Source: Telluria mixta (GTDB lineage: Bacteria; Pseudomonadota; Gammaproteobacteria; Burkholderiales; Burkholderiaceae_D). From it: a stretch of 64,000 nt of DNA. Every line of letters starts with the position of its first letter. Position 1 is the stretch's first letter. The notes below the pieces were generated by a model that searched no databases, was not told the origin of the DNA, and worked only from the letters and a program-made list of their open reading frames with translations. A program made the translations under genes and the position numbers. The stretch is taken from positions 7,130,001 through 7,194,000 of the forward strand of contig NZ_CP119520.1 in assembly GCF_029223865.1 (NCBI RefSeq), written 5' to 3'. Of the stretch, positions 1 through 64,000 are shown piece after piece.

Positions 1-442
1 CTCGCCGCCACTTGGAACGCCGCGCTCGCCCAGCGCGTCGCCGACACCGTCGGTACCGAATTCCGCGCGAAGTACCTGGAAACCGTGCACCCCGACGGCG
101 GCTCCGACCTGTACCGCGGCCTCACGGTGTGGTCGCCGAACGTGAACATCTTCCGCGATCCGCGCTGGGGGCGCGGCCAGGAGACCTATGGCGAAGACCC
201 GTACCTGACGGCGCGCCTGGGCGTGGCCTACATCCGTGGCCTGCAAGGCGCGGATCCGGGCGAGAAGCGCCGGCTGACGTTCGACTTGGATGGCAAGGCC
301 CTGAGCACGGTCGACGCGGCCGGCAAGCGCAGCGTCGGGCCGGGCCACCGTGTGGATCGGCGGCGGCCAACCCGGTCCGCAAACGGCCGGCGTCACCCTG
401 GACGTGAACGTGAAGGGCCGCCGCAGCCTGCCGTCGTTCTGA
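1..442 (+). pseudogene. GH3 beta-xylosidase/beta-glucosidase remnant, internally deleted and frameshifted
   Basis: The gene enters from the left edge. Frame 1 encodes typical N-terminal GH3 sequence: SPNVNIFRDPRWGRGQETYG, then GEDPYLTARLG and YIRGLQG. At about 250-265 it jumps directly to sequence typical of the C-terminal fibronectin-III-like domain (RRLTFDLDGKALSTVDAAGK). Several hundred residues of the family, including the region that carries the catalytic Asp, are therefore missing. At about 346 a +1 frame change is needed to continue into TVWIGGGQPG and end LPSF at the stop at 440-442. Both lesions argue for a dead gene, although an assembly error at the deletion is possible. It sits tail to tail with the GH51 gene. 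Confidence 0.75.
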
Positions 443-448
443 CGCGCG

Positions 449-2002
449 TTACTCCTGCACGGCGACGACCACGGCGGACTTCGCCGGCAGGGACAGCACC
501 AGCCTGCCGTCCCGGGCCGCGGCCTGGAACGGCGCCGGCCGGACGGCATCCGGTGCGGCGAACGTGTTGTGGGCGTCCATCGCGGCCGCCGTCAACACGG
601 AACCCGTCGCCCCGCGCGCGGCCGTGCCGCTCACGTCGACTGTGACGTCGGCCGTCTCGTGCGGGTTCGTGTTGACGAGCGCGAGATAGAGCTTGCCGTC
701 CTTGCCGCGCGCCGCCGATGCGCTGACGGCCGGTATCGCGTCGGCGCCGAACGTGTACAGCGGATTGTGCGCCAGCGTCACCGGCACCGACACCGCATCC
801 TGGAACGGCACGTACATCCTGAAGACGTGGCAGGTGGGCGTCAGCATCATCTTCGCGCCGTCCGTGCGGACCATCGCCTGCAGCACGTTCACCATCTGCG
901 CGATGCTCGTCATGCGCACGCGGTCCGCATGGGCGTGGAAGATGTTGAAGTTCAGGGCCGCCACCAGCGCGTCGCGCAGTGTGTTCTGCTGCTGGAGGAA
1001 GCCCGCCCGGCTGCCCTCCTCGGCGTCGTACCACGTGCCCCATTCGTCGACGGCGAACATGAGCTTCTTCTGCGGGTCGTGCGCGTCCAGCTTCGCGACG
1101 TTGGCGGCGATGAACCCTTCCATCCGCCGCGTCTCGCCCAGCGTATGGATCCAGCGGCTTTCGTCGAAGCCGGTCGCGCCATATTTGCCGTTCGTGTCCG
1201 CGCCGGGCGACGTGTAAAAGTGGAACGAGATGCCGTGCGCGCGCACGCCCCAACCGTGGATATGCTGGCTCAGGTACTCGGTCCAGCCCGTGTCCTCGTC
1301 ATGGCCGCCTGCGGCGATGAATTGCGTGTCGTTGCCGCCGCCGGGATGCAGGAAGGTCGCGTAGCGGCGGTAGGCGTCGGCGTACTGCTCCGGCCGCATA
1401 TTGCCGCCGCAGCCCCAGGCCTCGTTACCGATGCCGAAGAACGCGACCTTGTACGGCGCCGGATGGCCGTTGCGGGCGCGCAGCCGCGCAAGGCTCGACG
1501 TGCCGTCCGCCGTCAGGTACTCGACCCATTCCGCCATCTCCTGCACGGTGCCGGTACCGAGGTTGCCGTTGACGTAGGCGGCGGCGCCCAGCTGCTCGAC
1601 GAGGTCGAAGAACTCGTGCGTGCCGACCGCGTTGTCCTCGTCGACGCCGCCCCAGTTCGTGTTGATGCGCACGGGCCGCTGCGCGCGCGGACCGATGCCA
1701 TCGCGCCAGTGGTACTGGTCGGCGAAGCAGCCGCCGGGCCAGCGCACGAGCGGAACGTGCAATGCCTTCAGCGCGGCCACGACGTCGTTGCGCCAGCCGC
1801 GCGTGTTGGGTATCTTCGAGTCGGGACCGACCCACAGGCCGCCGTAGATGCCGGTGCCGAGGTGCTCGGCGAACTGGCCGTAGACGTAGCGGCTGATGAC
1901 GGGACCGGGCTTGCCCGCGTCGATCGTGACGCCGACCTGCGCGGCGGCGAAGGTGGACGCGGAAATACAGGCTGCGAGCGCACAGAGACGAAGCGTGTTC
2001 AT
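449..2002 (-). CDS. Secreted GH51 alpha-L-arabinofuranosidase
   Basis: The product is a 517-residue enzyme expected to release terminal arabinofuranose from arabinoxylan or arabinan. A signal peptide ends near residue 21 (TFAAAQ), so it acts in the periplasm or outside the cell. The GH51 acid/base Glu is E194 in GIGNEAWGCGG and the nucleophile is E320 in AVDEWGTWYD. RWPGGCFAD near residue 88 is another family hallmark. The last part forms the usual C-terminal beta domain. Its start lies 16 bases after the stop of the GH35 gene on the same strand, so they are probably co-transcribed and act on the same hemicellulose. Confidence 0.93.
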   Translation of the reverse strand: MNTLRLCALAACISASTFAAAQVGVTIDAGKPGPVISRYVYGQFAEHLGTGIYGGLWVGPDSKIPNTRGWRNDVVAALKALHVPLVRWPGGCFADQYHWRDGIGPRAQRPVRINTNWGGVDEDNAVGTHEFFDLVEQLGAAAYVNGNLGTGTVQEMAEWVEYLTADGTSSLARLRARNGHPAPYKVAFFGIGNEAWGCGGNMRPEQYADAYRRYATFLHPGGGNDTQFIAAGGHDEDTGWTEYLSQHIHGWGVRAHGISFHFYTSPGADTNGKYGATGFDESRWIHTLGETRRMEGFIAANVAKLDAHDPQKKLMFAVDEWGTWYDAEEGSRAGFLQQQNTLRDALVAALNFNIFHAHADRVRMTSIAQMVNVLQAMVRTDGAKMMLTPTCHVFRMYVPFQDAVSVPVTLAHNPLYTFGADAIPAVSASAARGKDGKLYLALVNTNPHETADVTVDVSGTAARGATGSVLTAAAMDAHNTFAAPDAVRPAPFQAAARDGRLVLSLPAKSAVVVAVQE

Positions 2003-2018
2003 GCAAGGATCTCCGTTC

Positions 2019-3674
2019 TCAATACGTGCGCAGCCGGATCTTCAGGATCGTGGGCTGCGTGGGCAGGTTCAGTCCGTGGTCGACCTGGTCGCCGTTCCAG
2101 TTGCGCTCCATCTGCCAGCGCCCCTGCGCGTCGAACCGACCCTCCTCGACGCGCGCGAACATGAAGCGCTTGCCGTCGTTCGCGCCGGTGGGCCAGAATT
2201 GCAGGCGGACGTGCTGTCCGATCACGATGAACTCGTCGTCGCCGATCCGGGCGAACGCCGCGCCCCCGTTCGGGGCCGTGGTGCCGGGCGGATAGTCTTC
2301 CTCTTTGGCGTCCGCGCCCATCGTGCCGAACTGCCACTCGCGGAACGAGGCGGTGACGCCCCAGTCCTTCAGCGCGCGCGACTGCGGCTTGCGGTCGTCG
2401 CCTTCCGCGATGCCGGCCGTGCGCCCTTCCAGCGCCCATTGTCCCCACTGCCGCGCCAGCGGCGCGAATGCGGCATAGATGGTCCCGAACGGCTCGACCA
2501 TGGTCTTGTCCGTGCGCTTCGAGCCCAGCGGATAATTGCTGTAGTCCGCATAGTCGATGCCGAACGGCGCCACGCCGATCGCGCCGCTGCCCAGGATCCG
2601 GTAGACATAGCGCGCATACGCGGCCGCGTTGCCCATCTCCGGCACGAACAGCGCGTTGTCCGGACGCTGGAACTTGTCCAGCGTCGCCACCACGCTGGCC
2701 GATTGCGGCGCGTACAGGTCGGGGCCGGCGATGTCGATGTGTGGGGCGGCGGCCTTGTAGATGTCGATCACGTCGTACGTCGGACCGCCGCTCGCGAAAT
2801 TGCCCTTCCACGGCGCCAGCGGTTCGAGCGGATCGCGCAGCGCATTGTTGACGAACATCGGCAGGTCGTACACGGCGCGTCCCGCCTTCGCGATGTCCTC
2901 GATGTAGCTGGCCACGGCCCAGGCGTGGAAGTACTCGTCGGCATACGGGCCGTAGACCTCGGACCACGTGCCGTTGGCCGCACCGGGCACCGGCGGCTTC
3001 TTGCGCGCGAGGACGGCCGCCGGCACCGGCTGGCGGAACGCCGCCTCGCCCCGCGGTCCGAAATCGCGCACGGTGCCGTAGGTGCCGACCTCGTTCTCGA
3101 CCTGCACCATGATCACGGTGCGCTGCGCTTCGTCGATCTGCTTCAGGTGGCGCATCAGGGCCACGAACGCCTTCCTGTCGGCCGCCAGGGTCTGCTCGCC
3201 CAGCGGCGACAGGCAGTAGCTGGCCTTGCCGTCGCGGCCGAGCATGCGGGGGAAACGGCCGTCGTCGAACTTGACCCATTCCGGCGTGTACGCGGGCCCC
3301 GTGTTCTTCCAGGTGCCGAACCACAGCAGCACGAGGCGCACGCCGTTGCGGCGCGCCTCGGCCACGAGCGTATCGACATAGCCGAAATCGAACTTGCCCT
3401 CGACGGGCTCGATCTGTTCCCAGGCCACGGGGATCTCGAGCGTGTTGGCATGGGCATCCTTGACGGCGGCCCAGACCTTGGGCAGCGCGCCCGGGTAATT
3501 GCTGGAATTGTGGGCCTGTACGCCCAGCATGGTGAACGGCTTGCCGTCGACCAGCAGCGCATAGCGGCCGTCGTGCTGGACGAGGCGCGGGATCGGCGTG
3601 GCGGCCAGTGCGCAGGTGGAAGTCAAGGCGAGAGCGCATGCCGCGGCGAGCAGGCGATTGGAGATTTTATTCAT
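2019..3674 (-). CDS. Secreted GH35-type beta-galactosidase with DUF5597-like C-terminus
   Basis: This 551-residue protein has a signal peptide cut near residue 24 (CALAATPIP). The TIM barrel fits the GH35 family. E195 in QVENEVGTYG is the likely acid/base and E346 in FVPEMGN the likely nucleophile. The C-terminal third resembles the DUF5597 extension of bacterial GH35 proteins found in plant-polysaccharide loci. It probably removes terminal galactose, or a related sugar, from hemicellulose side chains. The gene sits between the TonB receptor and GH51 on one strand, and a strong hairpin separates it from the receptor gene. Substrate identity is inferred from context. Confidence 0.85.
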   Translation of the reverse strand: MNKISNRLLAAACALALTSTCALAATPIPRLVQHDGRYALLVDGKPFTMLGVQAHNSSNYPGALPKVWAAVKDAHANTLEIPVAWEQIEPVEGKFDFGYVDTLVAEARRNGVRLVLLWFGTWKNTGPAYTPEWVKFDDGRFPRMLGRDGKASYCLSPLGEQTLAADRKAFVALMRHLKQIDEAQRTVIMVQVENEVGTYGTVRDFGPRGEAAFRQPVPAAVLARKKPPVPGAANGTWSEVYGPYADEYFHAWAVASYIEDIAKAGRAVYDLPMFVNNALRDPLEPLAPWKGNFASGGPTYDVIDIYKAAAPHIDIAGPDLYAPQSASVVATLDKFQRPDNALFVPEMGNAAAYARYVYRILGSGAIGVAPFGIDYADYSNYPLGSKRTDKTMVEPFGTIYAAFAPLARQWGQWALEGRTAGIAEGDDRKPQSRALKDWGVTASFREWQFGTMGADAKEEDYPPGTTAPNGGAAFARIGDDEFIVIGQHVRLQFWPTGANDGKRFMFARVEEGRFDAQGRWQMERNWNGDQVDHGLNLPTQPTILKIRLRTY

Positions 3675-3701
3675 ACGTGGATCAATCGGGGTGAATGAAA
3701 T

Positions 3702-3735
3702 GGCCTCCCGCGACCGGCGAAGGTCGCGGGAGGCC
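3702..3735 (-). terminator. Strong intercistronic hairpin after the TonB receptor gene
   Basis: There is a perfect 14-bp stem, GGCCTCCCGCGACC at 3702-3715 with its complement at 3722-3735, and a 6-base loop. It lies between the receptor stop (3755) and the GH35 start (3674). The minus-strand tail (ATTTCATT) is only weakly U-rich. It may be a partial terminator or a 3' stabilising structure that makes receptor mRNA more abundant than the downstream enzymes. Confidence 0.7.
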
Positions 3736-3754
3736 TGTTCCGCAGCGGAGGTGC

Positions 3755-6700
3755 TTAGAACGTGTAGTTCATCTGGGCGCTGAAGGTGCGGCCCGTGTAG
3801 AAGGCGTTGTGCAGTTTCATGCCGACCTGCTGCTGCATGTACTGCCGGTAGACCTGGTTCGTCAGGTTACCCACCTGGCCGCCCAGGCGCAGGTTGTCCG
3901 TGAACTTGTACTGGAAGCCCAGGTCGAGCTGGCCGTACGCGCCCCCCAGGTCGGCAGGCCGTAGTTGACCGAGTAGCCCTTGCCGTAGTTCGGGCTGTCC
4001 GGGTTGCGGTCGATGCCATCGTTGCCGGCCGTGCCCCACGAGTTGGTCGACTGCAGGTACTTCGAGCGCCAGCTGTACGCCAGGCGCAGCGACACCGCGT
4101 CCTTGTCGTACAACAGCGCCAGGTTATACGAGTTCTTCGACAGGCCCACCAGCGGCATGTCGCCGAATACCCTGCCGTCCGTGTCGCAACCCTGCAGGTT
4201 GCGGACCATGTTGGCCATCAGCGTGTCCTTCGGCGTGCACCAGGTGCCGTTGACCGGGTTGTGGTACGTCGTGCTGCTGTCGATGTACGTGAAGTTGCTC
4301 GACACCCCGAGGCCCGAGAACAGGCCGGGCAGCTTGTCGAAATAGGTCTGGAAGCCCGCCTCGACGCCGCTGACGCGGGCGTCCATGCCGTTCACGGGAC
4401 CGGTGACCATGAAGTCGTGCGTCGTTCCGGCGACGTCCTTCAGCGGATAGACCGTCGTCTGCGCGATGATGACGTCCTTGAGCCGCTTGTTGAACACACC
4501 GAACGTCGCCGAGCTGGCGCGGCCGAAGTAGTACTCGGCCGTCAGGTCGAGGTTGGTGGCCATGACCGGACGGAGCGACGTATTGCCGCGCAGCTGGCCG
4601 TTATACGCAATGGAGTCGACCACCGGCTTCTGGTTGTCGCCGGGCGGCGTGTGCGTCTTGATGTCCATGCCCAGCGTCGTGTAGGCCTGCAGCAGGTAGA
4701 AGTCCGGACGCGACATGCCCTTCGACAGCCCGAGGCGGAACTGCAGCTCGTCGCTGGCCTTCAGGCGCAGGTTCAGGCTCGGCAGCACGCGCGTGTAGGT
4801 GCTCTCGAAGGTCTGTTTCTCCGATTGCGCCGGAATGTCCGGCACGCCCGGCAGCAGCGGCTTGTTGGGCGGCGTGAACAGCGTGTAGCCGATCGACGTC
4901 GGATTGGTCCGCACGACGCGCACGCCGACCGTGCCGTCGATGGGATACACCAGCTTGTCGAACGCGAAGCGCAGCTGGGCATAGGCCGCCTGCGTGCGTT
5001 CGTGCTGGTCGTTCAGGCCGATCGCATCGCCGAACTTCGGCGGCTTGTAGCTGCAGTCGTTATTACGGCCGGTGGCATTGGCTTCGTTGCACAGGGTCGT
5101 GTAGTAGTCGTGCAACTTGTTGACGGCATCGACCGAGTTGGCCAGCGAGGCGTCGGGCACGATCACCGGTGCCGGCGACGCCGCGGAACCACCGAAGAAG
5201 TTCTTGAACTGGTGCAGGCCGAAGCCCTTGGCGAAGCGCGGGTCGCCCAGGCCGGCGAATTGCGCCAGCGGCTGCCACGACTGGTTGCCGACCGCCCATC
5301 CCTGCGAGATCTGGACCCACTCGGAATCGTGGGTCGACTGCGTCACGGCCGAGCGGTCGGTCACGCGCACGCCGAAGCGCAGGTCGTTGAGGATCGGATG
5401 GTCGAACGTGTACTTGGCGTCCAGGCGCGCCGTGTTCATCTGCGCCTTCGCCACGTCATGGTGCACCTGGGTGAAGCCCCAGTAGTAGTGCGACGGATCG
5501 GCCAGGTAGGCCCGCGACGCCGGGTCGAACGAAATCGTCGGCATGCCGCCGCGCAGGTCGACCGTCTGGCCGGGCACCCAGCCGCCCAGGCCGACCGTGT
5601 TGTCGTAGCCGTCCGTCGTGGCCTGCACGTGCTGCAGGTCGGCCTTGAAGGTCCACGCCTCGCTGGCGCGCCACGTGCCCGACCAGGACACGTCGCGCGT
5701 GTCGGACGTGCGGCCGCTCGCGCGCGCATCGGTGCCGAAGCCGAGGCCCGTGCCGAAGCCCGGACCGCTGTTGGTCGTGTCGTGCAGCGTGCCGGTCAGC
5801 AGCGCGCCGTTGGCGTCGTACGTGGCGCCCGGATCCAGCGACAGGGTGGCCGGGTTCGTGCCGCCGAAGTAGGAATGCTCGTCCGAGTGCTGCTTGTAGC
5901 GCGAACGCAGGAAGGTCACGTACGAACTGAAATCGCCCTTCTTCCACTGCAGCGCGCCGTACAGGCCGTCGCGGGTGCGGTCGAAGGTGTTCTGTCCCCA
6001 GCTCGCGGACGGGGTGACCCAGACGCGCTTGCCGGGCACGAGGTCGTCGCGCGAGCTGTACGGGGCGATCGACAGGCTGTCGCTCTGGTTCGCGATCTTC
6101 GAGTGCGCGAGGTCGATCAGCACGCCGACCTGGCCGAACTGCGTGTCCCAGCGGTCCGAGTACAGGCCGGACACGGACGGCGGCGCGGTCTTCTGGCGCA
6201 GCGACGAGCGCGACACTTCGGTCGACAGCGACACCTTGCGGCCCTTCGAATCGAACGGCAGCGCGGTGCGCAGGTTCACCAGGCCGCCGATGCCGCCTTC
6301 GATCTGCTCGGCGGACGGGTTCTTGTACACGTCCACGCCGGCCATCAGCTCGGGCGGCACGTCCTCGAAGCTCAGCGCGCGGCCGCCGTTGGCGGAGAAG
6401 GCGTCGCGGCCGTTGAATTCGGAGCGGACCTGGCCCGCGCCCAGGCCGCGGATCGACACGCCCGTGCCTTCCGCCGCGTAGTGGTTGACGCTGTCGCCCA
6501 CGCCCTGCTGCGGGTCGACGCGGTTCATCGTCCGGTCGATGCTCACGCCGACCACGCGCTGCAGCACTTCCGTCACCGACTTGTCCGGCAGCTTGCCGAT
6601 GTCGTCGGCGACGATCGAGTCGACGATTTCGTCCGCGTTCTTCTTGATGTTCTGCGCCGATTCGAGCGCCGCGCGCTGGCCGTACACGACCACGGTAGTC

Positions 6701-6789
6701 GGTTCGGTCTGCGCCAGCGCGGCGCCGCTCGCCATCAGCGCGAGCTGCGCGACGCCGATGGCGATCGCTGTTTTCCTGGTATTCTTCAC
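3755..6789 (-). pseudogene. TonB-dependent receptor (TonB-Xanth-Caul type), frameshifted near the C-terminus
   Basis: This is an outer-membrane receptor for an oligosaccharide, by family and context. The GTG at 6789 gives a good signal peptide (KNTRKTAIAIG through GAALAQ) with GGAG upstream. The longer ATG at 6828 lacks a ribosome site. A TonB-box-like TTVVVYG follows the signal peptide, then a plug domain (DEIVDSIVADDIGKLPDKSV) and a long beta barrel. The reading frame is lost near 3942-3947, a run of six C. The true C-terminus, ending GRTFSAQMNYTF with the terminal Phe expected of an outer-membrane protein, lies in another frame and stops at 3755. One base gained or lost there, real or from sequencing, explains the break. 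Confidence 0.85.
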
Positions 6790-7110
6790 CTTGTCAAGTC
6801 TCCGTGTTGTCTTGGATGTCGTCGCCATCGAGCATGTGCGGCGATCCGTTTCATTCTGATTGCCGCACCAGGCCGCAGCAATTTCGAAATCCCTCAAACG
6901 GCCAACGAAAACAAGGCGCGCTTCGGCACGGGCGAAAAAAATGGGACGGCCAAAGCCGCCCCTAACCCACTTGAACGCGGGAGGAGATGATGCCGCGCAT
7001 CGATCGGGGAACGATGCGCGAGCCACCGATGTCATTCTACGAAGCGCCACCGGGCGTCGCCAGAACGAAATTCCTCAATCTGCTGGTGAAAATCCGTGGG
7101 TGCGGGAGCG

Positions 7111-8283
7111 TTACGGCCCGGCGGATTCCGGTGCGCTGTCGCGCAGCTTGCGGAAGGTCTTGGGCGTGCAGCCGTATTCTTCCTTGAAGAGCTTGTTGAA
7201 GTAGGAAACGTTCCGGTAGCCCACGGCATACGCGATTTCCGCCACGCTCGTGTCTTCCTTCGCGCCCAGCAGGCGCGCCGCCTCGGTCAGCCTGAGCTTG
7301 TTCAGGTACGTGGAAAACGTGAAGCCCAGCTCCGCCTTGAGGATCTCGTTGATCTTGTTGCGGCCGATGCCGAGCGCGTTCACCGTGGTCTCGACATCCA
7401 GTTCCGGATTGACGTATTCCGTCGCCATGAAGCGCAGGATGGCGCTCTGCTCCTTGTCGCGGTGCAGGTCCTGGGACAACTGCTGGTAGGCGACCAGCGG
7501 AATGTCGCGCCGCATCTTGTCCTTCACTTCCGCCAGCAATGCCTGGGTATGCCGGCGGAAGAACCACAGGCCATAACCGGGCCAGGCGACAAGCATGAAT
7601 GCCGCGAACAGGACGAGGTAGCGCATGTCGCGCCCGGTCAGGGTCAGGTTCCTGACCTGGACTGTCGAGGGCACGCCGTAGGGACTCTGGAACGTGCTGC
7701 CGAACGACAGCTTGGCGATCCTGGTCAACGTGTGTTCCTGGCGCGCGAGGTTCAGCTTGTGCGTGTCGAACCACCACTGGTCGGTCCGGAGACGCGCCAG
7801 GTCGAGCTCGACGTGTTCGCCGTTCCCGTTGCAGAAAAAGTAGGTGTAGGGAGCGCGATACGTATCGAACCGGCCGGGAACCGATACCTGGTCCTCGAAC
7901 ATCACGAGACCGAACGCCAGCGTGTTGGCCGGCATGCATTTGACGTCGAACTCCACGGCGCTGTAGCGGGACAGGTCGACGTGCGCGAACTTGCCAGCGC
8001 GGTCGCGGAACGCCAGTTCCGCATGGACGAACGGGTAGTCCGTCGCCTTGACGGACGTGAACTCGAATGTCAACGTGGCGGTGTCGTCGATCATCCTGGC
8101 CGTCGAACGCCCGCCCACCGCCGAGTCGGCCATGATCTCGCCGCGCCACGGCAGGCCGCTGTCCGCGGCGGGCAGCAGCGGCAACCGGACATAGGTGCTG
8201 CGGACACAGGCATAACCGATGAGAACGCTCGCCACGACAAGCCCCAGCAGGCCGGCGAGCGCCTTGTTGTAGAAACTCTGCAT
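7111..8283 (-). CDS. Membrane-anchored AraC-family transcriptional regulator with external sensor domain
   Basis: The 390-residue product has a transmembrane helix at about residues 8-26 and a predicted external beta-rich domain of about 190 residues. A second helix follows near 222-242 (LVLFAAFMLVAWPGYGLWFF), then a linker and a C-terminal AraC HTH domain (VAEIAYAVGYRNVSYFNKLF, then FKEEYGCTPKTFRK). Such one-component regulators sense sugars outside the inner membrane and act on nearby glycan genes. The gene lies upstream of, and on the same strand as, the TonB receptor. Regulation of the receptor-GH35-GH51 unit is inferred. Confidence 0.82.
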   Translation of the reverse strand: MQSFYNKALAGLLGLVVASVLIGYACVRSTYVRLPLLPAADSGLPWRGEIMADSAVGGRSTARMIDDTATLTFEFTSVKATDYPFVHAELAFRDRAGKFAHVDLSRYSAVEFDVKCMPANTLAFGLVMFEDQVSVPGRFDTYRAPYTYFFCNGNGEHVELDLARLRTDQWWFDTHKLNLARQEHTLTRIAKLSFGSTFQSPYGVPSTVQVRNLTLTGRDMRYLVLFAAFMLVAWPGYGLWFFRRHTQALLAEVKDKMRRDIPLVAYQQLSQDLHRDKEQSAILRFMATEYVNPELDVETTVNALGIGRNKINEILKAELGFTFSTYLNKLRLTEAARLLGAKEDTSVAEIAYAVGYRNVSYFNKLFKEEYGCTPKTFRKLRDSAPESAGP

Positions 8284-8405
8284 TACCCTGCTGCCACCTC
8301 GACAAAGATATGCTTGGCGGCGCCATTGCGGCGCCGGGGCGGCCGTCGCGCGGCCTCGTCAATATAATGACAGGTCGCGCATGGGTTTGTCGATGGGTGG
8401 CGTAC

Positions 8406-9614
8406 TCAGGTTTGCAGTGCGGCCTCCCCGGCCGTGGCGGCGGTACCGTGCGCCGCGCGCTGCTGGAATTCACGCGGCGAGCAGCCGAGTTCGCGCTTGA
8501 ACACGGCGAACAGGTATTGCATCGACGTGAAGCCGCAACGCAGCGCCACGTCGCCCACGCTGCAGTCGCCGCGCGCCAGCAGCGCGGTCGCGGCATCGAG
8601 CTTGAAGCGCAGGATCTCGTCGTGTACGCTGCAGCCCAGCTCCTGCTGGAAATACGTCTCGAGCGTGGAACGGGAGACGCCGACGTAGGCAGCCACTTGG
8701 TCGCCCTTGATGCCCTGGCAGGCATACTGGCGGATGAAATGCCGGGCGCGCATGACGCGGGGATTCTTGACGGGCTGATGACTGCTGGAGGCCAGCACGT
8801 TGATGCCGGCGGGCGGCACCAGGATGCGCGTGCATTCGAGATACGTTCCCTCAAGCAATTGATGCAGCATCCGGGCCGCCGTGCGGCCGATCTCGGCCGA
8901 TCCCTGGATCACGGAGCTCAGGGGAATACATGACAGCATGCGTGCCAGCGGATCGTTGTCGATGCCGATGATGGCCACTTCCTCCGGCACCGCAATATTA
9001 GCCAACTGACAAGCTTGCAGCAGCTGACGCGCGCGGGCATCGGTGACGGCGACGATCCCGACCGGTTTCGGCAGGCTTTGCAGCCACCGGACCTGCTGCG
9101 CGACGTCTTCCTCCCAGCTGCAGGCGCCGTCCCCGCGGAAGATCTCGACTTCGAAATTGTCGCGCTGCATCAGGGCCCGGAACGACTTTTCGCGTTCGAG
9201 CGCCCATCGATGCCGCGCCCCGTCCGGCAAGGAAAACAGCGCGAACTGGCGCAGGCCCACGTCGATCAGGTGCGTATACGCCAGGTTGACGAGCTTGAAA
9301 TTGTCGGTGGCGACATACGGCACGTCGGTCGGGTAATCGGTCTCGCTGGCGTACGAGCCCCCGACCGCGACCACGGGCACGGGGCTGTCGGCCAGCGCTT
9401 CGGCCACGGCCGGATCGTCGAAGTGGGCGATGATGCCATCACCTTGCCACCGCGCAAGACTCGACAGACGTAAACTAAAATCATCCTCGATGAACAATTC
9501 CCAGGACGTCCGCCGGCTCGACAGGTAGCCGGCGATCCCGCCGATCACCTCGCGGGCGAACGCCTGGTTGGCATCGAATAACAAGGCAATGCGATGTGTT
9601 TTAGGGCACTTCAT
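8406..9614 (-). CDS. xylR: XylR-type regulator (LacI-like sugar-binding domain plus AraC HTH)
   Basis: This 402-residue protein matches the E. coli XylR architecture. The N-terminus is a periplasmic-binding-protein-like ligand domain (RIALLFDANQAFAREVIGGI; VAIIGIDNDPLARMLSCIPL). Residues of about 290-390 form an AraC DNA-binding domain with two HTH segments (VAAYVGVSRSTLETYF and VGDVALRCGFTSMQYLFAVF). XylR proteins activate xylose genes when bound to D-xylose, which fits the arabinoxylan enzymes downstream on the same strand. The ligand is inferred from homology. The 120 bases to the next gene contain only short GGCGCC palindromes that I cannot assign. Confidence 0.85.
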   Translation of the reverse strand: MKCPKTHRIALLFDANQAFAREVIGGIAGYLSSRRTSWELFIEDDFSLRLSSLARWQGDGIIAHFDDPAVAEALADSPVPVVAVGGSYASETDYPTDVPYVATDNFKLVNLAYTHLIDVGLRQFALFSLPDGARHRWALEREKSFRALMQRDNFEVEIFRGDGACSWEEDVAQQVRWLQSLPKPVGIVAVTDARARQLLQACQLANIAVPEEVAIIGIDNDPLARMLSCIPLSSVIQGSAEIGRTAARMLHQLLEGTYLECTRILVPPAGINVLASSSHQPVKNPRVMRARHFIRQYACQGIKGDQVAAYVGVSRSTLETYFQQELGCSVHDEILRFKLDAATALLARGDCSVGDVALRCGFTSMQYLFAVFKRELGCSPREFQQRAAHGTAATAGEAALQT

Positions 9615-9841
9615 TGGCGACAGTCTCCATGTTGCGTCCTGACTGGACGTCTCTTTTCAATCCGACGATGTCCCAAAGTATCTTTTCGGGTTTCCTGTTC
9701 CCTGTAGAATTTTTTTAATCGACTCCTACGAGGATACGAATAGTTGAAGTTTTAAACGCCAAAAGTGTTATTCCAGGGGCGCCAAGCGGCATCGATGCAG
9801 GCTTGCTATCATCGGACTCTTTATATATTGAGGAGGCATCG

Positions 9842-10348
9842 ATGACACTTTCCTTGTACACGGCGTCGGTACCCGTGTTCCGCCAGATCCTGGGCAGCCT
9901 GTCCGCCATCCTGACGAAGGCCGAGGCGCACGTGGATGCGAAAAAGCTGGATCCGAACGCCCTGCTGCAGGCGCGCCTGTTCCCGGACATGTTCCCGCTC
10001 GTGCGCCAGGTACAGCTGGCGACGGACTTCGCCAAGGGCGCGGCCGCGCGCCTCGCGGGCGTCGAGGTGCCGCGCTATGACGATGTGGAGACGGATTTCG
10101 CGGGCCTGCAGGCGCGCCTGGAAAAGACGCTGGCCTTCCTGGACACCGTGGCGCGCGAGGCGGTGGACGCCGGCGGCGAGCGCGACGTGACGATCGGCAC
10201 GGGCGCCAACCAGCGCCAGTTCAAGGGCCAGGTCTATTTATTACACTACGCGCTGCCGAACTTCTATTTCCACGCCGCGACGGCGTACGACATCCTGCGC
10301 CATAACGGGCTGGACATCGGCAAGCGGGATTTCGTCGGGACCTTCTGA
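9842..10348 (+). CDS. DUF1993 family protein
   Basis: The product has 168 residues. The start at 9842 is chosen over an upstream ATG because GAGGAGG precedes it with good spacing. The sequence (MTLSLYTASVPVFRQILGSL, ending KRDFVGTF) fits the DUF1993 family, a four-helix fold related to DinB-like proteins, with unknown function. HYALPNFYFHAATAYDILRH near the C-terminus is the most conserved part. It is convergent with the DUF1289 gene, and the two stop codons abut at 10348/10349. No role can be given. Confidence 0.85.
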   Translation: MTLSLYTASVPVFRQILGSLSAILTKAEAHVDAKKLDPNALLQARLFPDMFPLVRQVQLATDFAKGAAARLAGVEVPRYDDVETDFAGLQARLEKTLAFLDTVAREAVDAGGERDVTIGTGANQRQFKGQVYLLHYALPNFYFHAATAYDILRHNGLDIGKRDFVGTF

Positions 10349-10567
10349 TCAGGTGTTGCGGCGCGGGTAGCCCTGCGCCAGGATACGCTGCCACACCGCT
10401 TCCTTCTGCTCGGCCGTCATCGAGACCCAATGGGCCACCTCGACGACGGTCCGGCCGCAGCCGCGGCAGATGTCGTCGAACGTCGTCGAGCAGACTGCAA
10501 CGCACGGCGTATCCGGTCTCACCGGCAGGGGCGTTCCCTGCTGCGCGTCAACGAGCGGGGCCGACAT
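10349..10567 (-). CDS. DUF1289 small cysteine-rich protein
   Basis: The protein has about 72 residues and contains CVAVCSTTFDDICRGCGRTV, the four-Cys pattern of DUF1289. The pattern suggests a small zinc or iron site. It is followed by a conserved EVAHWVSMTAEQKEAVWQRI segment. Starts at 10567 and 10588 are both possible. Either overlaps the end of the DUF1415 gene, so the pair is probably translated from one mRNA. Molecular function is unknown in this family. Confidence 0.85.
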   Translation of the reverse strand: MSAPLVDAQQGTPLPVRPDTPCVAVCSTTFDDICRGCGRTVVEVAHWVSMTAEQKEAVWQRILAQGYPRRNT

Positions 10568-11117
10568 CGAGCTTGTCCCAGCCTTCATGGCCGAGCTTTT
10601 CCATGGTGTCGATATTCTTCTCGAAGATCTCGGCAGCGTCGGGAATCGCTTCCACGGCGCGGTCGATGCTGTCTTCGCGCAAGAGCTGCAGCACCGGGTA
10701 AGGCGAACGGTTCGTATAGTTCTCGATATCGTTCGGGTCCGTGTCCGCGAACTGGTAGTCCGGGTGGAAGCTGGCGATCTGCAGCTCGCCGTCCAGGCTC
10801 ATGTCTTCCACCGCGGCATCCGCCACGTCGAGGAATTCGTTGAAGTCCAGGAAATCCTGCAGCACGTCCGGGTGGATCAGCAGCGTCGTGTCGACCTGTT
10901 CCGGGTCGGTGTCGGCCAGCAGCTGCAGCTCGTCCATCAGCGTATCCAGAAGGGATTCCGGCGTGCGCGCGTGCGAGACGACATAGCGGACCTGGTCCTT
11001 CACTTGCACCGCCTTGGCGAACGGACAAAGGTTCAGGCCGATGACGGCGCGGTCGACCCAGCGCCGGGTCGCGGCGATGATCGCGGCATCGTCCGGTTTC
11101 TCGTTGGCAGTGCTCAT
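10548..11117 (-). CDS. DUF1415 family protein
   Basis: This 189-residue soluble protein begins STANEKPDDAAI and contains RWVDRAVIGLNLCPFAKAV, the characteristic start of DUF1415. It also has HPDVLQDFLDFNEFLDVADA and RSPYPVLQLLREDSIDRAV. Members are common next to DUF1289 genes in Beta- and Gammaproteobacteria. No activity is established that I know of. It is the first gene of a two-gene unit with the overlapping DUF1289 gene. Confidence 0.88.
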   Translation of the reverse strand: MSTANEKPDDAAIIAATRRWVDRAVIGLNLCPFAKAVQVKDQVRYVVSHARTPESLLDTLMDELQLLADTDPEQVDTTLLIHPDVLQDFLDFNEFLDVADAAVEDMSLDGELQIASFHPDYQFADTDPNDIENYTNRSPYPVLQLLREDSIDRAVEAIPDAAEIFEKNIDTMEKLGHEGWDKLDVGPAR

Positions 11118-11464
11118 TTGATGCTTTCAGAAAATACAAAACCACGTCGTGCAGAGACGGCAATTGTACGCTTTTTGCGTCCTCTCATGGAACTTCGGAC
11201 CAGCCGGACTAACGTGACACGCAGGGTGGTATTAATCGTCAGTCAATGAAGTCCAGGTACAAATTTGACAATGCAGACCCGGTGAAGACGGCGTTTTTCA
11301 CCTTGGAAATTTCCGGTACACCTGGGGGTATGCTGAAAACCGCTTGATCTTTGTCAGCCAAGGACGAGTTCGCCGGAACCATACCCCTGCCAAACTCATC
11401 TTATCGGTTGCCTGCGTTAGCAAAAAGAATAGACAAGATTTTTTGTAACTGCGCCGACATATTT

Positions 11465-11494
11465 CTTGACTGGCTCGGTAACTGGTCCGTACAC
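11465..11494 (+). promoter_or_regulatory. Candidate sigma-70 promoter for the lytic transglycosylase gene
   Basis: TTGACT (11465-11470) and TACACT (11489-11494) are separated by 18 bases and lie about 50 bases before the ATG at 11546. The rest of the 428-base gap from 11118 to 11545 is less GC-rich than its surroundings. I see no other gene in it. Confidence 0.45.
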
Positions 11495-11545
11495 TCCGAC
11501 TTCACTCGTCAGTCCTGCCGTTCCTGGACGCAACACTGGAAAGCT

Positions 11546-12910
11546 ATGAACGAAACGACTCGCTCCACTTACGCCCTGGCCATCGCGCTCCTGTCAGTCT
11601 CCGCGATCAGCCACGCCGCCGACAGCGCCCCGAGCCCGATCGCCCAGAGCAGCAGCAGCGCGGCCGCCATGGCCAAGGCGATCCTGCCGCAAGCCCTGAC
11701 CCCGTCCAAGTCCGACGACTACAAGGACCCCGACCTGTGGGCCCGCATCCGCAGCGGCTACGCCATCCCCGACATCGACAATGCCCTCGTCGCCAAGCAC
11801 GTCCAGTGGTACGCGAGCCGTCCGGACTACCTGACGCGCACCTCGGGCCGCGCGTCGCTGTACCTGTACCACGTCGTGCAGGAGCTGGAAAAGCGCGGCA
11901 TGCCGACCGAACTGGCCCTGCTGCCCGTGATCGAATCCGCGTTCAACCCGCAGGCCCTGTCGACCGCCGACGCGGCCGGCATCTGGCAGTTCGTGCCGGG
12001 CACCGGGCGCGACTTCAACCTGCAGCAGAACATGTTCAAGGACGAGCGCCGCGGCGTGCTCGCCTCCACCGACGCCGCCCTCACCTACCTGCAGCGCCTG
12101 TACACGATGTTCGGCGACTGGCAGCTGGCGCTCGCCGCCTATAACTGGGGCGAAGGCAATGTGCAGAAGGCGATCCAGAAGAACCGCTCGCTGGGCAAGC
12201 CCACCGACTTCGAAAGCCTGGCCGAGCTGATGCCGGCGGAAACCCGCAATTACGTGCCGAAGCTGCAGGCCGTCAAGAATATCATCGCGAATCCGGCCCA
12301 GTACGGCGTCGCGCTGCCGACGATCGACAATACGCCATACTTCGTCGCCGTCGACAAGACGTCCGACATCGACCTGGCCGTGGCTGCCCAGCTGGCGGAA
12401 ATGTCCGTCGACGAATTCAAGGCCCTGAACCCGCAATTCAAGAAGCCGGTGATCACGGGCGAATCGACCAAGATCCTGCTGCCGAAGGAAAATGCCGAGA
12501 AGTTCAACCTGAACCTCGCGCAATGGGGCCGCGCACTGTCGACCTGGACCACGCACAAGATCACGTCGGCCCGCGAAAGCATCGCCTCGCTGGCGACGAA
12601 GCTGGGCACGACCCCGGAAGTCATCCGCCAGGCCAACAACATCCCGCCGCAGATGCGCCTGAAGGCCGGTTCGACCATCCTCGTGCCGAAGACGAGCGCG
12701 ACCGCCGGCAACGACATCGCCGAGAGCATCGTCGAGAACGCATCGGTGATGCTGGAAGCGGACCGCGGCGAGTCGCGCCGCAAGGGCCAGAAGCTGTCCG
12801 GCGCCCAGCGCTTCAAAGCGAGTGCCGTGCATGCGGTGGCCGAGATCAAGAGCCGCGTGTCGCGTGGTTCCAAGCCTGCCGTCAACGCCAACGGCCGCAA
12901 GCGCCGCTGA
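11546..12910 (+). CDS. MltD-like membrane-bound lytic murein transglycosylase
   Basis: The 454-residue protein has a signal peptide (about 22 residues, ending SHAADS). The SLT domain runs roughly from residue 65 to 230, with the catalytic Glu in LPVIESAFNPQALS and the family motifs GIWQFVPGTGRDF and AAYNWGEGNVQKAI. Two LysM-like peptidoglycan-binding stretches follow, one degenerate and one ending KAGSTILVPK. The tail is basic. It cleaves murein glycan strands to anhydro-muropeptides. The ATG at 11546 is chosen because it starts the signal peptide and has GGAA upstream. The longer in-frame extension upstream lacks coding character. Confidence 0.9.
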   Translation: MNETTRSTYALAIALLSVSAISHAADSAPSPIAQSSSSAAAMAKAILPQALTPSKSDDYKDPDLWARIRSGYAIPDIDNALVAKHVQWYASRPDYLTRTSGRASLYLYHVVQELEKRGMPTELALLPVIESAFNPQALSTADAAGIWQFVPGTGRDFNLQQNMFKDERRGVLASTDAALTYLQRLYTMFGDWQLALAAYNWGEGNVQKAIQKNRSLGKPTDFESLAELMPAETRNYVPKLQAVKNIIANPAQYGVALPTIDNTPYFVAVDKTSDIDLAVAAQLAEMSVDEFKALNPQFKKPVITGESTKILLPKENAEKFNLNLAQWGRALSTWTTHKITSARESIASLATKLGTTPEVIRQANNIPPQMRLKAGSTILVPKTSATAGNDIAESIVENASVMLEADRGESRRKGQKLSGAQRFKASAVHAVAEIKSRVSRGSKPAVNANGRKRR

Positions 12911-13000
12911 TTTCGTGTCTTTTTGACTACGCGACGGGTCCACGGCCCGTCAATACGTGCACATCTCGACGCGTGCCGTGCACGCTCTTCAAAAGTACGG

Positions 13001-13271
13001 TATAGTGTTGGTTGTGCGCTGCAATAAAGACGGCAGGCACCGACAGCAGTACCACTAGCAGCTACGCAAGCCCAGGCATCCACGAAGGATGCCTCTCTAT
13101 AAAGCCCTCCCGCCCTGTGTGCCGAAATTGGCACCGTCCCGGCGCAAAGCTTTTGTGCCGAAATTTCTTTCGTTTCAGAGTCATTTCGTTTTGTTGGCTC
13201 GCGTTGCTATTTCGCGTTCCGCTCCGAATAGCGTGGACGCTCACTGATCCATACCGAAAGTAAAGTACACA
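13001..13271 (+). promoter_or_regulatory. Promoter -10 and long structured 5' leader of the DEAD-box helicase gene
   Basis: TATAGT at 13001-13006 is a good -10 in otherwise GC-rich DNA. Its -35 is weak (GTGCAC at the right distance). From there the leader is about 255 bases. It holds three consecutive hairpins: 13074-13094 (8-bp stem AGGCATCC, loop ACGAA), 13119-13134 (GTGCC/GGCAC) and a GGCGCAAA/TTTGTGCC stem near 13143-13162. A GCTATT/AATAGC stem lies closer to the gene. GTGCCGAAATT occurs twice. No U-run follows any hairpin. Confidence 0.5.
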
Positions 13272-14864
13272 ATGAGTTTTGAAGCACTAGGCTTACACGC
13301 GTCCATCGTCAAGGCAGTCTTCCAGGCCGGCTATGAAAAGCCGACCCCGGTGCAGGAGCAGGCGGTGCCGGCAGCGATCGCAGGCCGCGATCTGCTGGTC
13401 TCGTCGCAAACCGGTTCCGGCAAGACGGCGGCATTCATGCTGCCCTCCCTCCACAAATTCGCTGACACCGAACCGGCCGCGGCCGGCCGTACGCCCGCGC
13501 AGGAAGCGCAGGCAGCGCGCGCCCGTGGCGAGCGCGTCCGGTTCAAGGCAGCCCAGCCGAAGATGCTGGTCCTGACCCCGACCCGCGAACTGGCCCTGCA
13601 GGTGACCACCGCGACCGAACAGTACACCGCGCACATGCGCCGCATCCGCGCCGTGTCGATCCTGGGCGGCATGCCGTATCCGAAGCAGATGCAACTGCTG
13701 GCCAAGAATCCGGAAATCCTCGTCGCGACCCCGGGTCGCCTGATCGACCACATGGAGTCGGGCAAGATCGACTTCTCGCAGCTCGAGATCCTGGTGCTCG
13801 ACGAAGCCGACCGCATGCTGGACATGGGCTTCATCGAGGACATCGAGAAGATCGTCGCCGCGACGCCGGAATCGCGCCAGACCATGCTGTTCTCGGCCAC
13901 GCTGGATGGCGTCGTCGGCAACATGGCGCGCCGCATCACCAAGAATCCCCAGGTGATCCAGATCATGAGCGCGGCCAACCGCCACGAGAACATCACGCAG
14001 AAGGTGCACTTCGTCGACGACCTGTCGCACAAGAACCGCCTGCTCGACCACCTGCTGCGCGATGAAACCATGGACCAGGCCGTCGTGTTCACGGCGACCA
14101 AGCGCGATGCCGACATGATCGCCGACCGCCTGAACATCGCCGGCTTCGCGGCCGCCGCACTGCATGGCGACATGCACCAGGGCGCCCGCAACCGCACGCT
14201 GGACAGCATGCGTCGCGGCCAGGTGCGCGTGCTCGTGGCAACCGACGTCGCCGCGCGCGGCATCGACGTGCCGTCGATCACCCACGTGGTCAACTACGAC
14301 CTGCCGAAGTTCCCGGAAGACTACGTGCACCGCATCGGCCGTACGGGCCGCGCCGGCCGCAACGGTACGGCAGTCTCGCTCGTGAACCACGCGGAAAGCA
14401 TGAACGTTCGCCGCATCGAACGCTTCACCAAACAGACCATCCCGGTCGACGTGGTGGAAGGCTTCGAGCCGAAGCGTTCGGCAGCACCCCGTTCGGGCGC
14501 GCGTCCGGGCTGGAAGCCGGGCGACGGCCGCAATGCGGGCAAGCCGGGCCAGCGCAGCTTCCACAAGCCGGCCGGTGAAGGCTACCGCGGTGACGCACCC
14601 CGTCGCGAAGGCGGCTACGAAGGCCAGCGTCGCGAAGGCGGTTATCGCAACGAAGGCGCACCGCGCAGCGAAGGCGGCTACCAGGGCCAGCGTCGCGAAG
14701 GTGGCTTCCGCACGGAAGGCGCACCGCGCACCGAAGGTGGCTACCAGGGCCAGCGTCGTGAAGGCGGCTTCCGCAGCGAAGGCGGCCAGCGCCGTGAACG
14801 CCCGGCCTTCGGCGCGCATCCGCGTTCGGCCGACTCGGCTCGTCGCACGTTCGGCGACCGCTGA
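13272..14864 (+). CDS. rhlE: DEAD-box ATP-dependent RNA helicase, RhlE-like
   Basis: This 530-residue protein has every helicase motif: Q motif (GYEKPTPVQEQAVP), Walker A SSQTGSGKT near residue 45, PTRELALQ, TPGR, DEAD at 177-180, SAT, ATDVAARGID, and HRIGRTGRAGR. An Ala/Arg-rich insert of about 35 residues follows motif I. The last 130 residues are a disordered, Arg/Gly-rich tail with tandem 21-residue repeats, which is expected to bind RNA non-specifically. RhlE proteins remodel RNA in ribosome assembly and cold growth. The long structured leader suggests post-transcriptional control. A strong terminator follows. Confidence 0.92.
   Translation: MSFEALGLHASIVKAVFQAGYEKPTPVQEQAVPAAIAGRDLLVSSQTGSGKTAAFMLPSLHKFADTEPAAAGRTPAQEAQAARARGERVRFKAAQPKMLVLTPTRELALQVTTATEQYTAHMRRIRAVSILGGMPYPKQMQLLAKNPEILVATPGRLIDHMESGKIDFSQLEILVLDEADRMLDMGFIEDIEKIVAATPESRQTMLFSATLDGVVGNMARRITKNPQVIQIMSAANRHENITQKVHFVDDLSHKNRLLDHLLRDETMDQAVVFTATKRDADMIADRLNIAGFAAAALHGDMHQGARNRTLDSMRRGQVRVLVATDVAARGIDVPSITHVVNYDLPKFPEDYVHRIGRTGRAGRNGTAVSLVNHAESMNVRRIERFTKQTIPVDVVEGFEPKRSAAPRSGARPGWKPGDGRNAGKPGQRSFHKPAGEGYRGDAPRREGGYEGQRREGGYRNEGAPRSEGGYQGQRREGGFRTEGAPRTEGGYQGQRREGGFRSEGGQRRERPAFGAHPRSADSARRTFGDR
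14610..14798 (+). repeat. 63-bp in-frame tandem repeat in the helicase tail
   Basis: GGCGGCTAC-type starts occur at 14610, 14673 and 14736, exactly 63 bp apart. Three units therefore encode variants of GGYQGQRREGGFRTEGAPRT. Because the unit is a multiple of three, copy number can change without breaking the frame. Confidence 0.9.
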
Positions 14865-14884
14865 TCGTCAGTCGATCCGTAAAA

Positions 14885-14915
14885 CCCCGGCACCGCAAGG
14901 TGCCGGGGGTTTTTC
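14885..14915. terminator. Bidirectional rho-independent terminator between rhlE and senA
   Basis: CCCCGGCACC (14885-14894) pairs perfectly with GGTGCCGGGG (14899-14908) around a GCAA loop. It is followed by GTTTTTCTTT on the plus strand and preceded by AAAA, so it can work for both convergent genes. Confidence 0.93.
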
Positions 14916-14916
14916 T

Positions 14917-16131
14917 TTATAACGCGCAGCTGCGGAATCCGGCGAAGATGTCGTCCCGCTCCGGCGTGAAGAAATTGCGGAAGTGCGGCGAACGCAGCCG
15001 CGCCGGCGTCGCGAACGATGCGCCGCGCAAGGTCTGGCGCGTGCCGAACCACGGCGCCGAATAATCGCGGTAGCGGTCCGCCTCGAAGCCGGCGAACGGC
15101 AGGAAGGCGGATGCCGTCCATTCCCACAAGGCGCCCCACGCGAAACCCGGCTGGCTGGATGCCGCCGCGTATTCCCACTCGTCTTCCGTCGCCAGGCGCC
15201 GGCCCGCCCACGCGCACCAGGCCTGCGCCTCGTACAGGTTCACGTGGCGCACCGGCTCCGCGAGGTCGAGGGCGACCGGCCGGCCGAAGCGCACCGTGTA
15301 CCAATCCTCCCCCTCCCGCGCCCAGTAGCGCGGCGCCGAGCGCTCCTGCGTCATGAGCCAGGCGCGGCCGGCGTCCGTCCAATACTGCGGGCGCTCGTAG
15401 CCGCCGTCGTGCACGAAGTCGAGGTAGGCAGCCGTGCTGACGAGTCCCGCGTCGATGGCGAACGGTGCGACCTTGACGAGCGCGGCGTTCCGCTCGTTGT
15501 CGAACACGAAGCCGGTCGACTGGTCGCCGCCGCGGAGAAAACTCCCGCCGGGGAACGCGATCTCGCCCGCCCTGCCCGCGGCCGCCGATTGCGCGCGCGG
15601 CGCCAGCGAGCCCGCCGGCGCCGGTGCGTCGCGCGACTGCAGCGTCTGCAAGGAGTACAGGAAGGCTTCGCCGTGCATGTCCTCATGGGCCAGTGCCAGA
15701 CGATACGGATACAGGGCGAGGTCGTCGTGAGGCTCGTGCGCAAGGCGGTCCAGGATGCGGTCGAGCACCTCGTGGCAATAGGTTTTGACCGCACCCGGCG
15801 GCGGCAGGTCGAGCGTCCAGCGCGCACTGTGCGGGACCGTGCCGGAATCGAACCAGTCGTCGCCGCGCGCCAGCAGCGAGTGGCCATTGGCGGCGCCGGG
15901 CCGGCTGTCCATCGCCCCGCGCAGCACGAACCACTCGGCGAACCAGGCCGTATGCCCGAGTTCCCACAACGGCGGATTCACGATGGGCAGGCGCGGCACG
16001 CGGGCCGCGTCGTCGTAGCCGGCGGCAGCCAGGGCCTCGAACAGCGCGAGCGTATAATGCCGCGCATCCTGCAATGCGACGGCCAGTTCCTTGGGTCCCG
16101 CGTGGCGGAACGATGCTTGATTGACGGTCAT
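14917..16131 (-). CDS. senA: Selenoneine synthase SenA (EgtB-like nonheme iron enzyme)
   Basis: This 404-residue protein has a DinB-like N-terminal domain and a C-terminal formylglycine-generating-enzyme-like (SUMF1) domain. Iron ligands expected from EgtB are H60 (LWELGHTAWF) and H149/H153 (LAHEDMHGEA). The C-terminus (EWTASAFLPFAGFEADRYRD, then RNFFTPERDDIFAGFRSC) follows the SenA form rather than the EYNGKFMVNQ form of the true EgtB at 22522. SenA joins a selenosugar to hercynine in selenoneine synthesis, established for Variovorax and relatives. It lies divergent from senB-senC with 37 bp between starts, and its own start may be leaderless. Confidence 0.86.
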   Translation of the reverse strand: MTVNQASFRHAGPKELAVALQDARHYTLALFEALAAAGYDDAARVPRLPIVNPPLWELGHTAWFAEWFVLRGAMDSRPGAANGHSLLARGDDWFDSGTVPHSARWTLDLPPPGAVKTYCHEVLDRILDRLAHEPHDDLALYPYRLALAHEDMHGEAFLYSLQTLQSRDAPAPAGSLAPRAQSAAAGRAGEIAFPGGSFLRGGDQSTGFVFDNERNAALVKVAPFAIDAGLVSTAAYLDFVHDGGYERPQYWTDAGRAWLMTQERSAPRYWAREGEDWYTVRFGRPVALDLAEPVRHVNLYEAQAWCAWAGRRLATEDEWEYAAASSQPGFAWGALWEWTASAFLPFAGFEADRYRDYSAPWFGTRQTLRGASFATPARLRSPHFRNFFTPERDDIFAGFRSCAL

Positions 16132-16136
16132 GCATC

Positions 16137-16164
16137 ATTGTACGACCAATTTCGACTCCCCCAA
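16137..16164 (-). promoter_or_regulatory. Candidate senA promoter with start site at or near the ATG
   Basis: On the minus strand TTGGGG (16164-16159) and TACAAT (16142-16137) are 16 bases apart. The ATG begins at 16131, so transcription would start almost exactly on it, implying a leaderless mRNA. On the plus strand a perfect TATAAT at 16053-16058, inside senA, is a possible -10 for senB-senC, although its -35 is poor. Confidence 0.4.
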
Positions 16165-16168
16165 CCCG

Positions 16169-17155
16169 ATGCCCCGAGCGCACATCCACATCGTCAGCCC
16201 CGCATCCGCCCGCGAAAACAACGGCAACTGGCAGACGGCCAGCCGCTGGCGGCGCCACCTCGCGCGCGACTACCGCGTCACTATCGGCCCCGGCTGGCAA
16301 CCGGGCGACGCGGTACCGGACCTGCTGATCGCCCTGCACGCGCGCCGTTCCGCCGCCGCGCTTGCGGCCTTCAACGATGCCCATCCGGACCGCCCCGCAC
16401 TGCTCGTCCTGACGGGCACGGACCTGTACCGCGACATCCGCGGCGACGCCACGGCGCAAGCCTCGCTCGCCCGCGCGCACGCGCTCGTCGTACTGCAGCC
16501 GCGCGGGCTGGACGAATTGCCGGAAGCCGTTCGCGCGAAGACGCACGTGATCTATCAATCGGCCCCGCGCCTGCGGCCCGCCCGGCCGCGCGTGCCGCTC
16601 GACGTCGCGATGATCGGCCACCTGCGCAGCGAAAAAGATCCGCAGACGTTCATGGATGCGGCCCGCCTCGTCCGCACACCGGGCGTGCGCCTCGTGCACA
16701 TCGGCGCCGCGCTCGATCCGGATCTCGGCCGCCGCGCGCAAGAGACGCAGGCGGCCACGCCCGCCTACCGCTGGCTCGGCGCCCTGCCCCACATGGCAAC
16801 GCGGCGCCGCCTGCGCCGCTGCCACGCGATGGTGATCGCCTCGCGCATGGAGGGCGGCGCGAACGTCATCATCGAGGCCGTGACGAGCGGCGTGCCCGTG
16901 CTGGCATCGAACATCTCGGGCAACGTCGGCATGCTGGGCGACGATTACGCCGGTCTGTTCCCGCCCGGCGACGCCCATGCGCTGGCCCGCCTGATCGAAC
17001 GCAGCGCGACCGATGCGCGCTTCGCGGACCGCCTGCGCCGCCAGTGCGCCGCGCGCGCGGCCCTGTTCGCCCCCGCCGCCGAGCGAGCGCGCCTGCTCGA
17101 CTTGGTGGATAATCTTCTCTTCCCCTCAACGCAAGACCACGAGAGCACCGAATGA
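16169..17155 (+). CDS. senB: Selenosugar synthase SenB (TIGR04348-type glycosyltransferase)
   Basis: The 328-residue product is GT-B-like. It opens with PRAHIHIVSPASARENNGNW, then LLIALHARRSAAALAAF, both hallmarks of the SenB family. A C-terminal nucleotide-sugar site reads ASRMEGGANVIIEAVTSGVP. SenB makes a selenosugar from selenophosphate and a UDP-sugar, the committed step of selenoneine synthesis. The ATG at 16169 is chosen by family alignment. It has no clear ribosome site. The stop overlaps the senC start (ATGA at 17152-17155), so the two are translationally coupled and substrate can pass from SenC to SenB. Confidence 0.87.
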   Translation: MPRAHIHIVSPASARENNGNWQTASRWRRHLARDYRVTIGPGWQPGDAVPDLLIALHARRSAAALAAFNDAHPDRPALLVLTGTDLYRDIRGDATAQASLARAHALVVLQPRGLDELPEAVRAKTHVIYQSAPRLRPARPRVPLDVAMIGHLRSEKDPQTFMDAARLVRTPGVRLVHIGAALDPDLGRRAQETQAATPAYRWLGALPHMATRRRLRRCHAMVIASRMEGGANVIIEAVTSGVPVLASNISGNVGMLGDDYAGLFPPGDAHALARLIERSATDARFADRLRRQCAARAALFAPAAERARLLDLVDNLLFPSTQDHESTE

Positions 17156-18207
17156 ACACATCCGCCGACCAACCCATCAAACTGACCTCGTTCTCCCACG
17201 GCGGCGGCTGCGGCTGCAAGATCGCGCCGGGCGTGCTGTCCGAGATCCTCAAAAAGTCGAGCGGCTTCCCCGTGCCGAAAGAGCTCATGGTCGGCATCGA
17301 GACGGCCGACGACGCGGCCGTCTATAAGCTGAACGACGAGCAGGCGCTGATCGCGACGACCGACTTCTTCATGCCCATCGTCGACGATCCGTTCGACTTC
17401 GGCCGCATCGCCGCCACCAACGCGATCTCGGACGTGTACGCGATGGGCGGCACGCCGATCATGGCGCTGGCCCTCGTCGGCATGCCGATCAACAAGCTGC
17501 CGCTGGAGACGATCGGCAAGATCATCCAAGGCGGCGAATCGATCTGCGCGGAAGCGGGCATTCCCATCGCGGGCGGCCACACGATCGATTCGGTGGAACC
17601 CATCTACGGCCTCGTCGTCCTGGGCCTCGTGCACCCGTCGAAGGTCAAGCGCAACGCGGATGCGCGCGCGGGCGACGTGCTCGTCCTCGGCAAGCCGCTG
17701 GGCGTGGGCGTGCTGTCGGCCGCACTCAAGAAGGACCAGCTGGATGCGGACGGCTATGCCGCCATGGTCGCGAACACGACGAAGCTGAACAAGCCGGGCA
17801 AGGCCCTGTCGGAACTGGCGGGCGTGCACGCGCTGACGGACGTCACCGGCTTCGGCCTGCTGGGCCATCTGCTCGAACTGGCGCGCGGCGCGCAACTCAC
17901 CGCGCAGCTGGACATGGCGAACATCCCGCTGCTGCCGGGTGTCGAGACGCTGGCCCACGCCGGCTATTTCACGGGCGCGTCCGGCCGCAACTGGGATGCG
18001 TACGGCCACGACGTCGAACTGGGCGGCGCGATCACGGACACGCAGCGCGTGCTGCTGACCGATCCGCAGACGTCGGGCGGCCTGCTCGTGTCGTGCGACC
18101 CGGGCAGCGTGGACGAGGTGCTCGCGCTGTTCCGCCGTGAAGGTTTCGGCGACGCGGCCGTCATCGGCTCGATGGCGGCCGGCGCGCCGAAAGTCGTCGT
18201 CGGCTGA
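17152..18207 (+). CDS. senC: Selenide, water dikinase (selenophosphate synthetase) SenC/SelD
   Basis: This 351-residue enzyme converts selenide and ATP to selenophosphate. The active-site loop SFSHGGGCGCKIAPG carries C20 and K23, equivalent to the essential Cys17 and Lys20 of E. coli SelD; Cys rather than Sec is used. Other signatures are DDAAVYKLND, TTDFFMPIVDDPFDFGRIAA and TDPQTSGGLLVSC. It follows senB with a 4-base overlap. In sen operons this paralogue feeds SenB. Because no other selD, selA or mnmH is visible here, it may also serve selenium modification of tRNA or protein. Confidence 0.92.
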   Translation: MNTSADQPIKLTSFSHGGGCGCKIAPGVLSEILKKSSGFPVPKELMVGIETADDAAVYKLNDEQALIATTDFFMPIVDDPFDFGRIAATNAISDVYAMGGTPIMALALVGMPINKLPLETIGKIIQGGESICAEAGIPIAGGHTIDSVEPIYGLVVLGLVHPSKVKRNADARAGDVLVLGKPLGVGVLSAALKKDQLDADGYAAMVANTTKLNKPGKALSELAGVHALTDVTGFGLLGHLLELARGAQLTAQLDMANIPLLPGVETLAHAGYFTGASGRNWDAYGHDVELGGAITDTQRVLLTDPQTSGGLLVSCDPGSVDEVLALFRREGFGDAAVIGSMAAGAPKVVVG

Positions 18208-18241
18208 TCACGCCACGCGCAAACGTCGTACTGTGACGATG

Positions 18242-18281
18242 CCACGGGAAACCGCCTGTCGCAAAACAGGCGCAACCGTGG
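18242..18281 (+). terminator. Two-tier stem-loop downstream of senC
   Basis: An outer CCACGG/CCGTGG stem encloses a CGCCTGT/ACAGGCG stem with a CGCAAA loop. There is no U-run. It may mark the end of the senBC transcript by a rho-dependent route, or it may stabilise the 3' end. It lies just before the leuA promoter. Confidence 0.5.
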
Positions 18282-18307
18282 TAACCAAACGACAACATAC
18301 GAAACGC

Positions 18308-18336
18308 TTGACACACCAAACAAAATTCACTTAGAG
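18308..18336 (+). promoter_or_regulatory. Candidate leuA promoter
   Basis: A perfect TTGACA (18308-18313) is followed after 17 bases by TTAGAG (18331-18336). Transcription would begin at about 18343, at the ATG of the leucine-rich leader ORF, so that ORF may be read leaderless. The -10 match is only partial. Confidence 0.5.
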
Positions 18337-18343
18337 TGGAGAA

Positions 18344-18424
18344 ATGTTCTCCCCTCTGCCTCTGTCGACTTCCCTATCGCTTGCCGGCGCGCTAACGCTG
18401 GCAGCCCTGCTACTACGCGCGTAA
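18344..18424 (+). CDS. leuL: Leucine-rich leader peptide upstream of leuA
   Basis: This 26-codon ORF has 10 leucines, including CTG CTA CTA near the end, where CTA is a rare codon in GC-rich genomes. The peptide reads FSPLPLSTSLSLAGALTLAA and then LLLRA. GGAG precedes the ATG closely. Its position between the promoter and leuA, and its leucine content, are those of an attenuation leader: ribosome stalling on Leu codons when leucine is scarce would raise leuA expression. The downstream attenuator structure is less clear. Confidence 0.72.
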   Translation: MFSPLPLSTSLSLAGALTLAALLLRA

Positions 18425-18484
18425 ATCGCCGCTGTCCCGCCCGGCCAAGCTTGCCGGATTCGTAGCCCAAGGAAAGTTGTACCG

Positions 18485-18601
18485 ATGTTTGCCACTACCA
18501 CATCCACGCTGTCTGTTATTTCCGCCGGAGCTTTCCTGCTGTCTGCCGGCGCACGTGTGGTGTTTCGCTCGCTAAAACTACCGATCGGTTGCCGGGCCTA
18601 G
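18485..18601 (+). CDS. Second small ORF in the leuA leader
   Basis: This 38-codon ORF has AAGGAAAG eight bases before its ATG, a good ribosome site. The peptide is rich in Leu, Val and Ile (STLSVISAGAFLLSAGARVV, then SLKLPIG). Its stop lies inside the 5' half of the hairpin at 18590-18621, so a ribosome finishing this ORF would disturb that hairpin. It could be a second sensing ORF for branched-chain amino acids. It may be fortuitous, and I know of no matching family. Confidence 0.45.
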   Translation: MFATTTSTLSVISAGAFLLSAGARVVFRSLKLPIGCRA

Positions 18602-18621
18602 CGTCCGTGGCCCGTCCGGCA
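18590..18621 (+). promoter_or_regulatory. Hairpin overlapping the second leader ORF stop
   Basis: TGCCGG (18590-18595) pairs with CCGGCA (18616-18621), and the following GCC pairs with GGC inside, leaving a CCGT bulge. It contains the stop of the small ORF and lies about 65 bases before the leuA ATG. No U-run follows, so any attenuation would not use a classical terminator. Confidence 0.4.
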
Positions 18622-18684
18622 GCCCTCCGCCACAACGATCGAAACGACACCTTCACCAGCATTTAGAACTCAGGAGCCACCGCC

Positions 18685-20373
18685 ATGTTGACCAATCCTT
18701 CCGCCAAATACCGCCCCTTCCCCGCCGTCCCGTTGGCCGACCGCCAGTGGCCGAACCGCATCATCGACAAGCCGCCGGTCTGGATGAGCACCGACCTGCG
18801 CGACGGCAACCAGGCACTGATCGAGCCGATGAGCCCGGAAAAGAAACTGCGCTTCTTCGAAAAACTCGTGCAGATCGGCGTGAAGGAAATCGAGGTGGGC
18901 TTCCCGTCCGCGTCGCAGACGGACTTCGACTTCGTGCGCATGCTGGTCGAGGAAAAGCGCATCCCGGACGACGTCACGATCATCGTCCTGACCCAGTCTC
19001 GCGACGAACTGATCCGCCGCACCGTCGAGTCGTGCGTCGGCGCGAAGCAGGCGATCGTCCACGTCTACAACTCGGTCGCGCCGGTGTTCCGCCGCGTCGT
19101 GTTCGGCATGAACCAGGACGAGATCGTGCAGATCGCCGTCAACGGCACGAAGCTGATCAAGGAACTGGTCGCCCAGCATCCAGACACCAAATGGGGCCTC
19201 GAGTATTCGCCGGAATCGTTCTCGACGACGGAACTGGATTTCTCCAAGCGCATCGTCGACGCCGTCGTCGACGTGTGGCAGCCGAGCGCGGACAACAAGG
19301 TGATCGTCAATCTGCCGTCGACCGTGGAAGCGGCGACGCCGAACGTCTATGCCGACCAGATCGAATGGATGTGCCGTAACCTGAAGCAGCGCGAGAACCT
19401 CGTGATCAGCGTGCACCCGCACAACGACCGCGGCACGGCCGTCGCCGCCGCCGAGCTGGCCGTGATGGCCGGCGCCGACCGCGTCGAAGGCTGCCTGTTC
19501 GGCAACGGCGAGCGTACCGGCAACGTCGACCTCGTCACCCTCGCATTGAACCTGTACACCCAGGGCGTGCACCCGGGCCTGGACTTCTCGGACATCGACA
19601 GCGTCCGCCAGCTCGTCGAGGAATGCAACCAGATCCCCGTGCACCCGCGCCATCCGTATGTCGGCGACCTCGTGTTCACGGCGTTCTCCGGCTCGCACCA
19701 GGACGCGATCAAGAAGGGCTTCGCGAAGCAGCAGGCGGACGCCATCTGGGAAGTGCCTTACCTCCCGATCGACCCGGCCGACCTGGGCCGCAGCTACGAT
19801 GCCGTGATCCGCGTGAACAGCCAGTCCGGCAAGGGCGGCATGGCCTACCTGCTCGAGCAGGAATACGGCCTCGAACTGCCGCGCCGCCTGCAGATCGAAT
19901 TCTCGCGCGTCGTGCAGAAGCATGCCGACGCCACCGGCCGCGAAGTGGCCGCCGCCGACATCCACGCGCTGTTCGACCGTGAGTACTTCAACCAGGAAAA
20001 CGCCGCCTACCGCTACATCTCGCACCGCCTGGTCGAAAACAGCGAGGGCGAACAACGCGTGCAGATCGACACGACCGTGCAGCACAACCGCGTGACGGAA
20101 CCGCACCAGGGCACCGGCAACGGCCCGATCGACGCCTTCGTCAACGCGCTCGGCCTGGACATCCGCCTGATGGACTACCACGAGCACTCGATCGGCTCGG
20201 GCGCCGATGCGCGCGCCGCCTGCTACGTCGAGCTGCGCCTCGCCAACGGCCCGACCCTGTTCGGCGCCGCCATCGACAGCAACATCGTGACCGCGTCGTT
20301 CAAGGCCGTGCTGTCGGCCGTGAACCGCCACCTGGCGCTCGGCGCGGAACAGGCGCCGCAGCAGGCTGCGTAG
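18685..20373 (+). CDS. leuA: 2-isopropylmalate synthase, type 2
   Basis: This 562-residue enzyme condenses 2-ketoisovalerate with acetyl-CoA, the first committed step of leucine synthesis. The catalytic TIM barrel shows [11 protein letters not shown] near residue 36 and the metal-binding HPHND at 244-248. [20 protein letters not shown] and [20 protein letters not shown] are also typical of the long fungal/beta-proteobacterial LeuA class. The C-terminal region forms the leucine-binding regulatory domain ([25 protein letters not shown]), which implies feedback inhibition. AGGAG lies upstream. The gene stands alone and ends at a shared hairpin terminator. Confidence 0.96.
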
Positions 20374-20399
20374 GGTGGACAGCTACGCTGTCCACCCTA
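20371..20399. terminator. Symmetric hairpin that supplies both stop codons of convergent genes
   Basis: TAGGGTGGACAGC (20371-20383) pairs perfectly with GCTGTCCACCCTA (20387-20399) across a 3-base loop. Its first three bases are the leuA TAG stop. Its last three, read on the minus strand, are the TAG stop of the glycosyltransferase gene. No U-run is present. Confidence 0.85.
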
Positions 20400-21596
20400 C
20401 AGCAGCGCCTCCAGCATGGCGGTGATCGTTTCGGCCTGACGGCCGGCATCGAAATCCGCGTGGCGCCGGGCGAATGCCTGCGCCGCCGCGCGGAAGTCAC
20501 TCCCCTCCAGCATCCGGCCCACGACGGCATCCCAGTCCAGCGGCCGCGCCATTTCGTTCACATTGATGCCCGCGCCCAGCCGGCGCACGCGCCGCGCCGT
20601 CAGGAACGACTCGGCCGTGCGCGGCAGCATCAGCAACGGCACACCGGCCAGCAGCGCCTGCGACACGGTCGACTCGCCCGCGTGGCAGACGGCGAAGGCG
20701 GATTCACGTAATGCCTCGTGCAGCGCCACCGGTCCCGCGGCCCAGGCAATCGACAGATGCGCATACGGCGGCGCGGCGCCCGCCGCCACCTCGGGCAGGT
20801 AGCACAGCGTGCGGCAGCCGGCGCGCGCCAGTGCGTCGAGCATCACCCCATGTTCCGGATGCGGCCCGCGCAGGTAGGCGAACACGCGCGGCCCGGCGCC
20901 CTCCGGCCAGGCGGGCACGCCCGCGCCGGCACCGGCGATCGTCGGGCCGAACCAGCGCTCATCGGCCTCGGCGCGGCCCCACGGGTCGAGTTCCGGCCAC
21001 GTGCACAGCAGCGGCACATCGCCCCGCAGCAGGTCGGCCGCGCGCCCGTACGGCGCCGCGCCGTGGCGGGCCAGCACGGCGTTGGCCGTCGCCAGCACGC
21101 GTGCCTCGGTCGCCGCCATGCGCGCCCGCGGCACGGTTTCCCAGTCGCGCAGCGGCGGCAGCGGCCCCGCCGGCGGGATCTGGAAGCCCGCACCGACGGC
21201 GCTGCTCGCGATACCGAGGCTGCGCGCGGCCAACAGCGCGCCCGGTGCGTAATCGCCCACGACGACATCGGCCTGGAGCGCGCTGAATAAATGGCGCCAG
21301 CCGTCGACGAGGCCCGCCATCGCGTCCGCATCGAGCCAGCCGCAGGCGAGCAGGATGTCGGCGAGACTCGCCTCGCCGGGCGGCAGCCCTTCCACGCGGT
21401 GCAGCCACAGGGGCGCCTGGTAGACGGGGATGCCGCGGCTACTTGCCCCGGCCAGCAGGCGGCGCGTGTGCACGAGGTCGCGCAGCACGAACGACACTGC
21501 ATGGCCGCGTGCACGCAGCGGTTGAGCGAGCGCTTTCAGGCGGCCGGCGTGGCCCAGCGCCGCGCCGAGCTCCCAGCAAAAGACGATATTGGCCAT
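20397..21596 (-). CDS. Glycosyltransferase, GT1/UGT-like, last gene of the egt operon
   Basis: This 399-residue GT-B-like protein starts ANIVFCWELGAALGHAGRLK, the N-terminal fold of MGT/UDP-glucuronosyltransferase-like enzymes. It ends with a donor-site region, CHAGESTVSQALLAGVPLLM followed by LPRTAESF. No signal peptide or membrane helix is seen. Its ATG overlaps the yihY stop by one base (TGATG), so it is translationally coupled to egtD-egtB-yihY. The acceptor is unknown. An intracellular small molecule or membrane lipid is plausible. Involvement with ergothioneine is suggested only by operon structure. Confidence 0.78.
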   Translation of the reverse strand: MANIVFCWELGAALGHAGRLKALAQPLRARGHAVSFVLRDLVHTRRLLAGASSRGIPVYQAPLWLHRVEGLPPGEASLADILLACGWLDADAMAGLVDGWRHLFSALQADVVVGDYAPGALLAARSLGIASSAVGAGFQIPPAGPLPPLRDWETVPRARMAATEARVLATANAVLARHGAAPYGRAADLLRGDVPLLCTWPELDPWGRAEADERWFGPTIAGAGAGVPAWPEGAGPRVFAYLRGPHPEHGVMLDALARAGCRTLCYLPEVAAGAAPPYAHLSIAWAAGPVALHEALRESAFAVCHAGESTVSQALLAGVPLLMLPRTAESFLTARRVRRLGAGINVNEMARPLDWDAVVGRMLEGSDFRAAAQAFARRHADFDAGRQAETITAMLEALL

Positions 21597-22525
21597 CAGG
21601 GTGCCGTCCGCATCGGCTGCGGATCTTCTCCTTGTCCCTTCTGTCCCACGCGTTCGTATTCCGCGATCACCTGCGCGCCGAACAGCAGCAGGCTGGCCGC
21701 GATCTCGAGGCTGAACATGACGACGATCGCGGTGCTCATCGAGCCGTACACGAGGTTCACCTTGGACAGCGTGGTGAAGTACCACACGAGCACGTGGCGG
21801 GCGGCTTCCCACAGCAGCGCCGCCGTCACGCCGCCGATGAGCGCATGCGACAGCGACAGCCGTCCCACCGGCATCACGAGGTAGATCGACGTCAGCACGA
21901 GGATCTCGCCCACGAGCCCCAGCAGGTACAGGAGCGCGCCCGATACGCCGTGCAGCGACCAGGTGTGGCCGAACAGTTCGACGCTCTCCGAACCGATCAC
22001 CTGCAGGGTGCCGGCGACGAGCGTCACGATCATCACGCCGAAGCCCAGCGCGATGATGTAGCAGTACGGGAGCACGGCCGACACGAGGAAGTGGCGCCGG
22101 CGCACGGCCACGCGGTGCACGAAGATGACGCTCATCGCGTTTTCCAGCACGGTGAACGCGAGGGAGCTGAAGAACAGCATCGTGAAGCCGAGCACCCACG
22201 TGATCAGGTCGCGCGTGTCCAGGAAGTGCGCCACCTCCGCCACGATCGAGCCGGACTGCCCCGGCACGAGCAGCTCCAGGTAGCGGCGCAGGGTGAGCAG
22301 CAGGTTGACCTGGTCGATGAAGTGCGACAGCACGACGACGACCAGCATCAGGAACGGCACGATCGACAGCAGCGCGTAATAGGCGACGGCGCCGGCCAGC
22401 AGCAGGCCCTGGTTGGCGCGGAAGGCGCGTACGCACTGCAGGGTGAAGTCGAGCGGGTGCGCGACGATCCACGCGTTCGCGCGCCGGTTCAGCACGCGCA
22501 GGCGCAGGCCGCGCGCCGGTTTCAT
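21596..22525 (-). CDS. YihY/BrkB family inner-membrane protein
   Basis: This 309-residue protein has about six membrane helices and the YihY hallmarks RANQGLLLAGAVAYYALLSI with VPFLML, and later LWEAARHVLVWYFTTLSKVN and YGSMSTAIVVMFSLEIAASL. The family was once called ribonuclease BN in error. Transport or an envelope role is suspected but not proven. Its start overlaps the egtB stop (ATGA) and its stop overlaps the glycosyltransferase start, so it is a fixed part of this operon. A role in moving ergothioneine or a glycosylated product is a guess from context. Confidence 0.88.
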   Translation of the reverse strand: MKPARGLRLRVLNRRANAWIVAHPLDFTLQCVRAFRANQGLLLAGAVAYYALLSIVPFLMLVVVVLSHFIDQVNLLLTLRRYLELLVPGQSGSIVAEVAHFLDTRDLITWVLGFTMLFFSSLAFTVLENAMSVIFVHRVAVRRRHFLVSAVLPYCYIIALGFGVMIVTLVAGTLQVIGSESVELFGHTWSLHGVSGALLYLLGLVGEILVLTSIYLVMPVGRLSLSHALIGGVTAALLWEAARHVLVWYFTTLSKVNLVYGSMSTAIVVMFSLEIAASLLLFGAQVIAEYERVGQKGQGEDPQPMRTAP

Positions 22526-23745
22526 CGCGCCAGCCTGATGCCGGTGAACTGCCAGCGCGCGCCGGCCGGGAAAAAGTTGCGGTAGCTGGCGCGCGCGTGG
22601 CCGTGGGGCGTCGCGCACGACGCGCCGCGCAGCACGTACTGGTTGACCATGAATTTGCCGTTGTATTCGCCGATCGCGCCCGCGGCCGGGGCGAAGCCGG
22701 GGTAAGGCGCGTAGCTGCTCGCCGTCCACTGCCAGCATTCGCCGAACATCTGCGCGAGTCCGCTGCTGCCCGCCGCGCGCGGATGCAGGTCGCCGCAGGT
22801 CAGCGCCGCGTCGCGCGCCGCAAATTCCCACTCCGCCTCCGTCGGCAGGCGCGCGCCGCGCCAGCGCGCGTACGCGTCGGCCTCGTACAGCGACACGTGC
22901 GTGACGGGCCGCGCCAGGTCCAGCGCCTGCAGGCCGTGCAAGGTGAATTCGCGCAGGCGGTCGCCATCGCGGACCCAGTACAGCGGCTCGGCGAGCGTGC
23001 CGTTCGCGACGAGGTCCCAGCCGTCCGACAGCCACAGCGCCGGATCGCGGTAGCCGCCCGCCTCGACGAATTCGAGGTACTCGCCGTTCGTCACGAGACG
23101 CGACGCGAGCGCGAACGGCTGCAGGTATTGCCGGTGGCGCGGGCTTTCGTTGTCGAAGGCGAAGCCCTCTCCAGCGTGGCCGATCTCGGCGAGGCCGCCG
23201 TCGAAATCGATCCAGGCCAGCGGCTCCACCGGGCCCGATGCGGGCAGCGGCGAGTCGATATAGGCCGGGTACAGCGGATTACGCGACAGCAGGTGCTTGA
23301 CGTCCGTGAGGATCAGTTCCTGGTGCTGCTGTTCGTGCTGCAGGCCCAGCTCAACGAGTGCCATGAGTTCCGCATCGTCGGGCGCAGCCGCCAGCAGGCG
23401 CAGCACGCGCGCGTCGACGATGGCCCGGTAGGCCTGCACCTCGGCCAGCGTCGGGCGCGTCAGCAGGCCCCGCTGCGCGCGCGGATGCTTCGCGCCGACG
23501 CCGTTGTAGTACGAGTTGAACAGCACGCGGAAGGCCGGGTTGTGGGGCCGGAAGCCGGGCTCGCGCGGCTCGAGGATGAAGGTCTCGAAGAACCACGTCG
23601 TGTGCGCGAGATGCCATTTGACCGGGCTCGCGTCGGGCATCGACTGGGCACAGCAGTCCTCGGCCGTCAGCGGTTCGGCCAGGTGCAGCGTGCGCTGGCG
23701 CACGTGTTCGTACGCGGTCGACAGGCGGTGTTCGGAAGCTCCCAT
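22522..23745 (-). CDS. egtB: Hercynine oxygenase EgtB (ergothioneine biosynthesis)
   Basis: This 407-residue nonheme iron enzyme forms the C-S bond between hercynine and a thiol (cysteine or gamma-glutamylcysteine). The DinB-like domain carries iron ligands H48 (WHLAHTTWFFE) and H137/H141 (LQHEQQHQELIL). The C-terminal SUMF1-like domain has GECWQWTASSYAPYPGF and EYNGKFMVNQYVLRG, the classic EgtB signature, and ends RWQFTGIRLAR. It follows egtD by 10 bases. No EgtA, EgtC or EgtE homologue is in the window, so the thiol donor and the lyase are undetermined. Confidence 0.93.
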   Translation of the reverse strand: MGASEHRLSTAYEHVRQRTLHLAEPLTAEDCCAQSMPDASPVKWHLAHTTWFFETFILEPREPGFRPHNPAFRVLFNSYYNGVGAKHPRAQRGLLTRPTLAEVQAYRAIVDARVLRLLAAAPDDAELMALVELGLQHEQQHQELILTDVKHLLSRNPLYPAYIDSPLPASGPVEPLAWIDFDGGLAEIGHAGEGFAFDNESPRHRQYLQPFALASRLVTNGEYLEFVEAGGYRDPALWLSDGWDLVANGTLAEPLYWVRDGDRLREFTLHGLQALDLARPVTHVSLYEADAYARWRGARLPTEAEWEFAARDAALTCGDLHPRAAGSSGLAQMFGECWQWTASSYAPYPGFAPAAGAIGEYNGKFMVNQYVLRGASCATPHGHARASYRNFFPAGARWQFTGIRLAR

Positions 23746-23755
23746 CGCGGCTCCT

Positions 23756-24724
23756 TCAATGCGACAGTGCGCGCGCGTTGATCACGGCGAACCACTGCTT
23801 CGGATCGGTCCACACGCGCGTGGCCGCGAACCCGGCCTGGGCCAGCAGGCCGACGGCGTCGCTCTGGCGGTATTTATAACTGTTCTCCGTGTGGATCCAC
23901 TCGCCCGCCGCGAACCGGCGGCTGCCGCCGCGCCACGTCACCTGCTGCGCGGTCTGCGCTTCCAGGTGCATCTCGACGCGGCCCTGGGCCGGGTTGTAGA
24001 AGCCCCGGTGGCGCCACTGGCGGATGTCGAAGTCGGCGCCCAGCAGGCGGTTCACGTGGCGCAGCACGTTGAGGTTGAACGCGGCCGTCACGCCCAGCGC
24101 GTCGTCGTAGGCTGCGTCCAGCACGGTGTGTTCCTTGGCGAGGTCGATGCCGATAAGCAGGCCCCCGTCGTGCCCGCACTGCGCATGCACGCGCTGCAGG
24201 AAATCGCGCGCCTCCTCCGGTGTGAAATTGCCGATCGACGAGCCGGGATAAAAGAACAGGCGGCGCTCCTCGCGCACGCTGTCGGGCAGTTCGAGGCTGC
24301 CCGAGAAATCCATGCCGAGCGGCCGCATCTCGATGTGGCGGAAGCGCTGGCGCAGGCGCTCGACGGCATCGAGCAGGAATTCGGCCGAGATGTCGACAGG
24401 GACGTACTGGCGCGGCTGCAGCAGCGGAAACAGATTCGCCGCCTTGGCGCAATTGCCGGCGCCCAGGTCGATCAACGTGGAGCCGGTACCGACCGTGCGC
24501 GCGATCTCGGGGCCGTGCAGGTCGAAGATGCCGGCTTCCGTCCGCGTGGGATAGTACTCGGGCAATTCGCAGATCGCTTCGAACAGCTTCGAACCCAGCG
24601 GGTCGTACAGGAACTTGGGCGAAATCCAGGCCTGGCGCGCGGTGAGACTCGCAGCCAGTTCGGCGGGTACGTGCAATCCATCGTTGTTGACTACGGGCAC
24701 TGCGGGCGACGTCGCGTTCAGCAT
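23756..24724 (-). CDS. egtD: L-histidine N-alpha-methyltransferase EgtD
   Basis: This 322-residue SAM-dependent enzyme trimethylates histidine to hercynine. Signatures include SPKFLYDPLGSKLFEAICEL, PEYYPTRTEAGI, the SAM site STLIDLGAGNCAKA, FFYPGSSIGNFTPEEA and the C-terminal IHTENSYKYRQSDA. The ATG at 24724 has GAGG at proper spacing and gives the usual family length. A longer in-frame start at 24826 would run into the repeat. It leads the egtD-egtB-yihY-GT operon. The IS element lies only about 115 bp upstream, so the operon's promoter must lie in the short gap or in the IS end. Confidence 0.95.
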   Translation of the reverse strand: MLNATSPAVPVVNNDGLHVPAELAASLTARQAWISPKFLYDPLGSKLFEAICELPEYYPTRTEAGIFDLHGPEIARTVGTGSTLIDLGAGNCAKAANLFPLLQPRQYVPVDISAEFLLDAVERLRQRFRHIEMRPLGMDFSGSLELPDSVREERRLFFYPGSSIGNFTPEEARDFLQRVHAQCGHDGGLLIGIDLAKEHTVLDAAYDDALGVTAAFNLNVLRHVNRLLGADFDIRQWRHRGFYNPAQGRVEMHLEAQTAQQVTWRGGSRRFAAGEWIHTENSYKYRQSDAVGLLAQAGFAATRVWTDPKQWFAVINARALSH

Positions 24725-24838
24725 CGGGTGTCCTCGGTGGTGCGGCCGCACCGTGCGGCCGGCTGGAATGTTGCCGTTCCGGCCATGATACGCGATTCCG
24801 CGATTCCGCACGCACCCGCAAAACACCGGGGTCAGAGC

Positions 24839-26253
24839 TAATGCCAGTCAGTTAAGCGGGGCTGGCATGTTTTGTTGGGTACTTGGATTTCCTGGATTTT
24901 ATTGTTCTCGGATATGAGCGTGTTCGTCGCTCTGGTAGAAGGTAGGCACGTGCTTGTTCACGTAGCGATGCCAATCGCTTGGGGAAGGTGCCGGGTGTTT
25001 CGAGCGGCCAGTGGTACAGCGCGGTAACGATGGCCAGGGCCAGCCATTGGAAGCTGAGGCGCTGCGGTGGCACGTTCAGTTCAGTGGCCATCTGGGCAAT
25101 TTCATGGCGCAGCAGGTTGTAGGCGATCAACATTCCCCATACTTCCTGGCGCACGAGTTCCGGCAGCCTGCTGCGCAGGACAGGCGCTTTTTTCAGCATG
25201 CCTTGCTTCATTTCCCTGAAACCGAGTTCGATCTCCCATCGCTGCACGTAGTGTGCGGCGACGTCACGCGCGGGGAAACGATGCGCATCGCACAGCGAGG
25301 TGAGAAATCGTCGAGGCTGTCCGCCCACCGTGCATTCGATCAGTCTAGCCTGCCAGTGCGAGGGAAGATCCGGATGCTGCCGACGCGCCTGAGGTGAGAC
25401 GGGAAGCCGTACCAGACAGTCACCGGGAGCCACCTGGCAGACTACCTCATAACACAGCGAGGTTTTGGTGCGTATCAGCCAATGCTTTTGCAGGCCCGAC
25501 CGTTGCCAGTCCAGTAGAAACGCGGCCGAGAAATAGGCTCGATCAAAAATCGTGAGCGAGTTATCAGGCGCAGCCTGTATCAGTGTCTTTGCATAGCTCA
25601 GCTCACCTGTCTGGCACTCTCCGAAGTCGACCGCGCGCAGCAGGTGACTGTGGGTATCCATCAGGCAGACGGCACGCAATTGCGGCCAAGCGCCATCACG
25701 TCCGTCACCTCCCCGGGGCCGGCCAAACTCCCTTTCGTTTTCTGGCGTGCTCGGCACCGACCAGACCACGCCATCAACAGCATAACTGCGCAGGCCATGA
25801 AACAGCGCACTCTCCGCTGGGGCACGCTCACCCCAGCAGCTTGCCGTCCGCTTGAACAGCCATTCCAATGGGGCTTCGCCTAAACGCTCACGCCCCGCCA
25901 CTGAAGCACTGGGGACAGGTGTGCTGGCTGCCGGGCCATCGGCAAGATCGAGCTGTTTGACGATATGCCAGATCGGCTCGTTTCGAAACAATGCCAGTCC
26001 AATTACCAGCCAGACCATCCGATCGGCCGGTAACCGACGACGACGCACCGACACAGTGCCAGTCTGTTGCAAAGCCTCATCGATCCACGCCGGATCGATA
26101 AGGCTGGCGAAACGGTCAAATTCCTGCGGCGTCAGCGAGGCCGAGTAATCCAGGTCAAGTTGCAGAGCCATGATAGAAAACGGATTTACGTTGAACATAA
26201 ATCCGTTCTAGCCCTTGGATCGCGTCGGTCAAGTCCTTAAGTGACCGGCATTA
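24839..26253 (-). mobile_element. IS4-family insertion sequence, complete, 1415 bp
   Basis: The ends are imperfect inverted repeats: TAATGCCAGTCAGTTAAG at 24839 and TAATGCCGGTCACTTAAG read inward from 26253 match at 16 of 18 positions. The flanks are a perfect 10-bp direct repeat, GGGTCAGAGC, at 24829-24838 and 26254-26263, a length typical of IS4-family targets. It has one intact transposase gene. The intact target duplication suggests a fairly recent simple insertion. Confidence 0.93.
24852..26198 (-). CDS. IS4-family transposase
   Basis: This 448-residue DDE transposase shows the first Asp in RAVCLMDTHSHLLRAVDF, the second in NSLTIFDRAYFSAAF, and the IS4 YREK-type signature with the catalytic Glu in YVQRWEIELGFREMKQGM. 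An IS4 N-terminal domain precedes (RRRRLPADRMVWLVIGLALF). The ATG at 26198 sits in a hairpin, AACGGATTTA/TAAATCCGTT (26179-26188 and 26198-26207), which would hide it in read-through transcripts. An alternative start lies at 26171. The gene is intact, so the element may still be active. Confidence 0.93.
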   Translation of the reverse strand: MFNVNPFSIMALQLDLDYSASLTPQEFDRFASLIDPAWIDEALQQTGTVSVRRRRLPADRMVWLVIGLALFRNEPIWHIVKQLDLADGPAASTPVPSASVAGRERLGEAPLEWLFKRTASCWGERAPAESALFHGLRSYAVDGVVWSVPSTPENEREFGRPRGGDGRDGAWPQLRAVCLMDTHSHLLRAVDFGECQTGELSYAKTLIQAAPDNSLTIFDRAYFSAAFLLDWQRSGLQKHWLIRTKTSLCYEVVCQVAPGDCLVRLPVSPQARRQHPDLPSHWQARLIECTVGGQPRRFLTSLCDAHRFPARDVAAHYVQRWEIELGFREMKQGMLKKAPVLRSRLPELVRQEVWGMLIAYNLLRHEIAQMATELNVPPQRLSFQWLALAIVTALYHWPLETPGTFPKRLASLREQARAYLLPERRTRSYPRTIKSRKSKYPTKHASPA

Positions 26254-26348
26254 GGGTCAGAGCCCGTTTTTGGGAAATTGCTCAAATTCGGGCTCTGACC
26301 CCGGTGTTGGTGGCGTGCTAGAGTAGTGGTTTTGTCAATCGGCGTTCC

Positions 26349-26996
26349 ATGCTCGAACTCGTCAATCTCAGCAAGTCTTATGGCGGCCGCACCGTGCTGG
26401 CGGCGCTGTCGCACCGGTTCGAGCCCGGCGAATTCGTCGCGATCATGGGCGAGTCCGGCGTCGGCAAGTCCACGTTGCTGAACCTGATTGCCGGGCTCGA
26501 TGCGCCGGATGCGGGCGAGGTCCGCGTCGACGGGACGCCGATGTCGGCGCTCGACGACGATGCGGCCACCCGGCTGCGCCGCACGCGCATGGGGTTCATT
26601 TTCCAGGCGTTCCACGTGCTGCCGCACCTGACGCTGCTGCAGAACGTCGCGCTGCCGCTGCTGCTCAATGGCCGGCCCGACCCGGCCCGCGCCACGCAGA
26701 TGCTCGACGCAGTCGGCCTCGGCGGACGCGGGGCCGATTTCCCGCGCCAGCTGTCCGGCGGCGAGCTGCAGCGCGTGGCCATCGCCCGTGCGCTCGTGCA
26801 CCGCCCCGCCCTGCTGCTGGCGGATGAGCCCACCGGCAATCTCGACCCCGACACGGCCGACGGCATCCTGCACCTGCTGCGCGCCGAGATCAAGGCCAGC
26901 GGCGCGGGCGCCATCATGGTCACCCACTCCCACGCGGCCGCCGCACTGGCGGACCGGACGTTCGTCCTGACCCGTGCCGGATTGAAATTAGCGTAA
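26349..26996 (+). CDS. ABC transporter ATP-binding protein, LolD/MacB type
   Basis: The 215-residue ATPase has Walker A GESGVGKST near residue 35, Q-loop GFIFQAFHVLPHLT, signature LSGGELQRVAIARAL, Walker B ALLLADEPTGNLDPDT and the H-loop His in VTHSH. The sequence follows the LolD/MacB/FtsE branch, which powers mechanotransmission permeases with a FtsX-like fold. No permease gene is adjacent on either side, which is unusual. The partner must be encoded elsewhere, or was lost. The following 215 bases are less GC-rich and hold no gene I can support. Confidence 0.88.
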   Translation: MLELVNLSKSYGGRTVLAALSHRFEPGEFVAIMGESGVGKSTLLNLIAGLDAPDAGEVRVDGTPMSALDDDAATRLRRTRMGFIFQAFHVLPHLTLLQNVALPLLLNGRPDPARATQMLDAVGLGGRGADFPRQLSGGELQRVAIARALVHRPALLLADEPTGNLDPDTADGILHLLRAEIKASGAGAIMVTHSHAAAALADRTFVLTRAGLKLA

Positions 26997-27213
26997 GTTC
27001 CGACAAGAAAGACGCATCTTATGGCGTTTTAGTCATGAACAGTGCGGCGTAATTGTCAACTCCGTAGTAGCATTCCAACAAACCCACCAGGCATAAGTCA
27101 TCAACAAATCGGTCGGGCTGGATTCCGTTCGGGCGGGGCAAGAACCGGACGGACCCTGCAACTCTCCAAAACAGTCGATCTGTCTTGAACATATTTCCCA
27201 TGTGGAGGAGTTC

Positions 27214-27525
27214 ATGAGCGTACGGCAGAAAAAACAGGAGTTGCTCGAGGCGATGCACCGCGCCCGGGCCATGGAGCCGTCGAGTTTTGTTCCAAACAAA
27301 TTACTCGACACTTTGATTCAGCGTATGCAGCTGAAGAACGACGCGGAGCTGTGCCGCGTCCTGGAGGTACAACCGCCCATCATCAGCAAGATCCGGCACC
27401 GCAAGCTGAACGTCGGCGCCACCATCCTGCTGCGGATGCATGAAAAGTCGAATATCCCGATCCGCGAGCTGAAGGAATTGACGGCGGAAGCGCGCACCGA
27501 ACCGCCGCCGCCGACCCATCACTGA
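27214..27525 (+). CDS. Small HTH (XRE/Cro-like) DNA-binding protein
   Basis: The product has 103 residues. The ATG at 27214 has GGAGGAG three bases upstream. A Cro-like helix-turn-helix spans about residues 30-80: LLDTLIQRMQLKNDAELCRV, then LEVQPPIISKIRHRKLNVGA. The flanks are charged and there is no sensor domain, so it is a stand-alone repressor or accessory factor. It is convergent with the histone-like gene (8 bp apart). The regulon is unknown. Confidence 0.72.
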   Translation: MSVRQKKQELLEAMHRARAMEPSSFVPNKLLDTLIQRMQLKNDAELCRVLEVQPPIISKIRHRKLNVGATILLRMHEKSNIPIRELKELTAEARTEPPPPTHH

Positions 27526-27532
27526 ACGCGGC

Positions 27533-28015
27533 TCACTCGCCCGGTGGACGACCGGTCTTGAGCTGGGGCAGGCTGTCGAGCACGGCGCGCAGCGACGCTG
27601 TGTCGAGCTGCCCGAGGAGCGCCACGCCGATGCGCAGCAGCTCGCTCTTCTTGACCTCGAAGCCGGCCTTCAGGCAGGCCTGCTTGACGGTGGCGAGCAC
27701 GGCATACTCTTGCTCGGGCATGGTAAAGCTGTCGCGCACGAGGCGCGGACGTGCGAGCGGCGCGGGCGCGGGCGCTGCCTTCGTGCGCGTGGATTTCGCC
27801 GGCACCGCGATGGCGCGCGCAGCCTGTTGGGCCATCTTCGCCGGCGTGGGCGCGGCCTTCGCGCGCACGGTCTTGGCCGGTACCGCGGCCTTCTTGACCG
27901 CCACCGCTTTTTTCACGGGCGCGGCTTTCGTCGTCGCCGCCTTCTTCGCCGCGGGCTTCGCGGCTGTCTTTACGGCTGTTTTCACCGCGGGTTGCGCCCT
28001 GCTCGTCCTCGCCAT
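27533..28015 (-). CDS. Histone-H1-like Ala/Lys/Pro-rich protein with conserved C-terminal domain
   Basis: The 160-residue product has a start at 28015 with GGAGG four bases upstream. Residues 1-95 are low-complexity Ala-Lys-Pro repeats (VKTAAKPAAKKAATTKAAP) like eukaryotic H1 tails and AlgP/HctB-type proteins, and would bind DNA. The last 60 residues are ordered: DSFTMPEQEYAVLATVKQAC, then LKAGFEVKKSELLRIGVALL. This part resembles a small helical module seen in Oxalobacteraceae proteins of unknown function. A nucleoid or transcription role is inferred. An inverted repeat lies upstream. Confidence 0.7.
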   Translation of the reverse strand: MARTSRAQPAVKTAVKTAAKPAAKKAATTKAAPVKKAVAVKKAAVPAKTVRAKAAPTPAKMAQQAARAIAVPAKSTRTKAAPAPAPLARPRLVRDSFTMPEQEYAVLATVKQACLKAGFEVKKSELLRIGVALLGQLDTASLRAVLDSLPQLKTGRPPGE

Positions 28016-28035
28016 GGGACCTCCATCTTCAAACA

Positions 28036-28061
28036 AGCCAAACAATATATATCATTTGGCT
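28036..28061 (-). promoter_or_regulatory. Inverted repeat around a TATA-rich -10 upstream of the H1-like gene
   Basis: AGCCAAA (28036-28042) and TTTGGCT (28055-28061) flank a core of alternating A and T that offers TATATT as a minus-strand -10, about 20 bases from the SD. The symmetry suggests an operator over the promoter. Confidence 0.45.
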
Positions 28062-28086
28062 CGTATGCGGAAGATGAGCAGGAAGC

Positions 28087-29231
<1,145 letters not shown>

Positions 29232-29232
<1 letters not shown>

Positions 29233-32200
29233 CAGGTTTCCGCGGTATCGGGGCGGGTTGCGGCGGCCGTCTTCGGCAACTGCTGGCGCGCCTCTTCGAA
29301 TTCGTAACGGGACAGGTGCTGCTCCAGCCGCGCCATGTGCTCGGCGTCGAGCACACCGGCCAGGCGCGCGCGCACCGTCTCGAAGTAGTCAATGGCATCG
29401 CCCGAGTACTCGGCCAGCAGCTGGTCGAGCTGGACGATGGCGTCCGTCGCGGCGTCGTCCGCATCCGCGGACAGCGCCGGCGGCGCGGGCGTTTCGGGCG
29501 GCGGCGGTGCGACGGCGGCCCGGGCGAAATAACGGTCGAGCGACTCCATGGTCGCATCGACGGCGGCCTCCAGCGCGCGCACGCCGGCCGCGAGACGGCC
29601 GCGGTCGGGCGCCGCCAGTCCGAGGCCCTCTTCCACCGATTGCGCCAGCGTCTGCAACTCGCGCGCGCCGATGTTGCCGGCCACGCCGCGCAAGGTGTGC
29701 GCCCGCGCGGCGGCCTGGCGCAGGCGGCGCGCCTGGTAGTCGGCGCGGATCTGGGCGCCGGCATCGCGCTGGGTGGCGCGGAAGCGGTCCAGCAGCTGCA
29801 CGTACAGCGCGACGTTGCCGGCCACGTGGCGCAGGCCGTAGGCGGAATCGATGCCGGACACGGTCGACAGGCCCGGCAGCGTCGGGCCATCCGCCACGAC
29901 GGTACCGCCGGCCGACAGCGGCGGCGGCACAGCCTGGCCGATCCAGCGCGCCAGCGTGGCATACAGTTTTTCCGGCTCGACGGGCTTGGTGATGTAGTCC
30001 TGCATGCCCTCGCGCAGGCAGCGCTCGCGGATCTCGGCCAGCGCATGCGCCGTCATGGCGACGATCGGCAGCTTGTCGAAGCGCGCATCCTTGCGCAGTT
30101 CGACGGTGGCCGCGTGGCCGTCCAGCTGCGGCATCTCGAGGTCCATCAGCACGAGGTCGTAGGCCTGCGGGCCGCCGTCGTACAGCATGTCCAGCGCCTC
30201 GTTGCCGGTGGCGGCGACATCGACCGCGATGTTCTGCGCCTGCAGCAGTTCCAGCGCAATCTCCTGGTTGACCTGGTTGTCCTCGACGAGCAGCACGCGT
30301 GCCACGTGGTCGCCCGCCGCTTCGCTCCTGCTGCGCGCGTTCGGCGCACGGGGCGGCGCGAACAGGGCGATGAGCGTGTCGACGAGGGCCGACTGGCCGA
30401 TCGGCTTGCACAGGAAGCCGCGGATGCCTGCGGCCTCGGCTTCCTTCTGCACTTCCTCGCGCCCGAACGCCGTCACGAGCACGGTCGACGGCGGCTGGCG
30501 CAGCGCCGGATTGCCGGCGATGCGGCGCGCCAGTTCGATGCCGTTCATGCCCGGCATCTGCCAGTCCGTCAGCACGACGCGGTACGGGTCGCCGGCCGCG
30601 TCGGCCGCGAGCAGCGCGCTTTCCGCCTCGGCGCCGCTGGCGGCGACATCCACGCGCAGCGGCAGCGTCTGCAGCGCCTCGCTCATGATCTCGCGCGCGA
30701 CGTCGCTGTCGTCGACGAGCAGCAGGCGCGCGCCATCCAGTTCGGGCGGCGCGACGGCAACGCGTTCCGGCTCGCCGGACAGCGGGAAGTCGAGGTCGAA
30801 GTGGAACGTCGAGCCCTTGCCCGGGCTGCTCTCGACGACGATGCGCCCGCCCATCAGGCCGACCAGCTGCTGCGAGATCGACAGGCCCAGGCCCGTGCCG
30901 CCATACTCGCGCGTCGTGCTGCCGTTGGCCTGGCTGAACGCGCGGAACAGTTTCGCCTGCTGCTGTTCGCTCATGCCGATGCCCGTGTCGCGCACGGCGA
31001 AGCGCAGGGTGGCATAGCCGTCGCGGAAGCGGTCCGCGGCCGGATCGTCGAGGCGCATGCACGACAGTTCCAGCTCGCCCGCCGGCGTGAACTTCACCGC
31101 GTTGTTGACGAGATTGATGAGGACCTGGCCCAGGCGCAGCGGGTCGCCCACGAGCATGCGCGGGATCGCGTGCGGCACGTGGAACAGGTACTCCAGGTGC
31201 TTGTCGGCCGCCTTCTGGCTCGTCACGCTGGCCACGTTCGCGAGCACGTCGTCCAGGCAGAACGGGATGTGCTCGACGTCCAGCTTGCCCGCCTCGATCT
31301 TGGAAAAGTCGAGGATGTCGTTGATGATCCCCAGCAGCGACAGCGCGGCGCGGTGGATCTTGCCGACGTAGTCCTGCTGCTTGGGCGAGAGCTCCGTGCG
31401 CAGCGTGAGATAGGCCATGCCGATGATCGCGCTCATCGGCGTGCGGATCTCGTGGCTCATGTTGGCGAGGAATTCGGATTTCGCCACGTTCGCCGCCTCC
31501 GCGCGCACGTTGGCCGCGACGAGCGACTGCTCGCGCTCGCGCCGCTCGGAGATGTCGCGGATGAACGAGCAGAATTCGTAGTCGTCGCTGGCGGCCAGCT
31601 GCACGCGCGTGATGGCCAGCTCGATCGGAAACTCCACGCCGTCGCGGCGCAACGCGTACGTCTCGATGCGGCTGTCCAGCACCCCGCCCACGCCGCTGCG
31701 TTCGTAGCGCGCGAGGCCGTTGCGGTGCGCCGCGCGGTGGCGTTCCGGCACGATGCATTCGGACAGATCGCGGCCCAGCACCTCCTCGCCCTTCCAGCCG
31801 AACATCTTTTCCGCCTGCGCGTTCCAGCCGACGATGCGGCCCTGGCGGTCCATGCGCACGACGGCGTCGAGCGCCGTGTCGACGATGGCCTGCAGCTTGG
31901 CCTGGCTGCCCTGCGCCATGCGCATGGAATCCAGCAGTTCGCGCGTGCGCGCGGCGATCTTCTGTTCGAGGTCTTCGTTCAGGTCGCGCAGCTGCTGTTC
32001 GATCACGCTCTTTTCGCGCAGCAGGCCGTTCGTCACCTGTTCGGCGCGGCGCAGCCGGTTCAACGTGTCGCGGAAGCTGCGCACGGCGGACGACAGCCGG
32101 CCGATTTGGTCGCGCCGGCCGATGCCGGACAGGTGGATGTCGGTCTCGCCGCGCGCCAGCTTTTCCAGCGCTTCCTGGATGTCGGCGAACGGCTGCGTCA

Positions 32201-32723
32201 TGCGGCGGCCGATCAGCAGCACGCAAAAAGTGATCGTCAGGGTGAGGATCAGGTTGCCCAGCACGGTCTGGATGATCTGGCGGCGCAGGTCGGCGTCGAT
32301 CTGGCGGCGCGAGATCGCCAGGTCGATCGAGCCGACCAGGTACTCGCGGTTGCCGTCGTGGTACACGACCTTCTGCTGGACCCGTTCGGCGCCCTCCTCG
32401 TCCGCCCCGGAGCCGAGCGACGCGAGCACCATGCCGTTCGGCGCAAGCACGCGCAGCATGATCACTTCCGGCGTGCCGCCCAGCGCATCGACCACCGAGG
32501 ACACGGCCGCGCTGTTGATGTCGAACAGCGGCCGCGCCAGCGCGTGCGACACCACGTTGGCCTGGCGCTCGATCCGTTCTCCCAGGCGCGCGCTGGCCTC
32601 CCGGTGCAGCGAGTGCATCACCCAGGTCGTGTATGCCGTCGTCGACAGCGCCACCGCCAGCACGATGCCGGCCCCGAGCCGGAACACGATGTTCTGGCGC
32701 CAGCTGTCGACGAGGCCGCGCAC
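29232..32723 (-). CDS. Hybrid sensor histidine kinase (HAMP-PAS-HisKA-HATPase-REC-REC-HPt)
   Basis: The 1163-residue inner-membrane kinase has two N-terminal helices (about 14-35 and 155-175) around a periplasmic domain. HAMP, coiled coil and PAS ([20 protein letters not shown]) domains follow. The HisKA site is [10 protein letters not shown], and the ATPase has [22 protein letters not shown] and [10 protein letters not shown]. Two receivers ([10 protein letters not shown] with [11 protein letters not shown], and [11 protein letters not shown] with [11 protein letters not shown]) and a C-terminal HPt ([15 protein letters not shown]) complete a full phosphorelay. It is a BarA/EvgS-like design. 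The gene upstream encodes a solute-binding protein that may present the ligand. Confidence 0.94.
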
Positions 32724-32763
32724 CAGGCCACCCGGGCGGCGCGCGCCGGTGGACGTCAGCGGA

Positions 32764-33555
32764 TTAATGGCCGCCTCCCGGATGGCCGGTCAGCTCGCGC
32801 TCGCGGCGGCGGTAGGCGGGGCTCGTGCGTACCTCCTCGATCGTCTTCCAGATGCGTTCCGCGAGGTCCGGCTGCTGCGCGACGAACGCGTGCGACAGCA
32901 ACAGGTAATAGGGTTTTTCGATCAGGGGCACGGGCAGCACTTCGATCTGGCTGGCGTAGGGCGAGCGCATCAGCCGCATCGCGTCGCCGCCGCCGAGGGC
33001 TGCCGCCACGAGGCGTCCGGCCAGCATCTTCTGCACCAGCTCGTCGGACTGCTGGCTGCCCTCGTCCACGGCCACGTTCTGGGCGCGCAGGAAGTCGCCG
33101 ACGGAGTAGCCGAGCTGGATGCCGACGCGGCCATCGAGGTTCGTGAAACGCTTGCCGTCCCAGTCGACCTTGCCGCCCTTGCGCCGCACCAGGACGTAGC
33201 GGTCGACGTGCATGCGCCGGGCGGAATCGGCCTGGCCATCGGCGCCTTTCACGCCGGGATACGCACCCAGCGCCAGGCGCTCGCGGCTGAAACTGACGGC
33301 GAACGCGCCGTTGACCTGGTTCGCCTTGACCTGGGCGAGGCAGCGCTTCCACGGCATGCTCTGGTAATCGAGCGTGAGCCCGAGGCGCCGCGCCACCTCG
33401 GCCAGCAGCTCGAAATTCAGCCCGCCGCCGTCCAGGGTGCGCCATGGCAGCACTTCCTGGCGCTCGAAGCACAGGGACACCGTCCCCGCCGCGAACGACG
33501 GCGCGCCGACGAGTAAACAGCAGGCGATCGATCCGTGGCGAAGGAAGCGCAGCAT
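32764..33555 (-). CDS. Periplasmic solute-binding protein (SBP_bac_3-like) linked to the kinase
   Basis: The 263-residue protein has a signal peptide ([18 protein letters not shown]). It has the two-lobed fold of amino-acid-binding proteins: [40 protein letters not shown], then [13 protein letters not shown]. The ATG at 33555 is chosen over 33621 because it opens the signal peptide. It precedes the hybrid kinase by 40 bases on the same strand, without any ABC transporter genes. It therefore more likely serves as a sensor accessory than a transporter component. Confidence 0.82.
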
Positions 33556-33636
33556 GGCGAAGGTATGGCGGCGGCAATAATGATTAAAAACAGACAACAG
33601 TATGCCAGACCTTGCCGACAAAACCTACCTGGACCG

Positions 33637-34569
33637 TCAAGCCGCCAGGGCGGCGCGGCCGTGGCGCAACTCGGCCAGCACGCCGGCGCGCAGCCCGGTC
33701 TTCGGTACTTCCAGTTCCTCGATCTCCAGCTCTTCCATGAGACCCAGCAGGATGGCCAGCGCGGCCGTCACGTCACGCAGGCGCAGGTGGCCGAGGCCCG
33801 CCAGCGGCGCTCCGCCGCCGCCCTGGTCGAGCGCGCGCGCCGCGAGCGTCTCCAGCCGGGCGCGGGTGATGGGGCCGGCCAGGTCGTTGTCGGCCAGCAG
33901 CCGTGCCAGGGTGTGGATCGTGCCGGACGCGCCGCACACGCGGTCGCGCCGGCCGGGGCCGAACGCGGGCGTCTCGTCACCCAGCTTGGCGCGCGTGGAC
34001 GCGATCGCGGCCGCGAACGACACGGCGTCGATGCGCCCGCCGCTGAAGAACGTCAGCGCCAGGCGCGACGTGCCCAGGCCCAGCGACGCCACCTTCTGCA
34101 CCTGGCGCCCGCTGCCCAGCGCGAGTTGCGTCGAGCCGCCGCCGATGCCCAGCACCAGCGTGCGCGTATCGGCATCGTGCGCCGCCGCGCCGTCGGCCAC
34201 GCCGAGATAGGTCAGGACGGCCTCCTGCTCGCCGGTCAGCACGTGGACCGGATGGCCGAGCAGTTGCTGCGCGGCCGGCAGGAACAGATGGCTGTTGCGG
34301 GCCATGCGCAAGGTCGACGTCGCGACCACGCGCACGGCGGCCAGCGCATGGTCGGCCAGGCGCGCGCGGATCGTGCGCAGGCAGTCGAAGGCGCTGTCCA
34401 TCGCCTCGGGGCTCAGGCAGCCCTGCGCATCGAGCGCGGCGGCCAGGCGCAGCGGCGCATGGAAACTGTCGAGGGGACGCAGCGTGCCGTCCTCGACGGT
34501 ACCGACCAGCAGGCGGAAACTGTCCGATCCAAGGACGAGTGCGGCGTGGATGGGGGATGTGGTGCTCAT
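33637..34569 (-). CDS. Ppx/GppA family exopolyphosphatase/guanosine pentaphosphatase
   Basis: The 310-residue protein has the ASKHA-type ATPase fold of this family: AALVLGSDSFRLLVGTVEDG, VVATSTLRMARNSHLFL, GEQEAVLTYLGV and the phosphate loop LVLGIGGGSTQLALGSG. It lacks the C-terminal HD domain of long Ppx proteins, as in the short GppA-like group. It would degrade polyphosphate or pppGpp. The gene stands alone, and I see no promoter. Confidence 0.86.
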   Translation of the reverse strand: MSTTSPIHAALVLGSDSFRLLVGTVEDGTLRPLDSFHAPLRLAAALDAQGCLSPEAMDSAFDCLRTIRARLADHALAAVRVVATSTLRMARNSHLFLPAAQQLLGHPVHVLTGEQEAVLTYLGVADGAAAHDADTRTLVLGIGGGSTQLALGSGRQVQKVASLGLGTSRLALTFFSGGRIDAVSFAAAIASTRAKLGDETPAFGPGRRDRVCGASGTIHTLARLLADNDLAGPITRARLETLAARALDQGGGGAPLAGLGHLRLRDVTAALAILLGLMEELEIEELEVPKTGLRAGVLAELRHGRAALAA

Positions 34570-34693
34570 GCAGACTCCGAAGTCGAAAACGGCGCCACGA
34601 TAGCGGGGCTGGATGACGGATCGATGACAGGAGCATCGTTGACCGCATCATCATAAGCCAAGCGCGTCACGGGCGCTATGGCGAACACGACAA

Positions 34694-35866
34694 TCATTCC
34701 TCGACGGGCGCCAGTACAGGCGCCGCCACTTCGACCCGGTTGCGCCCCGCCTTCTTGGCCACACGCAGCGCTTCGTCGGCGCGGGCCAGCAGGGTAACGG
34801 TGCTGTCGTCCGGGCGGATCGTCGTGACGCCGAAGCTGGCCGTCAATGAAATCATCGCGCGCTCGGTCTTGACGCGCTGCGCCTCGATCGCGGCGCGCAT
34901 GCGCTCGGCGACCATGGTCGCATCGTCCAGGTTCGTGCGCGGCAGCAGGATCGCGAATTCCACGCTGACCAGGCGGCCCAGCAGGTCGCTGTCGCGCAGC
35001 TGACGCTTGCAGGTGTCGATCAGGTGCGCGAGCACGACGTCGCCGGCCGGATGGCCGTAGCTGTCGTTGATGCGTTTAAATTGGTCGAGGTCGAGCACGA
35101 CGAGGGCGGTCGGCTGGCCGGGACGGCGCGCCAGCGCCATCCACGGGGCCAGGGCCTGGAAGAAGCCGCGCCGGTTCGGCACGTCGGTGAGCGGATCGAC
35201 GATTTCGAGGCGCGCCAGCTCGGCCTGTTCGCGCTCGCGGCCCAGCAGCAGCCAGCCGAAGCCGCCGACGAGGGCCAGCAAATACAGCGCGCCCGAGTGC
35301 AGCTGGCGCAGGATATCGCTCGTCATCCAGCCCCAGCCCGCCGGCGCCAGCAGCACGAGCGCCCCGCGCGCGCCGACGACGATGGCCAGCACGGTCGTCG
35401 CCAGCGCCAGGAAGCGCTGCAGCATCGATGCGGCCGCCCAGCCACGGGCCAGCGCCGCCGCCAGCGATAAATAAAAGGCGCCCAGGACCAGCGACGCGGC
35501 CACGGCACGCAGGCCGATCGGATCGATCAGCCAGCACAGCAGGAAAGCGGCGACGGCCAGCCCCAGCGCAGGGAGGGTCGCGCGGCGCCAGCGCAGGCGG
35601 CCCGCGCGTTCCCACGCCGCGCCGGATTCCCACGCGACGCCGGCGAACACGAGGACGTAGGCGATCGGGAGCGCGAGGCCTTCCGGCACGACACCCGCCG
35701 CGCCGATCGCGAGCAGCAGCCAGCCGGCGCCCTGGTACAGGCGCGACCAGCCCCACGTCGGCACGGCGGGACGTCCGCCATGGCCGGATTGTTCGAAGAA
35801 AAACAGGGTGGCGCACAGGGCGAGGTTGCCGAGTGCCAATGCCAGGACCATCGTGGTGGCATCCAT
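34694..35866 (-). CDS. Membrane GGDEF-domain protein with degenerate active site
   Basis: The 390-residue protein has about seven N-terminal membrane helices (residues 1-200) followed by a GGDEF domain (LARLEIVDPLTDVPNRRGFF, VLDLDQFKRINDSYGHPAGD). The signature itself reads RLVSVEFAILLP, so GGDEF has become VSVEF: both glycines and the catalytic acid are replaced. It is probably not a diguanylate cyclase. It may bind GTP or act by protein contact. The ATG at 35866 lies 7 bases after the stop of the upstream 91-residue gene. Confidence 0.85.
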   Translation of the reverse strand: MDATTMVLALALGNLALCATLFFFEQSGHGGRPAVPTWGWSRLYQGAGWLLLAIGAAGVVPEGLALPIAYVLVFAGVAWESGAAWERAGRLRWRRATLPALGLAVAAFLLCWLIDPIGLRAVAASLVLGAFYLSLAAALARGWAAASMLQRFLALATTVLAIVVGARGALVLLAPAGWGWMTSDILRQLHSGALYLLALVGGFGWLLLGREREQAELARLEIVDPLTDVPNRRGFFQALAPWMALARRPGQPTALVVLDLDQFKRINDSYGHPAGDVVLAHLIDTCKRQLRDSDLLGRLVSVEFAILLPRTNLDDATMVAERMRAAIEAQRVKTERAMISLTASFGVTTIRPDDSTVTLLARADEALRVAKKAGRNRVEVAAPVLAPVEE

Positions 35867-35873
35867 CGGCGCC

Positions 35874-36149
35874 TCAGACTTCGTGCACGACCGCGGTCGT
35901 GCCGTCGCCGACCCGGCTGGACCAGGCACGCGTCCAGTACTCGCGCTCGGCCTCGGTGGGCGGCGCGTGCCAGAACACGATCAGGGTCCCCTTGTGGTCG
36001 TGGATCTGGGTCAGCTTCTCGACGAAACCCGGGTTGCCGTCCACATCCGCCAGCGCCATTGCATATCCATAGACGCGATCCAGGCGCTCGATGCGGTCCG
36101 GCTCGGTCTGGCTGTTGGTGGCGGTAATGGTCGGGTGGTCCAGGAACAT
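35874..36149 (-). CDS. Hypothetical protein, first gene with the degenerate GGDEF protein
   Basis: This 91-residue soluble protein has GGAG eight bases before its ATG. It has no signal peptide. The sequence (DRVYGYAMALADVDGNPGFV, then EKLTQIHDHKGTLIVFWHAP) resembles no family I recognise. It is 7 bases from the GGDEF gene on the same strand, so the two are likely one operon, and it may be a partner or regulator of that membrane protein. Confidence 0.7.
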   Translation of the reverse strand: MFLDHPTITATNSQTEPDRIERLDRVYGYAMALADVDGNPGFVEKLTQIHDHKGTLIVFWHAPPTEAEREYWTRAWSSRVGDGTTAVVHEV

Positions 36150-36225
36150 GAGGTCTCCGCTTGGGCTGCAACGGCCAGCTTATCAGAAACCTATCGACCG
36201 CAACAAGTTCACCTATACTTGCGGC

Positions 36226-37005
36226 ATGCCTCACGACAGCCCCACCCCGCCGCTCGTACGTACGCGCCGGGGCCGCCGGACGCTCGAATTCGTCCCAGGC
36301 GACATCCAGAGCGAGATGCTGCTGGCCCGGCCCGACGCCCTTGTGCTGGCCTATTTGCGCGCCATGATGGGCTTTGTCCTGTTCGCGCCGTCTCCCCGCC
36401 GCATCGTGATGGTCGGGCTCGGGGGCGGCTCGCTGGCCAAGTTCTGCCACCGCCATTTTCCCGACGCGCACATCACCGTGATCGAATTGCGCGCCGACGT
36501 GATCGCCCTGCGCGACGCCTTCCGCGTGCCGCCCGACAGCGAGCGCTTCGCGGTCGTCCACGCCGACGCGGCCGACTGGCTGGCCGCACACCCCGGCGCG
36601 GCGGACGTGCTGCTGGTCGACGGCTTCGACGCCCGCGGGCTGCCGCCCAGCCTGGCCGACACGCCCTTCTATATGGACTGCCGCCGGGCGCTCCAGCCCG
36701 GCGGCGTGCTCGTGGCCAACGTCTTCACATACGATCCGCGCTACCCGGACGTCATGGACGCGCTCGAGACCGTGTTCCCCGGCCACACCTGCTGGCTCGA
36801 CAAGGTCGCGGGCAACAACCGCATCGTGTACGCTTTGCACACACCCGGCGATGCCGCCCTGCGCCGCCTGACGGTGCTGCGGCGCCGGCGCGGACTCGGC
36901 CTGGGATTATTGAACCGGCTAGCCATTCGAATCATCCTTGTCTGGATCGCATCGCGATCTGTTTTGGCCCTACCACACCTTGGCGCCCCACGGTCCCGCT
37001 TGTGA
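36226..37005 (+). CDS. Spermidine-synthase-like methyltransferase-fold protein
   Basis: The 259-residue protein has a Rossmann core: RRIVMVGLGGGSLAKFCHRH, ITVIELRADVIALRDAF, HADAADWLAAHPG and VLLVDGFDARGLPPSLADTP, like spermidine synthase homologues. The N-terminal tetramerisation hairpin is short, and the C-terminus ends in a hydrophobic stretch. The polyamine-binding residues cannot be confirmed, so the substrate is uncertain. TATACT at 36214-36219 lies only 6 bases before the ATG, so a leaderless mRNA is possible. Confidence 0.75.
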   Translation: MPHDSPTPPLVRTRRGRRTLEFVPGDIQSEMLLARPDALVLAYLRAMMGFVLFAPSPRRIVMVGLGGGSLAKFCHRHFPDAHITVIELRADVIALRDAFRVPPDSERFAVVHADAADWLAAHPGAADVLLVDGFDARGLPPSLADTPFYMDCRRALQPGGVLVANVFTYDPRYPDVMDALETVFPGHTCWLDKVAGNNRIVYALHTPGDAALRRLTVLRRRRGLGLGLLNRLAIRIILVWIASRSVLALPHLGAPRSRL

Positions 37006-37081
37006 CAATTTGTTTGCGGAAACTAGAGTTTCTGTGACAAACTGATGCCTCTTCATGCCTTAGGGCAAGCTCTCATCTTTC

Positions 37082-39931
37082 ATGCATAGGGATCACTGGA
37101 TGTCGCGTCGCCGACTGCCGTTTTCGCTCACGCTCGCAGCGGGCCTCACGCTGGCCGGCGGTCTCGCCGCAACCGCTGTGCTGACGGTCGCCGTCAGCCG
37201 TCTCGAATACGACAACAAGGCGCTGGCCTTCGAACAGGGCACCGGTGTGCGCGTGGCCGCCCTGCGCCAGGGCATGGACGATGCCGTCGAAGTCCTGAAC
37301 GTCACCAACCAGCTGTTTACGACCGTCCAGCCGGTCACGCGCGCGCAATTCCACGATTTCACGACCCCGCTGCTGCAGCGTAATCCGTACATCCGCGCCT
37401 TCAATTTCCACCGCGTCGTGGAGGGCAACGAGCGCGCCGCCGTCGAGGCGGAATTGCGCCAGTTCCAGCCGGACCTCGTCCTGCGCGAGATGCAGGACGG
37501 CAAACGGGTGCCGGCACCGAAGCGCCCGCGCTACAACGTGGTCGACTATCTCGAACCGATGCAGGGCAACGAGGCAGCCCTCGGCCTGAACGTCAGCGAA
37601 TACCAGCAGGTGACCGAAGCCCTCGCGCGCGCCCAGGCAAGCGGCCGCGCCGCGCTCACGGGCCTGCTGCGCATCGCCCAGGCACCCGGCGCGCCCAGCT
37701 TCGAAGTGCTGATGCCCGTCTACGCCCAGGGCGGCAAGCTGCTGGGCGATACGGCCGCCGTGATCTACGTGCCGACGCTCGTCAAGGCGGCACTCGCCCG
37801 CGCCGGCCTGCTCGACGACCACAGCATCCAGCTCCGTTTTTACGCGGGCGGCCGCGCCGATCCGGCACACCTCGTCTACGCGAGCCGCGACGGCGTCGCG
37901 ACCGAGTCCCCCATGGCGCTGCTGGCGGCCGGGTACACGGGACGGTCCCTGACGACGTTCACCGTCGGCGGGCAGTCGTGGTCCGTGGAAGCCATCGCCA
38001 CGCCCAACCCGTGGCTGGCCGACCACCTCGGCTCGACCCTGCTGCTGGTCGGCGGCGTGCTGTCGACCCTGCTCCTGTGCGCCTTCGTGCAGGCGGCCGG
38101 CGAGCGCGCGCGCAAGGTGCAGGAACTGGTGCGCGAGCGCACCGCCGACCTGAAGCTCACGAACCAGCGCCTGATCGACGACGTCATCGCGCGCAAGCGC
38201 ACCGAGAAGGCCCTGCAGGAAAGCGAGCAGCGCTTCCGCCAGCTGGTCGCGATGTCGTCCGACTGGTACTGGGAACAGGACGAGGAATTCCGCTTCACGC
38301 ACGTGACCGGCGACTTCACGGAAAAATCCGGCATCGCCACCGAGCGCGTGCTGGGCCGGCGCCGCTGGGACTACGTGCCCGCGCTGACGGACACGGAGCT
38401 GGGCCGCGACCACATCGCCACCCTGGAAGCGCACGACCCGTTCCGCAACCTCGAATACCGCGTCGTCGACGACAACGGCGAGGAGCGCTGGTTCTGCATC
38501 AACGGCCAGCCGACGTTCGACGAGACGGGCCGCTTCACCGGCTACCGCGGCACCGGCAGCGACATCACGGCGCGCAAGGTCACCGAGCAGCGCGTGCACC
38601 ACGTGGCCCAGCACGACGTGCTGACGGGCCTGCCCAACCGCTCGCTGCTGCAGGACCGCCTGGGCCAGGCCGTCGCCTACGCCACCCGCAGCGGCCACCA
38701 GGTCTGGGTGATGCTGATCGACCTGGACCGCTTCAAGTTCGTCAATGACAGCATGGGCCACAAGGCCGGCGACGTCCTCCTGATGACGGTCGCGGCGCGC
38801 CTGCGCTCGTCGCTGCGCGATACCGACACCGTGGCGCGCCTGTCCGGCGACGAATTCGTCGTGATCCTGTCCGAACACACCGACCAGCCGCTCACCGCGG
38901 ATATCGTGCAGCGCGTCATGGATTCCGTCGCGCAGCCCGTCATCCTGGGCACCAAGGAATTCTTCGTCACGTGCAGCATCGGTGTGGCCGCCTTCCCGAG
39001 CGACGGCACCCCGGCCGACAACCTGATCGAGCACGCGGACATCGCCATGTACCGCGCCAAGAAACTGGGCCGCAACAACTTCCAGTTCTACACACCGGCC
39101 ATGAACGAGGAATCGCTGGAGCGCGTGCGCATCGAAAGCGCGCTGCGCAACGCCCTCGAACGCAACGAATTCGTGCTGCACTACCAGCCGCAGGTCGACC
39201 TGCAGACGGGCCGCATCGTCGGCATGGAAGCGCTGATCCGCTGGAAGCATCCGGAACTGGGCATGGTGCCGCCGGGGCGCTTCGTCGGCATCGCCGAGGA
39301 CACGGGCCTGATCGTGCCGATCGGCGCCTGGGTGATGCGCACCGCGTGCGCCCAGAACAAGGCGTGGCAGGATGCGGGCCTGGGCAAGCTGCGCGTGGCC
39401 GTGAACCTGTCGGCACGCCAGTTCAGCGCGGCCGACCTGCTGCCGGGCATCGAAGCCGTACTCAACGACACGGGCCTGGATCCGTCCTGCCTCGAGCTGG
39501 AGCTGACGGAAAGCCTGTTCATGAGCGACGTCACGCCGGCCGTGGAGTTGCTGCATCGCATGAAATCGCTGGGCGTGAACCTGTCGATCGACGATTTCGG
39601 CACGGGGTATTCGAGCTTCTCGTACCTGTCGCGCTTCCCGATCGACGTACTGAAGATCGACCGTTCGTTCGTCAACGACATCACGCACGACGCCAACGAC
39701 GCCGCCATCGTCGCCTCGATCATCGCGCTGGCGCACAACCTGCGCCTGTCCGTGATCGCCGAAGGTGTGGAGACGGCCGAACAGCTCGATTACCTGCGCC
39801 ACCAGGGCTGCGACGAAATGCAGGGATACTATTTCTCGAAGCCGCTCCCGGCCCATGAATTCGAGCAATTGCTGCGTCAGCGACGCGGCCTGACGACCCC
39901 GGAAGACGAGCCGCAGACGGCCGTCGCCTGA
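37082..39931 (+). CDS. CHASE-PAS-GGDEF-EAL c-di-GMP enzyme
   Basis: The 949-residue inner-membrane protein has an N-terminal helix (about 12-37), a periplasmic CHASE domain (FDFTTPLLQRNP-like region to about 290), a second helix (about 315-340) and a coiled coil. A PAS domain, then GGDEF (ARLSGDEFVVILSE, intact in SGDEF form) and EAL (MEALIRWKHPELG; LELTESLFM; IDDFGTGYSSFSYL; AEGVET) domains follow. Both catalytic signatures look intact, so synthesis and breakdown of c-di-GMP are both possible. The start is at 37082, or six codons later at 37100. Confidence 0.93.
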   Translation: MHRDHWMSRRRLPFSLTLAAGLTLAGGLAATAVLTVAVSRLEYDNKALAFEQGTGVRVAALRQGMDDAVEVLNVTNQLFTTVQPVTRAQFHDFTTPLLQRNPYIRAFNFHRVVEGNERAAVEAELRQFQPDLVLREMQDGKRVPAPKRPRYNVVDYLEPMQGNEAALGLNVSEYQQVTEALARAQASGRAALTGLLRIAQAPGAPSFEVLMPVYAQGGKLLGDTAAVIYVPTLVKAALARAGLLDDHSIQLRFYAGGRADPAHLVYASRDGVATESPMALLAAGYTGRSLTTFTVGGQSWSVEAIATPNPWLADHLGSTLLLVGGVLSTLLLCAFVQAAGERARKVQELVRERTADLKLTNQRLIDDVIARKRTEKALQESEQRFRQLVAMSSDWYWEQDEEFRFTHVTGDFTEKSGIATERVLGRRRWDYVPALTDTELGRDHIATLEAHDPFRNLEYRVVDDNGEERWFCINGQPTFDETGRFTGYRGTGSDITARKVTEQRVHHVAQHDVLTGLPNRSLLQDRLGQAVAYATRSGHQVWVMLIDLDRFKFVNDSMGHKAGDVLLMTVAARLRSSLRDTDTVARLSGDEFVVILSEHTDQPLTADIVQRVMDSVAQPVILGTKEFFVTCSIGVAAFPSDGTPADNLIEHADIAMYRAKKLGRNNFQFYTPAMNEESLERVRIESALRNALERNEFVLHYQPQVDLQTGRIVGMEALIRWKHPELGMVPPGRFVGIAEDTGLIVPIGAWVMRTACAQNKAWQDAGLGKLRVAVNLSARQFSAADLLPGIEAVLNDTGLDPSCLELELTESLFMSDVTPAVELLHRMKSLGVNLSIDDFGTGYSSFSYLSRFPIDVLKIDRSFVNDITHDANDAAIVASIIALAHNLRLSVIAEGVETAEQLDYLRHQGCDEMQGYYFSKPLPAHEFEQLLRQRRGLTTPEDEPQTAVA

Positions 39932-40058
39932 AGAAATCTCGAATCCGCTTTAAGTTTGGATGACAAGTGCGATATTTCGTGCAATTTCCTGTGGCTTAAT
40001 CAATATCGTTCTCATACAATACTCCGTGACTCTTTAGCAATACACTCACCGAGCATTG

Positions 40059-40280
40059 ATGATGATGATGACTGAACTGAATATCGACACCGCCGCGGCC
40101 ACCCTGGCGGAACGCAGGCCGCGCACCGACATGCGCACGCGCGACCTCGTCAACCAGGCCGTCGCGTCCGTTCCCACGCTGGGACTGCAGCGCGCCGCGG
40201 AATTCCTCGCGGCGATGGGCGTGCCGGCGGAGATCGCGGTGCGGGCGCTGGTGTACCCGAACCGCCGCCGCACCAATTAA
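40059..40280 (+). CDS. Small hypothetical protein with four consecutive start codons
   Basis: The product has about 70 residues. TTG and then four in-frame ATG codons occur at 40056-40070, so the true start is uncertain. No strong ribosome site is seen. The body (DMRTRDLVNQAVASVPTLGL, then QRAAEFLAAMGVPAEIAVRA) is helical, soluble and shows good codon bias, so it is probably real. It is convergent with the next gene. I recognise no family. Confidence 0.6.
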   Translation: MMMMTELNIDTAAATLAERRPRTDMRTRDLVNQAVASVPTLGLQRAAEFLAAMGVPAEIAVRALVYPNRRRTN

Positions 40281-40299
40281 CCGGCCGTAGCCGGACGAC

Positions 40300-40662
40300 T
40301 CACCCCTGCGCGGCGATGTCCGCCAGGGATTCACGTCCCCGCGCCGTCAGTTCGAACCCGCCTTCGGCCCGCGCCGCGATATGCGACTTGCGGCTGAGGA
40401 ACTGGACGACGTCGTCATCCACACTCGCCGCCGGATCCGCCTCGATCGCCCGCAACGCCTCCACGCAGCGGCGCAGGAACAGCAGTTCGGTCCCCTGCGC
40501 CGTCAGCGCCAGGCTTCCGTTCTTCCCATACTGGATCAGTTTCAGGCCCGACAGCCGCTTCGCGTTGCGCCCGACACAGGCATTGACGCGGTCGGTCTTC
40601 GCGCCGCGCCGGATGAATTCGAGCGCGTCGTATTCGTCGCCCGTCAGTTTTAGATTCTTCAT
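40300..40662 (-). CDS. Hypothetical protein, possibly winged-helix
   Basis: The product has 120 residues. The ATG at 40662 is preceded by GGAAAG. The sequence begins KNLKLTGDEYDALEFIRRGA and contains RLSGLKLIQYGKNGSLALTA and FELTARGRESLADIAAQG. The repeated L-x-L-T-x-x-G pattern is typical of winged-helix wings in MarR-like folds, but no clear family match can be made. A DNA-binding role is a guess. Confidence 0.65.
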   Translation of the reverse strand: MKNLKLTGDEYDALEFIRRGAKTDRVNACVGRNAKRLSGLKLIQYGKNGSLALTAQGTELLFLRRCVEALRAIEADPAASVDDDVVQFLSRKSHIAARAEGGFELTARGRESLADIAAQG

Positions 40663-40731
40663 TACCACTTTCCAAGAGAACAAGCCCGCCATGGTAACGG
40701 CGGCGGGCCCTCTCGGCAACCTGTCAGGCCG

Positions 40732-40869
40732 TCAGCGCAACGCCCGCACGGCAGCCCAGACGATGCCGGCCCCCGCGAGGACGCCCAACGCCACGGCCGC
40801 GTGCATCTTGTGCGAGCCCAGCAGCGGGCCGCGGCCCAGCGGGATCTTGTTGTACAGGGTGGTGCTCAT
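40732..40869 (-). CDS. 45-residue single-helix membrane protein
   Basis: An excellent ribosome site (GGAGGAGAG) precedes the ATG at 40869. The 45 residues are STTLYNKIPLGRGPLLGSHK, then MHAAVALGVLAGAGIVWAAV and RALR. A hydrophobic helix covers about residues 23-42 with a basic C-terminal end. Small proteins of this type are easily missed. No function can be given. Confidence 0.7.
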   Translation of the reverse strand: MSTTLYNKIPLGRGPLLGSHKMHAAVALGVLAGAGIVWAAVRALR

Positions 40870-41028
40870 GCTTCTCTCCTCCGAAAGTCGTTGGCCTCAG
40901 GCCTATTATTAAAAAGTTCCTAAAAGACATATGTGCGCCAGCGTACACAAGTGGCGATCCTATTGCGCGCCGGGACCCGACATGGACTGTTAGTATCGCG
41001 CCAACACGACAACGCAATGGAGCACACC

Positions 41029-41235
41029 ATGAGAACCGACATTCCGAAACCGGATCCGGGCGCCGACGCCCCGCCCAACATGCACGAAGCGGACATCGGC
41101 AGCGGAGAACGCTCGCCCGGCCAGCACGAAACGGACGAGATGATCCGCGACATCCCGAAGCGCGGCAGCAACGACGGCAACAAGCAGGACGCCGCCAAGA
41201 GCGGCAACCAGCAATCCACGCCTAACAAGACCTGA
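41029..41235 (+). CDS. Small disordered hydrophilic protein
   Basis: The product has 68 residues. GGAG sits six bases before the ATG at 41029. The sequence is almost devoid of hydrophobic residues (DIPKPDPGADAPPNMHEADI; RGSNDGNKQDAAKSGNQQST), so it should be unfolded. Such proteins are often stress-induced in this group. It is followed by a strong bidirectional terminator. Confidence 0.6.
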   Translation: MRTDIPKPDPGADAPPNMHEADIGSGERSPGQHETDEMIRDIPKRGSNDGNKQDAAKSGNQQSTPNKT

Positions 41236-41261
41236 ACCTCGGGCCTGAACCTCGTGACAAA

Positions 41262-41292
41262 GGATGGGGCGACACGACGGTCCGCCCCATCC
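41262..41292. terminator. Strong hairpin between convergent small genes
   Basis: GGATGGGGCG (41262-41271) pairs perfectly with CGCCCCATCC (41283-41292) around an 11-base loop, with a pyrimidine-rich tail (TCTTCCCTTC). Just upstream CCTGAACCTCG is tandemly repeated. Confidence 0.75.
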
Positions 41293-41308
41293 TCTTCCCT
41301 TCACATCC

Positions 41309-41494
41309 TCACGCCGCCTTGATGGGCGGTTCCGGCGCGTCCGGCTCCTTCACCGGTGCGCGCGCCGGCGCCGGCACGTCATCCGGATCGGGCCGGGGCT
41401 GCGGCGGCGGCAGCTCCGGGTCTTGTGTCGTGGGATCCGGCGTGGAATGTGCCCGTTTCTGGTCCTGTCCCTGGGCCTGTTCCGGCAAACTCAT
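41309..41494 (-). CDS. Small proline-rich disordered protein
   Basis: The product has 61 residues with GGAG seven bases before the ATG at 41494. It is dominated by Pro, Asp, Glu and Ala (PDPTTQDPELPPPQPRPDPD) with no hydrophobic core. It lies 22 bases after the stop of another small hydrophilic gene, so the two form a unit. I recognise no family. Confidence 0.6.
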   Translation of the reverse strand: MSLPEQAQGQDQKRAHSTPDPTTQDPELPPPQPRPDPDDVPAPARAPVKEPDAPEPPIKAA

Positions 41495-41516
41495 CGGTTT
41501 TCTCCGGCGAACGGGC

Positions 41517-41696
41517 TCAGCGGCCCTCTTTCTGCTTGGCCCCGCCGCCGGCGCCCTTGCCCTTGCCGGCCTTCACGGTCGACATGTGGTCGTGGCTGCT
41601 TTTCTCCTTGACGCCCGCCTTCTGTTTCTGGACGTCTTCCTCGGACTGGTTACCCGACTGCTTGTTCTGGCTACCGGTGGATTTCGATTGGGTCAT
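41517..41696 (-). CDS. 59-residue Lys/Gly/Ser-rich protein
   Basis: AAGGAGA lies five bases before the ATG at 41696. The sequence TQSKSTGSQNKQSGNQSEED, VQKQKAGVKEKSSHDHMSTV and KAGKGKGAGGGAKQKEGR is fully hydrophilic with a basic C-terminal tail that could bind nucleic acid. It resembles general-stress KGG-type proteins only in composition. It is the first gene of a pair with 41309-41494. Confidence 0.62.
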   Translation of the reverse strand: MTQSKSTGSQNKQSGNQSEEDVQKQKAGVKEKSSHDHMSTVKAGKGKGAGGGAKQKEGR

Positions 41697-41803
41697 GATG
41701 ATCTCCTTATGGTTGCGGTTGACGTTGTGTGCAGCCTAGCATGGAAGATCGCGGCGGGTTTTCAATCGTGCGGGCCGCATTCACTCTTGCTATAGTCGAG
41801 CCC

Positions 41804-42700
41804 ATGACTCGCCTCGCCACCCTCGCGCTCACTCTCGCCATGACCTCTACCGTGCACGCCGCCCCGATGACCCTGGACGACTACCTGGCCCTGTCCGGCC
41901 CCGCGCCCGCCGCCACCCTGCGCTACGGCGCCGCACCGTCGCAGTACGCCGAACTGTTCCTGCCGTCCGGCACGGGACCGTTCCCCGTGGCCATGCTCGT
42001 GCACGGCGGCTGCTGGACGAAGAAATTCGGCGGCATCACGCAGCTGCGCAACGTGGCGGGTGCCCTCGCCGCACGCGGCATCGCCGTGTGGAACGTGGAA
42101 TACCGCCGCGTCGACGAGACCGGCGGCGGCTACCCCGGCACCTACCAGGACATGAACGCGGCCCTCGACCTGCTCGCGCGCACGGCCAGGGAGCACCCGC
42201 TCGACCTCGGCCGCCTCGTGGCCGTCGGGCACTCGGCCGGCGGCCAGCTCGTGCAATGGCTGGCGGCACGGCCCCGCATCCCCGCAACGAGCCCGCTGTA
42301 CCGCAAGGATATCGTGCCCGTGCGCCAGGTCGTCAGCCTGGGCGGCCTGGCCGACCTGCGGCGCGAGGCGGCCCTGCTGAAAACCAGTTGCGGCCGCGAG
42401 ATCGTGGAACTGGCCGGCACACCCAGCACCGACCGGCCGGACGTCTTTTCCGACACGAACGCGGGCGACCTGATGCCGAACGGCAGCCGCACGATCCTGG
42501 TCACCGGCGAGCTGGACACGGTCTCGCCCCCGCGCGTCGCGCACGATTTCGCCGCCCGCGCCCGTGCAGCCGGCGACAGCGCGGAGGTCGTGATCCTACC
42601 GGGCGCCAGCCATTACGACGAGGTGGCGGCGACGTCGCCGGCGTGGCCGCGCGTGCTGCGCGCGATCGAAGCGGCGCTGGGTTTATCGGACGCGCGCTGA
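41804..42700 (+). CDS. Secreted alpha/beta hydrolase (esterase-like)
   Basis: The 298-residue protein has a signal peptide (about 21 residues, ending TVHAAP). The oxyanion motif is HGGCW near residue 65, the nucleophile elbow is VGHSAGGQ, and a C-terminal GASHYDE supplies the His. HGG-type hydrolases of this size act on small carboxyl esters or act as kynurenine-formamidase-like enzymes. The signal peptide favours a secreted esterase, perhaps for acylated glycans. The start at 41804 is set by the signal peptide. Confidence 0.82.
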   Translation: MTRLATLALTLAMTSTVHAAPMTLDDYLALSGPAPAATLRYGAAPSQYAELFLPSGTGPFPVAMLVHGGCWTKKFGGITQLRNVAGALAARGIAVWNVEYRRVDETGGGYPGTYQDMNAALDLLARTAREHPLDLGRLVAVGHSAGGQLVQWLAARPRIPATSPLYRKDIVPVRQVVSLGGLADLRREAALLKTSCGREIVELAGTPSTDRPDVFSDTNAGDLMPNGSRTILVTGELDTVSPPRVAHDFAARARAAGDSAEVVILPGASHYDEVAATSPAWPRVLRAIEAALGLSDAR

Positions 42701-42706
42701 CGCGGT

Positions 42707-43006
42707 TCAGTCGGGAAAGACGACCTTTTTCGCGAGCCGCTGGTCGACCACGAGGTCTTCCAACGCGACGGCGACGCACGGCAGGATATACCCCTCGCGC
42801 TTTTCGTCGAGGGACAAGCCTGGCCATTCCACGAGATAGCGCACCTTGCCGCCCGCGAGCCGGCAGATGCACGTGCGGCACGTGCCGTTGCGGCAGGAGC
42901 TGGGCAGGTCGATGCCGGCCCGTTCGGCGGCGTGCAGCACCGTCGTCTCCGTATCGGTGTCGAAGGACCAGCCGGACGGCTGCAGGGTGATGGTCAACGT
43001 GGTCAT
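42707..43006 (-). CDS. 2Fe-2S plant-type ferredoxin-like protein
   Basis: The 99-residue protein has the cluster ligands C38, C43, C46 and C77 in SSCRNGTCRTCICR and ILPCVAV. The fold is that of plant/adrenodoxin-like ferredoxins. The ATG at 43006 gives the normal start (TTLTITLQPSGWSF). It would pass single electrons to an oxygenase or reductase encoded elsewhere. It is convergent with the esterase gene, 6 bases apart. Confidence 0.88.
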   Translation of the reverse strand: MTTLTITLQPSGWSFDTDTETTVLHAAERAGIDLPSSCRNGTCRTCICRLAGGKVRYLVEWPGLSLDEKREGYILPCVAVALEDLVVDQRLAKKVVFPD

Positions 43007-43111
43007 GCGGCGGATTGTACCGCCGACCCTGCCATGGTGGGTTCGTTCCCGCACAGAGTCCTGTCTTGCACGGCACTAACCTGAAGCCAACGCATCTTCA
43101 GGCAGGACACC

Positions 43112-44125
43112 ATGTTGAAAACGACCCGCATCCCCCTCTTGATCGCCCTGCTGGCCGGCCTCGCCGGTCCGGTGGGCGCCGCGCAACCGCAGGCGCAGCC
43201 GGCCGCACGTCCGAACGCGGCGGCACCGCCGCAAGCAGCGGCGCCGGCCGCGCAGCACGCCCCTGCTACCACGCAGGCCGCCGAATCCGAGCGGCTGCTG
43301 CGCGCGCAGGTGCTGCTGGACCGCGCCCACTTCTCGCCCGGCGAAATCGACGGCGCCTACGGTTCCAACATGCGCCAGGCGCTGGCCGGCTTCCAGAAGG
43401 CGCGCGGCCTGGATCCGACCGGCAAGCTCGACGACGCCACCTGGAACGCGCTGAACACCGATCCAACGCCGACCCTGCTGACGTACACGCTGGCCGACAC
43501 CGACGTCGCGGGCCCGTTCCAGCGCGTGCCGGACGACATGATGGAAAAAGCCAAGCTGCCCACGCTCGGCTATGCCACGCCGGCGGAAGGCCTCGGCGAA
43601 AAATTCCACGCCAGCCCGGCGCTGCTGGAAAAGCTCAACCCCGGCAAGGACCTGGGCCGCGCGGGCGAGCAGATCGTCGTCCCGAACGTCATCGGCACCC
43701 CGGCGCTGACGCCGGCCGCGCGCGTCGTCGTGTCGAAGGAGGCCCGCATCCTGCAGTTGCAGGACGCCGGAGGCACCGTGCTGGCCCAGTATCCCGTGTC
43801 GAGCGGCAGCGACCACGATCCTCTGCCGATCGGCAACTGGAAGATCGAAGGCGTGCACCGCAACCCCACGTACCACTACAACCCGAAACTGTTCTGGGAC
43901 GCGAAGCCGGGCGACAAGAAGACGACGGTCGCGGCGGGCCCCAACAACCCGGTCGGCGTCGTGTGGATCGACCTGACCAAGCCGCACTACGGCATCCACG
44001 GCACGCCGGTGCCGGCCTCGGTGGGCAAGAGCGAATCGCATGGCTGCATCCGCCTGACGAACTGGAGCGCGTCGGAAGTGGCGGGCCTCGTCCAGGCGGG
44101 CACGGAGGTCGTGCTGCAGGATTAA
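43112..44125 (+). CDS. L,D-transpeptidase (YkuD) with peptidoglycan-binding domain
   Basis: The 337-residue protein has a signal peptide ([14 protein letters not shown]), then an Ala/Pro linker. A PG_binding_1 domain follows (about 60-115: [20 protein letters not shown]). The YkuD domain has the motif [20 protein letters not shown] with catalytic C312. It forms 3-3 crosslinks in peptidoglycan or attaches proteins to it. It is followed 24 bases later by an M23 peptidase gene on the same strand, so the two probably remodel the wall together. Confidence 0.92.
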
Positions 44126-44149
44126 GACACCAAGAAAAAGGAGACGGCG

Positions 44150-44860
44150 ATGAGATGGTTGATGACCTTCCTGCTCGGCGTGCTGGTGGGCGCCGGCGGT
44201 CTGTTCGTCTGGCTGCGCCAGATGCCCCACGACCCCGCGACTGCACCGGCCGTGGCCACGAACACGGGCGCCCTGCCCGCACCGCCGCCGCCATCGAACG
44301 GCATCGACGGCAAGCTGCCGCCGGCGCCGCAGGTGATGCCCGACCTCACGGAACTCGACCTGCCGCTGCGTCCCGCCGCGTCGGACACGCCGGCCGCCGC
44401 ATCGGGCACGGCACCCGCACCTTCCGTCCCGCCGGGCAAGCTGCTGGTGCCGGTCGACGGCATGCCGTTCTCCAAGCTCACCGACATGTACGACCAGCCG
44501 CGCGGCACCGAACGCCACCATGAAGCGCTCGACATCATGGCGCCGAAGGGGACAAAAGTGGTGGCGGTGGCGGACGGCAAGATCGCGAAGCTATTCACGA
44601 GCAAGCCGGGCGGGCTGACGGTCTACCAGTTCGATCCGACCGAAAAATATGCCTATTACTATGCGCACCTGGACCGCTATGCGGACGGCCTGCAGGAAGG
44701 CGCGCAGGTCAAGCGCGGCGACCTGATCGGCTATGTGGGCGCGACCGGCAATGCCGATCCGAACGCGCCGCACCTGCACTTCGCCGTGTTCGAGCTGACG
44801 CCCGAAAAGCAGTGGTGGAAAGGGACGCCTGTGAATCCATATCCGTTGCTGCAACCCTGA
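44150..44860 (+). CDS. M23 (LytM-like) metallopeptidase
   Basis: The 236-residue protein has an N-terminal helix (about 4-22) that may stay as an anchor, a Pro/Ala linker, then an M23 domain with zinc ligands in ERHHEALDIMAPKGT and HLHFAVFE. GDLIGYVGATGNA is typical of the fold. It should cleave peptidoglycan crossbridges or act as an amidase activator. AAGGAG precedes the ATG. It is grouped with the upstream L,D-transpeptidase. Confidence 0.9.
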   Translation: MRWLMTFLLGVLVGAGGLFVWLRQMPHDPATAPAVATNTGALPAPPPPSNGIDGKLPPAPQVMPDLTELDLPLRPAASDTPAAASGTAPAPSVPPGKLLVPVDGMPFSKLTDMYDQPRGTERHHEALDIMAPKGTKVVAVADGKIAKLFTSKPGGLTVYQFDPTEKYAYYYAHLDRYADGLQEGAQVKRGDLIGYVGATGNADPNAPHLHFAVFELTPEKQWWKGTPVNPYPLLQP

Positions 44861-44878
44861 AGTTTTGCTTTTCGGCTC

Positions 44879-44925
44879 CTCCTCAGCCATTGCGCTAATA
44901 TTGAACAAAAACGCTGGCTGAGGAG
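44879..44925 (+). promoter_or_regulatory. Inverted repeat covering the ribosome site of the GH36 gene
   Basis: CTCCTCAGCC (44879-44888) is a perfect 10-bp inverted match to GGCTGAGGAG (44916-44925), which contains the Shine-Dalgarno sequence of the GH36 gene. TAATAT (44896-44901) in the loop could be a -10. The dyad could be an RNA switch hiding the SD in read-through mRNA, or a DNA operator. Confidence 0.6.
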
Positions 44926-44928
44926 ACT

Positions 44929-47151
44929 ATGAAGAACATCGATCGACGCCGTCGCGCCGTATGCATGGGCATGCTGGGCGGACTCGCCGGACTCGCCATC
45001 GGCAATGCCGCCCGCGCACGCCCGACCATCGACGAGGCCACGCGCGTCTTTCGTCTCGACGGCGGCGCGGTCACGTATGCGTTCGGTGTCAACGCGGATG
45101 GCCATCTGCAGACCATGTACTGGGGCAGCGCCTTGTCCGCGGACGACCGGCTGCCGGCGCCTGCGCCCGTCCCCGAAAACTCCAGCAACGAAACCTCCAT
45201 CACCGTCACGCCGTTCGAGTATCCCGGCTTCGGCGCGGGCCTGACGGTGGAGCCGGCGCTCAAGGTCACCTTTCCCGACGGCGTGCGCGACCTGGACCTG
45301 CGCTACGTCGACCACCAGCTCGACGGCGAACGCATCGTGGTCAGGCTCAAGGACGTGAGCCGCGCCGTGCACGTCACGCTCGCCTATGCCATGGATGCCG
45401 CATCCGGCATCCTGTCGCGCAGTGCCGTCGTCGAGAACCGGACGAACGGCTGGATCCAGGTCGACCAGATGGCGGCGGCCAGCATTAACCTGCCTTACGA
45501 CGACGACTATCGTCTGTCGTACCTCACCGGGCGCTGGGCCGGCGAGTTCGCCCTGCAAACCCGCCCCGTCGGTCCCGGCGCGACGGTGATCGAGAGCCGC
45601 AAGGGCGTCACCTCCCATCAGGCCAATCCATGGATTGCGCTGAGCCGGGCCATGACCGAAGAGGAATCGGGTCCTGTCTGGTTCGGCGCGCTGGGCTGGA
45701 GCGGCGCGTGGCGCATCAGTGTCGACATGGATGCGGTTGGCGGTGTCCGCGTGACGGCCGGCTACAACCCCTTCGATTTCGCCTATCGGCTCAAGCCCGG
45801 CGAACGCCTCGCCTCTCCCGTGTTCCACGCCGGGTTTTCCGGCGATGGTTTCGGCGGCGCGTCGCGCCTCTTCCACCGCTATCAGCGCACGCGGATCCTG
45901 CCGGAAGCACCGGCATTGCGTCCGCGCCCCGTTCTCTATAATTCGTGGGAGGCGACCGAGTTCGCCGTCGACGAAGCGGGCCAGATGGCGCTCGCCGACA
46001 AGGCCGCCGGCCTCGGCATCGAACGCTTCGTCGTCGACGATGGCTGGTTTGGTGCGCGCAACAGTTCGAAAGCGGGCCTGGGCGACTGGGTCGTCAACAC
46101 GAAGAAATTCCCGAACGGGCTGACGCCACTCATCAAGCGCGTCAACGACCTGGGCATGGAATTCGGACTGTGGGTCGAGCCGGAGATGGTCAATCCGGAC
46201 AGTGATTTGTACCGGGCCCATCCGGACTGGGTCATCCACTTTCCGGGACGTGCGCGCTCCGAAGCCCGCGACCAGCTGGTGCTCAACCTGGCGCGTAAGG
46301 ACGTCTATGACCATCTCCTTGGGGTGCTGGACAAGCTGCTCGCCTCGAACAACATCGCCTTTCTCAAGTGGGACCATAACCGCGCCTGGTCCGAACCCGG
46401 CTGGCCGCAGGTGCCGCCTTCCGAGCAGCAACGCTTGTACGTGACGTATGTGGACAATCTCTACAAGCTGCTCGGCGAGCTGCGCCGGCGCCACCCGAAG
46501 GTCGAGATCGAATCCTGCGCCAGCGGCGGAGGCCGTGTCGATCTTGGCATCATGGCCCTGACCGACGAGGTCTGGGTGTCGGACAATACAGACCCGTACG
46601 ACCGGCTGTTGATCCAGGACGGCTTCAGCCAGGCCTATGCGCCGGCGATCATGATGGCATGGGTCACCGACTCGCCCAACTGGGTCAACAAGCGTGCCAC
46701 GTCGCTGGCATACCGTTTTCTGTCGTCCATGCAGGGCGCGCTCGGGATCGGCGCGAACCTGAACCACTGGACTACGCAAGACTTCGCGGAAGCGAAGCGG
46801 CTCATTGCCGAGTACAAGCGTATTCGCGTGACCGTCCAACAAGGCAATTTGTACCGGTTGATATCGCCGCAGGGCGGCTCGGCACGATCGGCGACGCTGT
46901 CGGTCGCGCAGGACGGCAACCAGGCCGTCCTCTTCGCCTTCCTTCACTCCGGCGGCATGCGTAATCCGGCGCCCCATATCCAGTTGCGCGGACTCGATCC
47001 ACGGAAGGTGTATACGCTGCGCGCCATTGCAGGCGGCGTGGCGCCGCGCACTCCGAAACAGGCGAGCGGCGCCTATTGGATGGGACAAGGGATACAGCCC
47101 AACCTCGCCGGCGATTTCCAGGCCGCGGCCATTGTCCTGGAAGTCGCCTGA
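44929..47151 (+). CDS. GH36 alpha-galactosidase, exported
   Basis: This 740-residue enzyme hydrolyses alpha-1,6-galactosides such as raffinose-type sugars or galactomannan side chains. The catalytic nucleophile is D482 in FLKWDHNR and the acid/base is D552 in VSDNTDPYDR. LWVEPEMVNPDSDLY and ESCASGGGRVDLG are GH36 signatures. The N-terminus (IDRRRRAVCMGMLGGLAGLA, ending ARARP) looks like a Tat-type signal with twin arginines. The stop is followed 12 bases later by the convergent end of the M4 peptidase. No transporter lies beside it. Confidence 0.93.
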   Translation: MKNIDRRRRAVCMGMLGGLAGLAIGNAARARPTIDEATRVFRLDGGAVTYAFGVNADGHLQTMYWGSALSADDRLPAPAPVPENSSNETSITVTPFEYPGFGAGLTVEPALKVTFPDGVRDLDLRYVDHQLDGERIVVRLKDVSRAVHVTLAYAMDAASGILSRSAVVENRTNGWIQVDQMAAASINLPYDDDYRLSYLTGRWAGEFALQTRPVGPGATVIESRKGVTSHQANPWIALSRAMTEEESGPVWFGALGWSGAWRISVDMDAVGGVRVTAGYNPFDFAYRLKPGERLASPVFHAGFSGDGFGGASRLFHRYQRTRILPEAPALRPRPVLYNSWEATEFAVDEAGQMALADKAAGLGIERFVVDDGWFGARNSSKAGLGDWVVNTKKFPNGLTPLIKRVNDLGMEFGLWVEPEMVNPDSDLYRAHPDWVIHFPGRARSEARDQLVLNLARKDVYDHLLGVLDKLLASNNIAFLKWDHNRAWSEPGWPQVPPSEQQRLYVTYVDNLYKLLGELRRRHPKVEIESCASGGGRVDLGIMALTDEVWVSDNTDPYDRLLIQDGFSQAYAPAIMMAWVTDSPNWVNKRATSLAYRFLSSMQGALGIGANLNHWTTQDFAEAKRLIAEYKRIRVTVQQGNLYRLISPQGGSARSATLSVAQDGNQAVLFAFLHSGGMRNPAPHIQLRGLDPRKVYTLRAIAGGVAPRTPKQASGAYWMGQGIQPNLAGDFQAAAIVLEVA

Positions 47152-47163
47152 CGAGGTGCGCCT

Positions 47164-48927
47164 TTACTGCCCCGCTGCTTCGTCCACGTCCGCGCCCACG
47201 TTGATCGCGGCATACGCCCGCTGCACGGCAATCGCTTCGCGGCTGCTCTTGCCGTAGAGCTCGCCCGCCGCCTCGATCATCTTGGCGCGCGCGTCCGCGT
47301 AATTGGTGCTCGACGTGAACTTGGTCGTGTTCGCCTTGAACCAGATCCGGTAGGCCTTGTCGAGACCGATGCCCGTCATCGCGGCCGGGGTCTTGACGAG
47401 GTATTTGCTGTAATAGTCGCCGGCCTTGTCCGCACTCGAGCCTTGCGCGAGGAAGTAGAACATGCGGTTGTTCGGGCCGCTGCTGTAGTGCACGTCCAGG
47501 CGCTTGATCGAGCTGTTCCAGGCGTCCGGGCTGCTGCCGTCCTTGCTCGGGCGGTACATCCAGCGCAGCGGCGTGCCCGTCTTGCTGATCTCCTTGCCCA
47601 GCACCCAGTCGTTGCCCGCCAGCGGGATGGTGTCGCCCTTCCCGCCCCCGCGCGCATACGCTTCGACGGCCTCCCCGTTGATGTCCGACGACGATTCGTT
47701 CAGGCCGCCCGACTCGCCGGAATACGTCAGGTTCGACGTGGCGGCCGTCACGCCGTGGCCCATCTCGTGGCCGATCACGTCGATCGAGCCCAGGCTGTTG
47801 AAGCTGGAGCCGTCGCCGATGAACATGCAGCGGCACGTGTCGCTGTAATACGCGTTGTCGTACGCCGTGTTGACGTGCGCCGCGATGTACGTCGCCGTGT
47901 TGTGCCCGTCCAGCGACAGCCAGTTGAACACGTTCTTCATCGTGTCGTACGTGTTCATTAGGCCCCACATCGCGTTCACGGCGGCCGTCTGGCCGTTCGC
48001 GTTCGTCGTCGAGCCGCCGTTCACGTACTGCTTGCCGTCGCCCCATGTGTTCGTATCGTTGACGTAGACGCTGCCTGCGCTCGTGCCATGGTTCGCGTTC
48101 GTGATCGCCATCGCGCCGAACGTGCCGCCCGTCCCGCGGGCATCGTCGATCATCCTGTATTTGCCCTCGCTGAGCGTCGTGTTGATGGGCACGTCGCCGT
48201 TGTATTGGCTGTGGCCCACGCCCACCACCGTCTGCAGCATGTTCCACTGGGCCAGGATGGCGCCGTCGCGGGCGCTGACGATGGTGTCGTGGTACACGGG
48301 CTTGTCGCCGACGACCATGCGCGTGTGCACGAGGTAGGCGAGTTCGTAGTGATCGACGACCTCCTGCACGTCGAGCGCGTTGAGTTCCTGCTCCTGCTTA
48401 TCGCGCGCGTCGGGCACGCGTTCCGTGCGCATCGCGGGCCAGATGATCAATTCCGCGCTGGGCGGCGTCTCGTGGCGCGCCGAGGCACCCAGCGATGCCA
48501 GCGCCGCATCGATCGCGGCCTTCGACGAGATCGCCGGCACGACGCTGAAATCGGTGCCCGGCCCGGCGTCCGCCTTGGCAAAATTGGCGCGCTGCCCGGA
48601 ATCGGATTCGGACAGGATCTTGCCGTTGGCATCCAGCACAAGCACGGATTCGAAACCGAAGATGCGCACGTTCTTGTACGTGTGGGCCACGCGCGCGATC
48701 TGCGTGCCCTGCGTGCCGGGATGCCGGGCCATGACCGCATAGCCGAAGCGCGCATCCTGCCCGCGCGCGGCGCGGCGCGCGTCCAGCTGGGCCAGCAGCG
48801 CCGCGTCGAGCTGCGGGGACGCGGCGACCGCCGGGCTCATGGTGCCTGGACCGGACGCGCCCGCGGGCACGACGACAGCCAGGGACAGGGCGCCGAACGA
48901 CGCCAGCAACATCTTGCGCTTGTTCAT
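47164..48927 (-). CDS. Secreted M4-family neutral metallopeptidase (thermolysin-like)
   Basis: The 587-residue preproenzyme has a signal peptide (FGALSLAVVVPAGASG), a propeptide with FTP/PepSY-like sequence (about 40-210), and a catalytic domain. The zinc site is H387-E-x-x-H391 (DVIGHEMGHGVT) with E411 in GGLNESSSD as third ligand. The C-terminal helical domain includes LDVHYSSGPNNRMFY with the catalytic His. It is exported and self-activated. The ATG at 48927 is chosen because it starts the signal peptide. A terminator separates it from upstream genes. Confidence 0.94.
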   Translation of the reverse strand: MNKRKMLLASFGALSLAVVVPAGASGPGTMSPAVAASPQLDAALLAQLDARRAARGQDARFGYAVMARHPGTQGTQIARVAHTYKNVRIFGFESVLVLDANGKILSESDSGQRANFAKADAGPGTDFSVVPAISSKAAIDAALASLGASARHETPPSAELIIWPAMRTERVPDARDKQEQELNALDVQEVVDHYELAYLVHTRMVVGDKPVYHDTIVSARDGAILAQWNMLQTVVGVGHSQYNGDVPINTTLSEGKYRMIDDARGTGGTFGAMAITNANHGTSAGSVYVNDTNTWGDGKQYVNGGSTTNANGQTAAVNAMWGLMNTYDTMKNVFNWLSLDGHNTATYIAAHVNTAYDNAYYSDTCRCMFIGDGSSFNSLGSIDVIGHEMGHGVTAATSNLTYSGESGGLNESSSDINGEAVEAYARGGGKGDTIPLAGNDWVLGKEISKTGTPLRWMYRPSKDGSSPDAWNSSIKRLDVHYSSGPNNRMFYFLAQGSSADKAGDYYSKYLVKTPAAMTGIGLDKAYRIWFKANTTKFTSSTNYADARAKMIEAAGELYGKSSREAIAVQRAYAAINVGADVDEAAGQ

Positions 48928-49000
48928 GAGATTTCCTTTCATTGAGCGGGCACACCGATGCAGTGTGGCCGAGCTCGCTCAAAGGAACTTGCTCAAGCGC

Positions 49001-49035
49001 AAAAAGCCCCACGGCGCTTGCGGCAGCCGTGAGGC
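49001..49035 (-). terminator. Rho-independent terminator after the polyhistidine gene
   Basis: On the minus strand GCCTCACGGC pairs, with one mismatch, to GCCGTGGGGC and is followed by TTTTTG. It ends the alcohol dehydrogenase/polyhistidine operon before the M4 peptidase gene. Confidence 0.85.
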
Positions 49036-49086
49036 GATCTTCAAAGACGCGCATGCCGGTGCGCGCGGGCGCACCTTACGGCACGA

Positions 49087-49683
49087 TCAGCGCTCGCGCC
49101 GGCGCATCAGGTACACGGCCGTGCCGACGACGGCGCCGGCCAGGACAGCCTTCTTCACGAGGCCGGCCCGGTTGTGCTCCCACTCGGCCTTGATGCCCAT
49201 CTCGGCCAGCACGTTCGGCACCTTGCCGTGGGCCAGGTCCTCGCCGATGCCTTCGACGACGTTCACGCGGTCCGCGGCGAGCAGCAGGAGCCAGTGGCGC
49301 AGGTCGTTCTCGGCCCAGCGGAAGGCCACGCGCCGCATCATGCCGGACAGGCCTTTCGGCGGCTGCGCGGTGCCGAAGATCGGCGTGATGCCGGGGCGTT
49401 CCGTCGACACGAGCACTTCCACGTTCTCCGGCTGCTGCGGCAGCTTGCCCTCGTGCGGGTGGATGAAGCGCGCGGGCATGCGCTCCATCGGCACGGCCGG
49501 GCGGTTCTTGCGGTCGAGGTCGGCGCCCCAGCCCTGGATGTGCGACAGTTCCTCGCGGCTGGGCCGGCGCGGGCCTTCCGCCATGTCGCCCTGCAGCGGG
49601 TGGGCATGCACGTGACCGGCATCGTCGTCGTGATGGTGGTGGTGATGGTGGTGCTGCGCACCGGTGTCGGTTTTCGCTTCCAT
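49087..49683 (-). CDS. Polyhistidine-containing protein of unknown function
   Basis: The 198-residue protein starts EAKTDTGAQ and then has eight consecutive His, followed by DDDAGHVHAHP, an obvious metal-binding tract. The middle (RPAVPMERMPARFIHPHEGK; PGITPIFGTAQPPKGLSGMM) is unlike known families. The C-terminal half is helical (FRWAENDLRHWLLLLAADRV) and ends with a hydrophobic segment (VLAGAVVGTAVYLMRRRER), probably a membrane helix. It follows the zinc alcohol dehydrogenase by 9 bases, so a role in metal supply or membrane tethering for that enzyme is possible. Confidence 0.75.
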   Translation of the reverse strand: MEAKTDTGAQHHHHHHHHDDDAGHVHAHPLQGDMAEGPRRPSREELSHIQGWGADLDRKNRPAVPMERMPARFIHPHEGKLPQQPENVEVLVSTERPGITPIFGTAQPPKGLSGMMRRVAFRWAENDLRHWLLLLAADRVNVVEGIGEDLAHGKVPNVLAEMGIKAEWEHNRAGLVKKAVLAGAVVGTAVYLMRRRER

Positions 49684-49692
49684 GACGTCTCC

Positions 49693-50877
49693 TCAATGCA
49701 GTGCGCTGGCATTCACGGCCTGGACCTCGCGCGCGGACGGCGGGATCAGGACGGTCTTGATGCAGTTGTCGAGTTTGCTCGAGAAGATGTGGTACGCGTC
49801 CGCCACTTCTTCCAGCGGCACCCGGTGCGTGATGATTTCCTTCGGGTTCAGCCGGCCTTCGCGGATGTGTTCGATGAGGCGCGGCAGATGGCGCTTCACG
49901 CTGGCCTGGTTCATGCGCATCGTGATGCCCTTGTTCAGCGCATTGCCGATCGGGACCGCGTTGAACGTCGGGCCGTACACGCCCACGATCGACACGTTGC
50001 CGCCCTTGCGCACGCTGTTGATGGCCCAGTGCAGCACGGTCGAGGCGCCGGCCTGCACCTTCATCAGGCGGCCCGTCAGCGTCTGTGCGATGGAGCCGGC
50101 CGCGTCGCCGCCCACGGCGTCGATGCAGACGTCGGCGCCCATCCAGTCCGTCATCTTCTTGATGTGCTCCGCCATGTCGTTCACTTCGCGGAAGTTCACG
50201 ATTTCGCACTGGGCATAGCGCTTGACGAATTCGAGGCGGTACTCGACCTCGTCGACGACGATCACCCTGCCCGCGCCCATCAGCCACGCGGACTTGGCCG
50301 CGAAGATGCCGACCGGGCCGGCGCCGAAGACGACGACCGTGTCGCCTTCCTTGATGTCGCCCATCTCGGCGGCCTGGTAACCCGTGGGGAGTGCGTCCGT
50401 CAGCAGCACGGCGTCGTCCAGGTGCAGGTCGTCGGGGATCGGGTACGGGCCCACGTCGGCCATCGGCACGCGCACGTACTCGGCCTGGCCGCCGTCGTAG
50501 CCGCCGGCCGTGTGCGAATAGCCGTAGATGCCGCCGACGGCGGTCGCCTGCGGGTTCGTGTTGTGGCAGTTGCCATAGAGTTCGCGCTGGCAGAAGAAGC
50601 AGGAGCCGCAGAACAGGTTGAACGGCACCAGCACCCGGTCGCCGGCTTTCAGCGTCTGCACGTCGCGCCCGACGTCCACGACTTCGCCGATGAACTCGTG
50701 GCCGAACGTGTGGCCCACGCGTGTATCGGGCACCATGCCGTGGTACAGGTGCAGGTCGGACCCGCAGATGCAGGAGCGCAGCACGCGCACGATGGCGTCG
50801 CCCGGGTGTTCGATGACGGGATCGGGCTTGTAATCGGCGCGGACGCGATACGGTCCCCGGTAATTCATTGCCAGCAT
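49693..50877 (-). CDS. Zinc-dependent alcohol dehydrogenase (MDR family)
   Basis: The 394-residue enzyme has the catalytic zinc site (RSCICGSDLHLYHG, GHTFGHEFIGEV), the structural zinc cysteines (LFCGSCFFCQRELYGNC) and the NAD site (VVVFGAGPVGIFAAKSA). It resembles glutathione-independent formaldehyde or polyol dehydrogenases of the FDH-like subgroup. The ATG at 50877 has GAGGAGGAA just upstream; an earlier in-frame ATG at 50931 lacks one. The substrate cannot be set from sequence. Confidence 0.9.
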   Translation of the reverse strand: MLAMNYRGPYRVRADYKPDPVIEHPGDAIVRVLRSCICGSDLHLYHGMVPDTRVGHTFGHEFIGEVVDVGRDVQTLKAGDRVLVPFNLFCGSCFFCQRELYGNCHNTNPQATAVGGIYGYSHTAGGYDGGQAEYVRVPMADVGPYPIPDDLHLDDAVLLTDALPTGYQAAEMGDIKEGDTVVVFGAGPVGIFAAKSAWLMGAGRVIVVDEVEYRLEFVKRYAQCEIVNFREVNDMAEHIKKMTDWMGADVCIDAVGGDAAGSIAQTLTGRLMKVQAGASTVLHWAINSVRKGGNVSIVGVYGPTFNAVPIGNALNKGITMRMNQASVKRHLPRLIEHIREGRLNPKEIITHRVPLEEVADAYHIFSSKLDNCIKTVLIPPSAREVQAVNASALH

Positions 50878-51018
50878 AATTCCTCCTCGTTGGTTGACTG
50901 CCCGCCGCAATGGACGAGGCGTGGACAACACGGTATGTCAAAACACTAAGGAAGGCGATACGCGCACGGAAACGAACGGGGGTTACGGAACACTTTTTTA
51001 AAGATTCGTAGTGCTTTG

Positions 51019-51052
51019 TTTTTAAAAGGAAACGGCCGCACGCGGCGGCCGT
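51019..51052 (-). terminator. Terminator after the YpfJ gene
   Basis: ACGGCCGC (51032-51039) pairs with GCGGCCGT (51045-51052). On the minus strand the stem is followed by TTCCTTTTAAAAAC. The A/T-rich stretch 50985-51031 otherwise holds nothing I can name. Confidence 0.75.
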
Positions 51053-51072
51053 TGGGCGGGAACGAAGCACGC

Positions 51073-51942
51073 TCAGAGCTGGCGCGCCTCGAACGTATTG
51101 CACTGCTGTACGGAACCCGTCTCCAGTCCGCGCTTGAACCAGCGCACGCGCTGGGCCGACGTGCCGTGCGTGAACGAATCCGGCACGACCTCGCCGCGCG
51201 ACTGGCGCTGCAGCGCATCGTCGCCGATGGCGCTGGCCGCGTTCAGCGCGGACTCGACGTCGCCCTGTTCGATGATCTGCTTGGCCTGGTTCGTGTGGTA
51301 GGCCCACACGCCGGCGAAGCAGTCGGCCTGCAGTTCGAGCCGGACGGACGCGGCGTTGGCCTCGGTCTCGGACAGGTTCCGGCGCGCGCTGTCGACCTTG
51401 CCCGAGATGCCCAGCAGGTTCTGCACGTGATGGCCGACCTCGTGCGCGATCACGTACGCCTGGGTGAATTCGCCGCCTACCTGGAAGCGCTGCTGCATCA
51501 TCCGGAAGAACGTCAGGTCGATGTAGACCTTGCGGTCGGCCGGGCAGTAGAACGGCCCGACGGCGGACTGGCCCGTGCCGCAACCGCCCGTGGACGTGCG
51601 GCCCGAGTACAGCACGAGGCGCGGCGGCGAATACGTCGCCCCGTTGGCGCGGAAGATCTGCGACCACGTGTCCTCGGTGTAGCCGAGCACGGTGCGCACG
51701 AACTGCGTCTCGCGGTCGTTCGCGGGCGGATGCGCGGGCGCCTGCTGGACCTGGGCCGGCGAGCCGCCCGACAGCAGGTTCAGGATCGTGGACGGCGAGA
51801 CGCCGAAGAACCACGAGCCGAGCAGCGCCACGACGATCGTGCCGATGCCGACGGTCCCGCCGCCGATGCCGAATCCGCCGCCTCCCCCACCGCCGCGGCG
51901 GTCCTCGATGTTGTCGCTCTGCCTGTCGCCTTCCCAACGCAT
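51073..51942 (-). CDS. ypfJ: YpfJ-type putative neutral zinc metallopeptidase
   Basis: The 289-residue protein starts with the conserved RWEGDRQSDNIEDRRG, a Gly-rich linker and a membrane helix (about 31-48). The domain has CGTGQSAVGPFYCPADRKVY, the metal motif H167-E-x-x-H171 (YVIAHEVGHHVQ) and LELQADCFAGVWAY, all standard for the YpfJ/KPN_02809 family. The fold predicts a metalloprotease, although activity has rarely been shown. It is followed by a clear terminator. Confidence 0.93.
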   Translation of the reverse strand: MRWEGDRQSDNIEDRRGGGGGGGFGIGGGTVGIGTIVVALLGSWFFGVSPSTILNLLSGGSPAQVQQAPAHPPANDRETQFVRTVLGYTEDTWSQIFRANGATYSPPRLVLYSGRTSTGGCGTGQSAVGPFYCPADRKVYIDLTFFRMMQQRFQVGGEFTQAYVIAHEVGHHVQNLLGISGKVDSARRNLSETEANAASVRLELQADCFAGVWAYHTNQAKQIIEQGDVESALNAASAIGDDALQRQSRGEVVPDSFTHGTSAQRVRWFKRGLETGSVQQCNTFEARQL

Positions 51943-51978
51943 GATGTTCTCCTTGCTTGTTGTCGAGCCGGAGGACCG

Positions 51979-52161
51979 TCAGCGTTCCCTGGCACGCCTG
52001 ATCTTCACCGACCCCATGTTTTCGCGCACATCCTTGAGGCGGAACTCGTCGTCCACCGCCAGGCCGGCGCGCTCTTCGTCGTGCAGTACGCGTTCGTGGC
52101 GCTCGCGTTCGACCTCGCGCTCCAGTCGCTCGCGAAGGGTTACGTCCGGCGTCGTTTTCAT
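51979..52161 (-). CDS. Small highly charged hypothetical protein
   Basis: The product has 60 residues with GAGG seven bases before the ATG at 52161. It is rich in Arg and Glu (TLRERLEREVERERHERVLH, then DEERAGLAVDDEFRL), suggesting one long charged helix. It is 36 bases upstream of ypfJ on the same strand. I recognise no family. Longer in-frame starts lack ribosome sites. Confidence 0.6.
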   Translation of the reverse strand: MKTTPDVTLRERLEREVERERHERVLHDEERAGLAVDDEFRLKDVRENMGSVKIRRARER

Positions 52162-52356
52162 GGTCGTCCTCGTCTGTAGGGCCACGCGTCCTGCATCAGC
52201 CCGTCCATTGTGCATACGGCGCGCGGCCGCATCTGTTCGAACTTTCACATAAGCCGCATCATGCCACACGGTGAACCCCGCCTGCATGACAGCCCGTCCA
52301 CGTCTCTGTGCGCCCCCGAACGGACGCGGGCGCGCGCGCCATGCATGCTGGCGCGC

Positions 52357-53322
52357 ATGACCCCGACCGCCCCCACCTTCGCCCACCACGACGCGCTGGC
52401 CGCGCTCGGCCGCAGTCTACAGGCCACCGGCTACCGTTTCGTGACCGTCACTCCCGCCACGCACCGCCGCGTCAACAATCGTCCGGAAAATGCCTGGGCC
52501 CACGACCTGCGCGGCGTGTTCGGCTGGAGCCGGCCGTACCGCACCGGCGTGCTGCCGGAGACCATCGACGGCCAACTGCGCGCGGCCGGGCTGGCGGTCC
52601 CCGAAGGCCCGGATGGCTGGCGTGCGGACGTGCGCGCCTCGACCATCGGCGACCACCTGTACTTCCACTCGGCCTGGCCGACATCCGACGAGGACGCCGT
52701 GTTCTTCGGCCCCGACACCTACCGCTACACGAGTGCCCTGACACGCATGCTCGGCCCGCACGGGGCACTGCGCCGGCCGGTGCGCCGCGCCATCGACATC
52801 GGTGCCGGCGCCGGCCCGGGCGCGATCGAACTGGCGCTGCGCTGCCCCGACGCCACTGTCTACGCGGCCGACATCAATCCGGCCGCACTGGCGCTCGCGG
52901 ATGTCAACGCGGGCCTGAACGGGGCGCACAACGTCGTACCCTGCCGCAGCGATTTGCTGGACGGGATCGACGGCGGCTTCGACCTCGTCATGTCGAACCC
53001 GCCCTACATCCTCGATCCGGACGAGTTGACGTACCGCCACGGCGGCGGCACGCACGGCGCCGAGCTGTCGATCCGCATCGTGCATGCGGCGCTGGACCGG
53101 CTGCATCCCGGCGGCAGCCTGCTGCTGTACACGGGCGTGGCCATCGTCGACGGCGCCGACCCGTTTCTCGCCGCCATCCGCGACCGTCTCGATGCGGACA
53201 CGGACGGCTGGTCGTACGAGGAGCTCGATCCGGACGTGTTCGGCGGTCAGCTGGGCTGCGAGGGCTATGAAAACGTGGAACGCATCGCGGCCGTGTGGCT
53301 GCACGCCATCCGGCGCGGGTAA
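52357..53322 (+). CDS. PrmC/HemK-like class I methyltransferase
   Basis: The 321-residue protein has an N-terminal helical domain and a SAM-binding core: RRAIDIGAGAGPGAIELALR (motif I), YAADINPAALALADVNA, and LVMSNPPYIL. The NPPY motif marks methylation of an amide or amino nitrogen. It differs from housekeeping PrmC by its long N-terminus (GYRFVTVTPATHRRVNNRPE), which matches a group of proteobacterial methyltransferases of unknown target. The start is uncertain (52345 or 52357). Neither has a clear ribosome site. Confidence 0.8.
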   Translation: MTPTAPTFAHHDALAALGRSLQATGYRFVTVTPATHRRVNNRPENAWAHDLRGVFGWSRPYRTGVLPETIDGQLRAAGLAVPEGPDGWRADVRASTIGDHLYFHSAWPTSDEDAVFFGPDTYRYTSALTRMLGPHGALRRPVRRAIDIGAGAGPGAIELALRCPDATVYAADINPAALALADVNAGLNGAHNVVPCRSDLLDGIDGGFDLVMSNPPYILDPDELTYRHGGGTHGAELSIRIVHAALDRLHPGGSLLLYTGVAIVDGADPFLAAIRDRLDADTDGWSYEELDPDVFGGQLGCEGYENVERIAAVWLHAIRRG

Positions 53323-53444
53323 GTGGCCAACCAAGCGCCCGCCGATCGAGACGATCGGGCAAAACGCTGCCGCATCCGGGCATGGCCGCCGCGTGCCCGC
53401 GCCCCGAGAATGACCTCCTCAGCACCATCACGAGGAGACCTGCC

Positions 53445-54443
53445 ATGCAAGCCGCACGCCCCGCTGTCGCTGCCGCGCCAGCCGTTCCGACCACCCTGTC
53501 TTATCTGCCCGTCGGCCTGTTCGGTGCCGTGATGGGCCTCACCGGCCTCGCGCTCGCGTGGCGCCTCGCGCACCAGGCGTTCGGCGCGCCGGCCATCCTC
53601 GGCCAGGCCATCGGCGTCGTCGCCGTGCTCACCTTCGTCGCGCTGGCGGTCGCGTACGGCGTCAAGGCCGCGGCAGGGTGGTCCACGGTGCGCGCCGAGT
53701 TCTCCCATCCGGTCGGCGGCAACCTGTTCGGCACGCCGCTGATCAGCCTGTTGCTGCTGCCGTTCCTGCTGGCCGACGTCAGCCTTGGCCTCGCCCGCCT
53801 TGCGTGGGTGCTGGGCGCCGTCGGGATGACCGTGTTCGCGTGGACCATCGTCACCCGCTGGCTGTCCGTGCGCCACACGCCGGCCCAGGTGGCGCCGGCG
53901 TGGATCGTGCCGGTCGTGGGCATGCTCGACATCCCGCTGGCCGCGCCGCTGCTGCACTGGGACGGCCTGCATGGCGTGATGGTGTTCGGCCTCGCCGTCG
54001 GCCTGTTCTTCGCGCTGCCGCTGCTGGGCATGCTGCTGTCGCGGCTGATCACGGAAGACGCCCTGCCGCCCGCGCTGCAGCCGTCGCTGCTGATCCTGAT
54101 GGCGCCGTTCGCCGTGGGCTACTCGGCTTACACGACCACGTTCGGGCAGGTCGATGCGTTCGCCCAAGGACTGGTCATGGTCATGCTGTTCCTGCTGCCC
54201 GTGCTGCTGGCGCGCCTCGTCCACCTGCCGGCGTGCTCGCCGTTCCGCGTGGCGTGGTGGGCCGCCAGCTTCCCGCTCGCCGCGTCGGCCGTGACGGCGC
54301 TGCGCTACGCGGCGGTGGCCGACAGCCCGCTCATGGATGCGATCGCGCTGCTCATCCTCGGCATCGCCACACTCGTCATCGCCCTGTTCGCCGTGCAGAC
54401 GCTGATGGGGATTGTGCGTGGCCGGCTGCGTGAACTGAGTTAG
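53445..54443 (+). CDS. TDT/SLAC1-family membrane transporter
   Basis: The 332-residue protein has about ten membrane helices, and GAGGAG precedes the ATG at 53445. The opening (LSYLPVGLFGAVMGLTGLAL, AWRLAHQAFGAP) and the repeated inverted helix pairs fit the TehA/SLAC1 family of anion channels and tellurite/dicarboxylate transporters. The ion carried cannot be read from sequence. A palindromic repeat follows its stop. Confidence 0.85.
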   Translation: MQAARPAVAAAPAVPTTLSYLPVGLFGAVMGLTGLALAWRLAHQAFGAPAILGQAIGVVAVLTFVALAVAYGVKAAAGWSTVRAEFSHPVGGNLFGTPLISLLLLPFLLADVSLGLARLAWVLGAVGMTVFAWTIVTRWLSVRHTPAQVAPAWIVPVVGMLDIPLAAPLLHWDGLHGVMVFGLAVGLFFALPLLGMLLSRLITEDALPPALQPSLLILMAPFAVGYSAYTTTFGQVDAFAQGLVMVMLFLLPVLLARLVHLPACSPFRVAWWAASFPLAASAVTALRYAAVADSPLMDAIALLILGIATLVIALFAVQTLMGIVRGRLRELS

Positions 54444-54453
54444 ATAGCCTTAA

Positions 54454-54541
54454 ACGTCGCCCCGCGCAGGCGGGGGCCCAATTTGCACGCGGTATCGCGA
54501 CGCATGCAAAATTAGGTTCCCGCCTTCGCGGGAACGACAGG
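54454..54541. repeat. REP-like palindromic repeat with three stem-loops
   Basis: A CCCCGCGCAGGCGGGG palindrome (54460-54475) is followed by an imperfect AATTTGCA/TGCAAAATT pair around the middle. A GTTCCCGC/GCGGGAAC stem with a CTTC loop (about 54517-54536) comes last. The outer parts look like the GTC-CCCGC...GCGGG-GAC repeats dispersed in many betaproteobacteria. It also sits where a terminator for the convergent genes is expected. Confidence 0.75.
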
Positions 54542-54547
54542 GGGTGG

Positions 54548-55276
54548 CTAGATGGTCACGAGGCCGTTCTTCATCGCCATCGCCGCCGCATGCCCGCGCG
54601 TGGAAACGTTCAGCTTGGCCATGAAGTTGCGCACGTGGACTTTGACCGTCCACGGGCTGATGCCGAGGATCGTCCCGATCGCCTCATTGGTCTTGCCGAC
54701 GCAGACCAGTTGCAGGACTTCGCGCTCGCGGCACGACAGCTCGACGTCCGGCGCGCGCTCCTTGAGCCGGTAGTGCGTGCTGAGCGCCGCGTGCAGGTGC
54801 GGCACGAGTAGCTGCAGCAGCCGCTGTCTTTCTGCGTCGCCGTCCGTCACGCCGGCAAAGCAAAAATAGCTGGTCGCGCCGCCGTGCAGGTCCTTCACGC
54901 CGTGCGCGATCATGTTGCGCATGCCGTGCTGCCGGAACGACGCGAGCCACCCGGCATCCTCCGGTTCGACGAACGCGGCGCGCGCGGTCTCGTCGAAATA
55001 GACGGGCGTGTCATGCATCAGCCAGTGGCGGATCATGGGGCTGGCGATGCGGCCGCCCCGGTCGACGATGCCGCCGACGAACACGTCGGGAAAGCCGGCA
55101 TTGACGACGTCCAGCACGGCCACCGGGGCGACCGTTGCGATGCCGCACACGAAACGCTCGTGCGGCAAAATCTGCTGCAGCAGCGGATACACGTCGTCCA
55201 GAAAGCCCGCGCGCGTGTCGATGCCATGGCAGGCGGAGAACAGGGCAAGGATGCGATGATCGATGGGTGAGTTCAT
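54548..55276 (-). CDS. LuxR-type transcriptional regulator
   Basis: The 242-residue protein has a C-terminal GerE/LuxR HTH (VELSCREREVLQLVCVGKTN, then ILGISPWTVKVHVRNFMAKL). Residues 1-165 form a GAF/autoinducer-like domain, resembling the EpsA group of LuxR proteins more than LuxR-LuxI pairs. No luxI gene is present. It lies 62 bases after the ferredoxin gene on the same strand, so it may be the last gene and the regulator of the acyl-assembly operon. Confidence 0.83.
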   Translation of the reverse strand: MNSPIDHRILALFSACHGIDTRAGFLDDVYPLLQQILPHERFVCGIATVAPVAVLDVVNAGFPDVFVGGIVDRGGRIASPMIRHWLMHDTPVYFDETARAAFVEPEDAGWLASFRQHGMRNMIAHGVKDLHGGATSYFCFAGVTDGDAERQRLLQLLVPHLHAALSTHYRLKERAPDVELSCREREVLQLVCVGKTNEAIGTILGISPWTVKVHVRNFMAKLNVSTRGHAAAMAMKNGLVTI

Positions 55277-55338
55277 GCCCGCAAGGATGCGCCATCGCGA
55301 CACGGCGCGCATGCCACATCCGTGGGGGGAAATGCGCC

Positions 55339-55662
55339 TCAGCGGACGAGTGCGGCCAGTTTGTCCGTGCGCGCGGCCCAGTCGGCGGCATCCGGCAGTG
55401 CCGGCTTGCGCTGCGTGATGGGCGGCCAGCGCCGCGCCAGGTCCTCGTTCAGCGCCAGCCAGTGCAGCTGATCCGGCGCCAGCCCGCTCTCCGCCACGAT
55501 GGCGCCGACGGGACACTCCACTTCGCACAACCCGCAATCGACACAGCGCTCCGGGTCGATGGCGAGGAAGTTCGCGCCTTCATGGAAGCAATCCACGGGA
55601 CAGACCTGGATGCAGTCCGTGTGCTTGCAGCCGATGCAAGGTTCGGTCACGACATACGTCAC
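55339..55662 (-). CDS. fdxA: 7Fe-type ferredoxin
   Basis: The 107-residue protein has cluster ligands in TEPCIGCKHTDCIQVCPVDC and ERCVDCGLCEVECPVGAI, the pattern of 3Fe-4S/4Fe-4S FdxA proteins, and the usual C-terminal helix (EDLARRWPPITQRK). It begins 11 bases after the fabG-like stop, so it belongs to the acyl operon. It could feed electrons to the diiron oxygenase encoded there. Confidence 0.93.
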   Translation of the reverse strand: MTYVVTEPCIGCKHTDCIQVCPVDCFHEGANFLAIDPERCVDCGLCEVECPVGAIVAESGLAPDQLHWLALNEDLARRWPPITQRKPALPDAADWAARTDKLAALVR

Positions 55663-55673
55663 GCTGCCTCCCG

Positions 55674-56426
55674 TTACGCGGTGAGGCCGCCGTCGACGAC
55701 GAACGTCTGGCCCGTGATGTAGGCGGCATCGCTGGAGGCGAGATAGGTCGCGAGCGACGCCACTTCGCGCACCGTGCCGAAGCGGCGCAGCGGGATGCCG
55801 GCGCCGAGGGACTTCAGCTTGGCCTCAGGGATGTCGGCCGTCATCTCGGTCGTGATGAAGCCCGGCGCGATGGCGTTCACCCGCACGTTGAAGCGGCCCA
55901 GTTCCAGCGCGAGCGAGCGGGTCATGCCGATCATCGCGGCCTTCGTGGCCGAGTAATTCGTCTGCCCCACGTTGCCCTTGAAACCGGACACGGACGACAT
56001 CTGCAGGATCACGCCGTCGCCCTCTTCCACCATGGCATGCGCGAAGGCGCGGGTGACGTAGAACGATGCGTTCAGGTTGGCGTTGACGACGTCCGTCCAC
56101 TGTTCGCTGCTCATGCGCATGAGGACCGCGTCGCGCGTGATGCCGACGTTGTTCACGACGGCATGCGGCGCGCCCCGCTCGACGAGCAGCCCGCGCGCCA
56201 GCGCGTTGACGGCCTCCTCGTCCGCGCTGTCGCAGCAGTGACCCGTCGCGTGCGCGCCGATGTCCGCCATCTCGCACACGAGTTCCGCGGCCGCCTCGTG
56301 CGAGCGCTGGTACGTGAACACAACGTCGTAGCCGGCCGCGCAGAACGCGGCGACGAGACCGCGGCCGATGCCGCGCGTGCCGCCCGTGACCAGTACCCAC
56401 TGTATCTTTACTGCGTTCGAATCCAT
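55674..56426 (-). CDS. FabG-like 3-ketoacyl-ACP reductase (SDR)
   Basis: The 250-residue SDR has the NADPH motif VLVTGGTRGIGRG, NNVGI, and the catalytic Ser-Tyr-Lys in SSVSGFKGNVGQTNYSATKA. It ends YITGQTFVVDGGLTA. It reduces 3-ketoacyl-ACP to 3-hydroxyacyl-ACP. Its start lies inside the end of the hydrolase gene (19-base overlap), which ties it to the operon. With the nearby ketosynthase, dehydratase and ACP it completes a chain-elongation set, except for an enoyl reductase. Confidence 0.92.
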   Translation of the reverse strand: MDSNAVKIQWVLVTGGTRGIGRGLVAAFCAAGYDVVFTYQRSHEAAAELVCEMADIGAHATGHCCDSADEEAVNALARGLLVERGAPHAVVNNVGITRDAVLMRMSSEQWTDVVNANLNASFYVTRAFAHAMVEEGDGVILQMSSVSGFKGNVGQTNYSATKAAMIGMTRSLALELGRFNVRVNAIAPGFITTEMTADIPEAKLKSLGAGIPLRRFGTVREVASLATYLASSDAAYITGQTFVVDGGLTA

Positions 56427-57202
56427 GAATGATAGTCCTTGCTTGAAGATGAATGATAGAGAAAACCGAGAATGGCGCCGCGGTAGGCGCCGGGGAATGC
56501 CTTGCGCACTTCCAGGTGGCCGCAGTCGGGATACACGCGCACGCTGGTCGCCCCGCAGGCCTCGCGCAGGCGCGCCACCTCGGCCGGTGCGATGAACGGG
56601 TCGTCGCCGCCGAACAGGAACAGCCGCGGCAGATCGTCCGGCAGCGGCAGCGAGCGGAAGATCGGACGCGTGCCCGTCGCATCGGCCCAGCGGCTCGTGC
56701 TCATGCCCCGCATGACGGCACCCGTCACGCCGCCGCCGAAGAAGCGCGCGACCGTCGCCGGCACGCTGTCGCACAGCACCGACGCGAACGCCGTGCGCCC
56801 CGTCGCGATGGCGTGCAGCGCGTGAAAGGCGCCAAACGACGCGCCCAGCACGTGCACGGGCAGACCGGGCCAGCGCTCGTGCGCCCATTCGCCCACGGCG
56901 ACGACGTCTTCGGCGAACGACACGCCGTCGACCGTGCTGCGGCCGAAGCCCTTGAAGTCGAAACCGACGACGTGGTAGCCGGCATCCGCCAGCCACTCGT
57001 GGTAGCCGTGGTTGAAGAACCAGTGCATGCCGTATTTGACGAACGGGTGGCACAGCAGGACGACGCCGCGTGCCGGCACGCGCCGGCTGGCGACCACCGC
57101 GCCGGCCAGCCAGCTGCCGTCCGTGCTCGTGTGGACGAACGGTTCCAGGCCCGCCGGGCCGTCGCCGCGCCAGCCGAACACGGGCCGGAACAGCGTTCGC
57201 AT
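56408..57202 (-). CDS. Alpha/beta hydrolase, possible thioesterase of the acyl operon
   Basis: The 264-residue protein has no signal peptide. Signatures are VVLLCHPFVKYGMHWFFNHG, then GFDFKGFGRST, nucleophile elbow VLGASFGAFHAL and a C-terminal VYPDCGHLEV with the His. The fold matches serine hydrolases of the lysophospholipase/acyl-thioesterase type. Release of the finished acyl chain from the ACP is a reasonable role from context. It begins 14 bases after the FAD enzyme stop, or at 57229 with overlap. Confidence 0.8.
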   Translation of the reverse strand: MRTLFRPVFGWRGDGPAGLEPFVHTSTDGSWLAGAVVASRRVPARGVVLLCHPFVKYGMHWFFNHGYHEWLADAGYHVVGFDFKGFGRSTVDGVSFAEDVVAVGEWAHERWPGLPVHVLGASFGAFHALHAIATGRTAFASVLCDSVPATVARFFGGGVTGAVMRGMSTSRWADATGTRPIFRSLPLPDDLPRLFLFGGDDPFIAPAEVARLREACGATSVRVYPDCGHLEVRKAFPGAYRGAILGFLYHSSSSKDYHSWIRTQ

Positions 57203-57216
57203 GAGAATCCCACCCG

Positions 57217-58728
57217 CTAGGCTGCCCATTGCTTCGCCTTCATCTCGGCATACCCGAACGCGGCCTCGTAACTGGGGCCGGCCACCCAGGCGCTGAGAAA
57301 ATGGACGCCCGCGATCGGGAACGCGTGGTGGAACACATGGCCGGACAAGTCCGTCCCCACCATCGCGCCATAGCCCGCTCCGTCCGTGTTGTTGGTAAAA
57401 CGCTCGTACGTGCGCGGCGTCGACACTTCCGTGTAGACGACATGCCCGCGCAAGCCCGGTTTCGCGGCATACAGCCGTTCGAGCATGACGTTCAGCGCGC
57501 GCGCCTTTTTCAGCTTGTAGGCGGGCGACCGGCGTTCCGGCCAGTGCGCCATCGTGTCCAGCACGTTCAGGCAGACGATGCGCCCGCCGCTCGGATTGAG
57601 CGCGTGGTAGTTCGTGACTTCCATGACGCTGTCGCGCCAGTAGGCCCGTTCGCACGCTTCGTCGCCGTCACAGACGGCGCGTGCGGCGCGGCTCGCGTCG
57701 GCGCCGGATGCGAAGATCATCGTCTCGGTGCTGGCGAGGCCGAGGTCCGCCGGCGCCGCGTCCGTCGTCAGGTACACGGTCGTCGTCGAGCGCGACGGTT
57801 TCAGGTTCTTCAGCTTGCGCCGTATGGGAGCCAACGCCGGCCGGTCGTCGAACAGGGTGCGCAGCGCGTAATGCGGCGCAGCGTTCAGGTACACGCGGTC
57901 CGCGTAAAAATCGCCCCTGGCCGTCGCAACGCCACGGACCTTGCCGGCGTCGTCGCTGAGGATCTTCCGGACCGCGGTCCCCAGCAGCACGTGGCCGCCG
58001 GCCGCGACGATACGGGCCGCGAGTACGTCCGACAGGCGCTGCGACGCGCCCTCGACGTAGGCATTGCCCTGCGTGAGCGTCGCGTACACGACGTGCAGGA
58101 AGTACAAATAGCCCAGGTCTTCCGGGAAGCCGCCCACGTAGATGCCGGTGGCCGCGAGGATCTCCCGCAGCCACGGGTCGTTGATGCGCTGCGCGAGCGC
58201 ATCGGCCACCGTCACGTGCTTCAGGTGCTTGTGGGCGTAGCGCAGCTGCGCGAAGTCCGGCTCGAAGGTCCCGTCCATCATCTGGAACTGGTGGTAGCCG
58301 TTGCGACCGTGGACCGCCACCTCGTCGAAGAACCGGTCCAGGCCAGCGCGCTCGTGCGGGAAGCGCTCGTGCAGCGCCTGGCGGAAAGCGTCGACGCCGT
58401 TGCCGAAGCGAATGGCGCCGCCGGGCAGGCAGGCCTCGAAATAATCGGCCGGCACCTTCAGGCCCAGTTCCGCATCGAGCCCGAGGTCGGCGAAGATCCG
58501 GCGCAGATTGCCGCCCTCCCCCATGCCGCTCAGCTTGTGCAGGCTGCAGTCGAAGGCGGCGCCCGCCTTCGGACGCTGGAACACGGTCGCATAGCCGCCC
58601 GGCACGCCGTGCTTGTCGATGACGAGGATGCGTGCGCCGGGATGCCGCTTCACCACCTGCGCGCCGAACGCGAGGCTGGTGATGCCGGCACCGACGCAGA
58701 TCGCGTCCCAACGGCTGCCGGCGTCCAT
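57217..58728 (-). CDS. FAD-dependent oxidoreductase, phytoene-desaturase/CrtI-like
   Basis: The 503-residue protein has an N-terminal dinucleotide motif (AICVGAGITSLAFGAQVVKR; ILVIDKHGVPGGYATVFQRP) and the CrtI/retinol-saturase-like C-terminus (FTNNTDGAGYGAMVGTDLSG, then HVFHHAFPIAGVHFLSAWVA). Such enzymes desaturate, saturate or isomerise polyene or acyl substrates. Its ATG overlaps the diiron gene stop by one base. No phytoene synthase is near, so a carotenoid role is unlikely. An acyl-ACP-bound or released polyene substrate is inferred. Confidence 0.85.
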   Translation of the reverse strand: MDAGSRWDAICVGAGITSLAFGAQVVKRHPGARILVIDKHGVPGGYATVFQRPKAGAAFDCSLHKLSGMGEGGNLRRIFADLGLDAELGLKVPADYFEACLPGGAIRFGNGVDAFRQALHERFPHERAGLDRFFDEVAVHGRNGYHQFQMMDGTFEPDFAQLRYAHKHLKHVTVADALAQRINDPWLREILAATGIYVGGFPEDLGYLYFLHVVYATLTQGNAYVEGASQRLSDVLAARIVAAGGHVLLGTAVRKILSDDAGKVRGVATARGDFYADRVYLNAAPHYALRTLFDDRPALAPIRRKLKNLKPSRSTTTVYLTTDAAPADLGLASTETMIFASGADASRAARAVCDGDEACERAYWRDSVMEVTNYHALNPSGGRIVCLNVLDTMAHWPERRSPAYKLKKARALNVMLERLYAAKPGLRGHVVYTEVSTPRTYERFTNNTDGAGYGAMVGTDLSGHVFHHAFPIAGVHFLSAWVAGPSYEAAFGYAEMKAKQWAA

Positions 58729-59624
58729 CACGAGACTCCCACCTTGCGCAGCCAGGCATACAGCGGCGCGAAGCGCTTCTCGTTGAGCGCCAGGCTCCGT
58801 TCCGAGAAGCGCACCGCGTCGATCGCGGCCTGGTCGTCGCAGGCGATCGGGAACGCGAACGACGTGTGGCGCGCGATCTCCGGGTTGTACGTGAACTGCG
58901 GGACGAGGCGCGCCATCAGGCCGAGCATCATCTGGCGCATCTGTGCGGCCTGCACTTCCGGCGCATGTTCGAAGAACGACTCGCCGACCCAGCGCCCGAA
59001 GGCGATGTGGCGCGCTTCCTCCAGGTGGTGCTGATGGAACATCTCGCGCGTCAGCGGTTCGACGACATCGTCCTGCGACACGAACATGGCGGACAGCTCG
59101 GCCACCCATTCGAGCAGCAAGGTCGCGATGATGCCGGCCACCGGATGCATCTTCGGCAGCTGCACCGTCAGCATCTCGTGCAGGCCGTCCGGTGGGCCGA
59201 ACAGCGGCAACCGCGCCAGCTTCATGTAGCGCCGGAACATCAGCGTGTGCATGATTTCCTCTTTCGAGAAGATCATCAGGTATTCGCGCACGTCCGGCGC
59301 CAGCGCATCCGCGTGGGCGTTCAGGTAGCCCATGTACAGCGGCGGCAGCGTCTGTTCGAGCAGGATGAACATCGACACGTCGCGCGCGTTTTCCAGCCAC
59401 AGCACCTCGTGGCGCTGCGCCTCCGTCAGCGCGTCGAACCACGGGGTGCCGTAGATCCAGCAGTGCTCCATTTTCTTGGGCACGCCCTGGCGGTCGACGC
59501 CCTGCCGCCACGGCACGACCTGGTTCAGGTCCATCGGCGCCGCGTGCGACTTTTCGATCAGGGTTTCCACGCCGAGCCGGCCGCGCGGGCTGAGCGGGAT
59601 GATGGGCGGTTGACCGGTCATCAC
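58728..59624 (-). CDS. AurF-like diiron oxygenase
   Basis: The 298-residue helical protein has ferritin-like diiron ligands in ENARDVSMFILLEQTL, FSKEEIMHTLMFRRYM, LEWVAELSAMF and HHLEEARHIAFGRW. This is the E/ExxH arrangement of the p-aminobenzoate N-oxygenase AurF family. Those enzymes oxidise amines or hydroxylate carrier-bound substrates. The start overlaps the ACP stop (ATGA), so the two are translationally coupled and the ACP-bound chain is a likely substrate. Confidence 0.84.
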   Translation of the reverse strand: MMTGQPPIIPLSPRGRLGVETLIEKSHAAPMDLNQVVPWRQGVDRQGVPKKMEHCWIYGTPWFDALTEAQRHEVLWLENARDVSMFILLEQTLPPLYMGYLNAHADALAPDVREYLMIFSKEEIMHTLMFRRYMKLARLPLFGPPDGLHEMLTVQLPKMHPVAGIIATLLLEWVAELSAMFVSQDDVVEPLTREMFHQHHLEEARHIAFGRWVGESFFEHAPEVQAAQMRQMMLGLMARLVPQFTYNPEIARHTSFAFPIACDDQAAIDAVRFSERSLALNEKRFAPLYAWLRKVGVS

Positions 59625-59872
59625 GCCACCGCCGCCTGCGGCTGGTTCGTCTCGATGTACGCATACAGGTCGCCCAGGTTCTTCAACTGGCCCGATGCGA
59701 ACAGCTCCGGCGTGATCTCGACCTTGAACTTCTTCTTGATGCGCAGCTGGATTTCCACGTAGTCCAGGCTGTCCAGTTCCAGTTCCTCGAACGTCAGCGC
59801 CGGGATGAGCGTCGACTCGTCGACGTCCTTCAGTTCCACGATCGCATCCTGCAGGAATTCGGCTACATTCAT
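59621..59872 (-). CDS. Acyl carrier protein, dedicated
   Basis: The 83-residue ACP has the phosphopantetheine Ser at S35 in ELDSLDYVEI. It differs from housekeeping AcpP by basic helix III (QLRIKKKFKVEITPELF) and an Asp-Ser-Leu-Asp context, and it is not next to fabD, fabG or fabF of primary metabolism. Its stop overlaps the diiron oxygenase start. It would carry the growing or tailored chain of this operon. Confidence 0.93.
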   Translation of the reverse strand: MNVAEFLQDAIVELKDVDESTLIPALTFEELELDSLDYVEIQLRIKKKFKVEITPELFASGQLKNLGDLYAYIETNQPQAAVA

Positions 59873-59888
59873 TTGTTACCTCCGTTGA

Positions 59889-60713
59889 TTAGTTAGGGAT
59901 ATCAGTGTCGAACCTGGCGACCAGGCCGACTTCCACCAGCATGACGAGACGGCCCGCACACAGGACCGGCAGCGCGACGACGCCGCCGATCTGATTGCCG
60001 CTGGCGAGCAATTCGGGCGTGAGCAAGGCGTGATGCAGTCGGTTCCACTGGTCCGCATCGGCGGAGGCGTCGAAGAACGCCGCGTCGAACGTGACCGTGT
60101 GGCTCGATTGCACGACCACCCGCGATGCAGGCGCGCCGCCGGACAGGCGCATCATGTGTGCGTGCGCCAGGCGTTCGAGGACGTGCAGCCGCGAGCGCAT
60201 GAATTGGGAAAACACGACCGCATCGAGTGCGATCCAGCGTTCGCGCACGTGCGGGTACGTGGCGAAGAACCGGTCGAGGTGCGCGCGTTCGAGCGGCTTG
60301 CCGCGCGGCGTGTCGCCCTGCAACTGGGCCGACGGGTCGCCCACCCGGCCATATGTGCCGCGGAAGTGTTCCGTCTTGCCCGTGGTGTCGTGCAGGCGGA
60401 ACGCGATACCGTCGGCCGCCGGCTTCGTCGTGAAGACGACGTCGCGGTCGTGCGCGATGGGGTTGCGCAGCAGGGTGCGGAACTTCATCCAGCCGTCGGG
60501 TGCGACGGCTTGCGACGCGGCTTCCTTCATCGGCATCATCGCGAGCATGCCGTGCACGATCAGCGCATCGAGGCCGGCCGCGCGGGCGTGCGCGAGGTCG
60601 AAGTGGATCGGATTGCGGTCGCTGGAAAACTGCGCCCACTGCTCCACCGCGGGCATGTCGAACGACAGCGTCAGCGGCATCGGCGCGGCGGCCAGGTGTT
60701 TTGCAGTCTGCAT
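59889..60713 (-). CDS. MaoC-like hotdog dehydratase
   Basis: The 274-residue protein has AGGAGAGG before the ATG at 60713. The hydratase-2 motif with catalytic Asp/His is FSSDRNPIHFDLAHARAAGL, followed by IVHGML. A second, degenerate hotdog half makes up the C-terminus (SSHTVTFDAAFFDASADADQ). It would dehydrate the 3-hydroxyacyl-ACP made by the FabG-like enzyme. It lies 10 bases from the ketosynthase gene and 16 from the ACP gene. Confidence 0.84.
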   Translation of the reverse strand: MQTAKHLAAAPMPLTLSFDMPAVEQWAQFSSDRNPIHFDLAHARAAGLDALIVHGMLAMMPMKEAASQAVAPDGWMKFRTLLRNPIAHDRDVVFTTKPAADGIAFRLHDTTGKTEHFRGTYGRVGDPSAQLQGDTPRGKPLERAHLDRFFATYPHVRERWIALDAVVFSQFMRSRLHVLERLAHAHMMRLSGGAPASRVVVQSSHTVTFDAAFFDASADADQWNRLHHALLTPELLASGNQIGGVVALPVLCAGRLVMLVEVGLVARFDTDIPN

Positions 60714-60723
60714 CGCCCTCTCC

Positions 60724-61965
60724 TTACGCGCGCCCGACGACGAGGGCGCTGTTGGCGCCGCCGAAGCCGAAGCTGACGTTGAGGGCCGCATCGATCCGCT
60801 CCACCTGGCGGTGTTCGTTCGGCGTGTAATCGAGGTCGCACGCGGGATCCGCTTCGTCCATGTGGATCGTGGCCGGGATGATGCCCGTCTCCAGCGTCTT
60901 CAGGCAGAAGATCGTTTCCATCGAACCGGCCGCGCCGATCAGGTGGCCCGTGTACGACTTGGTGCTCGACATCGGGATGCCGGGCGCGCCGTCGCCGAAC
61001 GCGGACTTGATCGTGTTCGTCTCGTTGACGTCGTTGATCGGCGTGGACGTGCCGTGCAGGTTGATGTAGCCGATGCGGTCCGGTGCCTGGCCGACGGCCT
61101 GCACGATCGCCATGTGGCGCGCGCGCAGGTCGTCGGCGGGCGCCGTCATGTCGTACGCGTCCGAGTAATTACCGTAGCCCGTGATCTCGCCGAGGATCGC
61201 GGCGCCGCGCGCCAGCGCATGCTCGCGCTCTTCCAGGCACAGGACGGCGGCGCCTTCCGCCAGCACGAAGCCGGTGCGGCGCGCGCTGAATGGGCAGCAG
61301 GCGCGGCGCACGTCGTGCTGTTCCTTGCTCAGGGCCTGGATGACGTCGATCGACCAGACGTTGAACGTCTCCTTCAGCGATTCGCTGCCGCCGGCCAGCA
61401 TCACCCTGGCGCGGCCGGACTTGATGACTTCATAGGCGTCGCCGATGGCGATGGTGCCCGTCGCGCAGGCCGCGACCGGCGTGTTCTGGTAGCCGCGCAT
61501 ATTCCAGTTCAGCGCGACGGCGGCGGTGCCGATGCTGTGCATGGACATCAGGGTGGCGAACGACGACGACAGGCCGCTCTCGCGGTAATCGTTGTTGTTG
61601 TCGTTGACCGAGTCCATGCCGCCCCAGCCGGTGCCGATGATGGCGCCGATGTCGAACGGGGATTTCACGAACCGGTGAATCTCGTCGGCGCTGCCGAAGG
61701 CCATCTGCAGGGCTTCGCGCGAAGCGACCAGGGCGTTCTTCGCGAACGTCGGCAGCATTTTCAGCACGGCTTTCGGGAAGCCGGCGTAGCGCTGGCGCCT
61801 GTCTTCCATGAAGCTGAAGAAGCGGGCATTGATCTTGGGGTCGGGGAACTCGGTCAGCTGGTAACCGACGCGGTAATTCATGATCGCGTCCCAGATTTCC
61901 GGGACGTTTTCGCCCAGGGCGGAGACGGCTCCGTAGCCGGTGACGACGACGCGTTTGGGGTGCAT
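60724..61965 (-). CDS. Beta-ketoacyl-ACP synthase, FabF-like, first gene of the acyl operon
   Basis: The 413-residue KAS has the catalytic triad C167 (TPVAACATGTIAIG), H304 (NLHGTSTPIND) and H341 (KSYTGHLIGAAG). GGAGAA precedes the ATG at 61965. The N-terminal region (NYRVGYQLTEFPDPKINARF) diverges from housekeeping FabF. It is a complete condensing enzyme rather than a chain-length-factor partner. It opens the operon KAS-MaoC-ACP-diiron-FAD-hydrolase-FabG-ferredoxin. No promoter is clear in the 220 bases before it. Confidence 0.93.
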   Translation of the reverse strand: MHPKRVVVTGYGAVSALGENVPEIWDAIMNYRVGYQLTEFPDPKINARFFSFMEDRRQRYAGFPKAVLKMLPTFAKNALVASREALQMAFGSADEIHRFVKSPFDIGAIIGTGWGGMDSVNDNNNDYRESGLSSSFATLMSMHSIGTAAVALNWNMRGYQNTPVAACATGTIAIGDAYEVIKSGRARVMLAGGSESLKETFNVWSIDVIQALSKEQHDVRRACCPFSARRTGFVLAEGAAVLCLEEREHALARGAAILGEITGYGNYSDAYDMTAPADDLRARHMAIVQAVGQAPDRIGYINLHGTSTPINDVNETNTIKSAFGDGAPGIPMSSTKSYTGHLIGAAGSMETIFCLKTLETGIIPATIHMDEADPACDLDYTPNEHRQVERIDAALNVSFGFGGANSALVVGRA

Positions 61966-62118
61966 GTACTTCTCCAATCGACGTGAAAGGTTAAATTTCG
62001 ATGGGAGAAGTGTTACTTGGATAGGGTGGGCGGACAATACTCCGATCGGGTTATCGGGGGGTTGTCCCTCCCTGCGGGGGGTGAGTTTGTGGCGCGCGCC
62101 TCGGCGCATATGCGACGC

Positions 62119-62147
62119 TTGCGATTCTCTTACCCACCGTCTATAAT
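62119..62147 (+). promoter_or_regulatory. tRNA-Ser promoter
   Basis: TTGCGA (62119-62124), 17 bases, then a perfect TATAAT (62142-62147). The start would be about 30 bases before the mature tRNA 5' end. Confidence 0.8.
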
Positions 62148-62185
62148 GCGGCCTCACGCGAAACGACCGCATGATGAAGTTACCA

Positions 62186-62275
<90 letters not shown>

Positions 62276-62283
62276 AGACAAAC

Positions 62284-62307
62284 AAGGCCCCATCGGGGCC
62301 TTTTTGT
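62284..62307 (+). terminator. Terminator of tRNA-Ser
   Basis: AAGGCCCC (62284-62291) pairs with GGGGCCTT (62295-62302), loop ATC, followed by TTTGTTTT. Confidence 0.92.
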
Positions 62308-62329
62308 TTTGCTTGAAACAGCCGGGCAC

Positions 62330-63325
62330 TTAGCTGACCGGGACGCGATTCACCAATTCCCTCCCCTGCTCGAACGCCGTCAAACTCTCGATGGTCGTCC
62401 GCATAATCTGCCCGATGGCCTCGACGGTAAAGAACGCCTGGTGCCCGGTGACGATCACGTTCGGAAACGACACCAGCCGCTGAATGACGTCATCCGTGAT
62501 GATCGTCGACGACAAATCCTGGAAGAACAGGCTTGCCTCCTGTTCGTACACGTCGATCGCGAGACCGCCCAGCTGCCCCGTCTTCAGCGCGGCAATCGCG
62601 GCCTCGGTGTCCACCAGTCCGCCGCGGCTCGTGTTCACAAGGATGCCACCCCGCTTGGCCCGCGCCAGCGACGTCGCGTTCACGATGTGGCGCGTCTCTT
62701 CCGTCAGTGGGCAGTGCAGCGAGACGACGTCGCTGCAGTCCAGCAGTTCGTCGATGCCGACGTAGCGTCCGCCCAGCGCCTCGAACGCCGGCGACGGATA
62801 GCGGTCGTGGCCGACCACCGTGCAGCCGAAGCCGGTCATGATGCGCGCGAAGATCGTGCCGATCTTGCCTGTGCCGATCACGCCCACGGTCTTGCCGTGC
62901 AGGTCGAAGCCCATCAGGCCGTGCAGATCGAAGTTGCCGTCGCGCGTGCGGGCGCTCGCGCGGGCGATCTTGCGGTTCACCGCGAGCAGCAGGCCCACCG
63001 CGAATTCCGCCACCGAGTGCGGCGAATAGTCCGTCACGCGCACGACCGCGATGCCGAGCCGCCCGGCCGCGGCCACGTCGATGTGGTTGTAGCCGGTGGA
63101 GCGCGTCGCCACCAGGCGTGTGCCCTGCTGCGCGAGCAGCGCGAGGACCTCTGCGTCGACCGTGTCGTTGACGAAGACGCAGACGGCGCCGCAGCCTGTT
63201 GCCAGGGCGGCCGTCTGAAGCGTCAGGCGATCTTCCAGGAAGCGCAGGTCGTGGCCGGCTTCCCGGTTGGCGTCCGACAGCATCGACTTGTCGTACGGAC
63301 GGGCACTGAAGATGGCGGTTTTCAT
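62330..63325 (-). CDS. ldhA: D-lactate dehydrogenase (D-2-hydroxyacid dehydrogenase)
   Basis: The 331-residue enzyme matches fermentative LdhA: NAD motif VGVIGTGKIGTIFARIMTGF, substrate Arg in LVNTSRGGLVDTEA, Glu in AIDVYEQEASLFF and catalytic His in VTGHQAFFT. It reduces pyruvate to D-lactate with NADH. The N-terminus (KTAIFSARPYDKSML) is the E. coli LdhA type. It is 19 bases downstream of the GH5 gene start region on the same strand, but the products are unrelated. Confidence 0.93.
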   Translation of the reverse strand: MKTAIFSARPYDKSMLSDANREAGHDLRFLEDRLTLQTAALATGCGAVCVFVNDTVDAEVLALLAQQGTRLVATRSTGYNHIDVAAAGRLGIAVVRVTDYSPHSVAEFAVGLLLAVNRKIARASARTRDGNFDLHGLMGFDLHGKTVGVIGTGKIGTIFARIMTGFGCTVVGHDRYPSPAFEALGGRYVGIDELLDCSDVVSLHCPLTEETRHIVNATSLARAKRGGILVNTSRGGLVDTEAAIAALKTGQLGGLAIDVYEQEASLFFQDLSSTIITDDVIQRLVSFPNVIVTGHQAFFTVEAIGQIMRTTIESLTAFEQGRELVNRVPVS

Positions 63326-63344
63326 GACCGCCAGTCTAGCGCAA

Positions 63345-64000
63345 TCAGGGAGCGAGACCCGCCATCAACGCATCGAGCGTCGCCTGGTCGCGCACCAGGC
63401 TGGTCTTGCGGTCGAAGATGCCGTCCGTCACACCGACGTCCCAGTAGAACGGCAGCACGCCGTTGGCGACGGCCGCCTTGACCACATGGGTATGGTAGTC
63501 ATTGCGCGACTTGAGGTGCAGCGCCAGGGCATCGCCCGTCAGGTTCTTGCGCCGCATGGCGCTGAATTCTCCCAGCACGACGGGAATGCCCTTGTCGACG
63601 AATTTCCGCTTCAGGCTGGCGAACTGCGCATCGACGAACGCTTCCTCGCCAAACGTCGGATTGTGCTTCGTGTCCGTCTTCGAATGGTTGCCCGCGCCCC
63701 AGTAATAGGCCTGGTTGCCCCAGCTTTCGTCCTTGTCCATCATCACGAAATTATACGGGCCATAGAAGTGGATCTCGGCCATCATCCGGCCGGGTACCTT
63801 GTCGGCCGGCAGCGTGTGCATCAGCTTGACCGTCTTGTCGATGTCGGTGTCGGGCCCCTGCACGACCAGCACGCGGTAGGCGTTCCGGCCGCCGGTGGCG
63901 CGCACCGCGTCGACGAAGGTCTGGTGATAGCTCATCAGGACCGTGGCCGCCGGCGCGTTCGGCGCACCCGGTTCGTTGGCGCTGGCAAACATCACGTGCT
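63345..64000 (-). CDS. GH5-like glycoside hydrolase, truncated by the window edge
   Basis: Only the C-terminal 218 or so residues are present; the 5' part is beyond 64000. The acid/base region reads MFASANEPGAPNAPA and the nucleophile Glu lies in PVVLGEFSAMRR. HFYGPYNFVMM holds the family His/Tyr. These are family GH5 (endoglucanase/mannanase) features. It ends ATLDALMAGLAP. It adds to the plant-polysaccharide theme at the other end of the window. Confidence 0.85.
   Translation of the reverse strand, partial: HVMFASANEPGAPNAPAATVLMSYHQTFVDAVRATGGRNAYRVLVVQGPDTDIDKTVKLMHTLPADKVPGRMMAEIHFYGPYNFVMMDKDESWGNQAYYWGAGNHSKTDTKHNPTFGEEAFVDAQFASLKRKFVDKGIPVVLGEFSAMRRKNLTGDALALHLKSRNDYHTHVVKAAVANGVLPFYWDVGVTDGIFDRKTSLVRDQATLDALMAGLAP

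Follow-up and report, generated by a model that had tools for sequence, protein, structure and literature searches.

The window analysed here, a stretch of 64,000 nucleotides from Telluria mixta, whose genome lies near Massilia kyonggiensis/phosphatilytica by AurF identity, carries nine open reading frames between positions 54548 and 61965, all of them on the minus strand according to the ORF list and a reading of the sequence. The first gene (60724..61965) encodes a single beta-ketoacyl-ACP synthase (KAS) of the FabF/KAS II type (PF00109/PF02801) without a chain-length factor (CLF) partner, and is followed after 10 nt by the gene for a MaoC-type (R)-hydroxyacyl dehydratase of 274 residues (59889..60713; PF01575) and, 16 nt further on, by that for an acyl carrier protein (ACP) of 83 residues (59621..59872; PF00550) with a DSL phosphopantetheine motif. 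TGATG overlaps join the ACP gene to that of an AurF-family ferritin-like diiron oxygenase (58728..59621; PF11583), which starts with the ATG at 59621 and has a GTG upstream at 59624, and the latter to the gene of a CrtI/CrtISO-like FAD flavoenzyme (57217..58728; NAD_binding_8). The alpha/beta hydrolase that comes next (56408..57229; PF12146/PF00561 above cut-off, GASFG nucleophile motif) is probably a chain-releasing thioesterase/hydrolase; its gene overlaps the preceding one by 13 nt if its ATG is that at 57229, or follows a 14 nt gap if it is that at 57202, and in turn overlaps by about 19 nt the gene of a FabG-like 3-oxoacyl reductase of the SDR type (55674..56426, ATG at 56426; PF13561, 195.2 bits). 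Gaps of 11 and 62 nt precede the last two genes, which encode an FdxA-type ferredoxin (55339..55662; NF045490), a candidate electron donor for the diiron enzyme, and an EpsA-like LuxR-type regulator (54548..55276) with PF00196 (GerE) and PF03472 (Autoind_bind) above cut-off. The operon is flanked by a 2-hydroxyacid dehydrogenase gene (62333-63325), recognised by profile search, and on the other side by an ORF on the plus strand (53295-54443). A sequence-only reading had proposed this compact minus-strand set; the ORFs and junctions confirmed its layout, and Pfam and NCBIfam profiles bore out all nine gene identities.

The profile scores place the acyl-chain genes more closely. The KAS matches the Pfam ketoacyl synthase N and C domains with 99.5 and 98.2 bits and, by sequence reading, has intact Cys-His-His motifs (CATGT / NLHGTST / SYTGHLIGAAG); it reaches 372.5 bits with TIGR03150 (fabF), under the cut-off of 493.75, and shares 52-70% identity with the KAS of related cassettes outside Massilia, compared with 37% for the best paralogue encoded in the same genome. 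The MaoC protein scores 31.8 in Pfam (cut-off 27), in a match that spans residues 22-59 only, and all 13 aligned rows, that of the window among them, keep its D-x-N-P-x-H motif (D32, N34, P35, H37) unchanged. The ACP scores 35.6 (cut-off 20.8), and the FabG-like reductase lies above the cut-off of the FabG subfamily NF009466 (229.8; 222) and under that of TIGR01830 (268.6; 297.75). The ferredoxin exceeds the NF045490 (FdxA) cut-off with 148.2 bits against 135, whereas the regulator has 114.3 bits with TIGR03020 (EpsA), under the cut-off of 170. As had been predicted from the letters, the Pfam and NCBIfam profiles recognised no enoyl reductase, acyltransferase or adenylation enzyme, and no CLF, among the nine genes. 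Since an enoyl reductase is missing, the chain would stay unsaturated.

Conservation across genera had been named as the decisive test of the proposal that these genes form a pathway of their own, and it came out in favour. Among the 30 best AurF-like loci (L029-L058, from a scan of the best 80 of 150 matches), KAS, MaoC, ACP, AurF and CrtI occur together in 26, and in 25 of these in that order, a recurrence which argues that the grouping is not due to chance. This count leaves out the other 47 loci (L059-L105): homologues of CrtI, AurF, FabG and KAS are present in L059-L070, with no match to MaoC or Fdx, and AurF stands alone in most of L071-L105. ORF starts in the locus tables were set mechanically and are often too long. 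The cassette is spread over alpha-, beta- and gammaproteobacteria, with an FdxA-type ferredoxin homologue in 23 and a hydrolase homologue in 14 of the 26 cassettes. In 17 dereplicated loci the seven core proteins show correlated pairwise distances (Spearman 0.46-0.88), a figure calculated without a species-tree control, so that shared vertical descent within clades contributes to it. No paper recognised as describing the gene set came up in the literature searches, which were not all aimed at it and covered few subscription journals. Going beyond the one sequence also brought into view aurI/aurR genes and lux-box-like sites in Pseudomonas, two NRPS-adjacent relatives, and the fatty-acid-ligase contexts of close AurF relatives.

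The AurF-like enzyme scores 67.7 bits with PF11583 (cut-off 29.6). Seven metal ligands, assigned by sequence motif and not by superposition from the list in PMC13061610, are kept in 27 of 27 aligned rows, and they include the extra histidine that the available part of that paper describes as characteristic of N-oxygenases among ferritin-like diiron oxygenases. With AurF, CmlI and Dob3 the enzyme shares PF11583, the seven ligands, a ferritin-like fold, and the ExxH pair and E-27-H-4-E-3-H spacing of the published list; it differs from them in the other inter-ligand intervals, in having 12-14% identity to CmlI and AurF in structural alignments, and in being embedded in an acyl-ACP operon. CmlI was the top structural match, with R2lox-type and R2 chains no more than 1 Z unit away. 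The enzyme could thus be a true N-oxygenase, like AurF, CmlI, VlmB and Dob3, which would give an N-oxidised acyl product (with an amine, nitro, hydroxamate or azoxy group on the chain) whose nitrogen came from a gene outside the operon. This reading is a tentative one, to be taken seriously without being expected. Its case is strengthened by the AurF relative LitN, tied in the available part of PMC10616846 to hydroxamate formation in lipothrenins, by the PLP decarboxylase that lies with a ligase and two FA_desaturases beside the Verminephrobacter cassette (L055), and by Bacteroidota loci with AurF and CrtI relatives, in which a benzoate-CoA-ligase-like gene is joined in 5 of 12 cases by anthranilate synthase genes, pointing to an arylamine there. 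However, none of the nine Massilia genes was recognised by Pfam or NCBIfam as a nitrogen donor (aminotransferase, amino-acid ligase or other), and the closest non-cassette AurF relatives among the matches listed sit with fatty-acid ligases and an enoyl-CoA hydratase: L049 and L121 have a long-chain acyl-CoA ligase above cut-off, and a further non-cassette relative, L054, has a FAAL-like ligase below the cut-offs. The reading preferred here is that the diiron enzyme would act on the acyl chain, with carbon a somewhat more probable site of oxidation than nitrogen.

The second oxidative enzyme has a carotenoid-desaturase fold with an FAD motif (NAD_binding_8, 42.6; cut-off 21.9), and is set apart from the CrtI, gamma-carotenoid desaturase and CrtISO family in that it falls below every NCBIfam cut-off listed (TIGR02730, 94.1 of 586.9; TIGR02734, 62.5 of 238.1) and that none of the other eight genes of the operon is a recognised carotenoid gene. 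The desaturase of cinnamoyl-lipid biosynthesis may be CrtI-like. The operon resembles the systems for aryl polyenes, cinnamoyl lipids and ishigamide, in which trans-acting KS, KR, DH and ACP work on a dedicated ACP without an enoyl reductase, FabG, MaoC and the ACP being the counterparts of the last three in the window. It differs from such type II polyene systems, which have a KS-CLF heterodimer or two KS, in its single FabF-like KAS without CLF and its MaoC-type dehydratase, and it adds the conserved AurF-family diiron enzyme, the CrtI-like flavoenzyme and the FdxA ferredoxin; no second type II KAS-like ORF was found beside the cassettes of L029-L058, L039 having a type I PKS. Polyyne clusters, such as those for caryoynencin and cepacin, combine an ACP-bound chain and iron-dependent oxidation, both of which are also predicted for the window, with a fatty acyl-AMP ligase (FAAL) and several membrane desaturases, for which, in line with the sequence-only reading, none of the nine genes qualifies; a ligase and two desaturases are found at L055, among the loci searched for extra genes. 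Thailandene, made in Burkholderia thailandensis by an iterative type I PKS (org cluster), was rejected as the known relative, none of the nine genes encoding a modular or iterative PKS. In the parts available, reviews list that cluster as a PKS (orgA-C) or as a trans-AT-PKS.

The flavoenzyme might, alternatively, aromatise a cyclised polyene, leading to an aryl- or cinnamoyl-type acyl group that is passed to NRPSs or freed. This would suit the presence of a flavoenzyme with a desaturase fold alongside KAS/KR/DH/ACP genes of the polyene type, the NRPS genes that adjoin the cassette in Lysobacter (L046) and Pseudoalteromonas (L039), and the cinnamoyl route proposed in PMC6510318, which leads from polyene formation through isomerisation and 6-pi closure to desaturation. 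It is nonetheless unlikely: neither a KS-alpha/KS-beta (CLF) pair nor a recognised isomerase nor an NRPS is encoded by the nine genes of the Massilia operon, and in the available part of PMC6510318 the CrtI-like nature of the cinnamoyl desaturase was not found.

The distribution of the cassette bears on whether it serves specialised or general metabolism. Of the genomes of its own genus, 5 of 62 have it, as do 4 of 249 genomes in a Pseudomonas genus, a count that includes the centre genome. Across the 399 genomes of the order, 27 had an AurF match with E <= 0.001, the match being strong only in the window's own genome and in G013, where it sits in a FadD/ECH context; a reverse search with MaoC, scoring the six best candidates per genome, with misses possible, returned the own genome alone (1 of 399). 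AurF relatives numbered 6 among 72,556 plasmid records, each at less than 28% identity, and none in the viral collection. The flanking 2-hydroxyacid dehydrogenase occurs in 25 of the 62 genus genomes and is absent from two of the five that have the cassette (G418, G446). The acyl module, best read as a self-contained one of the type II fatty-acid/polyketide-like kind, is probably mobile. A housekeeping operon for lipid modification, i.e., desaturation or repair of membrane fatty acids, might be read from the FabF, FabG and ACP-type genes and from the finding that Pfam and NCBIfam profiles recognised no transporter or resistance gene among the nine, yet this rarity, the variation in partner genes between loci, and the quorum-type genes and sites in Pseudomonas make it distinctly unlikely.

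Those quorum-type genes were followed in nine distinct Pseudomonas-type loci, where luxI and luxR homologues adjoin the cassette (Pfam on one of each) and luxI lies divergently, directly beside KAS. Of the 26 cassette loci, 8 have a member of the luxI family, each of them Pseudomonas-type; the fetched sequences of the remaining 18 have none. Published primers for aurI/aurR of Pseudomonas chlororaphis, a species with a MaoC that shares 94% identity with the L040 protein, match the cassette-side luxI/luxR at all four sites, in facing pairs and with 0-3 mismatches, in four Pseudomonas loci (L038, L040, L041 and L043; L120, from the same genome as L041, was uncounted). A loose filter (two primers, at most 3 mismatches) was passed by ten loci; L037 has three of the four sites at matching positions with 3-4 mismatches and was left uncounted, L045 has one site in place, and the matches in L033, L050, L064 and L085 were rejected as scattered chance hits. 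Lux-box-like palindromes (at most 2 mismatches) lie in the luxI-KAS interval of 8 of the 9 loci, L037 having luxI/luxR and no such site. Their density is 5.65 per kb in these intervals versus 0.32 per kb elsewhere in the same loci (18 in the nine intervals, of which two overlap in L043 and one is at the very edge in L045, versus 59), the background being mostly coding and the interval ends set by hand. The Vibrio fischeri-type box was suggested by an inverted-repeat scan, and was thus settled on with some of the data already seen, a first pattern (CTG[GC]C...G[GC]CAG) having had zero matches in any locus; the shuffle control was drawn from a Markov model, which does not preserve dinucleotides exactly, and covered five intervals with recognised start codons, L053 and L119 being from the same genome.

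The Pseudomonas cassette is, on this comparison of sequences, a candidate target of AurI/AurR, a link that is new here; according to the available part of PMC5371074 (2017), the target genes of the system were not yet elucidated. In an AHL-deficient strain of P. chlororaphis PA23, qPCR showed aurI up and aurR down (PMC7048289, part available), a result at odds with simple AHL activation of the luxI-KAS promoter region. As a lead only, strain JV395B of the species has aurI/aurR and JV497 does not, and JV395B overproduces six unidentified metabolites when in biofilm (PMC7415375). The same scan gave no lux box upstream of KAS in the window, and quorum control is therefore claimed for Pseudomonas only; Pfam profiles found no luxI, nor is AurI/AurR present, in the Massilia operon, to which such control thus does not carry over. 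AHL synthases use acyl-ACP. That the module feeds a special acyl chain to the adjoining LuxI synthase, the product being an unusual homoserine lactone and not an antibiotic-like metabolite, is very improbable in view of the ordinary C4-C8 and 3-oxo AHLs reported for AurI, expression in E. coli included (PMC5115851, part available), and of the 18 cassette loci without luxI as fetched.

The genes present, their catalytic motifs and conserved order, the neighbouring luxI/luxR and the palindromes were all observed; to these a scheme can be fitted whose chemical steps, diiron action on the acyl chain and AurR control all stay conditional, and which as a whole is moderately probable. Attached to the dedicated ACP, a chain would be extended by KAS, reduced by FabG and dehydrated by MaoC, presumably with malonyl-ACP from primary metabolism as extender. 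The AurF-family enzyme would then oxidise the ACP-bound chain with O2 as oxidant and electrons from the FdxA-type ferredoxin, and the carotenoid-desaturase-like flavoenzyme would desaturate, isomerise or aromatise it. The alpha/beta hydrolase may release the chain in Massilia and in the Pseudomonas-type loci, whereas elsewhere it would be handed on, to NRPSs in L046 and L039, or to the ligase, PLP decarboxylase and two desaturases of Verminephrobacter. An unsaturated, oxidised acyl chain as product is a sound inference from the genes, and in Pseudomonas its formation would probably be under AurI/AurR quorum sensing. The bolder proposal, that this is an undescribed, widespread and horizontally moved family in which an AurF-family enzyme with the complete seven-ligand site of an N-oxygenase oxidises carbon of an ACP-bound polyene together with a carotenoid-desaturase relative, and whose product is the missing output of AurI/AurR in Pseudomonas, is speculative and rather doubtful. 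If the scheme is true, a compact metabolite family with a defined gene signature would extend across alpha-, beta- and gammaproteobacteria, and AurI/AurR of biocontrol Pseudomonas would gain a concrete candidate target; the cassette also allows one to ask whether carbon, in addition to nitrogen, is oxidised by enzymes of the AurF family.

The operon comprises nine closely spaced minus-strand genes (54548–61965), established by ORF reading and profile searches, which encode in order a KAS, a MaoC dehydratase, an ACP, an AurF-family diiron enzyme, a CrtI-like FAD enzyme, an alpha/beta hydrolase, a FabG-like reductase, a FdxA ferredoxin and a LuxR-type regulator. At the junctions the sequence has overlaps of up to ~19 nt and gaps no larger than 62 nt. 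The nine-gene set and tight packing proposed in the sequence-only reading are confirmed. Motifs read from the sequence are intact in the KAS (Cys-His-His) and the ACP (DSL), GxSxG is present in the hydrolase, and the D-x-N-P-x-H of MaoC is retained in 13/13 aligned rows. All seven ligand residues of the diiron enzyme (E89, E122, H125, E171, H198, E202 and H205, numbered from the ATG of the window’s protein) were found in 27/27 aligned rows, the window’s among them; a more diverse 19-row alignment had six of these positions invariant and Glu in the E89 column of 15 rows. The ligands were assigned via motif and spacing, not structural superposition, following the list in PMC13061610, where the extra histidine of the set is described as characteristic of N-oxygenases.

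Among named genomes, the nearest AurF proteins (95–96%) belong to Massilia kyonggiensis, M. phosphatilytica and two more Massilia, all four being collinear over the operon and the flank past its LuxR end at ~90–93% nucleotide identity. A tRNA-Ser(CGA) gene (62186–62275) lies immediately upstream of the operon, and these four relatives (L029–L032) carry two copies there with varying intervening genes; the site may be an insertion hot spot. The operon resembles type II polyene systems, yet the KS–CLF pair that defines them is not among its genes. Elsewhere in the window’s genome, a single contig of 7.44 Mb, two adjacent KAS-like reading frames (G000:C1:4797999-4801313) are possibly the KS–CLF of a separate polyene-type cluster. 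No paper describing the gene set was found by full-text literature searches, some of which had other targets; its novelty is provisional, because most subscription journals, MIBiG and antiSMASH were outside the scope of those searches.

Scanning genomes with the AurF alignment gave 77 loci from the best 80 of 150 matches. Among the best 30 (L029–L058), homologues of KAS, MaoC, ACP, AurF and CrtI occur together in 26, and in this order in 25, so that the gene order held up in other genomes as the earlier reading had proposed to check; the exception is L051, where two AurF genes precede KAS. In the other four (L044, L049, L050 and L054) AurF has different gene surroundings. A FabG-like gene accompanies all 26 cassettes, a ferredoxin 23 and a hydrolase 14; FabG and ferredoxin are on the opposite strand in L046, an ABC-transporter-like gene (cluster C22, Pfam-checked on its L052 member) stands ahead of FabG in L039, and two extra CrtI-like genes were present in nine (L034, L035, L037, L038, L040, L041, L043, L045 and L053). 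Small, probably membrane, proteins are encoded downstream of many cassettes (families of L037 17812–18243 and L069 18510–18926), one unassigned family in 12 loci and DUF3995 in L042, L052, L056 and L069.

AurF relatives were also seen in other company. Those of L044, L049, L050 and L121 (48–52%) sit beside genes for an AMP-binding ligase and for enoyl-CoA hydratase, with an amine-oxidase-type flavoprotein family also present in L044 and L049; this is a second acyl-linked AurF context. Twelve Bacteroidota loci (L059–L070; Chryseobacterium, Flavobacterium, Arcicella, Hymenobacter) hold CrtI and AurF pairs with 27–34% identity to the window’s proteins, in many cases with benzoate-CoA-ligase-like, KAS III, ACP, metallo-beta-lactamase-like, UbiH-like monooxygenase, FabG, KAS and CLF-like genes and a FabZ-like gene identified by eye; anthranilate synthase genes occur in five. 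The set is suggestive of a pathway of the alkylquinolone type whose chain is unsaturated. A pair of this type (41–43% identity to Chryseobacterium proteins), accompanied by a benzoate-CoA-ligase-like gene and KAS III, is found at L117 in the Massilia-genus genome G432, where the AurF search found no cassette.

In nine Pseudomonas-type loci (L036, L037, L038, L040, L041, L043, L045, L053 and L118), luxR and luxI lie immediately upstream of the cassette, with luxI divergent from KAS. Two of these loci, L036 and L053, come from strains labelled Pantoea; the L053 genome fell inside the Pseudomonas genus draw. Pfam was checked on one gene each (Autoind_synth PF00765, 152.7 bits, L040; Autoind_bind, 96.8 bits, L038). 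The aurI and aurR primers for P. chlororaphis PA23, published in PMC7048289, map within luxI and luxR of L038, L040, L041 and L043 with 0–3 mismatches, as facing pairs 112–118 bp apart. The P. chlororaphis MaoC is 94% identical to that of L040, a protein comparison, the adjacency of cassette and aurI/aurR being read from the L-loci. Sites resembling lux boxes (ACCTGT-N8-ACAGGT, ≤3 mismatches) amount to 5.65 per kb in the nine luxI–KAS intervals (18 sites) versus 0.32 per kb in the rest of the same loci (59); eight intervals have at least one with ≤2 mismatches, and that of L037 has none. Shuffling five intervals (one genome twice) 300 times gave a mean of 0.07 and a maximum of 2 sites against 6 observed. 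Neither luxI nor a box of this type was found at the Massilia operon. The true targets of AurI/AurR were not yet elucidated as of 2017, according to PMC5371074. Simple activation is disfavoured because, as reported in PMC7048289, aurI was higher and aurR lower in an AHL-deficient PA23 strain. The cassette–quorum neighbourhood may already have been drawn in PMC5115851, since a supplementary-figure legend names lipid biosynthesis genes and an ACP near quorum genes.

The cassette is rare, being present in 5/62 genomes of the window’s genus (own genome counted; one further genome has a divergent AurF and CrtI pair) and in 4/249 of Pseudomonas, including the genome on which the draw was centred, while an order-wide MaoC search of limited sensitivity returned 1/399, the own genome. 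Pairwise distances of the seven core proteins correlate (Spearman 0.46–0.88, 17 dereplicated loci), and the window’s KAS is 52–70% identical to cassette KAS outside Massilia versus 37% to its best own-genome paralogue. From this rarity, the correlated distances, the KAS identity pattern and the conserved gene set and order, we infer that the cassette is a horizontally moved functional unit.
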